In this document: piece after piece, positions 1 through 46,332 of the stretch
How positions within the stretch are numbered: position 1 is the stretch's first letter
Layout of the letters: each line of letters opens with the position of its first letter
Origin: Rhodospirillales bacterium
Lineage (GTDB): Bacteria > Pseudomonadota > Alphaproteobacteria > Rhodospirillales > Defluviicoccaceae
Length of the DNA stretch: 46,332 nt
Reading direction: 5' to 3'
NCBI GenBank assembly: GCA_007694935.1
Contig: REES01000100.1
Location: forward strand, 1-46,332
Notes under the pieces: generated by a model
What the model was told of the DNA's origin: nothing
The model's database searches: none
The model's input: only the letters and a program-made list of their open reading frames with translations
Made by a program: the position numbers and the translations under genes

Positions 1-265
1 AGCTGGCGGCATAGTCGAAGCCGGGGTCGGCGCGTTCGGCCCACTGACCGAGGGCATCGCCGTGCTGCTCCTCCTCTTGCCCCCACCGGATCGCCTCGGC
101 TCGGAAGGCATCGTCATCGGCGAACACATTGTGCAGATAGCTGACGTAGTCGGCGGCATTGCGCTCCACCAGGCTCGCCGCCTTGATCACCGGCACGATA
201 TCGGGATCGATCCGGGCCGGGTCGAGATCATCCCAAGGAATGTTGTCCAGGGTCCAGTTACCCAT
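1..265 (-). CDS. ferritin-like domain protein, 3' part beyond the window edge
   Basis: Reading the minus strand from an ATG at 265 gives 88 residues (MGNWTLDNIPWDDLDP...) before the window ends. The start is supported by GAGGAGGA placed just upstream (GAGGAGGACA then ATG). Residues 64-69 read EEEQHG, the ExxH-type diiron ligand motif of ferritin/rubrerythrin-like four-helix proteins, and Glu34 sits where the first helix normally supplies a ligand. I recall short alphaproteobacterial ferritin-like proteins with this same opening (NWTLDDIPWD-like). An iron-binding or oxidative role is therefore likely but untested. It is divergent from the molybdenum hydroxylase gene at 561. The C-terminal half cannot be judged. 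Confidence 0.72.
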   Translation of the reverse strand, partial: MGNWTLDNIPWDDLDPARIDPDIVPVIKAASLVERNAADYVSYLHNVFADDDAFRAEAIRWGQEEEQHGDALGQWAERADPGFDYAAS

Positions 266-560
266 TGTCCTCCTCAAATCATCCTCAATCCGACGTGGCC
301 GTGACCCTGCAGACATCGTTTCTTGGCCGGAAGCCTGGCTGGCCCCGGTGCTTTCGGCGGCGGATCATGCCGCCGGGAGCGTTGAAGTTCAACGGCCTGC
401 CCCCGCCACGGTCCCTCGGGTTCGACCCCAGCCGCCGCAGGGATGTTTTGGCGGATTGACGAACGCCGCAGCGACGGTTGACCCTGTCGGTTTGGCTGAT
501 CACTCTGCGGGACGGCCGGAGCAGACCATCGGCCGGCGATCTGGGCGGGGAGACACCGGG
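266..560. other. divergent intergenic region with two dyads
   Basis: This non-coding stretch separates the minus-strand ferritin-like gene from the plus-strand hydroxylase gene. It holds two inverted repeats. One is CGGCGGC-N7-GCCGCCG at 355-375, which could form a hairpin. The other is a perfect 15-base dyad at 380-394 (CGTTGAA-G-TTCAACG), compact enough for a dimeric repressor. I see no convincing -35/-10 pair on either strand. A link between either dyad and control of the flanking genes is inference. Confidence 0.4.
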
Positions 561-2888
561 ATGCAGCGCTTCGGATTGGGCCAGCCGGTGCGGCGGAGCG
601 AGGATCCGCGCCTGCTCACCGGCCGCGGCCGCTATGCCGCCGACGTGAGGTTACCCGGGGAGGCCCGCGCCGTGGTGCTGCGGAGTCCCCATGCCCATGC
701 CCGGATCCGGGCGATCGACACCACCAGGGCGCTCGCCATGCCGGGCGTGCTCGCGGTGCTGACCGGAGCGGATGTCGCGGCCGACGGCCTGGGCGAGGTT
801 CCCTGCTCGATCCGGGTGAACGGGCGGGATGGGCAGCGGATGCCGCGGCCTGGGCGGCCGCTGCTGGCGGCCGAGCGGGTGCGCTACGTCGGCGACGGGG
901 TGGCACTGGTGGTGGCCGAGACCCTGGCGACGGCGGTGGACGCGGCGGAGCGGATCGATGTCGACTACGACCCCCTGCCGGCGGTGGCGACCATCGAGGC
1001 GGCGGTAGCCGACGGGGCGCCGCCGGTGTGGGACGCGGTGCCGGACAACCGGGCGTTTTTCTGGCAGCGCGGCGATGGCGATGCGGTGGCGGCGGCGCTC
1101 GCCGGGGCCGATCGCATCGTCTCGCTCGCCCTCGCCAACAACCGGGTGGTGCCGTGCGCCATGGAACCCCGCGCCGCCGTCGGCGCGTTCGACGCCGCGA
1201 CCGGCCGCTACACCCTTTATACCTCCAGCCAGTCGCCGCACGGGGTGAAGAAGGGCCTGAGCGCTCACACCCTGAATGTTCCGGAGGAGATGGTCCACGT
1301 GATCGTCGGCGACGTCGGCGGCGGCTTCGGCACCAAGATCTTCCACTACCCGGAGGAGGCGCTGGTGCTGTGGGCGGCCCGCCGGATCGGCCGGCCGGTC
1401 AAGTGGGTGGGCGACCGCAGCGAGGCGTTCCTCGCCGATACCCATGGCCGCGACCAGCGCAACCGGTTGACCGCCGGGTTCACCGCCGACGGCCGGCTGC
1501 TGGCCCTGAAGGTTGAGAGCTTTGCCAACATGGGCGCCTATCTCAACTGCTTCGGTCCGGCGATCCCCACCGAGATGACCGGCTGCATGCTGTCGGGGGT
1601 CTATGCACTCCCGGCCCTCCATGCGGTCTGTGAAGGGGTCTATACCAATACGACGCCGGTGGACGCCTACCGCGGCGCTGGCCGGCCGGAAGCCAGCTAC
1701 ATGCTGGAACGGCTGATGGACGCCGCCGCCCGGGAACTCGGCCTGACGCCGGACGCGATCCGGCGGCTGAATTTCATCACTCCGGACCGGATGCCCTATC
1801 GCACCGTTACCGGCCCGGTCTATGACAGCGGCGATTTCGGCCGCCGCCTGGATGCCGCGCTCGCCAAGGCGGACTGGGCAGGTGCCGCCGGAAGGAAACG
1901 GGAAGCGGCGGCCCGCGGCAGCCTTCGCGGCATCGGCCTCTCCAGCTACGTGGAGATCTGCGGCTTCCAGGGCGAGGATGCCACCATCCGCTTCGCCGAC
2001 GGGGGGATCGAAGTGCTGGTCGGCACCCAGTCCACCGGCCAGGGGCACGAGACCGCCTACGCCCAGATTGTCGCAGAAACCCTGGGTGTGCCGTTCGACG
2101 CCGTCACCGTGGTGCAGGGGGATACCGACCGCATCCGGACCGGCCTTGGCACCAGCGGCTCGCGGTCGCTGCCGGTGGGCGGCCCGGCGGTGAAGCGGGC
2201 AGCGGAAGCGGTGATCGCCCGCGGGCGCGGCTTCGCTGCCCACCTGCTGCAGGCGGACGCGGGCGAGGTCCGCTTCGCCGAGGGGCGGTTCGAGACCGCC
2301 GGCGGCCGCGGCATTGACCTGATGGCGCTGGCCGAGGCGGCGACCGATCCGGCCAATCTTCCGCCGGGGGAGACGGTCGCCGTCCTCGATGCCACCGCCC
2401 GGTTCGATCTGGAGGCGTCAACCTTCCCCAACGGCTGCCACGTCTGCGAGGTCGAGGTGGACCCGGAGACCGGGCGGGTCACGGTGGTGCGCTACACAGT
2501 GGTCGATGACTTCGGCACGGTGGTCAACCCGTTGCTGCTGGCTGGTCAGGTGCACGGCGGCATCGCCCAGGGCATCGGTCAGGCGCTGATGGAGTTCACC
2601 GCCTACGACCCCGACTCGGCGCAGCTTCTCACCGCATCGTTCGTCGACTACGCGCTGCCGCGGGCGGCCGACCTGCCGGCGTTCGACATCGCTTTCGACG
2701 GCATTCCCTGCACCACCAATCCGCTCGGCATCAAGGGCGCGGGGGAGGCGGGGACGATCGGCGCCTGCCCGGCGGTGATCAACGCGGTGATCGATGCGCT
2801 GGCGCCCCTCGGCGTCACCCACATTGACATGCCGGCGACGCCGGAGGCAGTGTGGCGCACGATCCGGGCGGCCAAGACCGCCGCCTGA
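561..2888 (+). CDS. xanthine dehydrogenase/CoxL-family molybdopterin-binding large subunit
   Basis: This 775-residue protein is a molybdenum hydroxylase large subunit: an aldehyde oxidase/xanthine dehydrogenase a/b-hammerhead N-terminus (about 15-130) followed by the molybdenum-cofactor-binding domains. Visible motifs are GGGFGTK, AYRGAGR at 369-375, a cofactor-contact stretch GTQSTGQGHE, and KGAGEAG near the C-terminus with the expected catalytic Glu at about 729. AYRGAGR is the form II type; true form I CO dehydrogenase carries AYxCSFR, so CO oxidation should not be assumed and the substrate is unknown. The frame stays open further upstream, but ATG 561 begins the conserved MQRFGLGQPVRRSEDPRLLTG region and has GGGGAG upstream. 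The FAD and 2Fe-2S partner subunits are not in this window. Confidence 0.88.
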   Translation: MQRFGLGQPVRRSEDPRLLTGRGRYAADVRLPGEARAVVLRSPHAHARIRAIDTTRALAMPGVLAVLTGADVAADGLGEVPCSIRVNGRDGQRMPRPGRPLLAAERVRYVGDGVALVVAETLATAVDAAERIDVDYDPLPAVATIEAAVADGAPPVWDAVPDNRAFFWQRGDGDAVAAALAGADRIVSLALANNRVVPCAMEPRAAVGAFDAATGRYTLYTSSQSPHGVKKGLSAHTLNVPEEMVHVIVGDVGGGFGTKIFHYPEEALVLWAARRIGRPVKWVGDRSEAFLADTHGRDQRNRLTAGFTADGRLLALKVESFANMGAYLNCFGPAIPTEMTGCMLSGVYALPALHAVCEGVYTNTTPVDAYRGAGRPEASYMLERLMDAAARELGLTPDAIRRLNFITPDRMPYRTVTGPVYDSGDFGRRLDAALAKADWAGAAGRKREAAARGSLRGIGLSSYVEICGFQGEDATIRFADGGIEVLVGTQSTGQGHETAYAQIVAETLGVPFDAVTVVQGDTDRIRTGLGTSGSRSLPVGGPAVKRAAEAVIARGRGFAAHLLQADAGEVRFAEGRFETAGGRGIDLMALAEAATDPANLPPGETVAVLDATARFDLEASTFPNGCHVCEVEVDPETGRVTVVRYTVVDDFGTVVNPLLLAGQVHGGIAQGIGQALMEFTAYDPDSAQLLTASFVDYALPRAADLPAFDIAFDGIPCTTNPLGIKGAGEAGTIGACPAVINAVIDALAPLGVTHIDMPATPEAVWRTIRAAKTAA

Positions 2889-2910
2889 CTTCAGGAAAGG
2901 TGGGAAGCCG

Positions 2911-3705
2911 GTGCCGCTTGAGATCACCCCGGACCTGGTGGACACGGTCCGCGCCATCGCGCTGGAGGCCGGCCGGGCCATTCTCGACGTCTATCACTCC
3001 GATTTCACTGTCCGGCACAAGGGTGACCGGTCGCCGGTCACCGAGGCCGACGAGCGTGCCGAGACGCTGATCATCAATGCCATCCGGTCCAGGGTCGGCG
3101 ACCACTTCCCGATCGTCGCCGAGGAAGCGGCGGAAGCCGGCAGCATCCCGGAGGTGGGCGATGCGCCGTTCTGGCTGGTCGACCCGCTGGACGGCACCAA
3201 GCAGTTCGTCAACCGCCAGGGCGAGTTCACCGTCAACATCGCGCTGATCGAGCATCGCCTCCCGCAGCTCGGGGTGATCCACGCGCCGGCTATCGGCGCC
3301 ACCTACTGGGGCAGCGCACAGGGTGCCTTTGCCGAAACCGAGGGCGCCCCGGCCCGGGCGATCGCCTGCCGGCCGCTGCCGGAGAAGCGGCTGGTGGCGG
3401 TGGCCAGCCGGTCCCACCGCAATGTCGAGACCGATTCCTACCTCGCCAGCCACGATGTGGCGGAGATCATGTCCTCCGGCAGCTCGATCAAGTTCTGCCT
3501 TGTGGCCAGCGGCCGGGCCGACGTCTACCCACGGCTGGGGCGGACCATGGAATGGGATACCGCGGCCGGCCACGCGATCGTCCGGTTCGCCGGTGGCACG
3601 GTCACCGACATGGCGGGGATCGAGCTGCTCTACGCCAAGCCGGGGTTCGAGAATCCCTCGTTCGTCGCCCGCGGCGCCCCGCCGGTGCCGCCGGGACGCC
3701 GGTGA
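2911..3705 (+). CDS. cysQ: 3'(2'),5'-bisphosphate nucleotidase, inositol monophosphatase family
   Basis: CysQ hydrolyses 3'-phosphoadenosine-5'-phosphate to AMP, clearing a by-product of sulfate assimilation and sulfotransfer. The 264-residue product shows the family metal sites: EEAAEAG in the middle of the N-terminal half, DPLDGTKQF (the DPxDGT motif) and WDTAAGHAIV near the C-terminus. The GTG start at 2911 is chosen because AGGAAAGGTGG lies just upstream and the family N-terminus begins there. A longer open frame into the preceding gene is not conserved. It overlaps the next gene by GTGA. Other inositol-phosphatase-family substrates (inositol-P, histidinol-P) cannot be excluded, but the KQFVNRQGEFTVNIALIE stretch favours CysQ. 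Confidence 0.85.
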   Translation: MPLEITPDLVDTVRAIALEAGRAILDVYHSDFTVRHKGDRSPVTEADERAETLIINAIRSRVGDHFPIVAEEAAEAGSIPEVGDAPFWLVDPLDGTKQFVNRQGEFTVNIALIEHRLPQLGVIHAPAIGATYWGSAQGAFAETEGAPARAIACRPLPEKRLVAVASRSHRNVETDSYLASHDVAEIMSSGSSIKFCLVASGRADVYPRLGRTMEWDTAAGHAIVRFAGGTVTDMAGIELLYAKPGFENPSFVARGAPPVPPGRR

Positions 3706-4742
3706 GCGGGGACGCCGGCGCCCCAGGGCCGCTGATCGTCGCTCCGTCGCCGGCGGCGATCGGGGCGGCCGCCGAGGCCATCCGCCGGGGTGAGCTGGTC
3801 GCCTTCCCGACCGAGACGGTGTACGGCCTCGGCGTCGATGCCGGGAACGATCGGGCGGTGGCGGCGGTGTTCGCCGCGAAAGGGCGCCCCCGCTTCAACC
3901 CTTTGATCGTCCACGCCTGCGGCCGTACCGCCGCGGACGCGGTCGCCCGCTTCGATGAGCGGGCGCGGGCACTGGCCGATGCGCTGTGGCCGGGGCCGCT
4001 AACCCTGGTGCTGCCACGCCGGGCGGGGGCCGGCGTGTCCCTGCTGGCGACCGCCGGGCTCGACACGGTGGCGGTGCGGGTGCCCGATCATCCGGTGGCT
4101 CTCGCGCTGCTGCAGGCCTGCGGCCGGCCGATTGCCGCCCCCAGCGCCAACCGCTCCGGGGGGGTCAGCCCCACCACCGCGGCTCACGTCGCCGCCGATC
4201 TGGGCGACCGGGTGGCGATGGTGCTGGATGGCGGGCCATGCCGGATCGGCGTGGAGTCCACGGTGGTCGACATCACCGGGCCGGCGCCGGTGCTGCTCCG
4301 CCCCGGCGGCACCGCGGTGGAGCGGCTGCATGCCCTGATCGGTCCGCTCGAGGCGGCGTCGGGCGGCCCGCCCCGCTCCCCCGGCCTGCTCCGCCGCCAT
4401 TATGCGCCGGCCCGCCCGGTGCACCCGGATGCCGAGGCGGCCGGGGCGGGGGCGGCGTTCCTCGCCTTCGGCCCCGGCTGGCCGGATGCCGACCGCAATC
4501 TCAGCGCCTCAGGCAGTCTGGAGGAGGCCGCGGCCAACCTGTTCGCCATGCTGCGCGCCCTGGACCGGGAGCCCTTCCGGGCGATTGCGGTGGCGCCGAT
4601 CCCGCGCCACGGTCTCGGCCTTGCCATCAACGACCGCCTGTCGCGGGCGTCGGCGCCGCCGGCACCGCCGCCCGGGGAGGATGACTGGGACGATGAACGC
4701 GGCCCATCGGTTCCCTGCGTTCTGCCGGGGGACGAGGTGTGA
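3702..4742 (+). CDS. tsaC: L-threonylcarbamoyladenylate synthase, two-domain TsaC/Sua5 type
   Basis: This enzyme makes threonylcarbamoyl-AMP from threonine, bicarbonate and ATP, the first step of t6A formation at position 37 of ANN-decoding tRNAs. The 346-residue product has a YrdC domain (roughly 10-200; FPTETVYGLG, KGRPRFNPLIVH, SANRSGG, GVESTVVD) and a shorter C-terminal Sua5 domain reached through a linker containing SPGLLRRHYAP. The length fits the two-domain form rather than the ~190-residue TsaC. Start is GTG 3702, which overlaps the cysQ stop as GTGA, so translation is probably coupled. The C-terminal tail is proline- and acid-rich and probably unstructured. Confidence 0.88.
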   Translation: MSGDAGAPGPLIVAPSPAAIGAAAEAIRRGELVAFPTETVYGLGVDAGNDRAVAAVFAAKGRPRFNPLIVHACGRTAADAVARFDERARALADALWPGPLTLVLPRRAGAGVSLLATAGLDTVAVRVPDHPVALALLQACGRPIAAPSANRSGGVSPTTAAHVAADLGDRVAMVLDGGPCRIGVESTVVDITGPAPVLLRPGGTAVERLHALIGPLEAASGGPPRSPGLLRRHYAPARPVHPDAEAAGAGAAFLAFGPGWPDADRNLSASGSLEEAAANLFAMLRALDREPFRAIAVAPIPRHGLGLAINDRLSRASAPPAPPPGEDDWDDERGPSVPCVLPGDEV

Positions 4743-4902
4743 ACTGCAAACGGCATGGCGCGGATCGGCCGGTGCGGCATCCTGCAGGATGACCGTGTAT
4801 GGGCAAGCGGCTCTCCTCTCCGGCTCGATGCGACACCGGACAGATCACGTGTGCCCTGCCCTGCCCTGCTCTGGTCAGGTGCCGGGTTACCGACATGCGG
4901 CA

Positions 4903-4946
4903 CAATCATGAGTTGCTAGAATCCAAGGGTTGAGCTAGTCTGCGGG
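4903..4946 (+). promoter_or_regulatory. duplicated promoter segment, copy 1
   Basis: CAATCATGAG (4903-4912) is followed by TTGCTA (4913-4918), a 17-base spacer and TAGTCT (4936-4941), then GCGGG. The same arrangement recurs at 5990-6033: 16 bases are identical through TTGCTA, spacer length is the same, and the -10 half is conserved (CTAGTYTGMGGG). The geometry fits a sigma-70 promoter with a conserved element directly upstream of -35 that could bind an activator. Transcription would start near 4949, leaving about 300 bases before the GNAT start. Confidence 0.55.
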
Positions 4947-5021
4947 TTAAGCGGCGGTGCGGTTTTCCCCCACCCCGGGCTCGGGCGTGCAGGCGGGTGG
5001 TGGCACATGTTATCGTCAGTG

Positions 5022-5130
5022 CCGGCCAAGGCGACCGCCTCGGTACTCGGCTGCCTCGGCGGGGCCCACCATCTGCCGGCCGACAAGGTTCGGTTGCCGC
5101 GGGCGGTTACCACCGCCAGATGAGATTTCG
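5022..5130 (+). pseudogene. 3' remnant of a second PLP-dependent decarboxylase
   Basis: In the frame read from 5007, the codons at 5034-5105 read TASVLGCLGGAHHLPADKVR then LPRA. The intact decarboxylase at 7657-8883 has TASVVGCLCTPLDLLADKVR then LPRA near its C-terminus. DNA identity is also evident (GCCGGCCAAGGCGACCGCCT versus GCCGGCCGAGGAGACCGCCT). After PRA the homology breaks, but in another frame 5110-5130 reads PPPDEIS, matching the intact C-terminus PPPMEILV. That would be explained by an internal deletion of about 26 codons with a frameshift. The cysteine of the CTPLD motif is absent. This is a non-functional fragment; the first part of the match is strong, the PPPDEI part weaker. Confidence 0.6.
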
Positions 5131-5253
5131 ACGGTCGCGCCGACCTTTCCGGTGTTTCGGACCAAATGTCGGCTTGCGGTGCGAGATGGAAACGTGACGA
5201 GCATGTCTCCCGGGCCTGCCCTTGATGGATGCGCGGCCGCGTCGAAGGATCCG

Positions 5254-5976
5254 ATGGCTGGATCGTCGTTGGCCTTCAGCCGAGGCTGGGACCGGCTGAT
5301 TCCCAATGGCCGCGAGCTCGGCGTTGCTGCCGCGCTCTGCTACAACGCCGACCGGGTGCTGCAGAAGCTTTCGATTCCAGTCCGGGTGTATCGCTACGCC
5401 CTGGTGGCCCAGCCGGTGCCGCCTCGACCGGTGCTGGCCGGTCGGCGGGGTGTGTCCATCGAGGTGCGACAGATCTCCCCCTTGGAGCCCGCCCTCCTCG
5501 GCATGGAAATCACCTCTGACATTCTCGCGTTCCGGGCAACTCAGCGCCCGCTCTGCTTCGCAGCCTACAAGCAGGATGTTATGATCGGCTGCCTGTGGTT
5601 TTGTCTCGGTCCGTATCACGAAGACGAGGTCCGCTGCCTGTTCGCACCAGTACCCGCTGGGACCACGGCGTGGGACTTTGGGGCATATGTGCTGCCGGAC
5701 CATCGCAGCAGTTTGGCTTTCCTCCGGTTATGGGACGCTGCCAATGCCTATCTGCGGGATCGGGGCGTCAGATGGTCGCTCAGCCGCATTTCTGCATACA
5801 ATCTTGCGTCCCTGCGTTCGCACGGCAGCCTCGGCACGATTCCCCTCGGTGTCGCGACATTCATCTGCTGTGGCCGGCGGCAGCTGATGTGGAGTACGCT
5901 CGAACCGCGATTGCACGTCTCCACCGGCACGCATGATGTCCCGGCTCTCACGGTGCGTGCACCCCTGCGGCCTTGA
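5254..5976 (+). CDS. GNAT-like acyltransferase (probable)
   Basis: A 240-residue product whose C-terminal half looks like a GNAT fold: WDFGAYVLPDHR, LWDAANAYLRDRGVRWSLSR and YNLASLRSHGSLGTIPLG correspond to the end of the acyl-CoA-binding strand-helix unit and the N-x-x-S-x-x-x-H-x-x-LG ending of the family. The usual R/QxxGxG/A pyrophosphate loop is degenerate (HRSSLAF), so catalytic activity is uncertain. ATG 5254 is chosen for GAAGGA four bases before it; GTG 5194 or ATG 5203 in the same frame are alternatives. It lies between two copies of the same promoter. Codon use is less GC-biased than in its neighbours, suggesting transfer. It probably belongs with the ligase-decarboxylase-amidase-like trio. 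Confidence 0.6.
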   Translation: MAGSSLAFSRGWDRLIPNGRELGVAAALCYNADRVLQKLSIPVRVYRYALVAQPVPPRPVLAGRRGVSIEVRQISPLEPALLGMEITSDILAFRATQRPLCFAAYKQDVMIGCLWFCLGPYHEDEVRCLFAPVPAGTTAWDFGAYVLPDHRSSLAFLRLWDAANAYLRDRGVRWSLSRISAYNLASLRSHGSLGTIPLGVATFICCGRRQLMWSTLEPRLHVSTGTHDVPALTVRAPLRP

Positions 5977-5989
5977 CGCTCGCGGTATG

Positions 5990-6033
5990 CAATCATGAGT
6001 TGCTAAGATATATCGGCTAGACTAGTTTGAGGG
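5990..6033 (+). promoter_or_regulatory. duplicated promoter segment, copy 2
   Basis: CAATCATGAG (5990-5999), TTGCTA (6000-6005), a 17-base spacer and TAGTTT (6023-6028) repeat the order and spacing of copy 1 at 4903-4946. Start of transcription is expected near 6036, giving a leader of about 30 bases before the ligase ATG at 6065. Because the -35, the upstream element and the spacer length are all kept while the spacer sequence varies, conservation looks functional rather than merely recent. Confidence 0.6.
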
Positions 6034-6064
6034 TGTCGCAGCCGTGCCTACGTGGAGAATCATG

Positions 6065-7660
6065 ATGGCGCAGGATCTGGTGCAACAACTCATCGAAGCG
6101 CGAGCCGGCGTTTCTCCTGAATCGATCGCCATCCGTCATCGTCAGGACGCCATCAGCTACGGCGCGCTTTCAGCGGCGATCCAGCAGTTCGCCGGGGCGC
6201 TCGGGGCTCTGGGTATCGCCCGCTCAGAGCGCGTCGCCGTCTATCTGGAGAAGCGGCCTGAGACGGTGATTGCCATGTTCGGCGCTGCCGCTGCCGGCGC
6301 TGTGTTCGTGCCGGTGAACCCGTTCCTGCGCTCGCGCCAAGTCGTGCACATTATCAAGGACTGCAATGTGCGGGTGCTGGTGACTTCGGCGAGCCGGCTG
6401 AGCGGACTGGCGGACGTACTTGCGGACTGCCCGGATCTGAGGGCCGTCATTCAGGTGGATGGAAACGCCGACACCGAGATGGCGGATGGGGTCTCCGTGG
6501 TGGACTGGCCGGCAGCCATGGCCACGGGTGCGCCGCCCCAAGGGCTGCGGGGCACCATCGATGCGGACATGGCGGCCATCTTCTACACCTCCGGCAGTAC
6601 CGGTTCGCCAAAGGGTGTGGTGCTGTCCCATCGCAATCTGGTGGCCGGCGCCACCAGCGTCAGCAGCTATCTCGGTAATGTGCCGGAGGACCGCATTCTC
6701 TCCGTGCTACCGCTCAGCTTCGATGCTGGCTTCAGCCAGCTCACCACGGCATTCCGGGTGGGGGCGGAGGTGGTGTTGCTCAACTACCTCACGCCGCGTG
6801 ACGTGGTGCAGGCGTGCGCTGCCCATCGAATCACCGGCCTGACTGGCGTACCGCCGCTCTGGATCCAGCTCGCCCAACTGGACTGGCCCACGGATGCGAC
6901 AGCCGGAATTCGGTACTTCGCCAACACCGGCGGCCGCATGCCTCGGACCACGCTCAGCCGGCTCCGCACCCTTATGCCGCACGCCAAGCCGTACCTGATG
7001 TATGGTTTGACCGAGGCTTTCCGCTCCACCTACCTGGATCCGAATGAAGTGGACCGCCGCCCGGACTCCATTGGCAAGGCGATCCCCAACGCGGAAATCC
7101 TGGTGGTGGGCGCGGATGGCCGGCTGTGCGGCCCCGGCGAGGAGGGCGAACTGGTGCACCGCGGTGCGCTGGTGAGCCTCGGCTACTGGAACGATCCGGA
7201 GCGCACGGCCGCGCGATTCCGGCCGGTGCCGGCGGCGATTTCAGGGCTTTGTCTTCCAGAAGTCGCGGTCTGGTCCGGCGACATGGTCCGCATGGACGAG
7301 GACGGCTTTCTCTACTTCGTCGGCCGTAACGACGATATGATCAAGACCTCGGGGTACCGCGTGAGCCCGACCGAGATCGAGGAGGTGGTTTATGCCTCCG
7401 GCCTGGTTGCCGAGGCGGCGGCGCTCGGCCTTCCCCACCCGGTGCTTGGGCAGGCCATAGCGGTGGTGGCATCGGCACCGGCAGACGGGCGTCTCGAGAT
7501 CGAGGCGCTGATGGATCATTGCCGCCGCGAACTGCCTCTTTACATGGTGCCGACCCTGATCGTGGAACGCGCCGCCCTGCCCCGCACCCCCAACGGCAAG
7601 ATGGACCGCAAGCAGATGGCACTGGAGCTGAACGATCCGTTCATGAGGGCTGCCGAGTGA
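6065..7660 (+). CDS. AMP-forming acyl/amino-acyl ligase, exosortase-A-cluster type
   Basis: A 531-residue adenylate-forming enzyme. It carries the core motifs in order: YTSGSTGSPKGV from Tyr174, YGLTEAFRSTYLDP, GDMVRMDEDGFLYFVGRNDD, the hinge KTSGYRVSPTEIEEV, and PRTPNGKMDRKQ with the C-terminal catalytic lysine. Overall it resembles the acyl-CoA ligase family found beside exosortase A. The expected reaction is activation of a carboxylate as AMP ester and transfer to CoA or a carrier; the substrate is unknown. GTG 6044 and ATG 6062 are in frame, but ATG 6065 has GGAG seven bases upstream. It overlaps the decarboxylase by GTGA and is driven by promoter copy 2. No carrier-protein gene is adjacent. 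Confidence 0.82.
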   Translation: MAQDLVQQLIEARAGVSPESIAIRHRQDAISYGALSAAIQQFAGALGALGIARSERVAVYLEKRPETVIAMFGAAAAGAVFVPVNPFLRSRQVVHIIKDCNVRVLVTSASRLSGLADVLADCPDLRAVIQVDGNADTEMADGVSVVDWPAAMATGAPPQGLRGTIDADMAAIFYTSGSTGSPKGVVLSHRNLVAGATSVSSYLGNVPEDRILSVLPLSFDAGFSQLTTAFRVGAEVVLLNYLTPRDVVQACAAHRITGLTGVPPLWIQLAQLDWPTDATAGIRYFANTGGRMPRTTLSRLRTLMPHAKPYLMYGLTEAFRSTYLDPNEVDRRPDSIGKAIPNAEILVVGADGRLCGPGEEGELVHRGALVSLGYWNDPERTAARFRPVPAAISGLCLPEVAVWSGDMVRMDEDGFLYFVGRNDDMIKTSGYRVSPTEIEEVVYASGLVAEAAALGLPHPVLGQAIAVVASAPADGRLEIEALMDHCRRELPLYMVPTLIVERAALPRTPNGKMDRKQMALELNDPFMRAAE

Positions 7661-8883
7661 ACGACCTGAGCCCCGCAAGCGCCAGGTTCGCGATCGCGGA
7701 CAGCGACCTCCTGGTCGGCGGTATTCCGCTCGGGCGGCTTGCCGAACGGGTCGGGTCCACCCCGTTCTTCGCTTACGACCGGCAATTGCTGACCGAACGC
7801 ATACGCTGGCTCAGACAGTGCCTGCCCGAGGGGGTGGCGCTCAGCTATGCCGTCAAGGCCAATCCGATGCCGGCGGTGGTGCAGCATCTCGCCACCCTGG
7901 TGGACGGCTTCGACGTCGCCTCGGCCCGGGAGATGCAGATCGCGCTGGATACACCCGTGACCCCGGCGCACGTCAGCTTCGCCGGCCCCGGCAAGACCGA
8001 TGCGGAACTGCGGCAGGCCATCGCGGCCGGGATCATCATCCATGTGGAGAGCGAAGGGGAACTGACCCGGCTCGACGGTCTGGCGCGCCGGTCCGGCCAC
8101 CGGCCGGAGGTGGCACTCCGCGTCAACCCGGATTTCGACCTCAAGGCCTCGGGCATGCGCATGGGCGGCGGGGCGCAGCAGTTCGGCATCGATGCGGAAC
8201 GGGTGCCCGAGGTGCTGGGCAGGATGCACGGGCTCGATGTCGACTTCGTCGGCTTTCATATCTACGCGGGTTCGCAGAACCTGAACGCCGACAGTCTGAT
8301 GGAGGTCCAGGAGAAGACCCTCGAACTGGCCGTTCGGCTTTCATGTCATGCGCCGTCGCCCGTGCGCCATCTCAACATCGGTGGCGGCTTCGGAATACCC
8401 TATTTCCCGAAGGATCATCCGCTGGATGTAGCCCTCGTGGGCGGGCGGCTCGGTGCCTTGATGCCCGAGTTGCAGCGTACCCTGCCGGAAGCCCGGGTTG
8501 TTGTTGAACTCGGTCGCTACATCGTCGGCGAATGCGGCATCTACGTCAGCCGGATCGTCGACCGCAAGGTATCGCGGGGACAGGTCTTCCTCATTACCGA
8601 CGGTGGTCTCAACCACCATCTCGCCGCCTCCGGCAACTTCGGCCAGGTGATCCGCCGCAACTACCCCGTGGCCATCGGCAACCGCATGGCCGCGCCGGCC
8701 GAGGAGACCGCCTCGGTGGTGGGATGCCTGTGCACCCCGCTCGATCTGTTGGCCGACAAGGTCCGGCTGCCGCGGGCGGAGGTCGGCGACCTGGTCGTGA
8801 TCTTCCAGTCCGGCGCCTATGGCCCCACGGCGAGCCCCACCCGATTCCTGGGCCACCCGCCGCCGATGGAGATCCTGGTATGA
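7657..8883 (+). CDS. fold-type III PLP-dependent decarboxylase (ornithine/diaminopimelate decarboxylase family)
   Basis: A 408-residue alanine-racemase-fold decarboxylase. Visible parts are YAVKANP with the PLP-binding Lys67, FHIYAGSQN, the phosphate loop GGGFG at 242-246, ELGRYIVGECG, and CTPLD with the substrate-cleft Cys359 contributed across the dimer. Its closest type, as I recognise it, is the exosortase-A-associated decarboxylase rather than LysA or SpeC; the amino-acid substrate is not predictable. GTG 7657 overlaps the ligase stop, with GAGGG seven bases upstream. The 3' end overlaps the next gene by ATGA, so the trio is one translationally coupled unit. A decayed partial copy lies at 5022-5130. 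Confidence 0.82.
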   Translation: MNDLSPASARFAIADSDLLVGGIPLGRLAERVGSTPFFAYDRQLLTERIRWLRQCLPEGVALSYAVKANPMPAVVQHLATLVDGFDVASAREMQIALDTPVTPAHVSFAGPGKTDAELRQAIAAGIIIHVESEGELTRLDGLARRSGHRPEVALRVNPDFDLKASGMRMGGGAQQFGIDAERVPEVLGRMHGLDVDFVGFHIYAGSQNLNADSLMEVQEKTLELAVRLSCHAPSPVRHLNIGGGFGIPYFPKDHPLDVALVGGRLGALMPELQRTLPEARVVVELGRYIVGECGIYVSRIVDRKVSRGQVFLITDGGLNHHLAASGNFGQVIRRNYPVAIGNRMAAPAEETASVVGCLCTPLDLLADKVRLPRAEVGDLVVIFQSGAYGPTASPTRFLGHPPPMEILV

Positions 8884-10871
8884 CGGTTGACCTGATTCGC
8901 AACCGGACCGATGCGGCGGCCGGTCGGCTCTGGGGTGTGTGCGGCTGGCTCGGCGGTTCGCCGCCGTACTCCGGGCGTGAAGCGGCGCTCTGCACGCTCC
9001 ACGCCATGGCCGATCCGCGCTGGCGGCGGTCCCGCGCCCGGGTCCACGCCGAACCGGGTGCTGCCGTGATGCTCTCCGATGACACCCCCGGAGCGGACAT
9101 TGCCGCAGCGGATGGCATGACCGTCGCCTTGTTCGGCTACCCGCGCTGGAACACCGCCGCGAGCGCAGAGACGGCGGCGCAAAGTGGCCACGCCGCGGCG
9201 GCATTACAAGCCTATCGGCAGGATCCGGATGGTCTGCTGTCCGACCTGGACGGACACTTCGGCCTGGTCGTGCTGGACCCGGCGCGCAAGCGGGCGCTCA
9301 TTGCCACCGACCGTGCCGGCATCCATCCGATGTTCTATGCGCGCTTGCCCGATGGCGGCGTGGCCTTCGCCACCAGTGCCACCGCGCTCGCCCGCCATCC
9401 GGCGGATTTCTCTACGGTGTCACCGCAGGCGGTGTTCGACTACCTGTTCTTCTATCGCGTCCCCGCCCCGCTTTCGATCTTTGAGGGGCAGCGCAAGCTG
9501 ATGGCGGCGCAGGCGCTCAGGGTCGCCGATGGGCAGCACCGGCTCGACTTCTACTGGCAGATGCCGTTCCGGAGCGATGGGGAGCGCGATCGGACCCGCC
9601 TGAAAAACGGACTGTTCCACGCCCTCCGGCAAGCCGTCCGGGACGGTGCGGGGGGGGCGGACTGGGCAAAGACCGGCGCGTTCCTGAGCGGCGGCCTGGA
9701 CAGCTCCGCCGTGGTCGGTCTGCTCAGCGAACTGTCGGCCGAGCCGGCCAAGGCTTTCACCGTCGGTTTCGACCACGAAGCTTATGACGAGACCGGGTAT
9801 GCCCGAATCGTTGCCGAGGCGTTCGGTGCCACCCACTACGTCCACCGCGTCACCGATGACCATGTCCTCGAATCCGTCACCCGGATTGCCGAGGCGTATG
9901 ATGAGCCGTTCGGCAACTCCTCGGCGGTCGCGGTCTATCATTGCGCGAAGTTCGCCCAAGAGCACGGCATCGAGCTGCTGCTCGCCGGAGACGGCGGCGA
10001 CGAATTGTTCGCCGGCAACCAGATTTATCTGCGCGTGAAGACCTTTGATCTGTACCGGCACCTACCGGGACCGGTCCGCCGGTCCCTGATCGATCCGATG
10101 GTCGACCGCCTCACGAGATTGGATTGGTTCCTCCCGTGGCGGAAGGTGCGGCGCTACGTTTCCCAGGCCAACATGCCGATGCCGGAGCGAATGGTGGAAG
10201 CCCAGCTGGGGACCTACCTCGGTGCGGGGGATGTGCTGGAGCCTCGGCTGACCCATGCGGTGGATCCCGGCCATCCGATCGACCTGCTGCGGGAGGTGTA
10301 CCATCGCCCGCATGATGCGGCGCTTGAACAGCGCATGCATCAGCTCGAATTGCAGACCGTGATGGCGGACAACGACCTCCGCAAGGTCAACCGGATGTGC
10401 GAGCTGGCGGGCATCCGCGTCCGCTTCCCGATGCTGGATACCCGGGTGATGACGTTCTCGGCCGGCATCCCGCCGCAGTTTCTGCTCGAGGGATTGCAGC
10501 TTCGCGCGTTCTACAAGCGGGCCCTGCGCGGCTTCCTGCCCAAGGCCACGATCGCCAAGCGCAAGCACGGTTTCGGGCTTCCCAGCGCGCCGTGGCTGGC
10601 GCCGGGGACCCGGTTGCACCAGCTGGCCTGCGACAGCCTGGCGTCCCTCAAGCGGCGCGGGGTGGTGAACAAGGATTTCATTGAAGGCATCCTCGAACGG
10701 CATCGCCGCACCGGCCACAAGGTCGATGCCGGACCGATCTGGGACCTGATGATGCTGGAATTGTGGTGGCAGGCCCATGGCGGCGCCACCGCCGCCGGCA
10801 CGGACCATGCCGCGCCCTGGACCGACGGCCAGAGCGACCGCGACCGGATGCCGACCGCCCGCGCCGGCTGA
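8880..10871 (+). CDS. asparagine-synthetase-like amide ligase with remodelled glutaminase domain
   Basis: The 663-residue product has an Ntn-type N-terminal region and an intact ATP-pyrophosphatase synthetase domain: SGGLDSS from residue 270, LLAGDGGDELFAGN, and a C-terminal RKHGFGLPSAPW segment. The N-terminus is unusual. From the well-placed ATG at 8880 (GGAG eight bases upstream, ATGA overlap) the sequence reaches CGWLGG only at Cys21, whereas active glutaminases have Cys directly after Met. The NGEIYN motif is also replaced by FGYPRWN. An in-frame GTG at 8937 would put that Cys at position 2. Either a propeptide is cleaved, the start is internal, or the domain no longer uses glutamine, as in beta-lactam synthetase. 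It is the last gene of the trio. Confidence 0.78.
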   Translation: MTVDLIRNRTDAAAGRLWGVCGWLGGSPPYSGREAALCTLHAMADPRWRRSRARVHAEPGAAVMLSDDTPGADIAAADGMTVALFGYPRWNTAASAETAAQSGHAAAALQAYRQDPDGLLSDLDGHFGLVVLDPARKRALIATDRAGIHPMFYARLPDGGVAFATSATALARHPADFSTVSPQAVFDYLFFYRVPAPLSIFEGQRKLMAAQALRVADGQHRLDFYWQMPFRSDGERDRTRLKNGLFHALRQAVRDGAGGADWAKTGAFLSGGLDSSAVVGLLSELSAEPAKAFTVGFDHEAYDETGYARIVAEAFGATHYVHRVTDDHVLESVTRIAEAYDEPFGNSSAVAVYHCAKFAQEHGIELLLAGDGGDELFAGNQIYLRVKTFDLYRHLPGPVRRSLIDPMVDRLTRLDWFLPWRKVRRYVSQANMPMPERMVEAQLGTYLGAGDVLEPRLTHAVDPGHPIDLLREVYHRPHDAALEQRMHQLELQTVMADNDLRKVNRMCELAGIRVRFPMLDTRVMTFSAGIPPQFLLEGLQLRAFYKRALRGFLPKATIAKRKHGFGLPSAPWLAPGTRLHQLACDSLASLKRRGVVNKDFIEGILERHRRTGHKVDAGPIWDLMMLELWWQAHGGATAAGTDHAAPWTDGQSDRDRMPTARAG

Positions 10872-10914
10872 ACTGCACCGCACCGCCAGACGTCAAGGGC
10901 GACAAGCGGGGTTC

Positions 10915-11538
10915 TCACCCCCATGCCGCGCGCAGGCGGGCGTGGTTGGCGCGGAACCAGTGGAGCGCCACCACCGCGACGGCGTTGACGATGCGCCCGC
11001 TGTCCAGCCACTCGAACGCCTCCTCCGGCGGGACCACCAGCACCCGGATGTCCTCGTGCTCATGGGCGATGCCGGCAAACGCGGTGGCCTCGTCGGCGTC
11101 GATCCGCCCGCAGTAGATGGCGACAGTCTCGCTGCTGCCGCCGGGGCTGGCCAGCACCCGGCACACCGGCACGAGCTCCCGGACGGTGCAGCCGGCTTCC
11201 TCAACCGTCTCCCGCCGCGCGACGGCTTCGGGGGTTTCGCCCTCATCGATGATGCCGGCCACCATCTCGATCAGCCAGGGCGAGACCGTCTCGGGAAGCC
11301 AACCGGTGCGGGCGGCGGCAAAGGCGCCGGCGCGAAACTGCTCGATCAGCACCAGGCAGTTGCGGACCGGATCGAATGGGATCACCGCCACGGCATGGCC
11401 GCGTTCGAACACCTCCCGGACCATCGGCGTGCTCCAGCCGCCGTCGAACAGGCGGTGCCGGAGGCGATAGCGATCGACCCGAAAGTAGCCCTGATGGCAG
11501 GTTTCCTGGGCGAGAACCTCGACATCGTTCTCGGTCAC
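10915..11538 (-). CDS. NUDIX hydrolase, ADP-ribose pyrophosphatase type
   Basis: A 207-residue protein with a complete NUDIX box in the middle: G-x5-E-x7-RE-x2-EE-x-G, read from GIIDEG through RRETVEEAG. Upstream PETVSPWLIEMVAGI and downstream LASPGGSSE are typical of the ADP-ribose diphosphatase (NudF) group, which hydrolyses ADP-ribose to AMP and ribose 5-phosphate with Mg2+. Start is GTG 11538, with AAGGGGA upstream. It is convergent with the amide-ligase gene (43-base gap) and divergent from hpnM. The context gives no further hint of substrate. Confidence 0.83.
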   Translation of the reverse strand: MTENDVEVLAQETCHQGYFRVDRYRLRHRLFDGGWSTPMVREVFERGHAVAVIPFDPVRNCLVLIEQFRAGAFAAARTGWLPETVSPWLIEMVAGIIDEGETPEAVARRETVEEAGCTVRELVPVCRVLASPGGSSETVAIYCGRIDADEATAFAGIAHEHEDIRVLVVPPEEAFEWLDSGRIVNAVAVVALHWFRANHARLRAAWG

Positions 11539-11684
11539 GGCTGTCCCCTTTGCCTGTGCCTCGCTGCCGCCTTGTCGCAGATGCCGGGAGTGTCGGCAAC
11601 CGGGCAGGGGCCGCTCGCATTGCAGGGGCGCCCCCGGGGGGTTACATCAAGCGCACTGTTTGTGACCGACCCGAGGATCGATCG

Positions 11685-12320
11685 ATGACCGGTACGTTTC
11701 TCTTCCGTCACCGCATGATGGCGGTGACGGCGCTGATCCTGACCCTGGCGCTGCTGCTGTCGGCGCCTTTGGCGGCGTCCGAGCCGGCGCGCCGGTTCAT
11801 CAGCGAAGCGGCGGATGCGGCGATCGCGGCAATGGTCGAGCCGGGACTGTCCGAGGCCGAGCGCGAGCAGAGGGTGCGTTCCCTGCTCAATCAGCACTTT
11901 GCGGTCGAGGACATCGCCCGGTTCGTGCTGGGCCGGCACTGGCCGCGTGCCACCGAGGCGGAGCGCCAGGAATACCTCCGGCTGTTCGAGGACATCATCG
12001 TATTCGCCTACATGGATCGGTTCGACCGGTTCACCGGCGAGAGCATGACGGTCGGCGCGGTGACGCCCACCGGCGTCCCCGGCGAGGTGGTGGTGCAGAC
12101 CGAGTTCACCCAGCCGCGCGGCACCCGCCCGGTCCAGGTGGGCTGGCGGCTGCGTGAGACCGACGGCAGCTTCGAGGTCATCGATGTGGTCGTCGAGAAC
12201 GTGAGCATGAGCCAAACCCAGCGCTCCGAGTTTGCTTCGGTGGTGCGGCGAAGCGGCGGGCGCATCCAGGGGCTCTTGGCCGAGATGCGCACCCTGAGGG
12301 AGACCTTCCGTTCGTCGTGA
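11685..12320 (+). CDS. hpnM: hopanoid-associated MlaC/Ttg2D-type periplasmic protein HpnM
   Basis: A 211-residue protein that begins with a basic n-region and a hydrophobic stretch ending in PLAASEP, a likely Sec signal peptide cleaved near residue 33. The rest is the MlaC/Ttg2D fold: a helical section (LSEAEREQRVRSLLNQHFAVEDIARFVLG) and a lipid-pocket section (FDRFTGESMTVGAVTP ... VVVENVSMSQTQRSEFASVVRR). HpnM is thought to act with the RND protein HpnN in carrying hopanoids to the outer membrane; HpnN is encoded at 21687-24329. ATG 11685 has GAGGA seven bases upstream. It opens the plus-strand hopanoid operon. Confidence 0.82.
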   Translation: MTGTFLFRHRMMAVTALILTLALLLSAPLAASEPARRFISEAADAAIAAMVEPGLSEAEREQRVRSLLNQHFAVEDIARFVLGRHWPRATEAERQEYLRLFEDIIVFAYMDRFDRFTGESMTVGAVTPTGVPGEVVVQTEFTQPRGTRPVQVGWRLRETDGSFEVIDVVVENVSMSQTQRSEFASVVRRSGGRIQGLLAEMRTLRETFRSS

Positions 12321-12368
12321 TCGGGGTCGGCTTGCCGAAATCCCGGTCGTCCGAAGGGGGCGCCAGAC

Positions 12369-13232
12369 GTGACCAGCACAGCGGCGGCAGCCGATCCCTT
12401 GGGGGTTGAGACACCGTCCGGCAAGGATGCGGCCTACGAGAACTTCCCGGTGGGCTCGTGGCTGCTGCCGGCGGCGCTGCGTCCCCATGTCGCCGTCTTC
12501 TATGCGTTCGCCCGCGCCATCGACGACATCGCCGACAACCCGGACTTGGCGCCCGAGGACAAGGTTCGACGGCTCGACGGCTTCGAGCAGGCATTGACCA
12601 CCGCCGATTCGGAACCGCCCGGCTTTGCCAAGGCCTGCGCCATGCGGCACACCCTGGTCGCAACCGGGATCACCGACCGCCATTGCCGCGACCTGATCGA
12701 CGCGTTCAAGCAGGACGCGATGCAGAGCCGATACCGGACTTGGCATGAACTGATCCACTACTGCAACCGGTCGGCGGCGCCGGTCGGCCGTTTCCTGCTG
12801 GACCTTCACGGCGGCTCCCGCCACGGCTATGGCCCGTGCGATGCGCTCTGCAACGCCTTGCAGGTGATCAACCACCTGCAGGACTGCGCCGACGACTACC
12901 GGACCCTGGATCGAGTTTATCTTCCGCTCGACTGGATGGACGAGGCCGGAGCCGAGGTGGCGGACCTCGGCCGACCGGGGACAACGCCGGCCCTGCGCCG
13001 GGTGATTGATCGCACCCTCGACCATACCGAGACGTTGCTGGCCGACGCCGCGCCCCTGCCAAGCGGGCTCGCCAGCCGGCGGCTCGCGCTGGAATCGGCG
13101 GCGATCCTGGCGATCGCCTGGGCGCTGGTGCGCCGGCTGCGGCGGCGGGACCCGCTTGCCCGGCGGGTCCGGCTGAGCAAGCCGGAATACCTCGCCTGCT
13201 GCCTCCGCGGTGCCGCCTCCGTGTTGGTCTGA
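12369..13232 (+). CDS. hpnC: hydroxysqualene synthase HpnC
   Basis: A 287-residue trans-isoprenyl diphosphate synthase of the squalene/phytoene synthase family. The two Asp-rich motifs are DDIADN (in FARAIDDIAD) and DCADD (in HLQDCADDYRTLDRVYLP). In the three-step bacterial route HpnD makes presqualene diphosphate, HpnC converts it to hydroxysqualene, and HpnE reduces that to squalene. The order hpnC-hpnB-hpnD-hpnE here and the opening AAYENFPVGSWLLP identify it as HpnC rather than HpnD. The start GTG 12369 has only a weak GGGGG stretch upstream and could be a few codons off. It is 48 bases downstream of hpnM. Confidence 0.88.
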   Translation: MTSTAAAADPLGVETPSGKDAAYENFPVGSWLLPAALRPHVAVFYAFARAIDDIADNPDLAPEDKVRRLDGFEQALTTADSEPPGFAKACAMRHTLVATGITDRHCRDLIDAFKQDAMQSRYRTWHELIHYCNRSAAPVGRFLLDLHGGSRHGYGPCDALCNALQVINHLQDCADDYRTLDRVYLPLDWMDEAGAEVADLGRPGTTPALRRVIDRTLDHTETLLADAAPLPSGLASRRLALESAAILAIAWALVRRLRRRDPLARRVRLSKPEYLACCLRGAASVLV

Positions 13233-13239
13233 GGCGCCG

Positions 13240-14415
13240 ATGACCACGGCCCTCGTCACCGCGGCCGCGGCCGTCGCCGTCCTCATCTGGGTCTGGCTGA
13301 TGGCATTACGCGGCGGGTTCTGGCGGGCGGATGTGCGGCTGCCGGAACGGGTTGATGAGCTCGGCCGGTGGCCGGTGGTGACCGCGGTGATCCCGGCGCG
13401 CAACGAGGCGGAAACCGTGGGCCGTGCGGTGACCTCGCTGCTGCGCCAGGACTATCCCGGCGATCTGGACATTGTGGTGGTGGACGACGGGAGCGACGAT
13501 GGCACCGCCGACCACGTCGCCGCTGCGGCGGCAGGCTCGGAGCGGGTGCACCTGGTGGCCGGCGCGCCGCTGCCGGCGGGCTGGGTCGGCAAGATGTGGG
13601 CGGTGGCCCAGGGGATCGACCATGCCGAGCGGGTCAGGCCGGAAAGCCGCTACCTGCTGCTGACCGATGCCGACATCGAACACGCGCCCGCCAGCCTCCG
13701 GCGGCTCGTGGGCAAGGCGGAGTCCGAGGGCCGGCTGCTGGTGTCGCTGATGGTATTGCTGAGCGCCCGGCATTTCTGGGAACGGCTGCTGATCCCGGCG
13801 TTCGTGTTCTTCTTCCAGAAGCTGTACCCGTTCCGCTGGGTCAACGACCCAGCCAAGCCCACCGCGGCGGCGGCCGGCGGCTGCATGCTGGTGAACCGGC
13901 AGGCGCTGGATGCCATCGGCGGGATCGCCGCGGTGCGAGGCGAACTGATCGACGATTGCGCCCTGGCCCGGCGGATCAAGGCGCGGGGGCCGATCTGGCT
14001 CGGCCTTGCCACCGATACCCGCAGCCTCCGCCACTATCCCGGGCTTGCCGGGCTATGGGACATGGTGGCCCGTACCGCCTACACCCAACTGGGCTATTCT
14101 CCCCTGGCGCTTCTCGGCACGGTGGCCGGGATGACCCTGACCTACCTCGCGGCACCGCTGGCGGTTGCCTGCGGCATCTCGACCGGCAGCGTTGCTCCCG
14201 CGCTGCTCGGGGTGACGGCGTGGGCACTGATGGTCGTGGCGGCGCGGCCCACCCTTGCGCTCTACCGGCTTACCGGGTGGTGGGGCGTGCTTTTGCCTTT
14301 CGCGGCACTGCTGTTTACCCTTATGACCCTGGACTCGGCGCGACGGCACGGCCAGGGCCGGGGCGGCACCTGGAAGGGGCGCAGCTATGGCACGATCGGG
14401 GCTGGGCAGCCGTAA
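13240..14415 (+). CDS. hpnB: hopanoid-associated family 2 glycosyltransferase HpnB
   Basis: The 391-residue product has an N-terminal membrane segment (about 3-25), a GT-A domain beginning VTAVIPARNEAETVGRAV with the nucleotide/metal motifs DDGSDD and TDADIEH, and about three to four hydrophobic segments in the C-terminal third. This is the layout of HpnB, found in many hopanoid clusters; its acceptor is not settled, so a role in hopanoid side-chain glycosylation is a family expectation only. ATG 13240 follows GAGG with five bases between and lies seven bases after the hpnC stop. It is co-transcribed with hpnC and hpnD by position. Confidence 0.85.
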   Translation: MTTALVTAAAAVAVLIWVWLMALRGGFWRADVRLPERVDELGRWPVVTAVIPARNEAETVGRAVTSLLRQDYPGDLDIVVVDDGSDDGTADHVAAAAAGSERVHLVAGAPLPAGWVGKMWAVAQGIDHAERVRPESRYLLLTDADIEHAPASLRRLVGKAESEGRLLVSLMVLLSARHFWERLLIPAFVFFFQKLYPFRWVNDPAKPTAAAAGGCMLVNRQALDAIGGIAAVRGELIDDCALARRIKARGPIWLGLATDTRSLRHYPGLAGLWDMVARTAYTQLGYSPLALLGTVAGMTLTYLAAPLAVACGISTGSVAPALLGVTAWALMVVAARPTLALYRLTGWWGVLLPFAALLFTLMTLDSARRHGQGRGGTWKGRSYGTIGAGQP

Positions 14416-14477
14416 CCGTACGGGCCGACCCGGCGTGCGACAGGCACTGGCTCTGAAGGGGACGTGAGTTTCGATCC

Positions 14478-15350
14478 ATGCCGAAGGGGCCGCAAAGCGA
14501 GGATCAGACGGTGGCGGACGAGGTCGTCCGCCGGTCCGGGACATCGTTCTATTGGGCGATCCGGATGCTGCCGGAAGCGAAGCGGCGGGCGATGTTCGCG
14601 ATCTATGCGTTCTGCCGGGAGGTGGACGACATCGCCGACGATCCCGGAACCGTCGACGGCAAGCGGGCGCGCCTGAACGCCTGGCGAGAGGAGATCGGCC
14701 GGCTCTATGCCGGCCGGGACGGCGGTGACGCGGGTCCGGCGATGCCGATCGCGCGGGCCTTGGCCGAACCGGTCCGGCACTTCCAGCTTCGCCGGGACGA
14801 TTTCGAGGCGGTGATCGCCGGCATGGAAATGGATGCCGCCCCGCGGGTGCGCATGCCGGACGATGCCGAACTGACGCTGTACTGCGACCGGGTCGCCGGC
14901 GCGGTGGGCCGCCTGTCGGCACGGGTGTTCGGTGCCGATGCCGCCACCGCCGACCGTCTCGCCGCCGCCCTGGGCGAGGCGTTGCAGCTCACCAACATCC
15001 TCCGCGACCTGAAGGAGGATGCCGACCGTGACCGCTTGTATCTGCCGGCTGATCGCCTCGCGGCAGAGGGGGTCGACGCGGATGCCGCTGCCGCTTCGGT
15101 GCTGGCGGAGCCCGGCACCTGGGCGGTGTGCGACCGGCTCGCCGTGCGCGCGCGGGACCGCTTCGAGGCGGCGGAGACGATCCTGTCCCGGTGCGACCCG
15201 CAGCAGATGCGCCCGGCCGTGATGATGATGGAGGTCTACCGTCGGACCCTGCGGCGCCTGATGCAGCGGGGCTGGCAGCGGTTCGCCGAGCCCGCCGGCG
15301 TGCCTCGTCTGGAGAAGCTCTGGGTCGCCTTCCGCTACGGCGTGCTGTAG
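14478..15350 (+). CDS. hpnD: presqualene diphosphate synthase HpnD
   Basis: A 290-residue squalene/phytoene-synthase-family enzyme that condenses two farnesyl diphosphates to presqualene diphosphate. It has the usual opening SFYWAIRMLPEAKRRAMFAIYAFCREVDDIAD with the first Asp motif, YCDRVAGAVG in the middle, and the second Asp motif in LTNILRDLKEDADRDRLYLP. These are closer to phytoene-synthase-like HpnD than to HpnC. The start ATG 14478 has a poor Shine-Dalgarno (GGGGACGTGAG lies further off), but alignment with the family N-terminus supports it. Between hpnB and this gene are 62 non-coding bases. Confidence 0.9.
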   Translation: MPKGPQSEDQTVADEVVRRSGTSFYWAIRMLPEAKRRAMFAIYAFCREVDDIADDPGTVDGKRARLNAWREEIGRLYAGRDGGDAGPAMPIARALAEPVRHFQLRRDDFEAVIAGMEMDAAPRVRMPDDAELTLYCDRVAGAVGRLSARVFGADAATADRLAAALGEALQLTNILRDLKEDADRDRLYLPADRLAAEGVDADAAAASVLAEPGTWAVCDRLAVRARDRFEAAETILSRCDPQQMRPAVMMMEVYRRTLRRLMQRGWQRFAEPAGVPRLEKLWVAFRYGVL

Positions 15351-15360
15351 CCGACGCGTC

Positions 15361-16620
15361 ATGGCCATCACTCATGTCGTCGGTGCCGGCCTGTCCGGCT
15401 TGTCTGCGGCAATATGGCTGGTGCAGGCCGGCCGCCGGGTGATCGTCCATGAGGCGGCTGGCCAGGCCGGCGGGCGCTGCCGCTCCTATCTCGACCCGGT
15501 GCTCGAGCGCCTGATCGACAACGGCAACCATCTGGTGCTGAGCGGCAACCAGGCGGTGACCCGCTACCTCGAGGCGATTGGCAACGCCGACGGTCTCACC
15601 GGTCCCGAGAGGGCTTCGTTCGATTTCGTCGATTGTGCCAGCGGCGAGCGCTGGACGGTGCGGCCCAACGCCGGGCACATTCCCTGGTGGATCCTTGCCG
15701 CCGGCCGAAGGGTCCCCGGCACCCGGGTCCGTCACTACCTGGCAGCGCTCACCCTCGCTCGTGCTGGCCCCAACGCTACCGTCGCCGAGTGCCTCGAGCA
15801 CACCGGCCCGGCATTCCGGCGGTTCTGGGAGCCGCTGGCGGTGGCGGTGATCAACGCCGAGGCGACGGTCGGGGCGGCGACGCTGCTGTGGCCGGTACTG
15901 GTGCAGAGCTTCGGGCGCGGCGAGGCCGCCTGCCGTCCGCGGATCGCCCGAGAGGGCTTGAGCGCCTGCTTCGTCGATCCCGCCGTGACCCGGCTGCAGC
16001 AGGCCGGCAGCATAATCGGACTGCATCGCCGGGTCCGTGCCCTCGAATTCGAGGGCGATCGCGTGCGCGCGCTGCGCTTCGGTGACGGTGCGGCGATCGC
16101 GCTCGAGCCCCACGACGGCGTGGTGCTGGCAGTGCCGCCGTCGGCGGCACAGGAGCTGGTTCCGGGGCAGGCCGTCCCGATCGGCAGCAACGCCATCGTC
16201 AACGGTCATTTTCGCCTGCCGGATGCCGCCGAGACGCCGGTCATCATCGGGTTAATCGGTGGCTTCAGCCATTGGCTGTTCGTGCGCCGGGACATTGCGT
16301 CGGTCACCATCAGCGCCGCCGATCGGGTTGTGGACCTGCCGGCCCCCGACATCGCAGCCCGCATGTGGCCGGAGGTATGCGCGGCACTGGGTCGGCCGCT
16401 GTCCGCCATGCCGCCCACGCGCATCGTCAAGGAGCGCCGTGCCACCTTCGCGCAAACGCCGGCCAATCTCGGGCGCCGGCCGGCGGCACGCACGTCATGG
16501 AGAAACCTCATTCTTGCCGGAGACTGGACCGACACGGGACTTCCCGCCACCATCGAGGGAAGCGTGGCTTCCGGGGAACGCGCCGCCGCCGCCATTCTGG
16601 CGGATACATCAATGTCTTGA
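15361..16620 (+). CDS. hpnE: FAD-dependent hydroxysqualene dehydroxylase HpnE
   Basis: A 419-residue flavoprotein that reduces hydroxysqualene to squalene. The N-terminus is a Rossmann dinucleotide fold (VVGAGLSGLSAAIWLVQAG) followed by GGRCRSY, as in amine-oxidase/phytoene-desaturase-like enzymes; the C-terminus carries the second FAD motif LILAGDWTDTGLPATIEG and a helix SGERAAAAIL. It lies ten bases after hpnD, so the pair is certainly one unit. A -35-like TTGACA for the next gene overlaps its stop codon. Length and motifs agree with the family. Confidence 0.9.
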   Translation: MAITHVVGAGLSGLSAAIWLVQAGRRVIVHEAAGQAGGRCRSYLDPVLERLIDNGNHLVLSGNQAVTRYLEAIGNADGLTGPERASFDFVDCASGERWTVRPNAGHIPWWILAAGRRVPGTRVRHYLAALTLARAGPNATVAECLEHTGPAFRRFWEPLAVAVINAEATVGAATLLWPVLVQSFGRGEAACRPRIAREGLSACFVDPAVTRLQQAGSIIGLHRRVRALEFEGDRVRALRFGDGAAIALEPHDGVVLAVPPSAAQELVPGQAVPIGSNAIVNGHFRLPDAAETPVIIGLIGGFSHWLFVRRDIASVTISAADRVVDLPAPDIAARMWPEVCAALGRPLSAMPPTRIVKERRATFAQTPANLGRRPAARTSWRNLILAGDWTDTGLPATIEGSVASGERAAAAILADTSMS

Positions 16621-16652
16621 CAGATCGGGCCCTGTGCGGCCTAGGTTAGGCC
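16617..16652 (+). promoter_or_regulatory. probable shc promoter with dyad over the -10
   Basis: A consensus TTGACA lies at 16617-16622, overlapping the hpnE stop codon. A -10-like TAGGTT (16642-16647) follows after 19 bases, or CTAGGT after 18. A perfect dyad, GGCCTA-GGT-TAGGCC (16638-16652), covers the -10, so a dimeric repressor could act there; it may alternatively be a small hairpin. The 116-base gap between hpnE and shc is the largest within the plus-strand hopanoid genes, which fits an internal promoter. Spacing is slightly long, hence moderate confidence. Confidence 0.4.
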
Positions 16653-16736
16653 CAATGACGGCTGCATGACAGCCAAGGCGCGTCAGTTCCGACCGGTCGG
16701 TCTGTCTTCACGGCGCGCGCCATCAGGGGATAGGAT

Positions 16737-18695
16737 ATGGGATACGTGGGTCGCCTTTCGGACCCGGCATCAAACGCATCGGCCACCGACGCTTCCAGCC
16801 TGGACAGGGTGATCGGGGAGACGCTGGGATGGTTGACCCGGCGGCAGCGGCCCGATGGACATTGGCTGTTCGAACTGGAAGCCGATACCACCATCCCCGC
16901 CGAGTATATCCTTCTCAATCATTTTCTCGACGAGGTGGACGACCGCACCGAGGCCGAACTCGCTGCCTACATCCGGGCGCGCCAGGGGACGCACGGCGGC
17001 TGGCCGCTTTTTCCGGGTGGCGACCTCGACGTCAGCGCGTCGGTCAAGTCCTACTACGCCCTCAAGCTGGTGGGGGACGACCCCGACTCGCCGCACATGA
17101 CGCGCGCCCGCGAGGCCATTCTGGCCCACGGCGGTGCCGCCAAGGCCAACGTATTCACGCGCATCGCGCTGGCTCTGTTCGATCAGGTGCCCTGGCGGGC
17201 GGTGCCGGTGATCCGGGTGGAGGCGGTGCTGCTGCCGACCTGGGCGCCATTCCATCTGGACAAGGTCTCCTATTGGTCGCGCACGGTGATGGTGCCGCTG
17301 TTCGTTCTGGCGGCGCTCAAGCCCAAGGCCCGCAATCCCCGCGGCGTCGACATCCGGGAACTGTTCGTCACTCCGCCGGAGCGGCATCGCAACTACCTCA
17401 CCAACCCCACCGGGCATTGGCTGGGGGAGGTGCTGCTGCTGCTGGACCGGGTCGCACGGGTCGCGGAGCCGGCGATCCCGCGGTTTCTGGAGCGGAAGGC
17501 GATCGCCAAGGCGATGGACTTCGTGCGCACCCGCCTCAACGGCGAGGATGGCCTGGGCGGTATCTTCCCGGCCATGGCCAATGCGGTGATGGCCTTCGAT
17601 GCCCTCGGCTATCCCCGTGACCATCCCGACTATGTGACGGCCCGGGGAGCGATCCACCGGCTGCTGTCGCGGGAGACCGGGGAGACCCTGTGCCAGCCCT
17701 GTCTGTCGCCGGTTTGGGATACCAGCCTCGCCCTGCACACGCTGCTGGAGGCCGGCTGCGACGAGAGCCACGCCACCGTCCGGAACGCCACGGAATGGCT
17801 GCGCCGCACTCAGGTTCTCGACGTCAAGGGCGACTGGGCCGGCCGCAAACCGGATGTGCGCCCGGGGGGCTGGGCCTTTCAGTATCGCAACGATCACTAC
17901 CCGGACGTGGATGATACCGCGGTGGTGGTGATGGCACTGCAGCGGGTCGGCAGCGACGCGGTCAGGGAGGCGGTGGACCGCGGCGTCGAGTGGGTTCTGG
18001 GGATGCAGAGCGACAACGGCGGCTGGGGTGCCTTTGACGCCGACAACCAGCACTACTTCCTCGATCACATGCCGTTCGCCGACCACGGCGCCCTGCTTGA
18101 TCCACCCACCGCTGATGTCTCCGCCCGCTGCCTCGGCATGCTGGCCCAGGCCGGTTACGGCAGGGAGCATCCCGCGGTGGCCCGTGCGATCCGTTTCCTG
18201 AAGGATGGGCAGGAAGATGACGGGTCCTGGTTCGGTCGCTGGGGCACCAACTACATCTACGGCACCTGGTCTGTGCTGGCGGCGCTGAACGCCGCCGGGG
18301 AAGACATGAACGCGCCGTACGTTCGCAAGGCCGTCCACTGGCTGAAGGCACGCCAGCGCCCGGACGGCGGCTGGGGGGAGGACTGCGCCACCTACTGGCC
18401 CGACCGGCGGGACGAGGTCAAGGCGAGCACGCCGTCCCAGACCGCGTGGGCGCTGCTGGCGCTGATGGCGGCGGGGGAGGTGGACTCACCCGCGGTGGCG
18501 GGCGGCATCGCCTACCTGCTTGAAGCCCCCCGCGACGAGGGCAAATGGCGAGAGGACCTGTTCAACGCGGTGGGGTTCCCCCGGGTGTTCTATCTCCGCT
18601 ACCATGGCTACAGCGCCTATTTCCCGCTGTGGGCGCTGGCCCGCTACCGCAACCTTAGTCAGAGCAACACCCGGCGCGTCGTCCACGGCTTGTGA
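16737..18695 (+). CDS. shc: squalene-hopene cyclase
   Basis: This enzyme (also called HpnF) cyclises squalene to hopene and hopanol at the membrane. The product is 652 residues, the normal family length. The catalytic acid motif DVDDTA is present with its first Asp at about 390. Several QW repeats are visible, for example QSDNGGWGAF, QEDDGSWFG and QRPDGGWGE, and WGTNYIYGTW lies near the C-terminus. ATG 16737 has AGGA and AGGGGA close upstream. The gene follows hpnE, which supplies its substrate, and is nine bases ahead of hpnG. Confidence 0.95.
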   Translation: MGYVGRLSDPASNASATDASSLDRVIGETLGWLTRRQRPDGHWLFELEADTTIPAEYILLNHFLDEVDDRTEAELAAYIRARQGTHGGWPLFPGGDLDVSASVKSYYALKLVGDDPDSPHMTRAREAILAHGGAAKANVFTRIALALFDQVPWRAVPVIRVEAVLLPTWAPFHLDKVSYWSRTVMVPLFVLAALKPKARNPRGVDIRELFVTPPERHRNYLTNPTGHWLGEVLLLLDRVARVAEPAIPRFLERKAIAKAMDFVRTRLNGEDGLGGIFPAMANAVMAFDALGYPRDHPDYVTARGAIHRLLSRETGETLCQPCLSPVWDTSLALHTLLEAGCDESHATVRNATEWLRRTQVLDVKGDWAGRKPDVRPGGWAFQYRNDHYPDVDDTAVVVMALQRVGSDAVREAVDRGVEWVLGMQSDNGGWGAFDADNQHYFLDHMPFADHGALLDPPTADVSARCLGMLAQAGYGREHPAVARAIRFLKDGQEDDGSWFGRWGTNYIYGTWSVLAALNAAGEDMNAPYVRKAVHWLKARQRPDGGWGEDCATYWPDRRDEVKASTPSQTAWALLALMAAGEVDSPAVAGGIAYLLEAPRDEGKWREDLFNAVGFPRVFYLRYHGYSAYFPLWALARYRNLSQSNTRRVVHGL

Positions 18696-18704
18696 ACCGG
18701 TGCG

Positions 18705-19397
18705 GTGACCGGCGTCGGCTTCGTCACCGGTCTGCGTGATGAATCGCACTGTCTGGAGCGCTACGCCGGTGTTGATCCCGACCGCATCCGCTGTGCCGGC
18801 GCCGATTCCGCGCGGGCCGTGGACGGTGCCGAAGCGCTGCTTGCCGGCGGATGCGGCGCGCTGGTGAGCTTCGGTGTCGCCGGTGCGCTCAGTAAGGAGC
18901 TTCGGCCCGGTACCCTGATCCTGCCCGATGCGGTGGTTTGCGCCAGTGGCCGTCGGTTCAGTGTCGACACTCCATGGCGGGACCGCGTGGCAGCCAGTCT
19001 CAGCACCACCGTGCCGGTCTTTTTCGGCTGCATTGCCGGCAGCAGACAACCGGTGTCGACGGCGACGGCGAAGCTGGCGCTTGCCGCGGCCGGCGGTGGC
19101 GTGGCGGTGGACATGGAGAGCGAAGCGGTCGCAGTCGTGGCGGCGCGGCACGGCTGTCCGATGATCGCGGTGCGCGCCGTCGCCGATCCGGCCGACCGGG
19201 CGGTCCCATCGTGGATGAGCGCCTGCGTCGATGCCCAAGGCCGAACGCGGACCCTGGCGGCGCTGCGCAGGCTCGCCCTCTCGCCGTGGGACGCCGGGTC
19301 GGTGGCAATCCTTGCCGTCGACTACCTGAGGGCCATGCGGACCCTAGGCCGCGTCGCTCTTGGCGCGGGGGCGATCCTCCGACGCCTGGACCGATAG
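18705..19397 (+). CDS. hpnG: adenosylhopane nucleoside phosphorylase/nucleosidase HpnG
   Basis: A 230-residue member of the purine nucleoside phosphorylase/MTA-SAH nucleosidase superfamily. GALVSFGVAGALSKEL is the family's glycine-rich ribose-binding region and VAVDMESEAVAVVA contains the conserved MESE motif. HpnG removes adenine from adenosylhopane to give ribosylhopane, the step after HpnH. The GTG start at 18705 lies nine bases beyond shc and has no strong Shine-Dalgarno, consistent with coupling to shc. Its last 54 bases overlap the 3' end of hpnH on the opposite strand. Confidence 0.87.
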   Translation: MTGVGFVTGLRDESHCLERYAGVDPDRIRCAGADSARAVDGAEALLAGGCGALVSFGVAGALSKELRPGTLILPDAVVCASGRRFSVDTPWRDRVAASLSTTVPVFFGCIAGSRQPVSTATAKLALAAAGGGVAVDMESEAVAVVAARHGCPMIAVRAVADPADRAVPSWMSACVDAQGRTRTLAALRRLALSPWDAGSVAILAVDYLRAMRTLGRVALGAGAILRRLDR

Positions 19398-20486
19398 CTG
19401 CTTGACCAACCCTTCAAACACAAACTCCGCCGGCCGCTGGTTCTCCAGCGGGATCTCCGGCGCCATCGGTCCCCGGGTGCGCGGCCGCCGCAGCCACACC
19501 CGGAACGCCTTCAACGGGTGCGCGATGGTGTCGGCCACGGCGGTCGGCTCATAGCCGCAATGCACCATGCAGTCGGCGCATTTCTCATAGTTGCCGGTGC
19601 CGTAGCGATCCCATTCGGTGGTTTCCATCAGATCCCGGAACGAGGCGGCATAGCCTTCCCCCAACAGGTAGCACGGGCGCTGCCAGCCGAAGATGTTGCG
19701 GGTGGGGTTGCCCCAGGGGGTGCAGCGGTATTCCTGATTGCCGGCGAGGAAATCCAGGAACAGGGTCGACTGGCTGAACCGCCAGCGGCCCGCCCCGCGC
19801 CGGGCGAAGATATCGCGGAACAGTTGCTTGGTGCGCGATCGGGTCAGAAAGTGGGTCTGGTCCGGGGCACGCTCGTAAGCATACCCGGGCGACACGGTGA
19901 TGCCTTCGACGTCCAGTTGGGTGGAGCAGAAATCAAAGAATGCTGCTACCTCGTCGGCGTCCATGTGATTGAACAGGGTGCAGTTCACGTTGACCCGGAA
20001 GCCGGCCGCGCGGGCCTTGCGGATCGCCGCCACCGCCCGCTTGAACGTGCCCGGCTGGTTGACGGCGCGATCATGCTGCTCTTCCAGCCCGTCCAGGTGG
20101 ACGGAGAACGTCAGGTAGGGGCTCGGCTTGAAAAGATGCAGTTTTTTTTCCAGCAGCAGCCCGTTGGTGCAGAGGTAGACGAACTTCTTGCGGGCGACGA
20201 TGCCGGCCACGATAGCGTCGATCTGCTTGTGCAGCAGCGGCTCGCCGCCGGGTATGGAGACCACCGGCGCCCCACACTCGTCCACTGCGGCGAGGCAGTC
20301 CTCCACGCTCAGCCGCTTGTTCAGGATGTCGTCCTCATAGTCGATCTTGCCACAACCGGGGCAGGCCAGGTTGCAGCGGAACAACGGCTCCAGCATCAGT
20401 ACCAGGGGATACCGGTCCACCCCACGGAGCCGCTTGCCGACGACGTAGGCGCCGACACGGATCTGCTGGATCAATGGAATGCCCAC
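19344..20486 (-). CDS. hpnH: adenosyl-hopene transferase HpnH (radical SAM)
   Basis: The 380-residue radical SAM enzyme adds a 5'-deoxyadenosyl group to diploptene to make adenosylhopane, the first C35 hopanoid. The 4Fe-4S-binding triad is CNLACPGC with cysteines at 38, 42 and 45; PGGEPLLH supplies the SAM-binding GGE motif. A C-terminal region with further cysteines (CTPWGNP, CADCMVHCG) is typical of this SPASM-like group. The start is GTG 20486 with GGGAG about 12 bases upstream. It is convergent with hpnG with a 54-base overlap and lies 73 bases downstream of ispH on the same strand. Confidence 0.92.
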   Translation of the reverse strand: MGIPLIQQIRVGAYVVGKRLRGVDRYPLVLMLEPLFRCNLACPGCGKIDYEDDILNKRLSVEDCLAAVDECGAPVVSIPGGEPLLHKQIDAIVAGIVARKKFVYLCTNGLLLEKKLHLFKPSPYLTFSVHLDGLEEQHDRAVNQPGTFKRAVAAIRKARAAGFRVNVNCTLFNHMDADEVAAFFDFCSTQLDVEGITVSPGYAYERAPDQTHFLTRSRTKQLFRDIFARRGAGRWRFSQSTLFLDFLAGNQEYRCTPWGNPTRNIFGWQRPCYLLGEGYAASFRDLMETTEWDRYGTGNYEKCADCMVHCGYEPTAVADTIAHPLKAFRVWLRRPRTRGPMAPEIPLENQRPAEFVFEGLVKQLSVQASEDRPRAKSDAA

Positions 20487-20559
20487 GGTGCGCTGGCTCC
20501 CTTACGTCTGGCGGATGTGTTCCGCGGCGAACCGCCGCGCTCGGATTCCGAACCGTTCT

Positions 20560-21519
20560 CTAGACCGCTTCGGCCGCCTGCCGCTGCAACTGGCGCGGGA
20601 GCTTGAATTGCATGTTCTCTTCCACTCCCGACAGTTCACTGAGGCTCACCTCCCCGAAATCGCGGAGGCGATCGATCAAGGACAGGACCAGCTCTTCCGG
20701 TGCCGATGCTCCCGCCGTCACCCCGACCGCCCCGACACCGTCGAGCCAGGCCGGATCGAGGGCGGAGGCATCGTCAATCAGGTAGCTGGGCACCCCGAGC
20801 TGCGTGCCGATTTCCCGCAAGCGATTGGAATTGGAGCTGTTCTGAGCGCCCACCACCAGCAGGACATCGACCTGGCTGGCGATGTCGCGGGCCGCTTGCT
20901 GACGGTTCTGCGTGGCGTAGCAGATGTCGCGCACATCGGGACCGACGATCGCCGGAAACCGTGCCTGCAGGGCGGCGATGACATCCCGCGTGTCGTCGAC
21001 ACTGAGTGTGGTCTGGGTGACGTAGGCGACCGACGAAGGATCTTGTACCTGAAGGGCGGCCACATCCTCCACCGTCGACACTAGGTGCACGCCCCCCGGG
21101 ATGCGGCCCATGGTGCCCTCCACCTCGGGGTGGCCGGCATGGCCGATCAGAATCACCTCCCGCCCCTTGCCCACATGGTTCTGGCCCTCCTTGTGCACCT
21201 TGGAGACCAGCGGGCAGGTGGCATCGATCACCGGCAGGCCGCGCAGCCTGGCCTGGTGCTCGATCGCTTCCGCGACGCCGTGGGCGCTGAACACGGTGAC
21301 GGCGCCGTCGGGGATCTCGTCGAGTTCCTCGACGAACAGCGCCCCCTTGGCCCGCAGGGTTTCCACCACGTGCTTGTTGTGGACGATCTCATGCCGGACA
21401 TAGACGGGCGGGCCATAGATCTCCAGCGCGCGCTCGACGATCTCGATCGCCCGCTCCACGCCGGCGCAAAAGCCCCGGGGCTTGGCCAGCACCACACGAA
21501 GGTGCCTTTGATCGGTCAT
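20560..21519 (-). CDS. ispH: 4-hydroxy-3-methylbut-2-enyl diphosphate reductase
   Basis: IspH is the last enzyme of the MEP pathway; it reduces HMBPP to IPP and DMAPP, the precursors of the squalene used by this locus. The 319-residue protein has the three cluster cysteines Cys18 (GFCAGVERA), Cys102 (DATCPLV) and Cys200 ([10 protein letters not shown]), with the SNSNRL substrate motif near 225. The frame is open far upstream into hpnN, but ATG 21519 begins the conserved region, with AGGAGG 12 bases before it. Placement between hpnN and hpnH suggests that precursor supply is co-expressed with hopanoid synthesis. Confidence 0.93.
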
Positions 21520-21686
21520 GGTGGGGATGATCCTCCTGATGGGCGCGTAGGCAACGGTCTGCAACATAGGGAAGGTCGGCGGGTGGTGAAAGGGGGGACG
21601 GTTCGGGAGAAAGGACATGTGATGCGTGGCAGCAACGGCGAGGGTCGGATCGAAATGGACCAGCCGACAGCCGGTATCGGGCTGGG

Positions 21687-24329
21687 TCAGTACCGCATCG
21701 CGGCGCCATCGTGCCTCTTGGCCTTGGTCAGTGTCATGATGGCGGGCAGCACCACAAGCGTGCTTAGCAGGGTGGCGGCAATGGCAATGGTGAGCAGCAG
21801 CCCCATGCTGGCGGTGCCGGGATGCTCGGACAGGACCAGGCTGCCGAACGACGAAATCGTGGTGAGCGCGCTGAAGGTGACGGCCCTGGGGGTGCTGGTG
21901 CCGACTGCGCCGGATGCCGCTCCACCTCTGCGATCGCGGAGGACGAAGTGCAGGCTGCCGGCAACGCCGAGGCCGAACAGGAGAGGCAGAACGATGACGT
22001 TGGCAAAGTTGAATGGCATGCCGATGACCACGGTGGCACCCATGGTGAGCAGTCCCGCCAGCAGCAGTGGGGCGAACACCATGGCGGTGTAGGCAAGGCT
22101 GCGAAGGAGGACCAGCAGCATGATCGAGATCGCGACCGCGGCGATCAGGCCGGCCACCACAAAGGACCGAAGCACCGTGCGACCGGCTTCGTAGATCGTC
22201 ACCGGCGAGCCCGACGCCTCCGGGGCGATGGCTCTGACGGCGGTGACGAAATCGCGGATCGCGGCCGGGTCGTCGTACAGCACGGCACTGGGATAGATCT
22301 CGACCCGCGCTCGGCCGTCCGGGGCGAGCCACAGGGTTCGGAGCGCCGCCGGCAGGGTTTCGAGGGTGACGGGCTCGGCGCGGAGTGATTCCCGGAGTGC
22401 CATGATTTCCGCCGGAAGTCCCCCCAGCAGCCGAATGCGCAGTTCCTCCAGCACGTCGGGATTGAGGATGCTCGCCCGCATCGGCGCATCCAGCGCGAGA
22501 TCCAGGCGTCCGGCCGCCCGCACCAGGTCCGGCTCGTGCCCGAGAGTCAACGCGCCGAGCGCTTCCCGGAGTTCGGCAAAGGCATTGAAGATTTCGGTAA
22601 CGGTTGGTGCGGGGTCGTGATCGGCGGTCAGCGACGGCTCCAGGAACAGCGCCAGGTCGTCGATCAGCGCCAGCTTCTCCTCCTGGTCGGATGGGACGAA
22701 ACTGAGGAGGGTGCGTGTCGACTCGACCTCCGGGAGCGCTCTCGCCCGTTCGGCCAGCGCCGCAGCGGACGGCACGTCGTCGGCCAGCACGGTGATGGCA
22801 TAAGCGACCCCGGGGTCGTCGGCGATGATGTCCAACAGTGTCGCCACCGATTCGGTGTCCGGGTCCTTGAGGCGGAGGGGATCGAAATCGAACCGCGCGA
22901 GCGGGGTGAGCGCCGCCGACAGAAGGCCGACCAGGACAGCACCGGCGACCACCCAGTGGGCCTGCCGCCGCATTCCCTCCGAGAGCGCGGCGCGGCGCCG
23001 GGCGTCCCAGGGGACCCGGCGGCGGAACCGTGGTTCGATCAGGGTCATCAGGGCCGGCAGCACGAACACGGTGGCAAACAAGGCGATGAACATGCCGGAG
23101 CCGGCGATCAGGCCGAGCTCGGCCAGGCCGATGTACCGGGTCGGCAGGAACGCGAAGAAGCCGATGGCGGCGGCGCAGGCGGTCAGCATCAACGCACCGC
23201 CGACGCTCGTTGCGGCATCCCGCAGGCCATGGGCATGGTCCGGCAGGTGTTCCCGGCACTCCCGGTAGCGAAGTGCGTAATGAATGCCGAAATCCACGCC
23301 GAGGCCGATGAACAGCACCGCGAAGGCCACCGAGATCAGGTTGAGCGATCCCACCGTGGCCACCGCAAACGCGCCGGTCCAGACCAGTCCGATGATCAGC
23401 GTCAGCAGGCAGGCAAGGGTTTGCCGCGGCGACCGAAAGCACACCACCAGCAGCACGAACACCAGCGTGAGGGACACCAGACCGGCAATCCCCATGCCGA
23501 GCTGCACGGAATCCAGTTCATCGAAGCTGAGCGCCACGGGGCCGGTCAGCCGGACCGAGACGCCGTGGTCGGCATCCAGCTTGAGGTCGGCGGCAGTCGT
23601 GCGGATCGCCTCGATCGCCTCCCGTGCCGGGCGCAATCCGGCGCCGTCCAGGGCCGGCCTGACCACCACGAACCGGCGCAGGCGCTGCTCGGCGACGTCG
23701 CCGCTCATCACCTGTTGCCAGGAGAGCTGCATCGGCTGCGCGAGCGCTTGTGCCTCGGCCACTTCGGCGATGGCATCGAAGATCGGCACGAGCTGGAGCG
23801 CGGCATCCTCGCCGGCGGCTTCGGTTGCCACCAGATCCAGCATCCCGAACAGGCCGCGGAGGCTCGGGTCCCGCCACAGCCCGCCGATGAACGGCTGGGC
23901 CTCGGCGAGCCGGTCGCTCAGCTCATAGAGCCGGTCGGTTTCGAGGAACAGCAGCCCGTTGCGGGCGAAGAACGGATGTCCCTCAAGGTACAGGACATAC
24001 GGGAACAGCCAAGGCTTGAGCCGCAGGTGGGCGGTCAGCGCCCACGCCGCCCGGTCCGCCAGGTCGGGGGTGCGGCCCTCGACTACGATCAGGATGTTGT
24101 TGGCGCGTTCGGGGAACAGGTGGTTGAGTTCCCGCGCCAGTTGCCGGAACGGCAGGTCCGGTGACAGCATGTCATCCGTCTGGGTCGACACGCTGAAATT
24201 GCGGACGAAGTAGACCCCGGCAACGGCGGAGGTCAGCAACGCCGCCGTCACCACCAGCAAAGCGAAGCGCCGGCTCAGCTCGGTTCCGCGCAGCAACAGC
24301 GTATGGAACAGCTGGGCGGCCCTCAGCAT
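21687..24329 (-). CDS. hpnN: hopanoid-associated RND/MMPL transporter HpnN
   Basis: An 880-residue inner-membrane protein of the RND superfamily, with a transmembrane segment near residues 22-42, a periplasmic loop, a block of about five helices (around 280-420), a helix at about 450, a second loop and a final block of helices (about 720-870). The sterol-sensing-like segment [20 protein letters not shown] and [14 protein letters not shown] mark the two pseudo-symmetric halves. HpnN is known in Rhodopseudomonas for moving hopanoids to the outer membrane. Start ATG 24329 has a weak Shine-Dalgarno; a different start within a few codons is possible. It lies 127 bases downstream of rpmF. Confidence 0.9.
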
Positions 24330-24456
24330 CTCGGCTCACGGTCTGATGACAGATGGGGGTGGACGGCAGCCAAGCTGGCCGGGGCTGGAGCGGCGAGGTC
24401 CGGCGGGGCTGCTGCCACCGGTCGGGTGCGGTCGCCGGCCTCCCGACCGTTGCGGG

Positions 24457-24633
24457 CTACTTCGGCTCGAGGATCTGGCGGCCGCGATACATCCCGGTGG
24501 AACGGTCGATGTGATGGGGCCGGCGCAGTTCTCCGGATGCCTTGTCCTCGACATAGGTTGGCTGCTTCAGCGTGTCGTGGGACCGCCGCTTGCCCCGACG
24601 GGACGGCGTCACTTTTCTCTTGGGAACCGCCAT
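24457..24633 (-). CDS. rpmF: 50S ribosomal protein L32
   Basis: A 58-residue basic protein, [20 protein letters not shown]..., the standard length and opening of bacterial L32. The frame is open further upstream but ATG 24633, with AAGGA nine bases before it, is the conserved start. No zinc-binding cysteines are present, so this is the Cys-less form. It is usually near plsX-fabH; here it sits alone between hpnN and hisI. A possible hairpin (CGGTCGGG with CCCGACCG, 24419-24449, 15-base loop) lies just downstream on its strand without a U-tract and may separate it from hpnN. Confidence 0.95.
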
Positions 24634-24864
24634 GGCTCTCGATCCTTGTTCGTCGGGTGACACCGGCGCCGGAACCCGCGATCCGCAGGCTTCCGGACCC
24701 GGCCGATTGCCACCGATATGGGAAATCTGCACGCTCAGACCACCCTCGGGCCGACCGAGTTGCGCCGGGACGGGCTTCCGGGCTATCTGAACGCAGCGGT
24801 GCGGCGATTCTCTTCCCGCCGTGCCGACGGTCTTTTACCATCGAGTTGCGGAGGTTGCCAGCCC

Positions 24865-25332
24865 ATGTTTGCCCAGCGCATCAGCGTGGCCCAGGTCGAA
24901 GAGGGGGACGAACTTGCCCCTCGGTTCGATGCCGACGGTCTCATCCCCGTGGTGACCACGGATGCCGATACCGGCGAGGTCCTGATGCACGCCTACATGA
25001 ATGCACAGGCCCTCGAGCAGACGATCCGACAGGGCGAGGCGTTCTACTGGAGCCGCAGCCGGCAGTGCCTTTGGCACAAGGGGGCGACCAGCGGCCTGGT
25101 CCAGAAGGTGGTGGAGATACGGATCGACGACGATCAGGATGCGGTGTGGCTGCGGGTTCGGGTGGTGGGGGACGCCAGTTGCCACGTCGGCTACCGCTCC
25201 TGCTTCTATCGGGCAGTTCCCGTGGGGGAAGGCGAGCCTGCGGCGCCGGTCAAGCTCACCTTCCGGGAAACCGCCAAGGTGTTCGATCCCGAAGCAGTGT
25301 ATGGCGACGCACCGAACCCCACCCGGCTGTAG
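24865..25332 (+). CDS. hisI: phosphoribosyl-AMP cyclohydrolase
   Basis: HisI opens the purine ring of phosphoribosyl-AMP in the third step of histidine synthesis. The 155-residue product has [34 protein letters not shown] and the zinc-site stretch [11 protein letters not shown] ... [11 protein letters not shown]. It lacks the HisE pyrophosphohydrolase domain, so this is the single-function form. The frame is open upstream from 24718, but ATG 24865 has GGAGG ten bases before it and begins the conserved region. It is divergent from rpmF (231-base gap with no clear promoter seen) and convergent with the MlaC-like gene. Confidence 0.93.
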
Positions 25333-25353
25333 CCACGTCTGGTCGGTGGGCGC

Positions 25354-25986
25354 TTACCCGCCTGCGGGTATCTCACCGCCCAGCAGGGTTCTCGCCTGTT
25401 CGTTCAGGCGCCGGCTGAGCAGCGCCGGGCCGCCCTGCCGCAACAGGCTGCGGTAGTCGGAGCGCCGCACCGCCACCTCGCTCACGCCCTTGAAGATGAC
25501 GTCGACCACCTGGGGCCCGTTGCGGCCGGGCGACAACACATAGGACAGCGGCACGCTGTCATGGCGGGGGCGGACAATCCGGGCTTCCACCGTCACCAGG
25601 TCGCGGGGGCCGGCCTTGACCGCGACGGTCTCAAACCGCTGCCCGGAATAGCCGGTGAAGCGATCGACATAGTTGGCGACGGTGAATCGGGTGAATGCCT
25701 CCTGCAGGTCGGCGCGCTGTCGCTCATCGGCTCCGGCCCATGCCGGGCCGGTGGCGACCCGGATCATGCTCTCCAGGTCGAAGGCCGCCCGGACCGCCGG
25801 CTCCAGTCGCTGATACCGCTGCTGGGGCGTCAGCGTATCGCTCTGGCGCCACACCTCGATCAGGCGTTCGTGGAACGCGGCGACGACGTCTTCCGCCGCA
25901 CCGGTGGCGGCAGTGCCAGGCTGGGCCGTCAGCAGCAGGGCCAAGCCGAGCAACGAAGCGGCGATCAGCTTGAAGCAGCGAAGCAC
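25354..25986 (-). CDS. MlaC/Ttg2D-family periplasmic phospholipid-binding protein
   Basis: A 210-residue protein starting at GTG 25986 (GAGGAG nine bases upstream). It has a signal-peptide-like hydrophobic segment, KLIAASLLGLALLLTA, with cleavage likely after PGTAA. The body matches the MlaC fold: LTPQQRYQRLEPAVRAAFDLESMIRVATG, FTRFTVANYVDRFTGYSG and a C-terminal VVDVIFKGVSEVAVRRSDYRSLLRQGG. It is a distant paralogue of HpnM at 11685. No mlaDEF genes adjoin, so its partner is unknown; a role in outer-membrane lipid or hopanoid traffic is inference. It is convergent with hisI, 21 bases apart, and divergent from rpoH. Confidence 0.82.
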   Translation of the reverse strand: MLRCFKLIAASLLGLALLLTAQPGTAATGAAEDVVAAFHERLIEVWRQSDTLTPQQRYQRLEPAVRAAFDLESMIRVATGPAWAGADERQRADLQEAFTRFTVANYVDRFTGYSGQRFETVAVKAGPRDLVTVEARIVRPRHDSVPLSYVLSPGRNGPQVVDVIFKGVSEVAVRRSDYRSLLRQGGPALLSRRLNEQARTLLGGEIPAGG

Positions 25987-26464
25987 GGTCGGGAACTCCT
26001 CGAGTGTCCAAGCGTTCCTATAGGTGGCGGATCGCCGTGATGGACTTGGTTGCGGTGAAGGCCCGGGGAACCGGGGGAGCCGCGGGCGCTTTTGCTTCCA
26101 AGGAGATAGGCGCCCTCCGGTGTCGCCGCAACGCACGGTCGACGCGCCGGGAAGCACCGGAAAGCAGTTGACGCGAGCGGCGATATCATCCATGTTAAGA
26201 CATGGTGAAGTGCCTGCCACGCCGTTGACGGGTCGCAGGCTGTCGCGCTCGACTGTAACGTGGGCACCCAGAACCGACCGCCTCCTGGGAGGGGTCGCAG
26301 GGTAGATGAGATGCAGCGGTTGCCAGGGGCAGCAGGTCCCGACACCGGCGGCAACCAGTCCTTTTGGCCCGAAATCGTTACAGGGAAGCGCAGCGTGATG
26401 TCGGCGGGCTCGCCTGATGGCCGCCTGACGTCGTTCGGCACTTGATTAACGGAGGTATTGTGAG
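25987..26464. promoter_or_regulatory. divergent region upstream of rpoH
   Basis: About 480 bases with no gene, between the MlaC-like gene (minus) and rpoH (plus). It is less GC-rich near 26160-26210. A TTGACG at 26168-26173 is followed 17 bases later by CATGTT (26191-26196), a weak but correctly spaced promoter for rpoH; a second TTGACG at 26225 has no -10 at a suitable distance. The rpoH ribosome-binding site GGAGG lies just before its start. A leader of over 200 bases would follow this promoter and could be a place for temperature or translational control, but no hairpin around the start was obvious. Confidence 0.35.
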
Positions 26465-27355
26465 ATGACGAAATTCAAGGTTCCCGCGGTCCCGATGGAA
26501 GGGGGGTTGTCCCATTACTTCCGTCAGATTTGGGCGTTCCCCGTGCTCACGGAGGCGCAGGAGCAGGATTATGCCATGCGTTGGCGCCACTCGGGGGATG
26601 TCGAGGCGGCACACCATCTGGTGACCAGCCATCTGCGCCTGGTCGCCAAGATTGCGATGGGCTATCGCGGCTATGGCGTGCCGGTTTCCGACCTGATCTC
26701 CGAGGGCAACATCGGCCTGATGAAGGCGGTCAAGAAGTTCGAACCGGAGCGCGGTTTCCGCTTGGCCACCTATGCCATGTGGTGGATCCGCGCGGCGATC
26801 ACCGAATACATTCTCCGCTCGTGGTCGATGGTGAAGATGGGGACCCTCGCCACCCAGAAGAAGCTGTTCTTCAGCCTCCGGCGGATCAAGCGGCAGCTCA
26901 ACATCGTCGATAGCGGCGAATTGTCGCCGGAGCAGGCGGAGGAGCTGGCGCGGGAAATGTCGGTGGCGGAATCCGACGTGATCGAGATGAACCGGCGCCT
27001 GTCGGTGCGCGACCTGTCACTGAACGCGCCGATGAGCCGCGACAAGGAGGAGGGCGCCGAGTTCCAGGATGCCCTGGTGGATGAGGGACCGTCGCCGGAA
27101 AGCCTTACCGCTGACCGTGAGGAAAGCAGCTTCCGGCGCACGCTGGTGCATGACGCCATGAACACGCTGCCGGAACGGGAGCGCCACATTCTGGCCGAGC
27201 GCTGGCTGGCGGACGAGCCGAAGACGCTGGAGGAACTCGGCACGGTCTACGGCATCAGCCGGGAGCGGGTTCGCCAGCTCGAGGCCCGTGCCCTCGACAA
27301 GGTGCGGAAGGCGGTGACAGCGGCGCTGCTGCCGCCCCAGGCGGTGCCGGCGTAA
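26465..27355 (+). CDS. rpoH: RNA polymerase sigma-32 factor
   Basis: RpoH directs transcription of heat-shock genes. The 296-residue protein has sigma region 2 (HLVTSHLRLVAKIAMGYRGYG, DLISEGNIGLMKAVKKFEPERGFRLATYAMWWIRAAITEYILRSW), the RpoH-box-like segment TQKKLFFSLRRIKRQ, which distinguishes sigma-32 from other group members, and region 4 with a helix-turn-helix (TLEELGTVYGISRERVRQLEA). ATG 26465 has GGAGG upstream. Alphaproteobacteria often carry more than one rpoH; this is a full-length copy. A GC-rich hairpin follows the stop. Confidence 0.95.
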   Translation: MTKFKVPAVPMEGGLSHYFRQIWAFPVLTEAQEQDYAMRWRHSGDVEAAHHLVTSHLRLVAKIAMGYRGYGVPVSDLISEGNIGLMKAVKKFEPERGFRLATYAMWWIRAAITEYILRSWSMVKMGTLATQKKLFFSLRRIKRQLNIVDSGELSPEQAEELAREMSVAESDVIEMNRRLSVRDLSLNAPMSRDKEEGAEFQDALVDEGPSPESLTADREESSFRRTLVHDAMNTLPERERHILAERWLADEPKTLEELGTVYGISRERVRQLEARALDKVRKAVTAALLPPQAVPA

Positions 27356-27356
27356 G

Positions 27357-27378
27357 CCGGTCCGCGCCTGCGGGCCGG
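27357..27378 (+). terminator. hairpin after rpoH
   Basis: CCGGTCCGC, a four-base loop GCCT and GCGGGCCGG pair over nine positions (one T-G pair), starting two bases after the rpoH stop. No U-tract follows. As the next gene is convergent, it may act as a terminator or 3'-end stabiliser. Confidence 0.4.
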
Positions 27379-27426
27379 CGGCTCCACCGGATCACCACGG
27401 AAGGGCAGGGCCGCCGCCCGAAGCGG

Positions 27427-28662
27427 TTACGCGTACTCTCGCTGATCGTCGATCACCTTGCCGTCGTTGGCGAGGCTTCCGCGATCGTCCAGGACCACCT
27501 CGCCCTTGAGTTGGGTAAGCGCGGTCAGGGTGGCACCGATCGCCGCCGCCAGCCCGTCCGTCCGGCCAGCCACCTCGCAGTGCAGGGTCATGGTGTCGGC
27601 ATCGCCGCTGCGGCGGATCACCAGCCGGCCGCGGCGGATTTCCGGATGGCGGGCGGCCACCGCAGCCACCTGCTCCGGATGGACGAACAGGCCCTTGACC
27701 TTGGCGGTCTGGTCGGCCCGGCCCATCCAGCCCTTGATCCGCATGTTGGTGCGCCCGCACGGGCTGGTGCCCGGCAGAACCGCCGACAGGTCGCCGGTGG
27801 CGAAGCGGATCAGTGGATAGTCCGGATTGAAGGTGGTCACCACCACCTCACCGACTTCGCCGTCGGGAACGGGATCGCCGGTGCCCGGGCGGACGATTTC
27901 CACCACCACGCCTTCGTCGATGATCATCCCCTCGCCGGGCACCGATTCATAGGCGATCAGGCCCAGCTCGGCGGTGGCGTAGCACTGCCGCACGGTGACG
28001 CCGCGGGCGGCATAGCCGTCGCGCACCGCCGGGAACAGGGCCCCGCCGGAGACCAGCGCCTTGGTGATCGAGCCGACATCGACGCCCAGTTCGTCACCCT
28101 TGTCCAGCAGCACCTTGAGGTGGTCCGGAGTGCCGGCATAGCCTTCGGGCCTGAGGTGGGCGATCGCCTGCACCTGCTGCTCGGTATTGCCGACGCCCGC
28201 AGGCACCACGGCGCAGCCCAGCGCCCGGGCGCCGGCGTCCATGATCCAGCCGCCGGGGCTCAGGTGATAGGCGAAGGTATTGTGGACGATCTCGCCGGGG
28301 CGGAAGCCGGCGGCGAAGAAGGCCCGGGCCATTCGGCCGTAGTCGCTGGTTCGCGCCTCGAACTCGTAGATCGGCCCCGGGGACACGAAAATTCGACCGG
28401 CGGCACCGGGGTCGATGGCGGCCAGGCCGCCGAAGCTGGGGCGTTCCGACTGCAGCCGGATCAGGTCCGATTTCCGCGTCACCGGCAGGGGCGCCAGCGA
28501 GCCGCGGCCGGTGATCGCGTCTGGCTCGACGTCGGCCAGGCGTTCGGCGAACGCCGGCGCGTGGGCCCGGGCGCGGGCGATCTGCCGGCGGAGTCCGGCG
28601 GTGATGTCCGCCTCCCGGACATCCGCCGAGCGGGTTTCCAGCTCGTCGAAATAGGCGCTCAT
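27427..28662 (-). CDS. PaaK-like AMP-dependent CoA ligase
   Basis: A 411-residue adenylate-forming protein of the phenylacetate-CoA ligase group: YATAELGLIAYE (the substrate-cleft TAE motif), RFATGDLSAVLPG, RIKGWMGRADQTAKVKGLFVHPEQV (hinge) and a PaaK-type C-terminal domain with DDRGSLANDGKVIDDQR. The usual P-loop (SSGTTGxPT) is replaced by FVSPGPIYEF, so ATP binding there is atypical. ATG 28662 overlaps the livF stop by ATGA; an in-frame GTG at 28671 is the alternative. As the last gene of the Liv-type operon it probably acts on a carboxylic acid brought in by the importer, perhaps aromatic; the substrate is unknown. Confidence 0.78.
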   Translation of the reverse strand: MSAYFDELETRSADVREADITAGLRRQIARARAHAPAFAERLADVEPDAITGRGSLAPLPVTRKSDLIRLQSERPSFGGLAAIDPGAAGRIFVSPGPIYEFEARTSDYGRMARAFFAAGFRPGEIVHNTFAYHLSPGGWIMDAGARALGCAVVPAGVGNTEQQVQAIAHLRPEGYAGTPDHLKVLLDKGDELGVDVGSITKALVSGGALFPAVRDGYAARGVTVRQCYATAELGLIAYESVPGEGMIIDEGVVVEIVRPGTGDPVPDGEVGEVVVTTFNPDYPLIRFATGDLSAVLPGTSPCGRTNMRIKGWMGRADQTAKVKGLFVHPEQVAAVAARHPEIRRGRLVIRRSGDADTMTLHCEVAGRTDGLAAAIGATLTALTQLKGEVVLDDRGSLANDGKVIDDQREYA

Positions 28663-29519
28663 CCGAGCCACCGCTTGCGCCGCTTGTAGTGCTTGACGTT
28701 GCGGTATGAGCGGCGCCCGGCGGCGGAGATGCCGAGGTAGAATTCCTTCACGTCCTCGTTCTCCCGCAGCGCCTGGGCGTCGCCATCCATCACCACCCGG
28801 CCGTTCTCCATGATGTAGCCGTAGGTGGTGTAGCGGAGGGCGACATTGGTGTTCTGTTCGGCAAGCAGGATGGAGACGCCCTCCTCCTCATTGATGCGCT
28901 TGACGATCTCGAAAATCTGCTCGACGAGCTGCGGCGCCAGCCCCATCGATGGCTCGTCCAGAAGGATCAGCTTGGGCCGGCTCATCAGCGCCCGGCCAAT
29001 CGCGGTCATCTGCTGTTCGCCGCCGGAAGTGTAGCCGGCCTGGCTGCCGCGCCGTTCTTTCAGGCGCGGGAAGTAACCGTAGACCATTTCCAGGTCCTGC
29101 TGGATGGCCGCTGCGCCATCCTGGCGGGTGTAGGCGCCGGTCAGCAGATTTTCTTCGACGGTGAGATGCTCGAAGCAGTGGCGCCCCTCCATCACCTGGA
29201 TGACACCGCGGCGGACCAAGTCATTGGGGGTCAGGTGCTGGATGCGTTCGCCCTCGAACTCGATGGAGCCCTTGGTGACGTCGCCCCGCTCGGCGTGGAG
29301 CAGGTTTGATACGGCCTTGAGCGTGGTCGTCTTGCCGGCGCCGTTGGCGCCCAGCAGGCCGACGATGCCGCCCCGCGGCACCGACAGGGAGACCCCTTTC
29401 AGCACCAGGATGACGTGATCGTAGATCACTTCGATGCTGTTGACGGCCAGAAGCGCCGGCTGGGTTTCGGCCTTGATGCGGCCGGGCGGTTCGGCGACGG
29501 CCAGGGCGGGCTGCGTCAT
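28659..29519 (-). CDS. livF: branched-chain-type ABC transporter ATP-binding protein LivF
   Basis: A 286-residue ABC ATPase with Walker A GANGAGKTT, Q-loop region VMEGRHCFEHLTVEENL, signature SGGEQQM, Walker B LILLDEPS and H-loop-region AEQNTNVAL. The EGRHCFEHLTVEENL type is LivF-like. Compared with LivF from amino-acid importers it is about 45 residues longer, with an N-terminal extension (MTQPALAVAEPPGRIKAETQ) and a basic C-terminal tail (SYRNVKHYKRRKRWLG). The frame stays open further upstream, but ATG 29519 with GAGGA seven bases before it is the start. It lies 83 bases after the binding-protein gene. Confidence 0.9.
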   Translation of the reverse strand: MTQPALAVAEPPGRIKAETQPALLAVNSIEVIYDHVILVLKGVSLSVPRGGIVGLLGANGAGKTTTLKAVSNLLHAERGDVTKGSIEFEGERIQHLTPNDLVRRGVIQVMEGRHCFEHLTVEENLLTGAYTRQDGAAAIQQDLEMVYGYFPRLKERRGSQAGYTSGGEQQMTAIGRALMSRPKLILLDEPSMGLAPQLVEQIFEIVKRINEEEGVSILLAEQNTNVALRYTTYGYIMENGRVVMDGDAQALRENEDVKEFYLGISAAGRRSYRNVKHYKRRKRWLG

Positions 29520-29602
29520 GTCGCGGTCCTCGCAGTGAAGCTGCCCCGCCCCGACCCGGCGCGGCGCGCGGGTGGGGCAGGGCAGGGGGTCAGGTCGCGT
29601 GG

Positions 29603-30928
29603 CTATTCCTCGGCCGCACAGTCGCGGATCTCGATCCGGTTCTCCGTGGCGTACTGCAGCGCGGACGCCTCGTAGGCCGGCCGGAGCGCTTCGTTCCGCG
29701 GCTGGATCCAGTCGGAGATGATGTTCCAGGACTGGCCGTCCCATTGCTGCACGAAAGCCTGGCCGCCACCTTCGTGGTCCTCGCACGTGAGCTTGATTTC
29801 CCGGGCGAAGCCCGGGAGCCCCATCTCCGCCCACCGCTCGTTGGTGATCTCCAGGTTCTCCATCCCCCAGCGCACCTCTTCGCCGGTGAGCGCCCGGTTG
29901 CCGTAGCGCGCCTGGGCCGTGCGCACCGCCTCGACCGCCAGGACCGCGTTCAACAAGCCGCGGTTGTACAGCACCTGGCCGACGCCGGAGCGATCGCCCC
30001 AGCCCTTGCCGGCGTCGTAGACGTATCTCAGGATGTCCTGATGGGCGGCAAAGTCGGCGCCCGGTGCGTGGAACCCGAGGGACTTGTAGCCGGCGGCGCG
30101 GGTCCCGGCCGGCAGCACGTCCTGTTCGGCTCCCGACCACCAGACGCCGATGAAGCGGTCCATCGGGAAGTTGACTGCGGCCGCCTCCTGCACGGCGGTG
30201 GAGTTCATTACCCCCCAGCCCCACATCACCACCCAGTCGGGCCGCAACTGCCGGCCGATCTGCCGCCAGGTCGCGGTCTGCTCGAGGCCCGGATGGGTGA
30301 CCGGGAACAGGCTGAGTTCGAAGCCTTCCTCGCCGGCGAGGCGTTGCATGGTGCTGATCGGCTCGCGGCCGTAGGCGCTGTCATGATGGACCAGCGCGAT
30401 CTTCTTGCCGGCGAGGCTGCCACCCTCCTGTTCCTGGATGTACTGGATGATGGCGTCGGCACCGGCCCAATAGGTGATCGGCGCGGTGAACACCCACTTG
30501 AACACCCGCCCGTCGGAGGCATCGGCGCGACCATATCCCATCGTCAGCAGCGGCGCCTTGTCTGCCGCGACCCGCTCGATCAGGGCATAGGTGATGCCGG
30601 TGGACAGCGGGCTCCAGGACGCCGGTTCCGAGGGCCCGGCTCTCTTGAGGCGCTCGTAGCATTCGACCCCGCGATCGTTGTTGTAGGCGGTGTCACACTC
30701 CTCGTAGTGGATACGGACGCCGTTGATGCCGCCGTCGCGGGCGTTCAGCATCTCCAGGTAGTCGGCATAGCCGTTGGCGAAGGGGATGCCATTGGGGGCG
30801 TAGGGGCCGGAGCGGTACTGCAGGCCGGGAAAGAACTGTGCTTCCTGCGCCTCGGAAGGGATACTCCAGAGCGACGACGACAAGACCGCCGCGCCGGCCG
30901 TGATCACAAGAAAGGCTCTCGAAATCAT
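29603..30928 (-). CDS. ABC transporter periplasmic substrate-binding protein (Leu/Ile/Val-binding family)
   Basis: A 441-residue exported protein. The signal peptide is at 1-27 (LVITAGAAVLSSSLWSIPSEAQA-like, with cleavage after SEA). The mature part has the type 1 periplasmic fold of branched-chain amino-acid and amide binding proteins, with GIPFANGYADYLEMLNARDGGINGVRIHYEECDT near the N-terminus and KIALVHHDSAYGREP at the second domain. ATG 30928 has a strong GGAGGAAA before it. It is longer than LivJ/LivK (about 370) and resembles versions found with acyl-CoA ligases, so the ligand may be an organic acid rather than an amino acid. A hairpin sits between livM and this gene. Confidence 0.85.
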   Translation of the reverse strand: MISRAFLVITAGAAVLSSSLWSIPSEAQEAQFFPGLQYRSGPYAPNGIPFANGYADYLEMLNARDGGINGVRIHYEECDTAYNNDRGVECYERLKRAGPSEPASWSPLSTGITYALIERVAADKAPLLTMGYGRADASDGRVFKWVFTAPITYWAGADAIIQYIQEQEGGSLAGKKIALVHHDSAYGREPISTMQRLAGEEGFELSLFPVTHPGLEQTATWRQIGRQLRPDWVVMWGWGVMNSTAVQEAAAVNFPMDRFIGVWWSGAEQDVLPAGTRAAGYKSLGFHAPGADFAAHQDILRYVYDAGKGWGDRSGVGQVLYNRGLLNAVLAVEAVRTAQARYGNRALTGEEVRWGMENLEITNERWAEMGLPGFAREIKLTCEDHEGGGQAFVQQWDGQSWNIISDWIQPRNEALRPAYEASALQYATENRIEIRDCAAEE

Positions 30929-30997
30929 ACTCGTTTCCTCCAGGTTTTTTGCCGGTTTCTTGATTCTTCCGGCCCGATTATGGTTTTTTCAGTCAAT

Positions 30998-31012
30998 GGC
31001 CCAGGCTGGGCC
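30998..31012 (-). terminator. intercistronic hairpin between livM and the binding-protein gene
   Basis: A perfect dyad, GGCCCA-N3-TGGGCC, lies 23 bases past the livM stop on the minus strand, in the 107-base gap. No U-tract follows (the next run is A-rich). Such hairpins often stabilise or partly terminate transcripts around highly expressed binding-protein genes; that role is inferred here. Confidence 0.4.
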
Positions 31013-31035
31013 TCATCGCCACCGTCCCGTTCCGA

Positions 31036-32115
31036 TCAGTAGGGGAAGGGCCAGCGGCGAAGCTTCTCCTTGGCAAGCTGCCACAGCCGGGCGAGGCCGT
31101 GGGGCTCGAGGATCAGGAACAGGATGATCAGGGCACCGAAGATCATGAACTCCAGGTGGGCGATCATGTCCGTCGACATCCGGATGCCCAGCAACGCGGG
31201 GGCGTTGCTGAGCAGGATCGGCAGCAGCACGATGAAGGCGGCGCCGAGGAAGGAGCCGAGGATCGAGCCGAGCCCGCCGATGATGATCATGAACAGCACC
31301 TGGAACGACCGGGTCACCTCGAACGCCAGCGCCTCCACTGAGGCGGTGTACATGAACGCCCACAGTGCGCCGGCGATGCCGATGTAGAACGAGCTGATGG
31401 CGAACGCCGACAGCTTGGCGAACATGGGCCGGATGCCGATGATTTCCGCGGCGATGTCCATGTCCCGCACCGCCATCCAGGCGCGCCCCACCGCGCTTCG
31501 CACCAGGTTCTTGGCCACCAGCGCCATCACCGCAACGAAGCAGAGCAGGAACAGGTACTTGTTGAGCGGGGTGGCGAGGGCGCCGGTGATGTAGAAATCT
31601 CCGAACAGCGCCCGCGGCGGCGCGGTGATCACCCCGGCGGGGTTGTAATTGGTCCACCACGGGTTCTGGGTGAACATCCAGATCAGGAAGAACTGCGCCG
31701 CCAGCGTGGCGATCGCGAGGTAGAATCCCTTGATCCGGAGGGATGGCAGCCCGAACGCGATGCCCACCAGGGCCGTGCCGAAGCCGGCCATCAGGATGAT
31801 CAGCACGATGTTGATCTCGGGAAACGCGGTGGTGAGCTTGAAGGTGAAGAAGGCGCCGCAGGCCATGAAGCCGCCGGTGCCCAGGCTGACCTGGCCGCAA
31901 TAGCCGGTCAGGATGTTCAGGCCGATCGCCGCCATGGCGAACACGAGGAACGGCACCAGGATCGAGTTCAGCCAGTAGGTCGATGCAAAGAACGGCACCA
32001 CCAGCAGAGCGAACAGGAAGATGGCCAGAACACCGAGCTTGTCCTGCTTGATCGGAAAGATCGCCTGATCCTTGGCATAGGTCGATTTGAATTGTCCGGC
32101 TTCGCGGTAAAACAT
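31036..32115 (-). CDS. livM: branched-chain-type ABC transporter permease LivM
   Basis: A 359-residue permease with about nine to ten hydrophobic segments. GYCGQVSLGTGGFMACGAFFTFKLT is the conserved LivM signature, and the cytoplasmic EAA-like segment RAWMAVRDMDIAAEIIGI contacts the ATPase. The C-terminus ends with a short basic tail. ATG 32115 is six bases past the livH stop, with GAGGG before it. It pairs with LivH to form the membrane channel of the importer. Confidence 0.92.
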   Translation of the reverse strand: MFYREAGQFKSTYAKDQAIFPIKQDKLGVLAIFLFALLVVPFFASTYWLNSILVPFLVFAMAAIGLNILTGYCGQVSLGTGGFMACGAFFTFKLTTAFPEINIVLIILMAGFGTALVGIAFGLPSLRIKGFYLAIATLAAQFFLIWMFTQNPWWTNYNPAGVITAPPRALFGDFYITGALATPLNKYLFLLCFVAVMALVAKNLVRSAVGRAWMAVRDMDIAAEIIGIRPMFAKLSAFAISSFYIGIAGALWAFMYTASVEALAFEVTRSFQVLFMIIIGGLGSILGSFLGAAFIVLLPILLSNAPALLGIRMSTDMIAHLEFMIFGALIILFLILEPHGLARLWQLAKEKLRRWPFPY

Positions 32116-32121
32116 GATCGG

Positions 32122-33132
32122 TTACACCCTCTCGATGATCTTTTCGCCGAACAAGCCCTCCGGGCGGATCAGCAGGAACACCATGGCGAGCACATAGGCG
32201 AACCAGCTCTGGATCGCGCTGCCGATGAAGTGGCCAAGGAAGATCTCCGACACCTGCTCGCCGGCGCCGATGATCAGGCCGCCGACGATCGCTCCGGGGA
32301 TCGAGGTGAGACCGCCCAGGATGAGCACCGGCAGCGCCTTGAGGGCAATCAGCGCCAGGGTGAACTGCACCCCGAGCTTGCCGCCCCAGGCAATTCCGGC
32401 GACCAGCGCCACCAGCCCGGCCACCGTCCAGACGACCACCCAGATGGACTTGAGGGGGATGCCGACCGAGAGCGCCGCCTGATGGTCGTCCGCCACCGCG
32501 CGCAGGGCCCGGCCGATCCGGGTCTTGTGGAAGAACACCGCCAGCACGGCGACCATGACGGCACCGATGGCGGCGACGACCAGGTCGTAGCGGTTGATCA
32601 GGATCCCGCCCTCGAACACGTTCTCCAGGATTTCGACGGAGTTGCGCGGTATGCCGATGTCGAGGCTCTTGAGTTCGGAGCCCCACATCGTCTGGCCGAT
32701 GCCGTCGAGCAGGTAGAAGATGCCGATGGTGGCCATGAACAGGATGATGTGCGGCTGGTTCACCAGCGGCCGCAGCACCACCCGCTCGATGGATATGGCG
32801 AGCAGGACCATCACCGCTCCCGTCGCGGCGAAGGCCAAGGCCCAGTGCAGCCCCCATTCCATCAGGCCGACCATGGTCAGCGCGGCAAACAGCACCATCG
32901 ACCCCTGGGCGAAGTTGAACACCCCGGATGCCTTGAAGATCAGCACGAATCCCAGTGCCACCAGGGAATACATCACCCCCTGAAGCAGGCCGGCGATCAG
33001 GATCTCGAAGTAATAGCCCCAGGCAAAATAGAACGTGCTGTCGACCTGGGTGACAAGCTGGAAGATCAATCCGATCAGGATGATCGTGCCCGGCACCCCG
33101 AACCCCCAGCCGGTCAGCATCCGCGTGTTCAT
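32122..33132 (-). CDS. livH: branched-chain-type ABC transporter permease LivH
   Basis: A 336-residue permease with about eight hydrophobic segments. The LivH motifs GLLQGVMYSLVALGFVLIFKASGVFNFAQGSMV and RIGRALRAVADDHQAALSVGI are clear, the second being the loop that contacts the ATPases. The N-terminus carries one extra hydrophobic segment ahead of the family core. ATG 33132 is preceded by GGAGGGGG. It is 21 bases downstream of livG. Confidence 0.92.
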   Translation of the reverse strand: MNTRMLTGWGFGVPGTIILIGLIFQLVTQVDSTFYFAWGYYFEILIAGLLQGVMYSLVALGFVLIFKASGVFNFAQGSMVLFAALTMVGLMEWGLHWALAFAATGAVMVLLAISIERVVLRPLVNQPHIILFMATIGIFYLLDGIGQTMWGSELKSLDIGIPRNSVEILENVFEGGILINRYDLVVAAIGAVMVAVLAVFFHKTRIGRALRAVADDHQAALSVGIPLKSIWVVVWTVAGLVALVAGIAWGGKLGVQFTLALIALKALPVLILGGLTSIPGAIVGGLIIGAGEQVSEIFLGHFIGSAIQSWFAYVLAMVFLLIRPEGLFGEKIIERV

Positions 33133-33153
33133 GGTGGCTGCCCCCTCCCGTTC

Positions 33154-33945
33154 TCAGTGACTGACGCCGAGGTAGGCGTCGATCACCCGCTGATCGCTCC
33201 GCACCTCATCCGGGGTGCCGTCGGCCAGCTTGCGGCCGTAGTCCAGCACCACCACCCGGTCGGAAATGTCCATGACCACGCCCATGTCGTGCTCGATCAG
33301 GGCGATGGTGGTGCCGAGCTGCTCGTTGACGTCGAGGACGAACCGGCACATGTCCTCCTTCTCCTCGACGTTCATCCCCGCCATCGGCTCGTCGAGCAGC
33401 AGCAGGTCCGGCTCCATGGCCAGCGCCCGCGCCAGTTCCACCCGCTTCTGCAGCCCGTAGGGCAGCCGGCCGACCGGGGTCTTGCGGATCGCCTGGATCT
33501 CGAGGAAATCGATGATCTGCTCGCAGAACTCGCGGTGCTTGATTTCTTCGCGCTGGTTCGGCCCCCAGTAGAGAGCCTGGAACAACAGGTTGCTCCGCAT
33601 CCGGATCAGCCGCCCGGTCATGATGTTGTCGAGGGTCGACATGCCCTTGAACAGCGCCACGTTCTGAAAGGTGCGGGCAATCCCCTGGCGGGCGGCGCGG
33701 TGCGGGCGCATCGCCCGCCGCATCTCGCCCTTGTAGCGGATCGTGCCTTCCTGCGGATGGTAGAAGCCGTTGATGACGTTCAGCATGGACGTCTTGCCGG
33801 CGCCGTTGGGACCGATGATGGCGCGGATCTCGCCCTTGCGGATGTCGAAGGTGACCCCGCTCAGCGCCTTCACGCCGCCGAAGAACAGCGAAATGTTCTT
33901 GGCTTCGAGCAGGACCTCGTTGAAGAGACGGGGAGCGTTGGTCAT
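33154..33945 (-). CDS. livG: branched-chain-type ABC transporter ATP-binding protein LivG
   Basis: A 263-residue ABC ATPase with Walker A GPNGAGKTS, Q-loop/LivG-type ARTFQNVALFKGMSTLDNIM, a signature region degraded to LPYGLQKRVELARAL, Walker B LLLLDEPMAGMN and the H-loop EHDMGVVMDISD. The LPYGxQ form of the signature is normal in LivG. The start ATG 33945 has no strong Shine-Dalgarno but begins the family N-terminus (NEVLLEAKNISLFFGGVKAL). It follows the acyl-CoA synthetase gene by 40 bases on the same strand. Confidence 0.9.
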   Translation of the reverse strand: MTNAPRLFNEVLLEAKNISLFFGGVKALSGVTFDIRKGEIRAIIGPNGAGKTSMLNVINGFYHPQEGTIRYKGEMRRAMRPHRAARQGIARTFQNVALFKGMSTLDNIMTGRLIRMRSNLLFQALYWGPNQREEIKHREFCEQIIDFLEIQAIRKTPVGRLPYGLQKRVELARALAMEPDLLLLDEPMAGMNVEEKEDMCRFVLDVNEQLGTTIALIEHDMGVVMDISDRVVVLDYGRKLADGTPDEVRSDQRVIDAYLGVSH

Positions 33946-33985
33946 GCGGCGATGCCCATGTTCCGGGAGGTTCTGTCGGTGCGGG

Positions 33986-35971
33986 TCAAGCGGCGGCCTG
34001 TCGCGCGCGGTCCTCTTGGCCGGCGGCCGGGCAGGTCTCGACATCGATGATCTTGAGCCGGCCCTCCAGGCGACCCTTGCGGCCGTCTTCGAAGGTGACC
34101 TCGACCAAGCTCAAGACCTCATCCTTGCCGGCGTACAGCGCTTCAATCAGCTCGCCGTAGCGTTCGGCAATAATCCGCCTGCGCACCTTGCGGGTTCGGG
34201 TCAGCTCGCCGTCGTCCGGGTCCAGTTCCTTGTGCAGCACCAGGAAGCGGTGGATCTGGGAGCCGGCCAGCAGCGGATCTCGGGCCAGGTCCCGGTTGAC
34301 GCTCTCCACGTGGCCCTTGAGGATTTCATGGACGCGGGAATGGGCGGCCAGTTCCTGATAGCTGCCATAGGCCACGTTGTTGCGCTCGGCCCAGCTTCCC
34401 ATCGCGGTAATGTCGATGTTGAGAAAGGCGCAGACGGAGGGCCGTTCGTGCCCGAAGGTGACCGCCTCCTTGATGTCGGGGAAGAACTTGAGCTTGTTCT
34501 CGATATACTTCGGCGCGAACATCGTGCCGTTGATCAGGCGGCCGACATCCTTGGCGCGGTCGATGATCTTGAGGTGGCCGCGCTCGTCGAACAGGCCGGC
34601 GTCACCGGTCAGCACCCAGCCGTCCGGGGTCTTGGTCTCGGCGGTGGCTTCCGGCGCCTTGTAGTATTCCTTGAAGACGCCGGGGCCACGGAACAGCACC
34701 TCGCCATTGTCGGCGATCCGGATTTCGACGCCCTTGGCCGGCCGGCCGGCGGTGTCGGCGAACACCTCGCCGTCGGGTTGGATGGCGACGAACACGCTGG
34801 CCTCGGTGGACCCGTAGAGCTGCTTCAGGTTGATACCGAGGGCGCGATAGAAGTCGAAGATGTCGGGGCCGATCGCCTCCCCGGCGGTGTACGCCAGACG
34901 GATGTTGGAGAGGCCAAGGGTGTTCTTGAGCGGGCCGTAGATCAGCAACTGTCCCAGGGCATAGACCAGCCGCGCCCCGGGCGGCACGGATTCCTTGTTG
35001 AGGATCTTGATTCCCCATCGTCGGGCAACGCCCATGAAGTGACGGAACAGACGCCGCTTGAGGGCGGAGGCATCCTCCATGCGGATCATCACGCTGGTCA
35101 GGATGTTCTCGAAGATCCGCGGTGGTGCAAAGAAGTAGGTGGGACCGAGTTCCCGCAGGTCGTCCATCACGGTGGCGCCGGATTCCGGGCACGAGACGCA
35201 GAAGCCGCAGACGTACCCCTGGGCATAGGAGAAGATGTTGTCGCCGACCCAGGCCATCGGCAGATACGCCAGAAATGCTTCCCGGTCGGTCAGGCGCTCC
35301 ATCTCGGCGGCGTTGCGGGCGGTGATCAGCACGTTGTCGTGGGTCAGCACCACGCCCTTGGGATTACCGGTGGTGCCCGAGGTGTAGCAGATGATGGCGG
35401 TGTCGCTGCCGGTGCCCCGACCGATCTCGCCGACGAGGTAGTCCGGGTTGGCCCGGTCGAAGGCGCGCCCGGCCGCGATCAGGCTGTCGTAATCGGAAAG
35501 GAAGTCCTGGGTGTAGCTCCTGAGCCCGCGCGGATCATCGTAGAAGACGTGGGCGAGCTTGGGACAGCCGTCCCGGATCTCGATCAGCTTGTCCACCTGC
35601 TCCTGGTCTTCGACCATGGCAAAGCGGACCTCGGCGTGATCCACCACGAACGCCATCTCCTTGGCGACGGAGTCCTGGTAGAGCGGGACCGGCACGCCAC
35701 CGAGGGCCTGCGCCGCGCACATGGTCCAGTAGAGTCGCGGGCGGTTGTCGCCGATGATGGCGATGCGGTCGCCCCGCCGGAAACCCTTGGCGGCGAGACC
35801 GCAGGCGAGCAGGTGAATCTCGTCCGCGACCTGCTTCCAGGTCCAGGTCTGCCAGATGCCGTAGCTTTTTTCCCGCATTGCCGGCCGCCCAGGCCGGACT
35901 TCGGCATGGTGCAGCAGCAGCTTCGGAAAGGTATCGGCGGCGGGTTGGCCGGACCCCGCCTGGCCGGTCAT
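33986..35971 (-). CDS. long-chain acyl-CoA synthetase (AMP-forming), FadD15/ACSL-like
   Basis: A 661-residue adenylate-forming enzyme with YTSGTTGNPKGVVLTHDN, the ACSL-type YGSTEASVFVAIQPDG, TGDAGLFDERGHLKIIDRAKDV and the C-terminal GELTRTRKVRRR. The spacing of the motifs and the length match the bacterial group called long-chain-fatty-acid-CoA ligase FadD15. It forms acyl-AMP and then acyl-CoA. As first gene of the Liv-type operon, ahead of livG, it probably activates whatever acid the importer brings in. ATG 35971 is preceded by GGAG nine bases away. The substrate chain length is not predictable from the sequence. Confidence 0.85.
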   Translation of the reverse strand: MTGQAGSGQPAADTFPKLLLHHAEVRPGRPAMREKSYGIWQTWTWKQVADEIHLLACGLAAKGFRRGDRIAIIGDNRPRLYWTMCAAQALGGVPVPLYQDSVAKEMAFVVDHAEVRFAMVEDQEQVDKLIEIRDGCPKLAHVFYDDPRGLRSYTQDFLSDYDSLIAAGRAFDRANPDYLVGEIGRGTGSDTAIICYTSGTTGNPKGVVLTHDNVLITARNAAEMERLTDREAFLAYLPMAWVGDNIFSYAQGYVCGFCVSCPESGATVMDDLRELGPTYFFAPPRIFENILTSVMIRMEDASALKRRLFRHFMGVARRWGIKILNKESVPPGARLVYALGQLLIYGPLKNTLGLSNIRLAYTAGEAIGPDIFDFYRALGINLKQLYGSTEASVFVAIQPDGEVFADTAGRPAKGVEIRIADNGEVLFRGPGVFKEYYKAPEATAETKTPDGWVLTGDAGLFDERGHLKIIDRAKDVGRLINGTMFAPKYIENKLKFFPDIKEAVTFGHERPSVCAFLNIDITAMGSWAERNNVAYGSYQELAAHSRVHEILKGHVESVNRDLARDPLLAGSQIHRFLVLHKELDPDDGELTRTRKVRRRIIAERYGELIEALYAGKDEVLSLVEVTFEDGRKGRLEGRLKIIDVETCPAAGQEDRARQAAA

Positions 35972-36111
35972 CGCGGCCTACTCCCGTCGGCAGTGGGATG
36001 CCGAACAGTGGCAGACCCGGTCCCTGCGGACAGAAGCCAAGCCCAACGGTCACGGTTCTTGCCGTGCATCGCGAACGCCTCCCAAGCGCGTTATTTTTGA
36101 TATTATCTTAG

Positions 36112-36169
36112 CCTTCCCTTGTGGGAAGGATTGATATCAGGTTAAGCCGAAACGCAGCCACCGCGTCAA
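36112..36169 (-). promoter_or_regulatory. probable promoter and leader hairpin of the acs-liv operon
   Basis: On the minus strand TTGACG (36169-36164) is followed by a 17-base spacer and CTTAAC (36146-36141), so transcription would begin near 36134. A perfect stem-loop CCTTCCC-TTGT-GGGAAGG (36112-36129) lies just downstream, in the first bases of the expected leader, and a TGATATCA palindrome overlaps the start region. An operator is as likely as a leader hairpin. The -10 is weak. The rest of the gap up to 36318 holds only a short GGGGG/CCCCC hairpin near 36244-36260 with no U-tract on the minus strand. Confidence 0.4.
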
Positions 36170-36318
36170 GCGAAATTTGACTTGCCGGGGATGGATAAAG
36201 CAGAAAGTCAAGGCCCCGTCCGGACCAAAGCTCCGCTTTTTGGGGGCTTGCCACCCCCAATCGGGAACAGGCTCTGGCGAACAGCCTGTATGGCGGCGAC
36301 GCTGCCGCGGCGGAGCCG

Positions 36319-37146
36319 TCAATATGACAGAAGTACCGGTACCGTCATTTGCTTGAGAATGTGGCGGGTGCTCGCTCCCTGGTGCAGGTGGGGATAGCCG
36401 TACTGGCCGTGTGCGCCCTTGACCAGCAAGTCGATCCCACGATCGGCAACGCGGGAAAGCAGCAGGTCCACGGCCGTGATATCCTTGACCGGGATGGTTT
36501 CGGTATCGGTCTCGACGCCGTGCGAGCGCAGGTGGCGGGCGATGGCGGCACATGGGGGCTCGCCTTCGCCGGCCTCAACGCCGGCGACGGCGCTCAGATC
36601 CGCCAACACCACCTCGGTGGCCTCGACCAGGAACGGCAGCGCGTCATGGACGGCCCGGCTCGCTTCCCGGCTGCCGTTCCAGGCGATCAGGATCCGTGTG
36701 CCGATCTCTCGCGGCTCGCCGGCAAAGGGAATCGCCAGAACCGGGCGGCCGCCGTGCACCACCACCTGCTCGATCAGGTCCTGAGGAACGCCGCTGTCCC
36801 GGCCTTCCGGGTCATACTGGCCCAGTATGGCAAGGTCTGCATGGCGCGTGCCGCTGATCACCGCCTTGGCGAGCGCGCTGTCCCGCCGCACGCTGGTTGT
36901 CGACCAAGCCGTCTGTACGGCTTTTTCCCGCGCGTACGCTTCCAGTCGGCTGCGCGATTCCGCTGCCGCGGCAACATACATGACGTCGGCCGGTTTCGAG
37001 GCCAGGTTGGCGAGGTAAGGGTCGCATTCGGCGAAACCCGCTTGGATGTGCGCTCCGAACCGGTGGGCCAGGTCCACAGCGATCTCCGCCCGCGATGCGC
37101 TGTGCCGGGTGTTGTCCAAGTGCACGAACAGGTCTCGGTAGGTCAT
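36319..37146 (-). CDS. tandem universal stress protein (UspA family)
   Basis: A 275-residue protein made of two UspA domains. The C-terminal one carries a near-complete nucleotide motif, LLVKGAHGQYGYPHLHQGASTRHILKQMTVPVLLSY (G-2x-G-9x-GS/T type, with G-A-S-T), while the N-terminal half begins DLFVHLDNTRHSASRAEIAVDLA and ends RPVLAIPF. Such tandem proteins bind ATP and respond to respiratory or starvation stress. ATG 37146 has AAGGGGAG about ten bases upstream. It lies 99 bases downstream of the HMG-CoA lyase gene on the same strand and may be read through from the liu operon. Confidence 0.87.
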   Translation of the reverse strand: MTYRDLFVHLDNTRHSASRAEIAVDLAHRFGAHIQAGFAECDPYLANLASKPADVMYVAAAAESRSRLEAYAREKAVQTAWSTTSVRRDSALAKAVISGTRHADLAILGQYDPEGRDSGVPQDLIEQVVVHGGRPVLAIPFAGEPREIGTRILIAWNGSREASRAVHDALPFLVEATEVVLADLSAVAGVEAGEGEPPCAAIARHLRSHGVETDTETIPVKDITAVDLLLSRVADRGIDLLVKGAHGQYGYPHLHQGASTRHILKQMTVPVLLSY

Positions 37147-37245
37147 GGCTTCAGGGCTCCCCTTTGCAAGAGGTTGCGACGATCGGTCCGGCGTCGGGCA
37201 GCGGTGGGCCCGCGGGTACGGCGCCCGTTTCCGCCCTTTCGCGTG

Positions 37246-38169
37246 TCATGCCGGCACCCGTGCCGCCAGTGCCCGGGCGGTCTTGGAGTCCGGCGAGCGG
37301 CGGAGCTCGTTGCAGATGAAGCGGCCGGCTGCGGCCACGTGCCCAAGGTCGGCGCCGGTCGCGACCCCGAACCCATGCAGCATGTAAACGAGGTCTTCGG
37401 TCGCCAGGTTGCCCGCGGCGCCGGGGGCGTAGGGGCAGCCGCCCAGGCCGGCCACCGCGCTGTCCACCACCGCGACGCCGCGGCCCAGCACCGCCAGCAC
37501 GTTGGCGAGCGCCTGTCCGTAGGTGTCGTGGAAGTGCGCCGCCAGCCGTTCCACCGGCACGGTCGCGGCGACCTGGTCGACCAGTCGCTCCGCCTCGCCG
37601 GCGGTGCCGACACCGATGGTGTCGCCGAGGGATATCTCATAGCAGCCGAGGCCGAGCAGGCGTCCAGCCACCGCCACCACCTTGGCCGGCGCGACCCCGC
37701 CCTCGTAGGGGCACCCGAGCACGCAGGAGACGTAGCCGCGCACGGCGATGCCAAGGAGCTTGGCCGCCTCGCACACCTCGGCGCAGCGTTGCAGGCTGTC
37801 GTCGACGGAACAGTTGATGTTCTGGCGGGAGAACGTCTCCGAAGCGGCGACGAACACCGCCACCTCCCGGGCGCCGGCCGCGACGGCTTGGCGAAACCCG
37901 GTGAGGTTGGGCGTCAGGACCGGAAAGCGGGTGCCGGTTGGGCGGTCGAGAGCGGCCAGCACCTGGGCGGTGTCCGCCATCTGGGGAACCCATTTGGGCG
38001 AAACGAAGCTGCCGGCCTCCACCACCGGAAGGCCGGCGCCGGCGAGCCGGCGGATCAGCTCGGCCCGGACCGCCGGCGCCACCGGCGTCGCTTCGTTCTG
38101 CAAGCCGTCCCGGGGACCAACCTCGACAATCTTGACCCGTTCGGGGATACGCATCGCGGCCTCGGTCAC
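37246..38169 (-). CDS. liuE: hydroxymethylglutaryl-CoA lyase
   Basis: This enzyme cleaves HMG-CoA to acetyl-CoA and acetoacetate, the final step of leucine degradation. The 307-residue product has the TIM-barrel opening EVGPRDGLQNE (metal and substrate site), SFVSPKWVPQMAD, and the active-site loop GLGGCPYAPGAAGN with catalytic Cys245. GTG 38169 overlaps the liuD stop as GTGA; an in-frame ATG at 38154 is less likely. It is the last biosynthetically linked gene of the leucine operon. Confidence 0.93.
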   Translation of the reverse strand: MTEAAMRIPERVKIVEVGPRDGLQNEATPVAPAVRAELIRRLAGAGLPVVEAGSFVSPKWVPQMADTAQVLAALDRPTGTRFPVLTPNLTGFRQAVAAGAREVAVFVAASETFSRQNINCSVDDSLQRCAEVCEAAKLLGIAVRGYVSCVLGCPYEGGVAPAKVVAVAGRLLGLGCYEISLGDTIGVGTAGEAERLVDQVAATVPVERLAAHFHDTYGQALANVLAVLGRGVAVVDSAVAGLGGCPYAPGAAGNLATEDLVYMLHGFGVATGADLGHVAAAGRFICNELRRSPDSKTARALAARVPA

Positions 38170-40184
38170 CGGGCCTCGGACGAATCGTCGTCAAAGGCGA
38201 TCAGGTCGGCACCTTCTGGCACCTGCTCACCGACCTCGTAGAGGACCGACGCGATCGTCCCGTCCCCGGGCGCGGTCACGGCGTGCTCCATCTTCATGGC
38301 TTCCAGGATCATCAGGGCCGTCCCCTTGGCCACCCGGTCGCCGGCCTTCGCCATCACCGCCACCACCCGCCCCGGCATCGGTGCCTTCAGGCTGCCGCCG
38401 GCGGCTTCCTGCACTTCGGCTCGGGCCGCGGGGTCCTCGTGTACCAGGCGGCAGGTTCCACCCGGCGTGATGACGGTGAAGTCCTGACCGCGGCGGACCA
38501 CCGTGGCGCCGGAGCGGGCGCCGTTCAGGCTGGCCACCAGGTCGCCGGCGGCGGTGCGCTCGGCCGACACCCGCATCGGCGACGGCTCCCCCGGCAGCAG
38601 CAGGAACAGGCCGTCGGTCCGGTACTGCACGGTCACCGGAATCCGGGCGTCGCCGTTGCGGAAGGTGAGGACGTGCTCGACGTCGTCGTTGAGGCGCCAT
38701 CCGGACGTCAGATGCCACGGTGAATGGGGATCGTGTGACTGGGCGGCGGCGGCGGCCGCTTCCTCGTCCCGCCGGAGCAGCACCTCCAGGGCGGCGAACG
38801 CCAGGATGGGGGTGGAAGGGGGGCCGGACCCGGGAAACAGGTCGGCATGGTGGCGGGGGATGAAGCCGGTATCGATCACGCCGGCGGCGAACGCCGGGTG
38901 CGCCGCCAGCGACGCCAGGAAGCCGACGTTGACGGTGGGTCCGACCACCTGCACCCCGGCCAGGGCCGCCCGGAGCCGCCGCAGGGCGGCGGTCCGGTCG
39001 CCATCCCAGACCGCCAGCTTGGCGATGAGCGGATCATAATGAATGCCGATGTCATCGCCCTGGCGCACGCCGGTGTCGATGCGGACGTGGGGGTCCTGTT
39101 CGGGAAAGCGAAGATGGTCCAGTACGCCCGGGGCCGGCAGAAAGTCGCGGTCCGGGTCCTCGGCATAGATCCGCGCTTCGAAGGCGTGGCCGGTGGCCTG
39201 GATGTCATCCTGGCGTAGCGGCAGCGGCTCGCCGCCGGCAATCCGGAACTGCCACTCCACCAGGTCGATCCCGGTGATCATCTCGGTGACCGGGTGCTCC
39301 ACCTGGAGGCGGGTGTTCATCTCCATGAAATAGAAATCGCCGGTCTCGTCCAGCAGGAACTCCACCGTGCCGGCGCCCTGGTAGGCGATGGCTCGGGCTG
39401 CCGCGATCGCCGCCTCCCCCAACCGCCGGCGGGTGGCCGGATCGATACCGGGGGCCGGCGCCTCCTCGATGATCTTCTGGTGCCGCCGCTGTACCGAGCA
39501 GTCCCGTTCGAACAGATGCACCACTTGGCCGTGCTGGTCCGCGAACACCTGCATCTCCACGTGGCGGGGGCGCACCAGGTATTTCTCGATCAGCAGCGCG
39601 TCGTCGCCGAACGCCGCGGTCGCCTCCCGCCTGGCCGACAGGGCGGCCGGGGCAAAGTCGTCCGCGCGTTCGACGATGCGCATGCCCTTGCCGCCGCCGC
39701 CCGCCACCGCCTTAATCAGCACCGGGAAACCCATCTCGACGGCGGCCTGGCTCAGGATCGCGGGGTCCTGGTTGGCGCCATGGTAGCCGGGGACCACCGG
39801 CACCCCCGCCGTCTCCATGATCGCCTTGGCCGCACTTTTGGAGCCCATCGCCCGGATCGCCGCTGCCGGCGGGCCGATGAACACGATGCCATGCTCCCGG
39901 CAGGCGTCGGCCAGTTCGGCATTCTCCGAAAGGAACCCGTACCCGGGATGAATCGCACCCGCCCCGCTCGCCTTCGCCGCCTCGATGATGCGGTCGATGC
40001 GAAGGTAGCTTTCCTGAGGCGGCGCGGGTCCGATCCGGTAGGCCGCGTCGGCGGCGGCCACGTGCAGGGCGCCGGCGTCGGCGTCGGAATAGACGGCGAT
40101 GGTGCGGATGCCGAGCCGCCGCGCCGTCCGGATGATCCGGCAGGCGATCTCACCGCGGTTGGCGATCAGGATCGTCTCGAACAT
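38166..40184 (-). CDS. liuD: methylcrotonoyl-CoA carboxylase biotin-containing (alpha) subunit
   Basis: A 672-residue protein with biotin carboxylase (1-445; GGGGKGMRIV ATP-grasp loop, EMNTRLQVEHPVTE), a linker/BT region and a biotin-carrier domain ending with EAMKMEH, biotinyl Lys at 631. With LiuB it carboxylates 3-methylcrotonyl-CoA to 3-methylglutaconyl-CoA. Alpha subunits of acetyl-, propionyl- and methylcrotonyl-CoA carboxylases look alike; the neighbours fix the assignment. ATG 40184 overlaps the liuC stop by one base (TGATG). Confidence 0.92.
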   Translation of the reverse strand: MFETILIANRGEIACRIIRTARRLGIRTIAVYSDADAGALHVAAADAAYRIGPAPPQESYLRIDRIIEAAKASGAGAIHPGYGFLSENAELADACREHGIVFIGPPAAAIRAMGSKSAAKAIMETAGVPVVPGYHGANQDPAILSQAAVEMGFPVLIKAVAGGGGKGMRIVERADDFAPAALSARREATAAFGDDALLIEKYLVRPRHVEMQVFADQHGQVVHLFERDCSVQRRHQKIIEEAPAPGIDPATRRRLGEAAIAAARAIAYQGAGTVEFLLDETGDFYFMEMNTRLQVEHPVTEMITGIDLVEWQFRIAGGEPLPLRQDDIQATGHAFEARIYAEDPDRDFLPAPGVLDHLRFPEQDPHVRIDTGVRQGDDIGIHYDPLIAKLAVWDGDRTAALRRLRAALAGVQVVGPTVNVGFLASLAAHPAFAAGVIDTGFIPRHHADLFPGSGPPSTPILAFAALEVLLRRDEEAAAAAAQSHDPHSPWHLTSGWRLNDDVEHVLTFRNGDARIPVTVQYRTDGLFLLLPGEPSPMRVSAERTAAGDLVASLNGARSGATVVRRGQDFTVITPGGTCRLVHEDPAARAEVQEAAGGSLKAPMPGRVVAVMAKAGDRVAKGTALMILEAMKMEHAVTAPGDGTIASVLYEVGEQVPEGADLIAFDDDSSEAR

Positions 40185-40999
40185 CAGCGTGGGTCCTGCT
40201 GCTTGCGGCGCCGGGCCAGGAAGGCGGCGATTCGGTCCTGGGCTTCCGCCGAGGCCCGGGCGGCGGCGATGCCTTGCGCGGTCTCCAGCATCACCGCCTC
40301 GTCCACCGGCCGTCCGGTGAGGGATCGGATCAGCGCCTTGCCGGCCGCCTGCGCCCCCGGCGCGCCCGCTGCCAGCAGGGCCAGCACCGACCGGGCGGCA
40401 GCGTCCAGGTCGGCCGCCGGGACCACCCGGTGCACCAGGCCGATCCGCATGGCTTCGGCGGCGTCGAACGGCTCGGCGGTGAGGGCGTAGCGCCGGACCT
40501 GCCGGGCGCCGATGGCGGCGATCACATAAGGGGCGATGGTCGCCGGGATCAGGCCGAGGCGCACCTCGGTCAGGGCGAAGCGCGCCGTGTCGGCGGCAAT
40601 GGCGACATCGCAGGCGGCGATCAGGCCGAGTCCGCCGCCGTAAGCGGGTCCCTGCACGATGGCCAGGGTGGGTTTGTCCATCCGGTCGAGGGTGTCCAGC
40701 ATGCGGGCCAGGGCCAGGGCATCGGCGACGTTGTCATCCTGCGACGCCGCTGCCAGCCGGGCCATCCAGTTGAGGTCGGCGCCGGCGGAGAAGCTCTCGC
40801 CGCTGGCGCGGATCGCCACCGTCCGGACGCGTCGGTCCCCGGCGAGGCGATGCAGGGCCTCGCCGATGCCGGCGATCATGGTGTCGTCGAAGGCGTTGTG
40901 TACGGCCGGCCGATTCAGGATGAGCCAGCCGGTGCCCTCTCCATCCACCGTCACCACCACCGGCTCGCTCCGCTCGTCGTCCACCGCCGCCCCCGGCAT
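40184..40999 (-). CDS. liuC: methylglutaconyl-CoA hydratase, enoyl-CoA hydratase/isomerase family
   Basis: A 271-residue crotonase-fold protein. The oxyanion-hole segments are SFSAGADLNWM and GPAYGGGLGLIAACD; FALTEVRLGLIPATIAPYVI carries the catalytic Glu of the hydratase type. These match the AUH/LiuC subgroup (GADLxWM), which converts 3-methylglutaconyl-CoA to HMG-CoA. ATG 40999 lies 11 bases past the liuB stop, with GGGGCGG before it. It sits between the two carboxylase subunit genes, the standard order. Confidence 0.92.
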   Translation of the reverse strand: MPGAAVDDERSEPVVVTVDGEGTGWLILNRPAVHNAFDDTMIAGIGEALHRLAGDRRVRTVAIRASGESFSAGADLNWMARLAAASQDDNVADALALARMLDTLDRMDKPTLAIVQGPAYGGGLGLIAACDVAIAADTARFALTEVRLGLIPATIAPYVIAAIGARQVRRYALTAEPFDAAEAMRIGLVHRVVPAADLDAAARSVLALLAAGAPGAQAAGKALIRSLTGRPVDEAVMLETAQGIAAARASAEAQDRIAAFLARRRKQQDPR

Positions 41000-41010
41000 T
41001 CCGCCCGCCC

Positions 41011-42618
<1,608 letters not shown>

Positions 42619-42681
42619 GACAGGTCTGCCAGCCCCCTTGCTTCGACCTTGTTCGCTACGTGCACGGTTGCGACGTCGCTG

Positions 42682-43854
42682 TCAGGCGGTTTCCTCGAAC
42701 AGTTCCCGGCCGATCAGCCAGCGGCGGATCTCGCTGGTCCCGGCGCCGATCTCGTAGAGCTTGGCGTCCCGCAGCAGCCGGCCGGTGGGATACTCGTTGA
42801 TGTAGCCGTTGCCGCCGAGGCACTGGATCGCTTCCAGCGCCATCCAGGTCGCCCGCTCGGAGGCATAGAGGATGGCGCCCGCCGCGTCCTTGCGGGTGGT
42901 TTCGCCGCGGTCGCAGGCCCCGGCCACCATGTACACATAAGCCTTGCAGGCATTCATCGTGGTGTACATGTCGGCAAGCTTGCCCTGCATGAGCTGGAAG
43001 CTGCCGATCGGCCGCCCGAACTGCGTGCGCTCGTGCAGATAGGGGATGACCACGTCCAGGCACGCCTGCATGATCCCGAGCGGCCCGCCGGACAGCACCA
43101 GCCGCTCGTAATCGAGTCCGCTCATCAGCACCCGGACGCCGCCATTGACGGGTCCCAGCACGTTCTCTTCCGGCACCTCGCAGTCGTCGAACACCAGCTC
43201 GCAGGTGTTGGATCCGCGCATGCCGAGCTTGTCCAGCTTCTGCGCGGTGGCGAAGCCCGCGAATCCCTTCTCCACCAGGAAGGCGGTGATGCCGTCGGCG
43301 GCCGCTTTCGGGTCGGTCTTGGCGTAGACCACCAGGACATCGGCATCAGGGCCGTTGGTGATCCACATCTTGGTGCCGTTGAGCACGTAGCGGTCGGACT
43401 TGCGCTCCGCCCGAAGCTGCAGCGACACCACGTCCGATCCGGACCCGGCCTCGCTCATGGCCAGCGCGCCCACATGCTCGCCGCTGATCAGCTTCGGCAG
43501 GTAGCGCTGCCGCTGCGCCTCGTTGCCATTGCGCCGGATCTGGTTGACGCAGAGGTTGGAGTGGGCGCCATAGCTGAGGCCGACCGAGGCGGAGGCGCGG
43601 CTGATCTCCTCCATCGCCACCACGTGCTCGAGATAGCCCATGCCGGCGCCGCCGTATTCCTCCTCCGCGGTAACGCCGAGGACGCCGAGCGCCCCCATCT
43701 TCGGCCACAGGTCGGCGGGGAAGGCGTTGGCCTGATCGATCGCCGCCGCCCGGGGGGCGATCTCGTCAGCCGCGAAGCTCCGGACCGAATCCCGCAGCAT
43801 CTCGGCACTGTCGCCGAGGCCGAAATTCAGCGCCCGGTGCGCGTTGGGTATCAT
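42682..43854 (-). CDS. liuA: isovaleryl-CoA dehydrogenase
   Basis: A 390-residue acyl-CoA dehydrogenase that oxidises isovaleryl-CoA to 3-methylcrotonyl-CoA, passing electrons to ETF. Signatures are [31 protein letters not shown] with the catalytic Glu at the position used by isovaleryl-CoA dehydrogenases (rather than near the C-terminus), and the C-terminal [38 protein letters not shown] 43854 is preceded by GGGAGGAACC. The gene is 63 bases ahead of liuB and 111 bases after the thioesterase gene. Confidence 0.95.
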
Positions 43855-43965
43855 GGTTCCTCCCGGTATTCGTATTCTTGGTTGATGACGATACGCCGAA
43901 GGGGGCGCCCGCGACAGTCCTTGTCCGCCGTCGTTCCCGGGCCGGTCGTGATCGGGCGTCGCGGT

Positions 43966-44421
43966 TCATCCCACCACGTCCGCCCGACCGGTTATGGTCA
44001 TCAGGGTCTGCTGCATGAGGGCGCACAGGCGCTCCTGGCCGCCGTTCATCACGAACACCTCGGCCTGGGCCACCGTCAGGGTCCGACCGGGGCGGAACAC
44101 CCGGCCCCGCGCGATCAACAGCGCGCCGTCCGCCGGTTTCACCAGGTTGATCTTGAACTCCACCGACAGCACCCCGGCGCCCACCGGCATCAGCGAGAAG
44201 GCGGCGTAGCCGGCGGCCGAATCGGCGATCGCCGCGACGATGCCGCCGTGGAAGAAGCCGTGCTGCTGCGACACATGCTCGCCGTAAGGCAGGTGGATCT
44301 CGCAGTGGCCGGGACCGACCTCGGCCATGCGGGCGCCGATGTGGCGCATGATTCCCTGGCGGGCGAAGCTCGCCCGCACCCGGTGCTCGAAGTTCCTGTC
44401 GGCAGGGGTGAACGGTTCCAT
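43966..44421 (-). CDS. PaaI-family hotdog thioesterase
   Basis: A 151-residue single-hotdog protein. Motifs are HVSQQHGFFHGGIVAAIADSAAGYAA (the HGG turn before the central helix, with Asp as the likely catalytic base) and VEFKINLVKPADGALLIARGRVFRPGRTLTVAQAEVF. It hydrolyses acyl-CoA esters and, given its place at the head of the liu genes, may relieve accumulation of branched acyl-CoA; the substrate is not shown by the sequence. ATG 44421 has GGGA seven bases upstream and follows a strong promoter/operator at 44462-44490 on the same strand. Confidence 0.85.
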   Translation of the reverse strand: MEPFTPADRNFEHRVRASFARQGIMRHIGARMAEVGPGHCEIHLPYGEHVSQQHGFFHGGIVAAIADSAAGYAAFSLMPVGAGVLSVEFKINLVKPADGALLIARGRVFRPGRTLTVAQAEVFVMNGGQERLCALMQQTLMTITGRADVVG

Positions 44422-44461
44422 CGGCAGTCCCGATTCGGCAGCTTTCCTTCAAGCCCCGGGA

Positions 44462-44490
44462 ACGATACTTGACGTTAACGTAAACGTCAA
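44462..44490 (-). promoter_or_regulatory. promoter with MerR-type (LiuR-like) dyad for the liu operon
   Basis: A perfect dyad, TTGACGTT-N6-AACGTCAA, spans 44469-44490. On the minus strand it is laid directly over a promoter: -35 TTGACG (44490-44485), 17-base spacer, -10 TATCGT (44467-44462). Start of transcription is expected near 44455, about 34 bases before the thioesterase ATG. A dyad covering the -35 and spacer is the arrangement of MerR-family regulators, and LiuR, a MerR protein, is known to control leucine-degradation operons in many proteobacteria through ACGT-containing palindromes. No liuR gene is in this window, so the regulator assignment is inference. Confidence 0.6.
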
Positions 44491-44631
44491 CCTGCCTGCT
44501 CGAACCCGGATCGGGACGTTCATCGCCACCCACGGAGATCGGCATCGCAAGGATTTGCGGCCTCGTCATCCCGCGCCGCAGGCGACGCGACCCACGCCTG
44601 GGCCCCGGACGGGCCGGTCCGCCGCCGGGGC

Positions 44632-44716
44632 GTGTGGCGTCCTTGCCACACTGCGCGCCGATTGTCACAGCCACCCGTCGTCATGCTTGATCGCCCGAAC
44701 CGGCCGTGTCTTGAAT
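44632..44716 (+). promoter_or_regulatory. possible porin promoter and upstream dyad
   Basis: Between the liu promoter and the porin lie about 320 non-coding bases. They contain a perfect dyad GTGTGGC-N6-GCCACAC (44632-44651) and a candidate promoter TTGATC (44687-44692) with an 18-base spacer and TTGAAT (44711-44716), which would leave a leader of about 90 bases before the porin ATG. A dyad upstream of -35 would suit an activator. Evidence is pattern-only. Confidence 0.35.
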
Positions 44717-44812
44717 AATGGTGGTTCCCATGGGCGGGCAACTCCACCGGGGGGTGCTCCTGACCAGTTCGAGACGGGGACAGCTGGAGCAAAGTTGGAG
44801 AGGATCAAGACG

Positions 44813-46030
44813 ATGAAGAAAGTTCTCTACGGCACCACCGCCCTGGCGACCGCGGCGCTGATCGCCGGCGCGGTGACCGAGGCCGCGGCGGCCGAACGCA
44901 TCCAAATTCGGGTGAGCGGCTTCCACCAGCAGTGGGTGGTGGGCCTCGACCAGGACCTGAATGACGGCGACGCCGGCCGCGTTCAGCAGGGCTTCAAGGT
45001 CAGCACCATGGACCAGAAGACCAACACGGAAATCTGCTTCGTGGGTGAGACCACCCTGGACAACGGCATCACCGTCGGCGTCAACGTCCAGATCGAAGCC
45101 TTCGGCAGCCAGGGCTCTCGCCACATCGACGAGTCGTTCCTCTACGTCAGCAGCCCGCAGTTCGGCCGGCTGCAGCTCGGCGCCAAGGACAGCGCCGCCC
45201 GCCTGCTCGCCGTCAAGGGCCCCAACGGCGGCATCAGCATCGATGATGGCGATGTCATGAACCTGCAGATGTATGCGAACACAGCCGGAACCGGAGTTCA
45301 GACGCTCCCAACGACTAATAAGGACGTCGCGTCCGACTCCAATCGGGTCACCTACTTCACCCCCCGCTACTTCGGCTTCCAGGCCGGGGTGAGCTGGTCA
45401 CCGCACGTCGGCGAAGGCCGCAACACCACCAACAATCCCGAGTACGGAACGCGCAACATCTTCCATGACAGCATCGAAGCTGGCCTGAACTACCGCGGGG
45501 TGTTCCAGGGCGTCGGCATCCAGCTCTCCACCGGCGTGATCAACGCCAACGCTCAGCGGGGGCAGGTGCCGGCTCTTGATCCCAGCATCAGTGAAGGCAG
45601 TTGGTTTGCCTATCAGGTCGGCGGCAACCTCTCCTATGCCGGGTTCACCGTCGGCGGCGCCTTCCAGCAGGTGACGTCCGGTCGGGTACAGGTTGCGGGT
45701 GCTGGCAACGCCGATTTCAGCCTCCGGGGTGGCGCATGGTCGGCCGGGGCCAGCTATGAGGTCGGGCCGTACCTCGCGGGCGTGACCTGCGGCCAGGGCA
45801 AGCGGGCCGGCTTCACCGCTGCGGGGGCCGGCGAGCTCAAGAGCTTGCAGTGCGCCCTGTCCGGCGCCTACACCCTCGGCCCGGGCATCCGCTTGGTCGG
45901 CGGCTTCTTCCTGTTCGACGACGACGCCCAGAACCCCAACACTGGTATCGCTGCAGTGGACAGCACCATTGCCAACACCTCCGACACCAGCGGCTGGGGC
46001 GGCGCCATCGGCATCACCACCAGCTTCTGA
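44813..46030 (+). CDS. outer-membrane porin
   Basis: A 405-residue exported beta-barrel protein. The signal peptide is MKKVLYGTTALATAALIAGA... with cleavage after EAAAA. The mature part alternates polar and hydrophobic residues in strands such as GQLQLGAKD-like loops and ends in Phe (GGAIGITTSF), the C-terminal strand signal for outer-membrane assembly. RIQIRVSGFHQQWVVG near the start and FGRLQLGAKDSAA in the second strand pair are typical of general porins in Rhodospirillales. The frame is open far upstream but ATG 44813, with GGAGAGGA before it, starts the signal peptide. A hairpin terminator follows. Confidence 0.9.
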   Translation: MKKVLYGTTALATAALIAGAVTEAAAAERIQIRVSGFHQQWVVGLDQDLNDGDAGRVQQGFKVSTMDQKTNTEICFVGETTLDNGITVGVNVQIEAFGSQGSRHIDESFLYVSSPQFGRLQLGAKDSAARLLAVKGPNGGISIDDGDVMNLQMYANTAGTGVQTLPTTNKDVASDSNRVTYFTPRYFGFQAGVSWSPHVGEGRNTTNNPEYGTRNIFHDSIEAGLNYRGVFQGVGIQLSTGVINANAQRGQVPALDPSISEGSWFAYQVGGNLSYAGFTVGGAFQQVTSGRVQVAGAGNADFSLRGGAWSAGASYEVGPYLAGVTCGQGKRAGFTAAGAGELKSLQCALSGAYTLGPGIRLVGGFFLFDDDAQNPNTGIAAVDSTIANTSDTSGWGGAIGITTSF

Positions 46031-46069
46031 CGGTTACACCACCCACGACGCGCTCGTCGCAACGGTGGG

Positions 46070-46096
46070 AAGGGGCGGCCCCAAGGGCCGCCCCTT
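46070..46096 (+). terminator. hairpin terminator after the porin gene
   Basis: AAGGGGCGGCC, a five-base loop and GGCCGCCCCTT form an 11-bp stem 40 bases past the porin stop. The following bases are TTCATCGTT, a weak U-tract. Stem strength and place support Rho-independent termination. Confidence 0.7.
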
Positions 46097-46142
46097 CATC
46101 GTTGGGCGCCGCTGCTTCCATGCCCCGCCCCGGTCCGCCGCC

Positions 46143-46197
46143 CCCTGATTTGGCCGGACTTGTTCCGGCCATCCACGAAACAGCCGTCACGCCACGC
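46143..46197. repeat. palindromic interspersed repeat, copy 1
   Basis: A 55-base unit beginning CCCTGATTTGG, with an internal hairpin TGGCCGG-N7-CCGGCCA and ending CGTCACGCCACGC. It is identical to 46278-46332. On the minus strand the hairpin part reads as the peptide WMAGTSPAKSG, a signature I recognise from mis-called short proteins across alphaproteobacteria that are in fact REP-like elements. Confidence 0.75.
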
Positions 46198-46227
46198 GCC
46201 TTCTTTTGGGCAAAGGCAAGACGTGGG

Positions 46228-46248
46228 TGCCCGGGCCAAGCCCGGGCA
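46228..46248. repeat. GC palindrome between the two repeat copies
   Basis: TGCCCGGGC-CAA-GCCCGGGCA is a perfect inverted repeat lying in the 80-base spacer between the two 55-base copies. On the minus strand it reads within PGHPRLA, another peptide that often marks mis-translated alphaproteobacterial repeats, so it is probably part of the same composite element. Confidence 0.6.
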
Positions 46249-46277
46249 AGTCGCTGCAATTTTTCCCGCTGCCCTTT

Positions 46278-46332
46278 CCCTGATTTGGCCGGACTTGTTC
46301 CGGCCATCCACGAAACAGCCGTCACGCCACGC
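46278..46332. repeat. palindromic interspersed repeat, copy 2 (to window edge)
   Basis: All 55 bases match 46143-46197; the start-to-start distance is 135 bases. The unit reaches the end of the window, so the array may continue with further 135-base periods. Confidence 0.75.

Follow-up and report, generated by a model that had tools for sequence, protein, structure and literature searches.

Evidence for a decayed copy of a decarboxylase gene tail in front of an acetyltransferase-like gene in a Rhodospirillales bacterium

Results

Organization of the Locus

The window analyzed here, a stretch of 46,332 nt of DNA from a Rhodospirillales bacterium, is one contig (G000:C124) out of the 145 in which a 3.09 Mb genome is assembled. 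The region of interest begins with a gene for Sua5 (query range 3702-4742; TIGR00057, above its cut-off). It continues on the forward strand with the first copy of a repeated upstream element (4903-4960), a short segment that is tentatively a ligase remnant (4968-5005), a decayed decarboxylase remnant (5021-5106) and a gene for a GNAT-like acetyltransferase (5254-5976). The second copy of the element (5990-6047) precedes an intact ligase gene (6044-7660; TIGR03098, 787.6 bits against a cut-off of 592.35), and this is followed by an intact decarboxylase gene (7519-8883; TIGR03099, 616.3 bits against a cut-off of 478.45, with the profile match starting at 7687), all on the same strand. By the curated NCBIfam cut-off the latter gene product is a member of TIGR03099, and it is the only match above the cut-off in the genome, with two further matches falling below it. 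The designation of the TIGR03098 (acyl-CoA ligase) and TIGR03099 pair as "exosortase A system-associated" is that of NCBIfam, and the genome does contain two exosortase matches above the Pfam cut-off, both on other contigs. Downstream of the decarboxylase lies an asparagine-synthase-like gene, for which the best matches, TIGR03108 and TIGR01536, are both below their cut-offs, and beyond it are hopanoid genes, including one for HpnC (above its cut-off).

The match of the window's acetyltransferase to Pfam Acetyltransf_1 (E 0.0096) is below the cut-off, so the name is weakly supported for this protein, and it is better supported by a Thauera homologue (E 1.1e-5, above the cut-off). Homologues are found in seven of 317 genomes of the order, this one included (E up to 1e-10), and among 385 sampled genomes of the class only in this one (E up to 1e-15), while a search of plasmids gave no match. 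The open frame of the gene begins at GTG 4957, ends at 5976 and crosses the decarboxylase remnant in another frame. Translation more probably starts at ATG 5254, as judged from the arrangement AAGGA-TCCG-ATG and from a similarly arranged start region in the genome of the same genus (G001), with GTG 5194 as the alternative. Both of these starts are well downstream of the remnant, so that the 5' end of the frame that opens at 4957 is probably non-coding.

The Decarboxylase Remnant

The segment at 5021-5106 aligns with positions 8694-8779 of the intact decarboxylase gene, about 3.7 kb downstream, over 86 nt without gaps and with 78% identity, and this pair ranks first of the 39 direct-repeat families in positions 1-15000 of the window. 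Many short matches arise in GC-rich sequence, but the local score of 77 compares with maxima of 33 in 300 shuffles and 29 in 162 comparisons for which other parts of the window, on both strands, served as controls, and the protein score of 83 with a maximum of 48 in 500 shuffles, and chance similarity in GC-rich DNA can for practical purposes be discounted. Read in frame, the segment gives PAKATASVLGCLGGAHHLPADKVRLPRA, of which 19 of 28 residues are identical to the corresponding part of the intact protein, PAEETASVVGCLCTPLDLLADKVRLPRA. It is only 28 codons long and contains no complete TIGR03099 frame, and under strict scoring the alignable part stops abruptly at both ends. An earlier note made from the sequence alone had matched 5034-5105 to the C-terminal part of the decarboxylase; that match is borne out, although its 5' edge was placed slightly short since the alignment begins at 5021. 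The same note saw a further match, "PPPDEI," at about 5110-5127, and this we drop as part of the remnant since its score of 27 is equaled by 49 of 1000 shuffles; the DNA from 5100 onward likewise scores only 17 against the end of the decarboxylase gene, compared to a shuffle mean of 16.3. A longer alignment obtained with lax scoring (4869-5192 against 8509-8872; 162.5 versus a shuffle maximum of 136.5) was set aside because the 86-base core drives its score. Reading 5021-5106 as a decarboxylase tail that was copied and has since decayed is well supported.

To place the remnant among its relatives it was compared with eleven decarboxylases, namely the window's own, nine above-cut-off homologues found elsewhere in the order and, from genome G019, a divergent second decarboxylase, which was aligned over 81 bases. 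The same-genus genome was left out, as the corresponding part is missing there. The remnant is closest to the window's own decarboxylase, with 65 of 84 nt in common versus 29 to 57 for the ten others, and an origin from the divergent G019 decarboxylase was rejected, with only 4 of 28 residues in common. Judged against six intact homologues as referees, the 19 differences between remnant and intact gene comprise 14 that are derived in the remnant, four that are derived in the intact gene and one that is ambiguous. The differences of the remnant are spread over the three codon positions as 8/4/7 (n = 19), whereas in each of the six comparisons tallied between an intact homologue and the window's gene the third position has the most differences (for example, 3/3/14). 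In addition, the motif CLCTPLD has become CLGGAHH in the remnant. Among the referees it is CLCTPLD in five and CLCTPID in the sixth, and among all ten other decarboxylases it is CLCTPLD in six, CLCTPID in one and PLCTPLD in two, with only the divergent G019 protein lacking it. The remnant therefore appears to have evolved under relaxed constraint, as far as the small number of 19 differences indicates. Because it is nearest to the genome's own gene, because changes on the remnant branch dominate and because the motif is destroyed, the remnant is best regarded as a copy, now dead, that shares its lineage with the present gene, an argument that rests in the main on 84-86 nt and, for the codon-position contrast, on the 19 differences.

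The 14 changes in 84 bases on the remnant branch correspond to about 0.19 per site (Jukes-Cantor, calculated by hand), whereas at four-fold sites in three genes this genome and that of the same genus differ by 0.59 per site, or about 0.30 per lineage. Hence the duplicate probably arose after the two species split or at about the same time, and given the few bases involved it may also be older.

The Repeated Upstream Element and a Tentative Ligase Remnant

The two upstream elements, at 4903-4960 and 5990-6047, are 71% identical over 58 nt and share 16 consecutive identical bases. Their local score of 35 compares with maxima of 29 in 1066 control pieces and 33 in 300 shuffles. In the whole 3.09 Mb genome the exact 15-base word AATCATGAGTTGCTA has just two occurrences, at 4904 and 5991; there is one further site with two mismatches, and a reversed control word likewise gave one site. 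In the relatives' loci (L033-L053) no site was found with three or fewer mismatches, except for one with three in L051, and in the same-genus genome the gap in front of the acetyltransferase gene gives scores of 12 and 16 with the two elements, compared to shuffle means of about 16. A scan of 4700-6200 for the sigma-70 consensus, which addresses that promoter type only, lists neither copy. The first copy is a possible promoter of the lost unit, and the earlier note had it driving the GNAT gene; as the scan lists neither element, that this putative promoter now drives the acetyltransferase gene is no more than an inference. We also looked upstream of element 1 for what might be left of a first copy of the acetyltransferase gene and found none, as 4760-4903 against 5700-5990 scores 16 with a shuffle mean of 17.7.

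Between the first element and the decarboxylase remnant, the segment at 4968-5005 resembles positions 7433-7471 of the ligase gene, which encode PHPVLGQA (PHPxLGxA in common). With three gapped scorings none of 201 control stretches equaled this match and 1, 0, and 1 of 300 shuffles did so, while two ungapped scorings gave 15 and 20 controls out of 201 that equaled it. At the protein level it was equaled by 15 of 500 shuffles, and one of the eleven other window proteins, a GT2, scored above the ligase (36 versus 34). These figures are somewhat flattered, because the segment was tested after a first alignment had pointed to it (29 versus a shuffle maximum of 28). We list it tentatively as a probable ligase remnant; element 1, this scrap and the decarboxylase scrap stand in the same order as in the intact unit.

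Comparison With Relatives

A decarboxylase above the TIGR03099 cut-off is present in only one of the eleven genomes of the family, the one analyzed here, and in ten of 317 in the order. Six of the seven genomes that contain the acetyltransferase also have an above-cut-off decarboxylase, the exception being G001, of the same genus. This genome has two decarboxylase homologues well below the cut-off elsewhere, and at its acetyltransferase gene only profile positions 374-398 are matched. On the contig with this gene, which we take to be REEP01000089.1 (locus L011; fused gene at 6001-6561), the acetyltransferase frame runs to FGAY, residue 166 of the 260 in the window protein, and then, with the rest of the acetyltransferase dropped, continues in frame into the decarboxylase tail GRTASPTGFLSHPSPVEVLV, with the asparagine-synthase-like gene next downstream. 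Of the 90 bases to the left of the junction, 73 agree with the acetyltransferase gene and 33 with the decarboxylase, and of the 72 to the right, 54 agree with the decarboxylase and 29 with the acetyltransferase gene. About 3.1 kb is absent in terms of the window, and a pattern common to the junction, GGNGCNTAYG, can be read by eye. As assembled, the fusion looks as if it resulted from a deletion of about 3.1 kb at some ten similar bases, and it could also be an assembly error. On the sequences compared, G001 has lost its ligase and decarboxylase through a deletion that is different from that at the present locus.

Neither remnant nor element was found before the acetyltransferase gene in G001, the one same-genus genome compared, and the stretch after Sua5 has no match in that genome (42 versus a shuffle maximum of 46). 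Upstream of its acetyltransferase gene is a gene for the regulator PrsR (TIGR02915, above the cut-off) instead of Sua5. The PrsR orthologue of the present genome is on another contig, where it is followed by what is presumably a flippase gene. The two species therefore differ by an upstream rearrangement in addition to the deletion. The Sua5 gene of G001 is at a contig end (L081, G001:C50) and is followed by a transposase-like gene (4790-5388), which we take to be of the IS110 type.

The earlier note had proposed looking in relatives for an intact second decarboxylase and ligase before the GNAT gene, and in the stretches fetched from relatives there is no such intact unit in the same direction. 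This says little because only one same-genus genome was compared. G019 comes nearest. Its above-cut-off pair lies upstream of the acetyltransferase gene and points the other way, and a second, divergent pair, below both cut-offs, lies downstream on the strand of the acetyltransferase gene. This divergent pair brackets genes for subunit E of methylaspartate mutase (above the cut-off) and a GlmL-like protein (below), all on one strand (L034, C222:16000-34000, 843-7202), and together they possibly represent one pathway with glutamate mutase chemistry. In another genome (G016:C74, L035/L089), the acetyltransferase gene directly precedes the decarboxylase gene with about 70 bases between them, and no ligase match was found in two stretches that jointly span the 30.5 kb contig (the genome is 76% complete).

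Discussion

We propose that the decarboxylase remnant probably arose by duplication of the whole unit of element, ligase and decarboxylase, followed by near-complete deletion. The upstream element, the ligase and the decarboxylase would have been duplicated together, the extra ligase-decarboxylase copy would have become redundant, and deletions would have taken nearly all of it. What was left over, in the original order, would be the element at 4903-4960, possibly some 38 nt of the ligase at 4968-5005 and 86 nt of the decarboxylase, and these leftovers would now stand in front of the acetyltransferase gene with the scrap in its leader. The unit-wise duplication and the order of the deletions are what we infer, and duplication of a unit is favored because of the tentative collinear ligase scrap and because the element word is unique to two sites in the genome. 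This is also the history put forward in the earlier note, that of a duplicated ligase-decarboxylase unit from which most was lost, and it is the best one on the present evidence; the copied decarboxylase tail has held up well, the ligase part is tentative and the intact counterpart in a relative was not seen.

An alternative that deserves weighing, unlikely as we judge it, is that only the decarboxylase tail was ever copied, as a rearrangement scar formed when the acetyltransferase-ligase-decarboxylase block joined Sua5, with no ligase copy at any time and with the element copied independently. The different upstream neighbor in the same-genus genome, PrsR and not Sua5, places a rearrangement breakpoint immediately before the acetyltransferase gene in one or the other species, and the abrupt ends of the alignable remnant would also suit a scar. 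Against this, the upstream element and the tentative ligase scrap keep the order that duplication of a whole unit would give.

It is far less probable that the scrap has been kept as a functional sequence, with either a short frame or a leader RNA regulating the acetyltransferase gene. ATG 5007 does open a frame of 38 codons (5007-5123) that encloses the remnant and ends with TGA at 5121-5123, but the differences are spread over the codon positions and no counterpart was found before the same-genus acetyltransferase gene. A regulatory leader RNA was likewise rejected, as the fold of 4945-5205 has a z of 0.42 and is equaled or bettered by 133 of 200 shuffles, and a search of 4700-6100 against Rfam gave no match at E up to 1. 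The decarboxylase scrap is thus probably unselected and without a function of its own.

Gene remnants that are left after duplication and deletion are a known class of pseudogene fragment in bacteria. The remnant is the same in kind, as it too is a short truncated copy near its parent, with the dead branch more changed and a conserved motif lost, and what differs is that here the scrap may have left a putative promoter element to a live neighboring gene. With respect to the TIGR03098/TIGR03099 pair, both parent genes pass the curated cut-offs for membership, in a genome that also has exosortase matches, whereas the remnant, at 28 codons, is not a gene. Among the papers searched, none joins exosortase, PEP-CTERM, decarboxylase and acyl-CoA ligase, and none names TIGR03099. 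PrsR appears in the main text of PMC1569441, and in that main text neither a decarboxylase nor a ligase was found.

The remnant is an ordinary gene fossil, an instance of gene loss that reveals no new system, and it is one in which gene decay can be read base by base. It also carries a warning against annotating the acetyltransferase gene from its outermost start, as the first 79 codons of that open frame (4957-5193) take in the dead scrap in a frame other than its own. The comparison within the genus adds that the ligase-decarboxylase pair was lost in the other species through another deletion. We suggest, tentatively and with more doubt than confidence, that the acetyltransferase-ligase-decarboxylase block is prone to deletion, with two different scars in two species of one genus, the tail remnant here and the fusion in the other. 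If short shared sequences are what repeatedly removes the ligase-decarboxylase pair, these loci would document on a small scale how exosortase-associated gene sets disappear.
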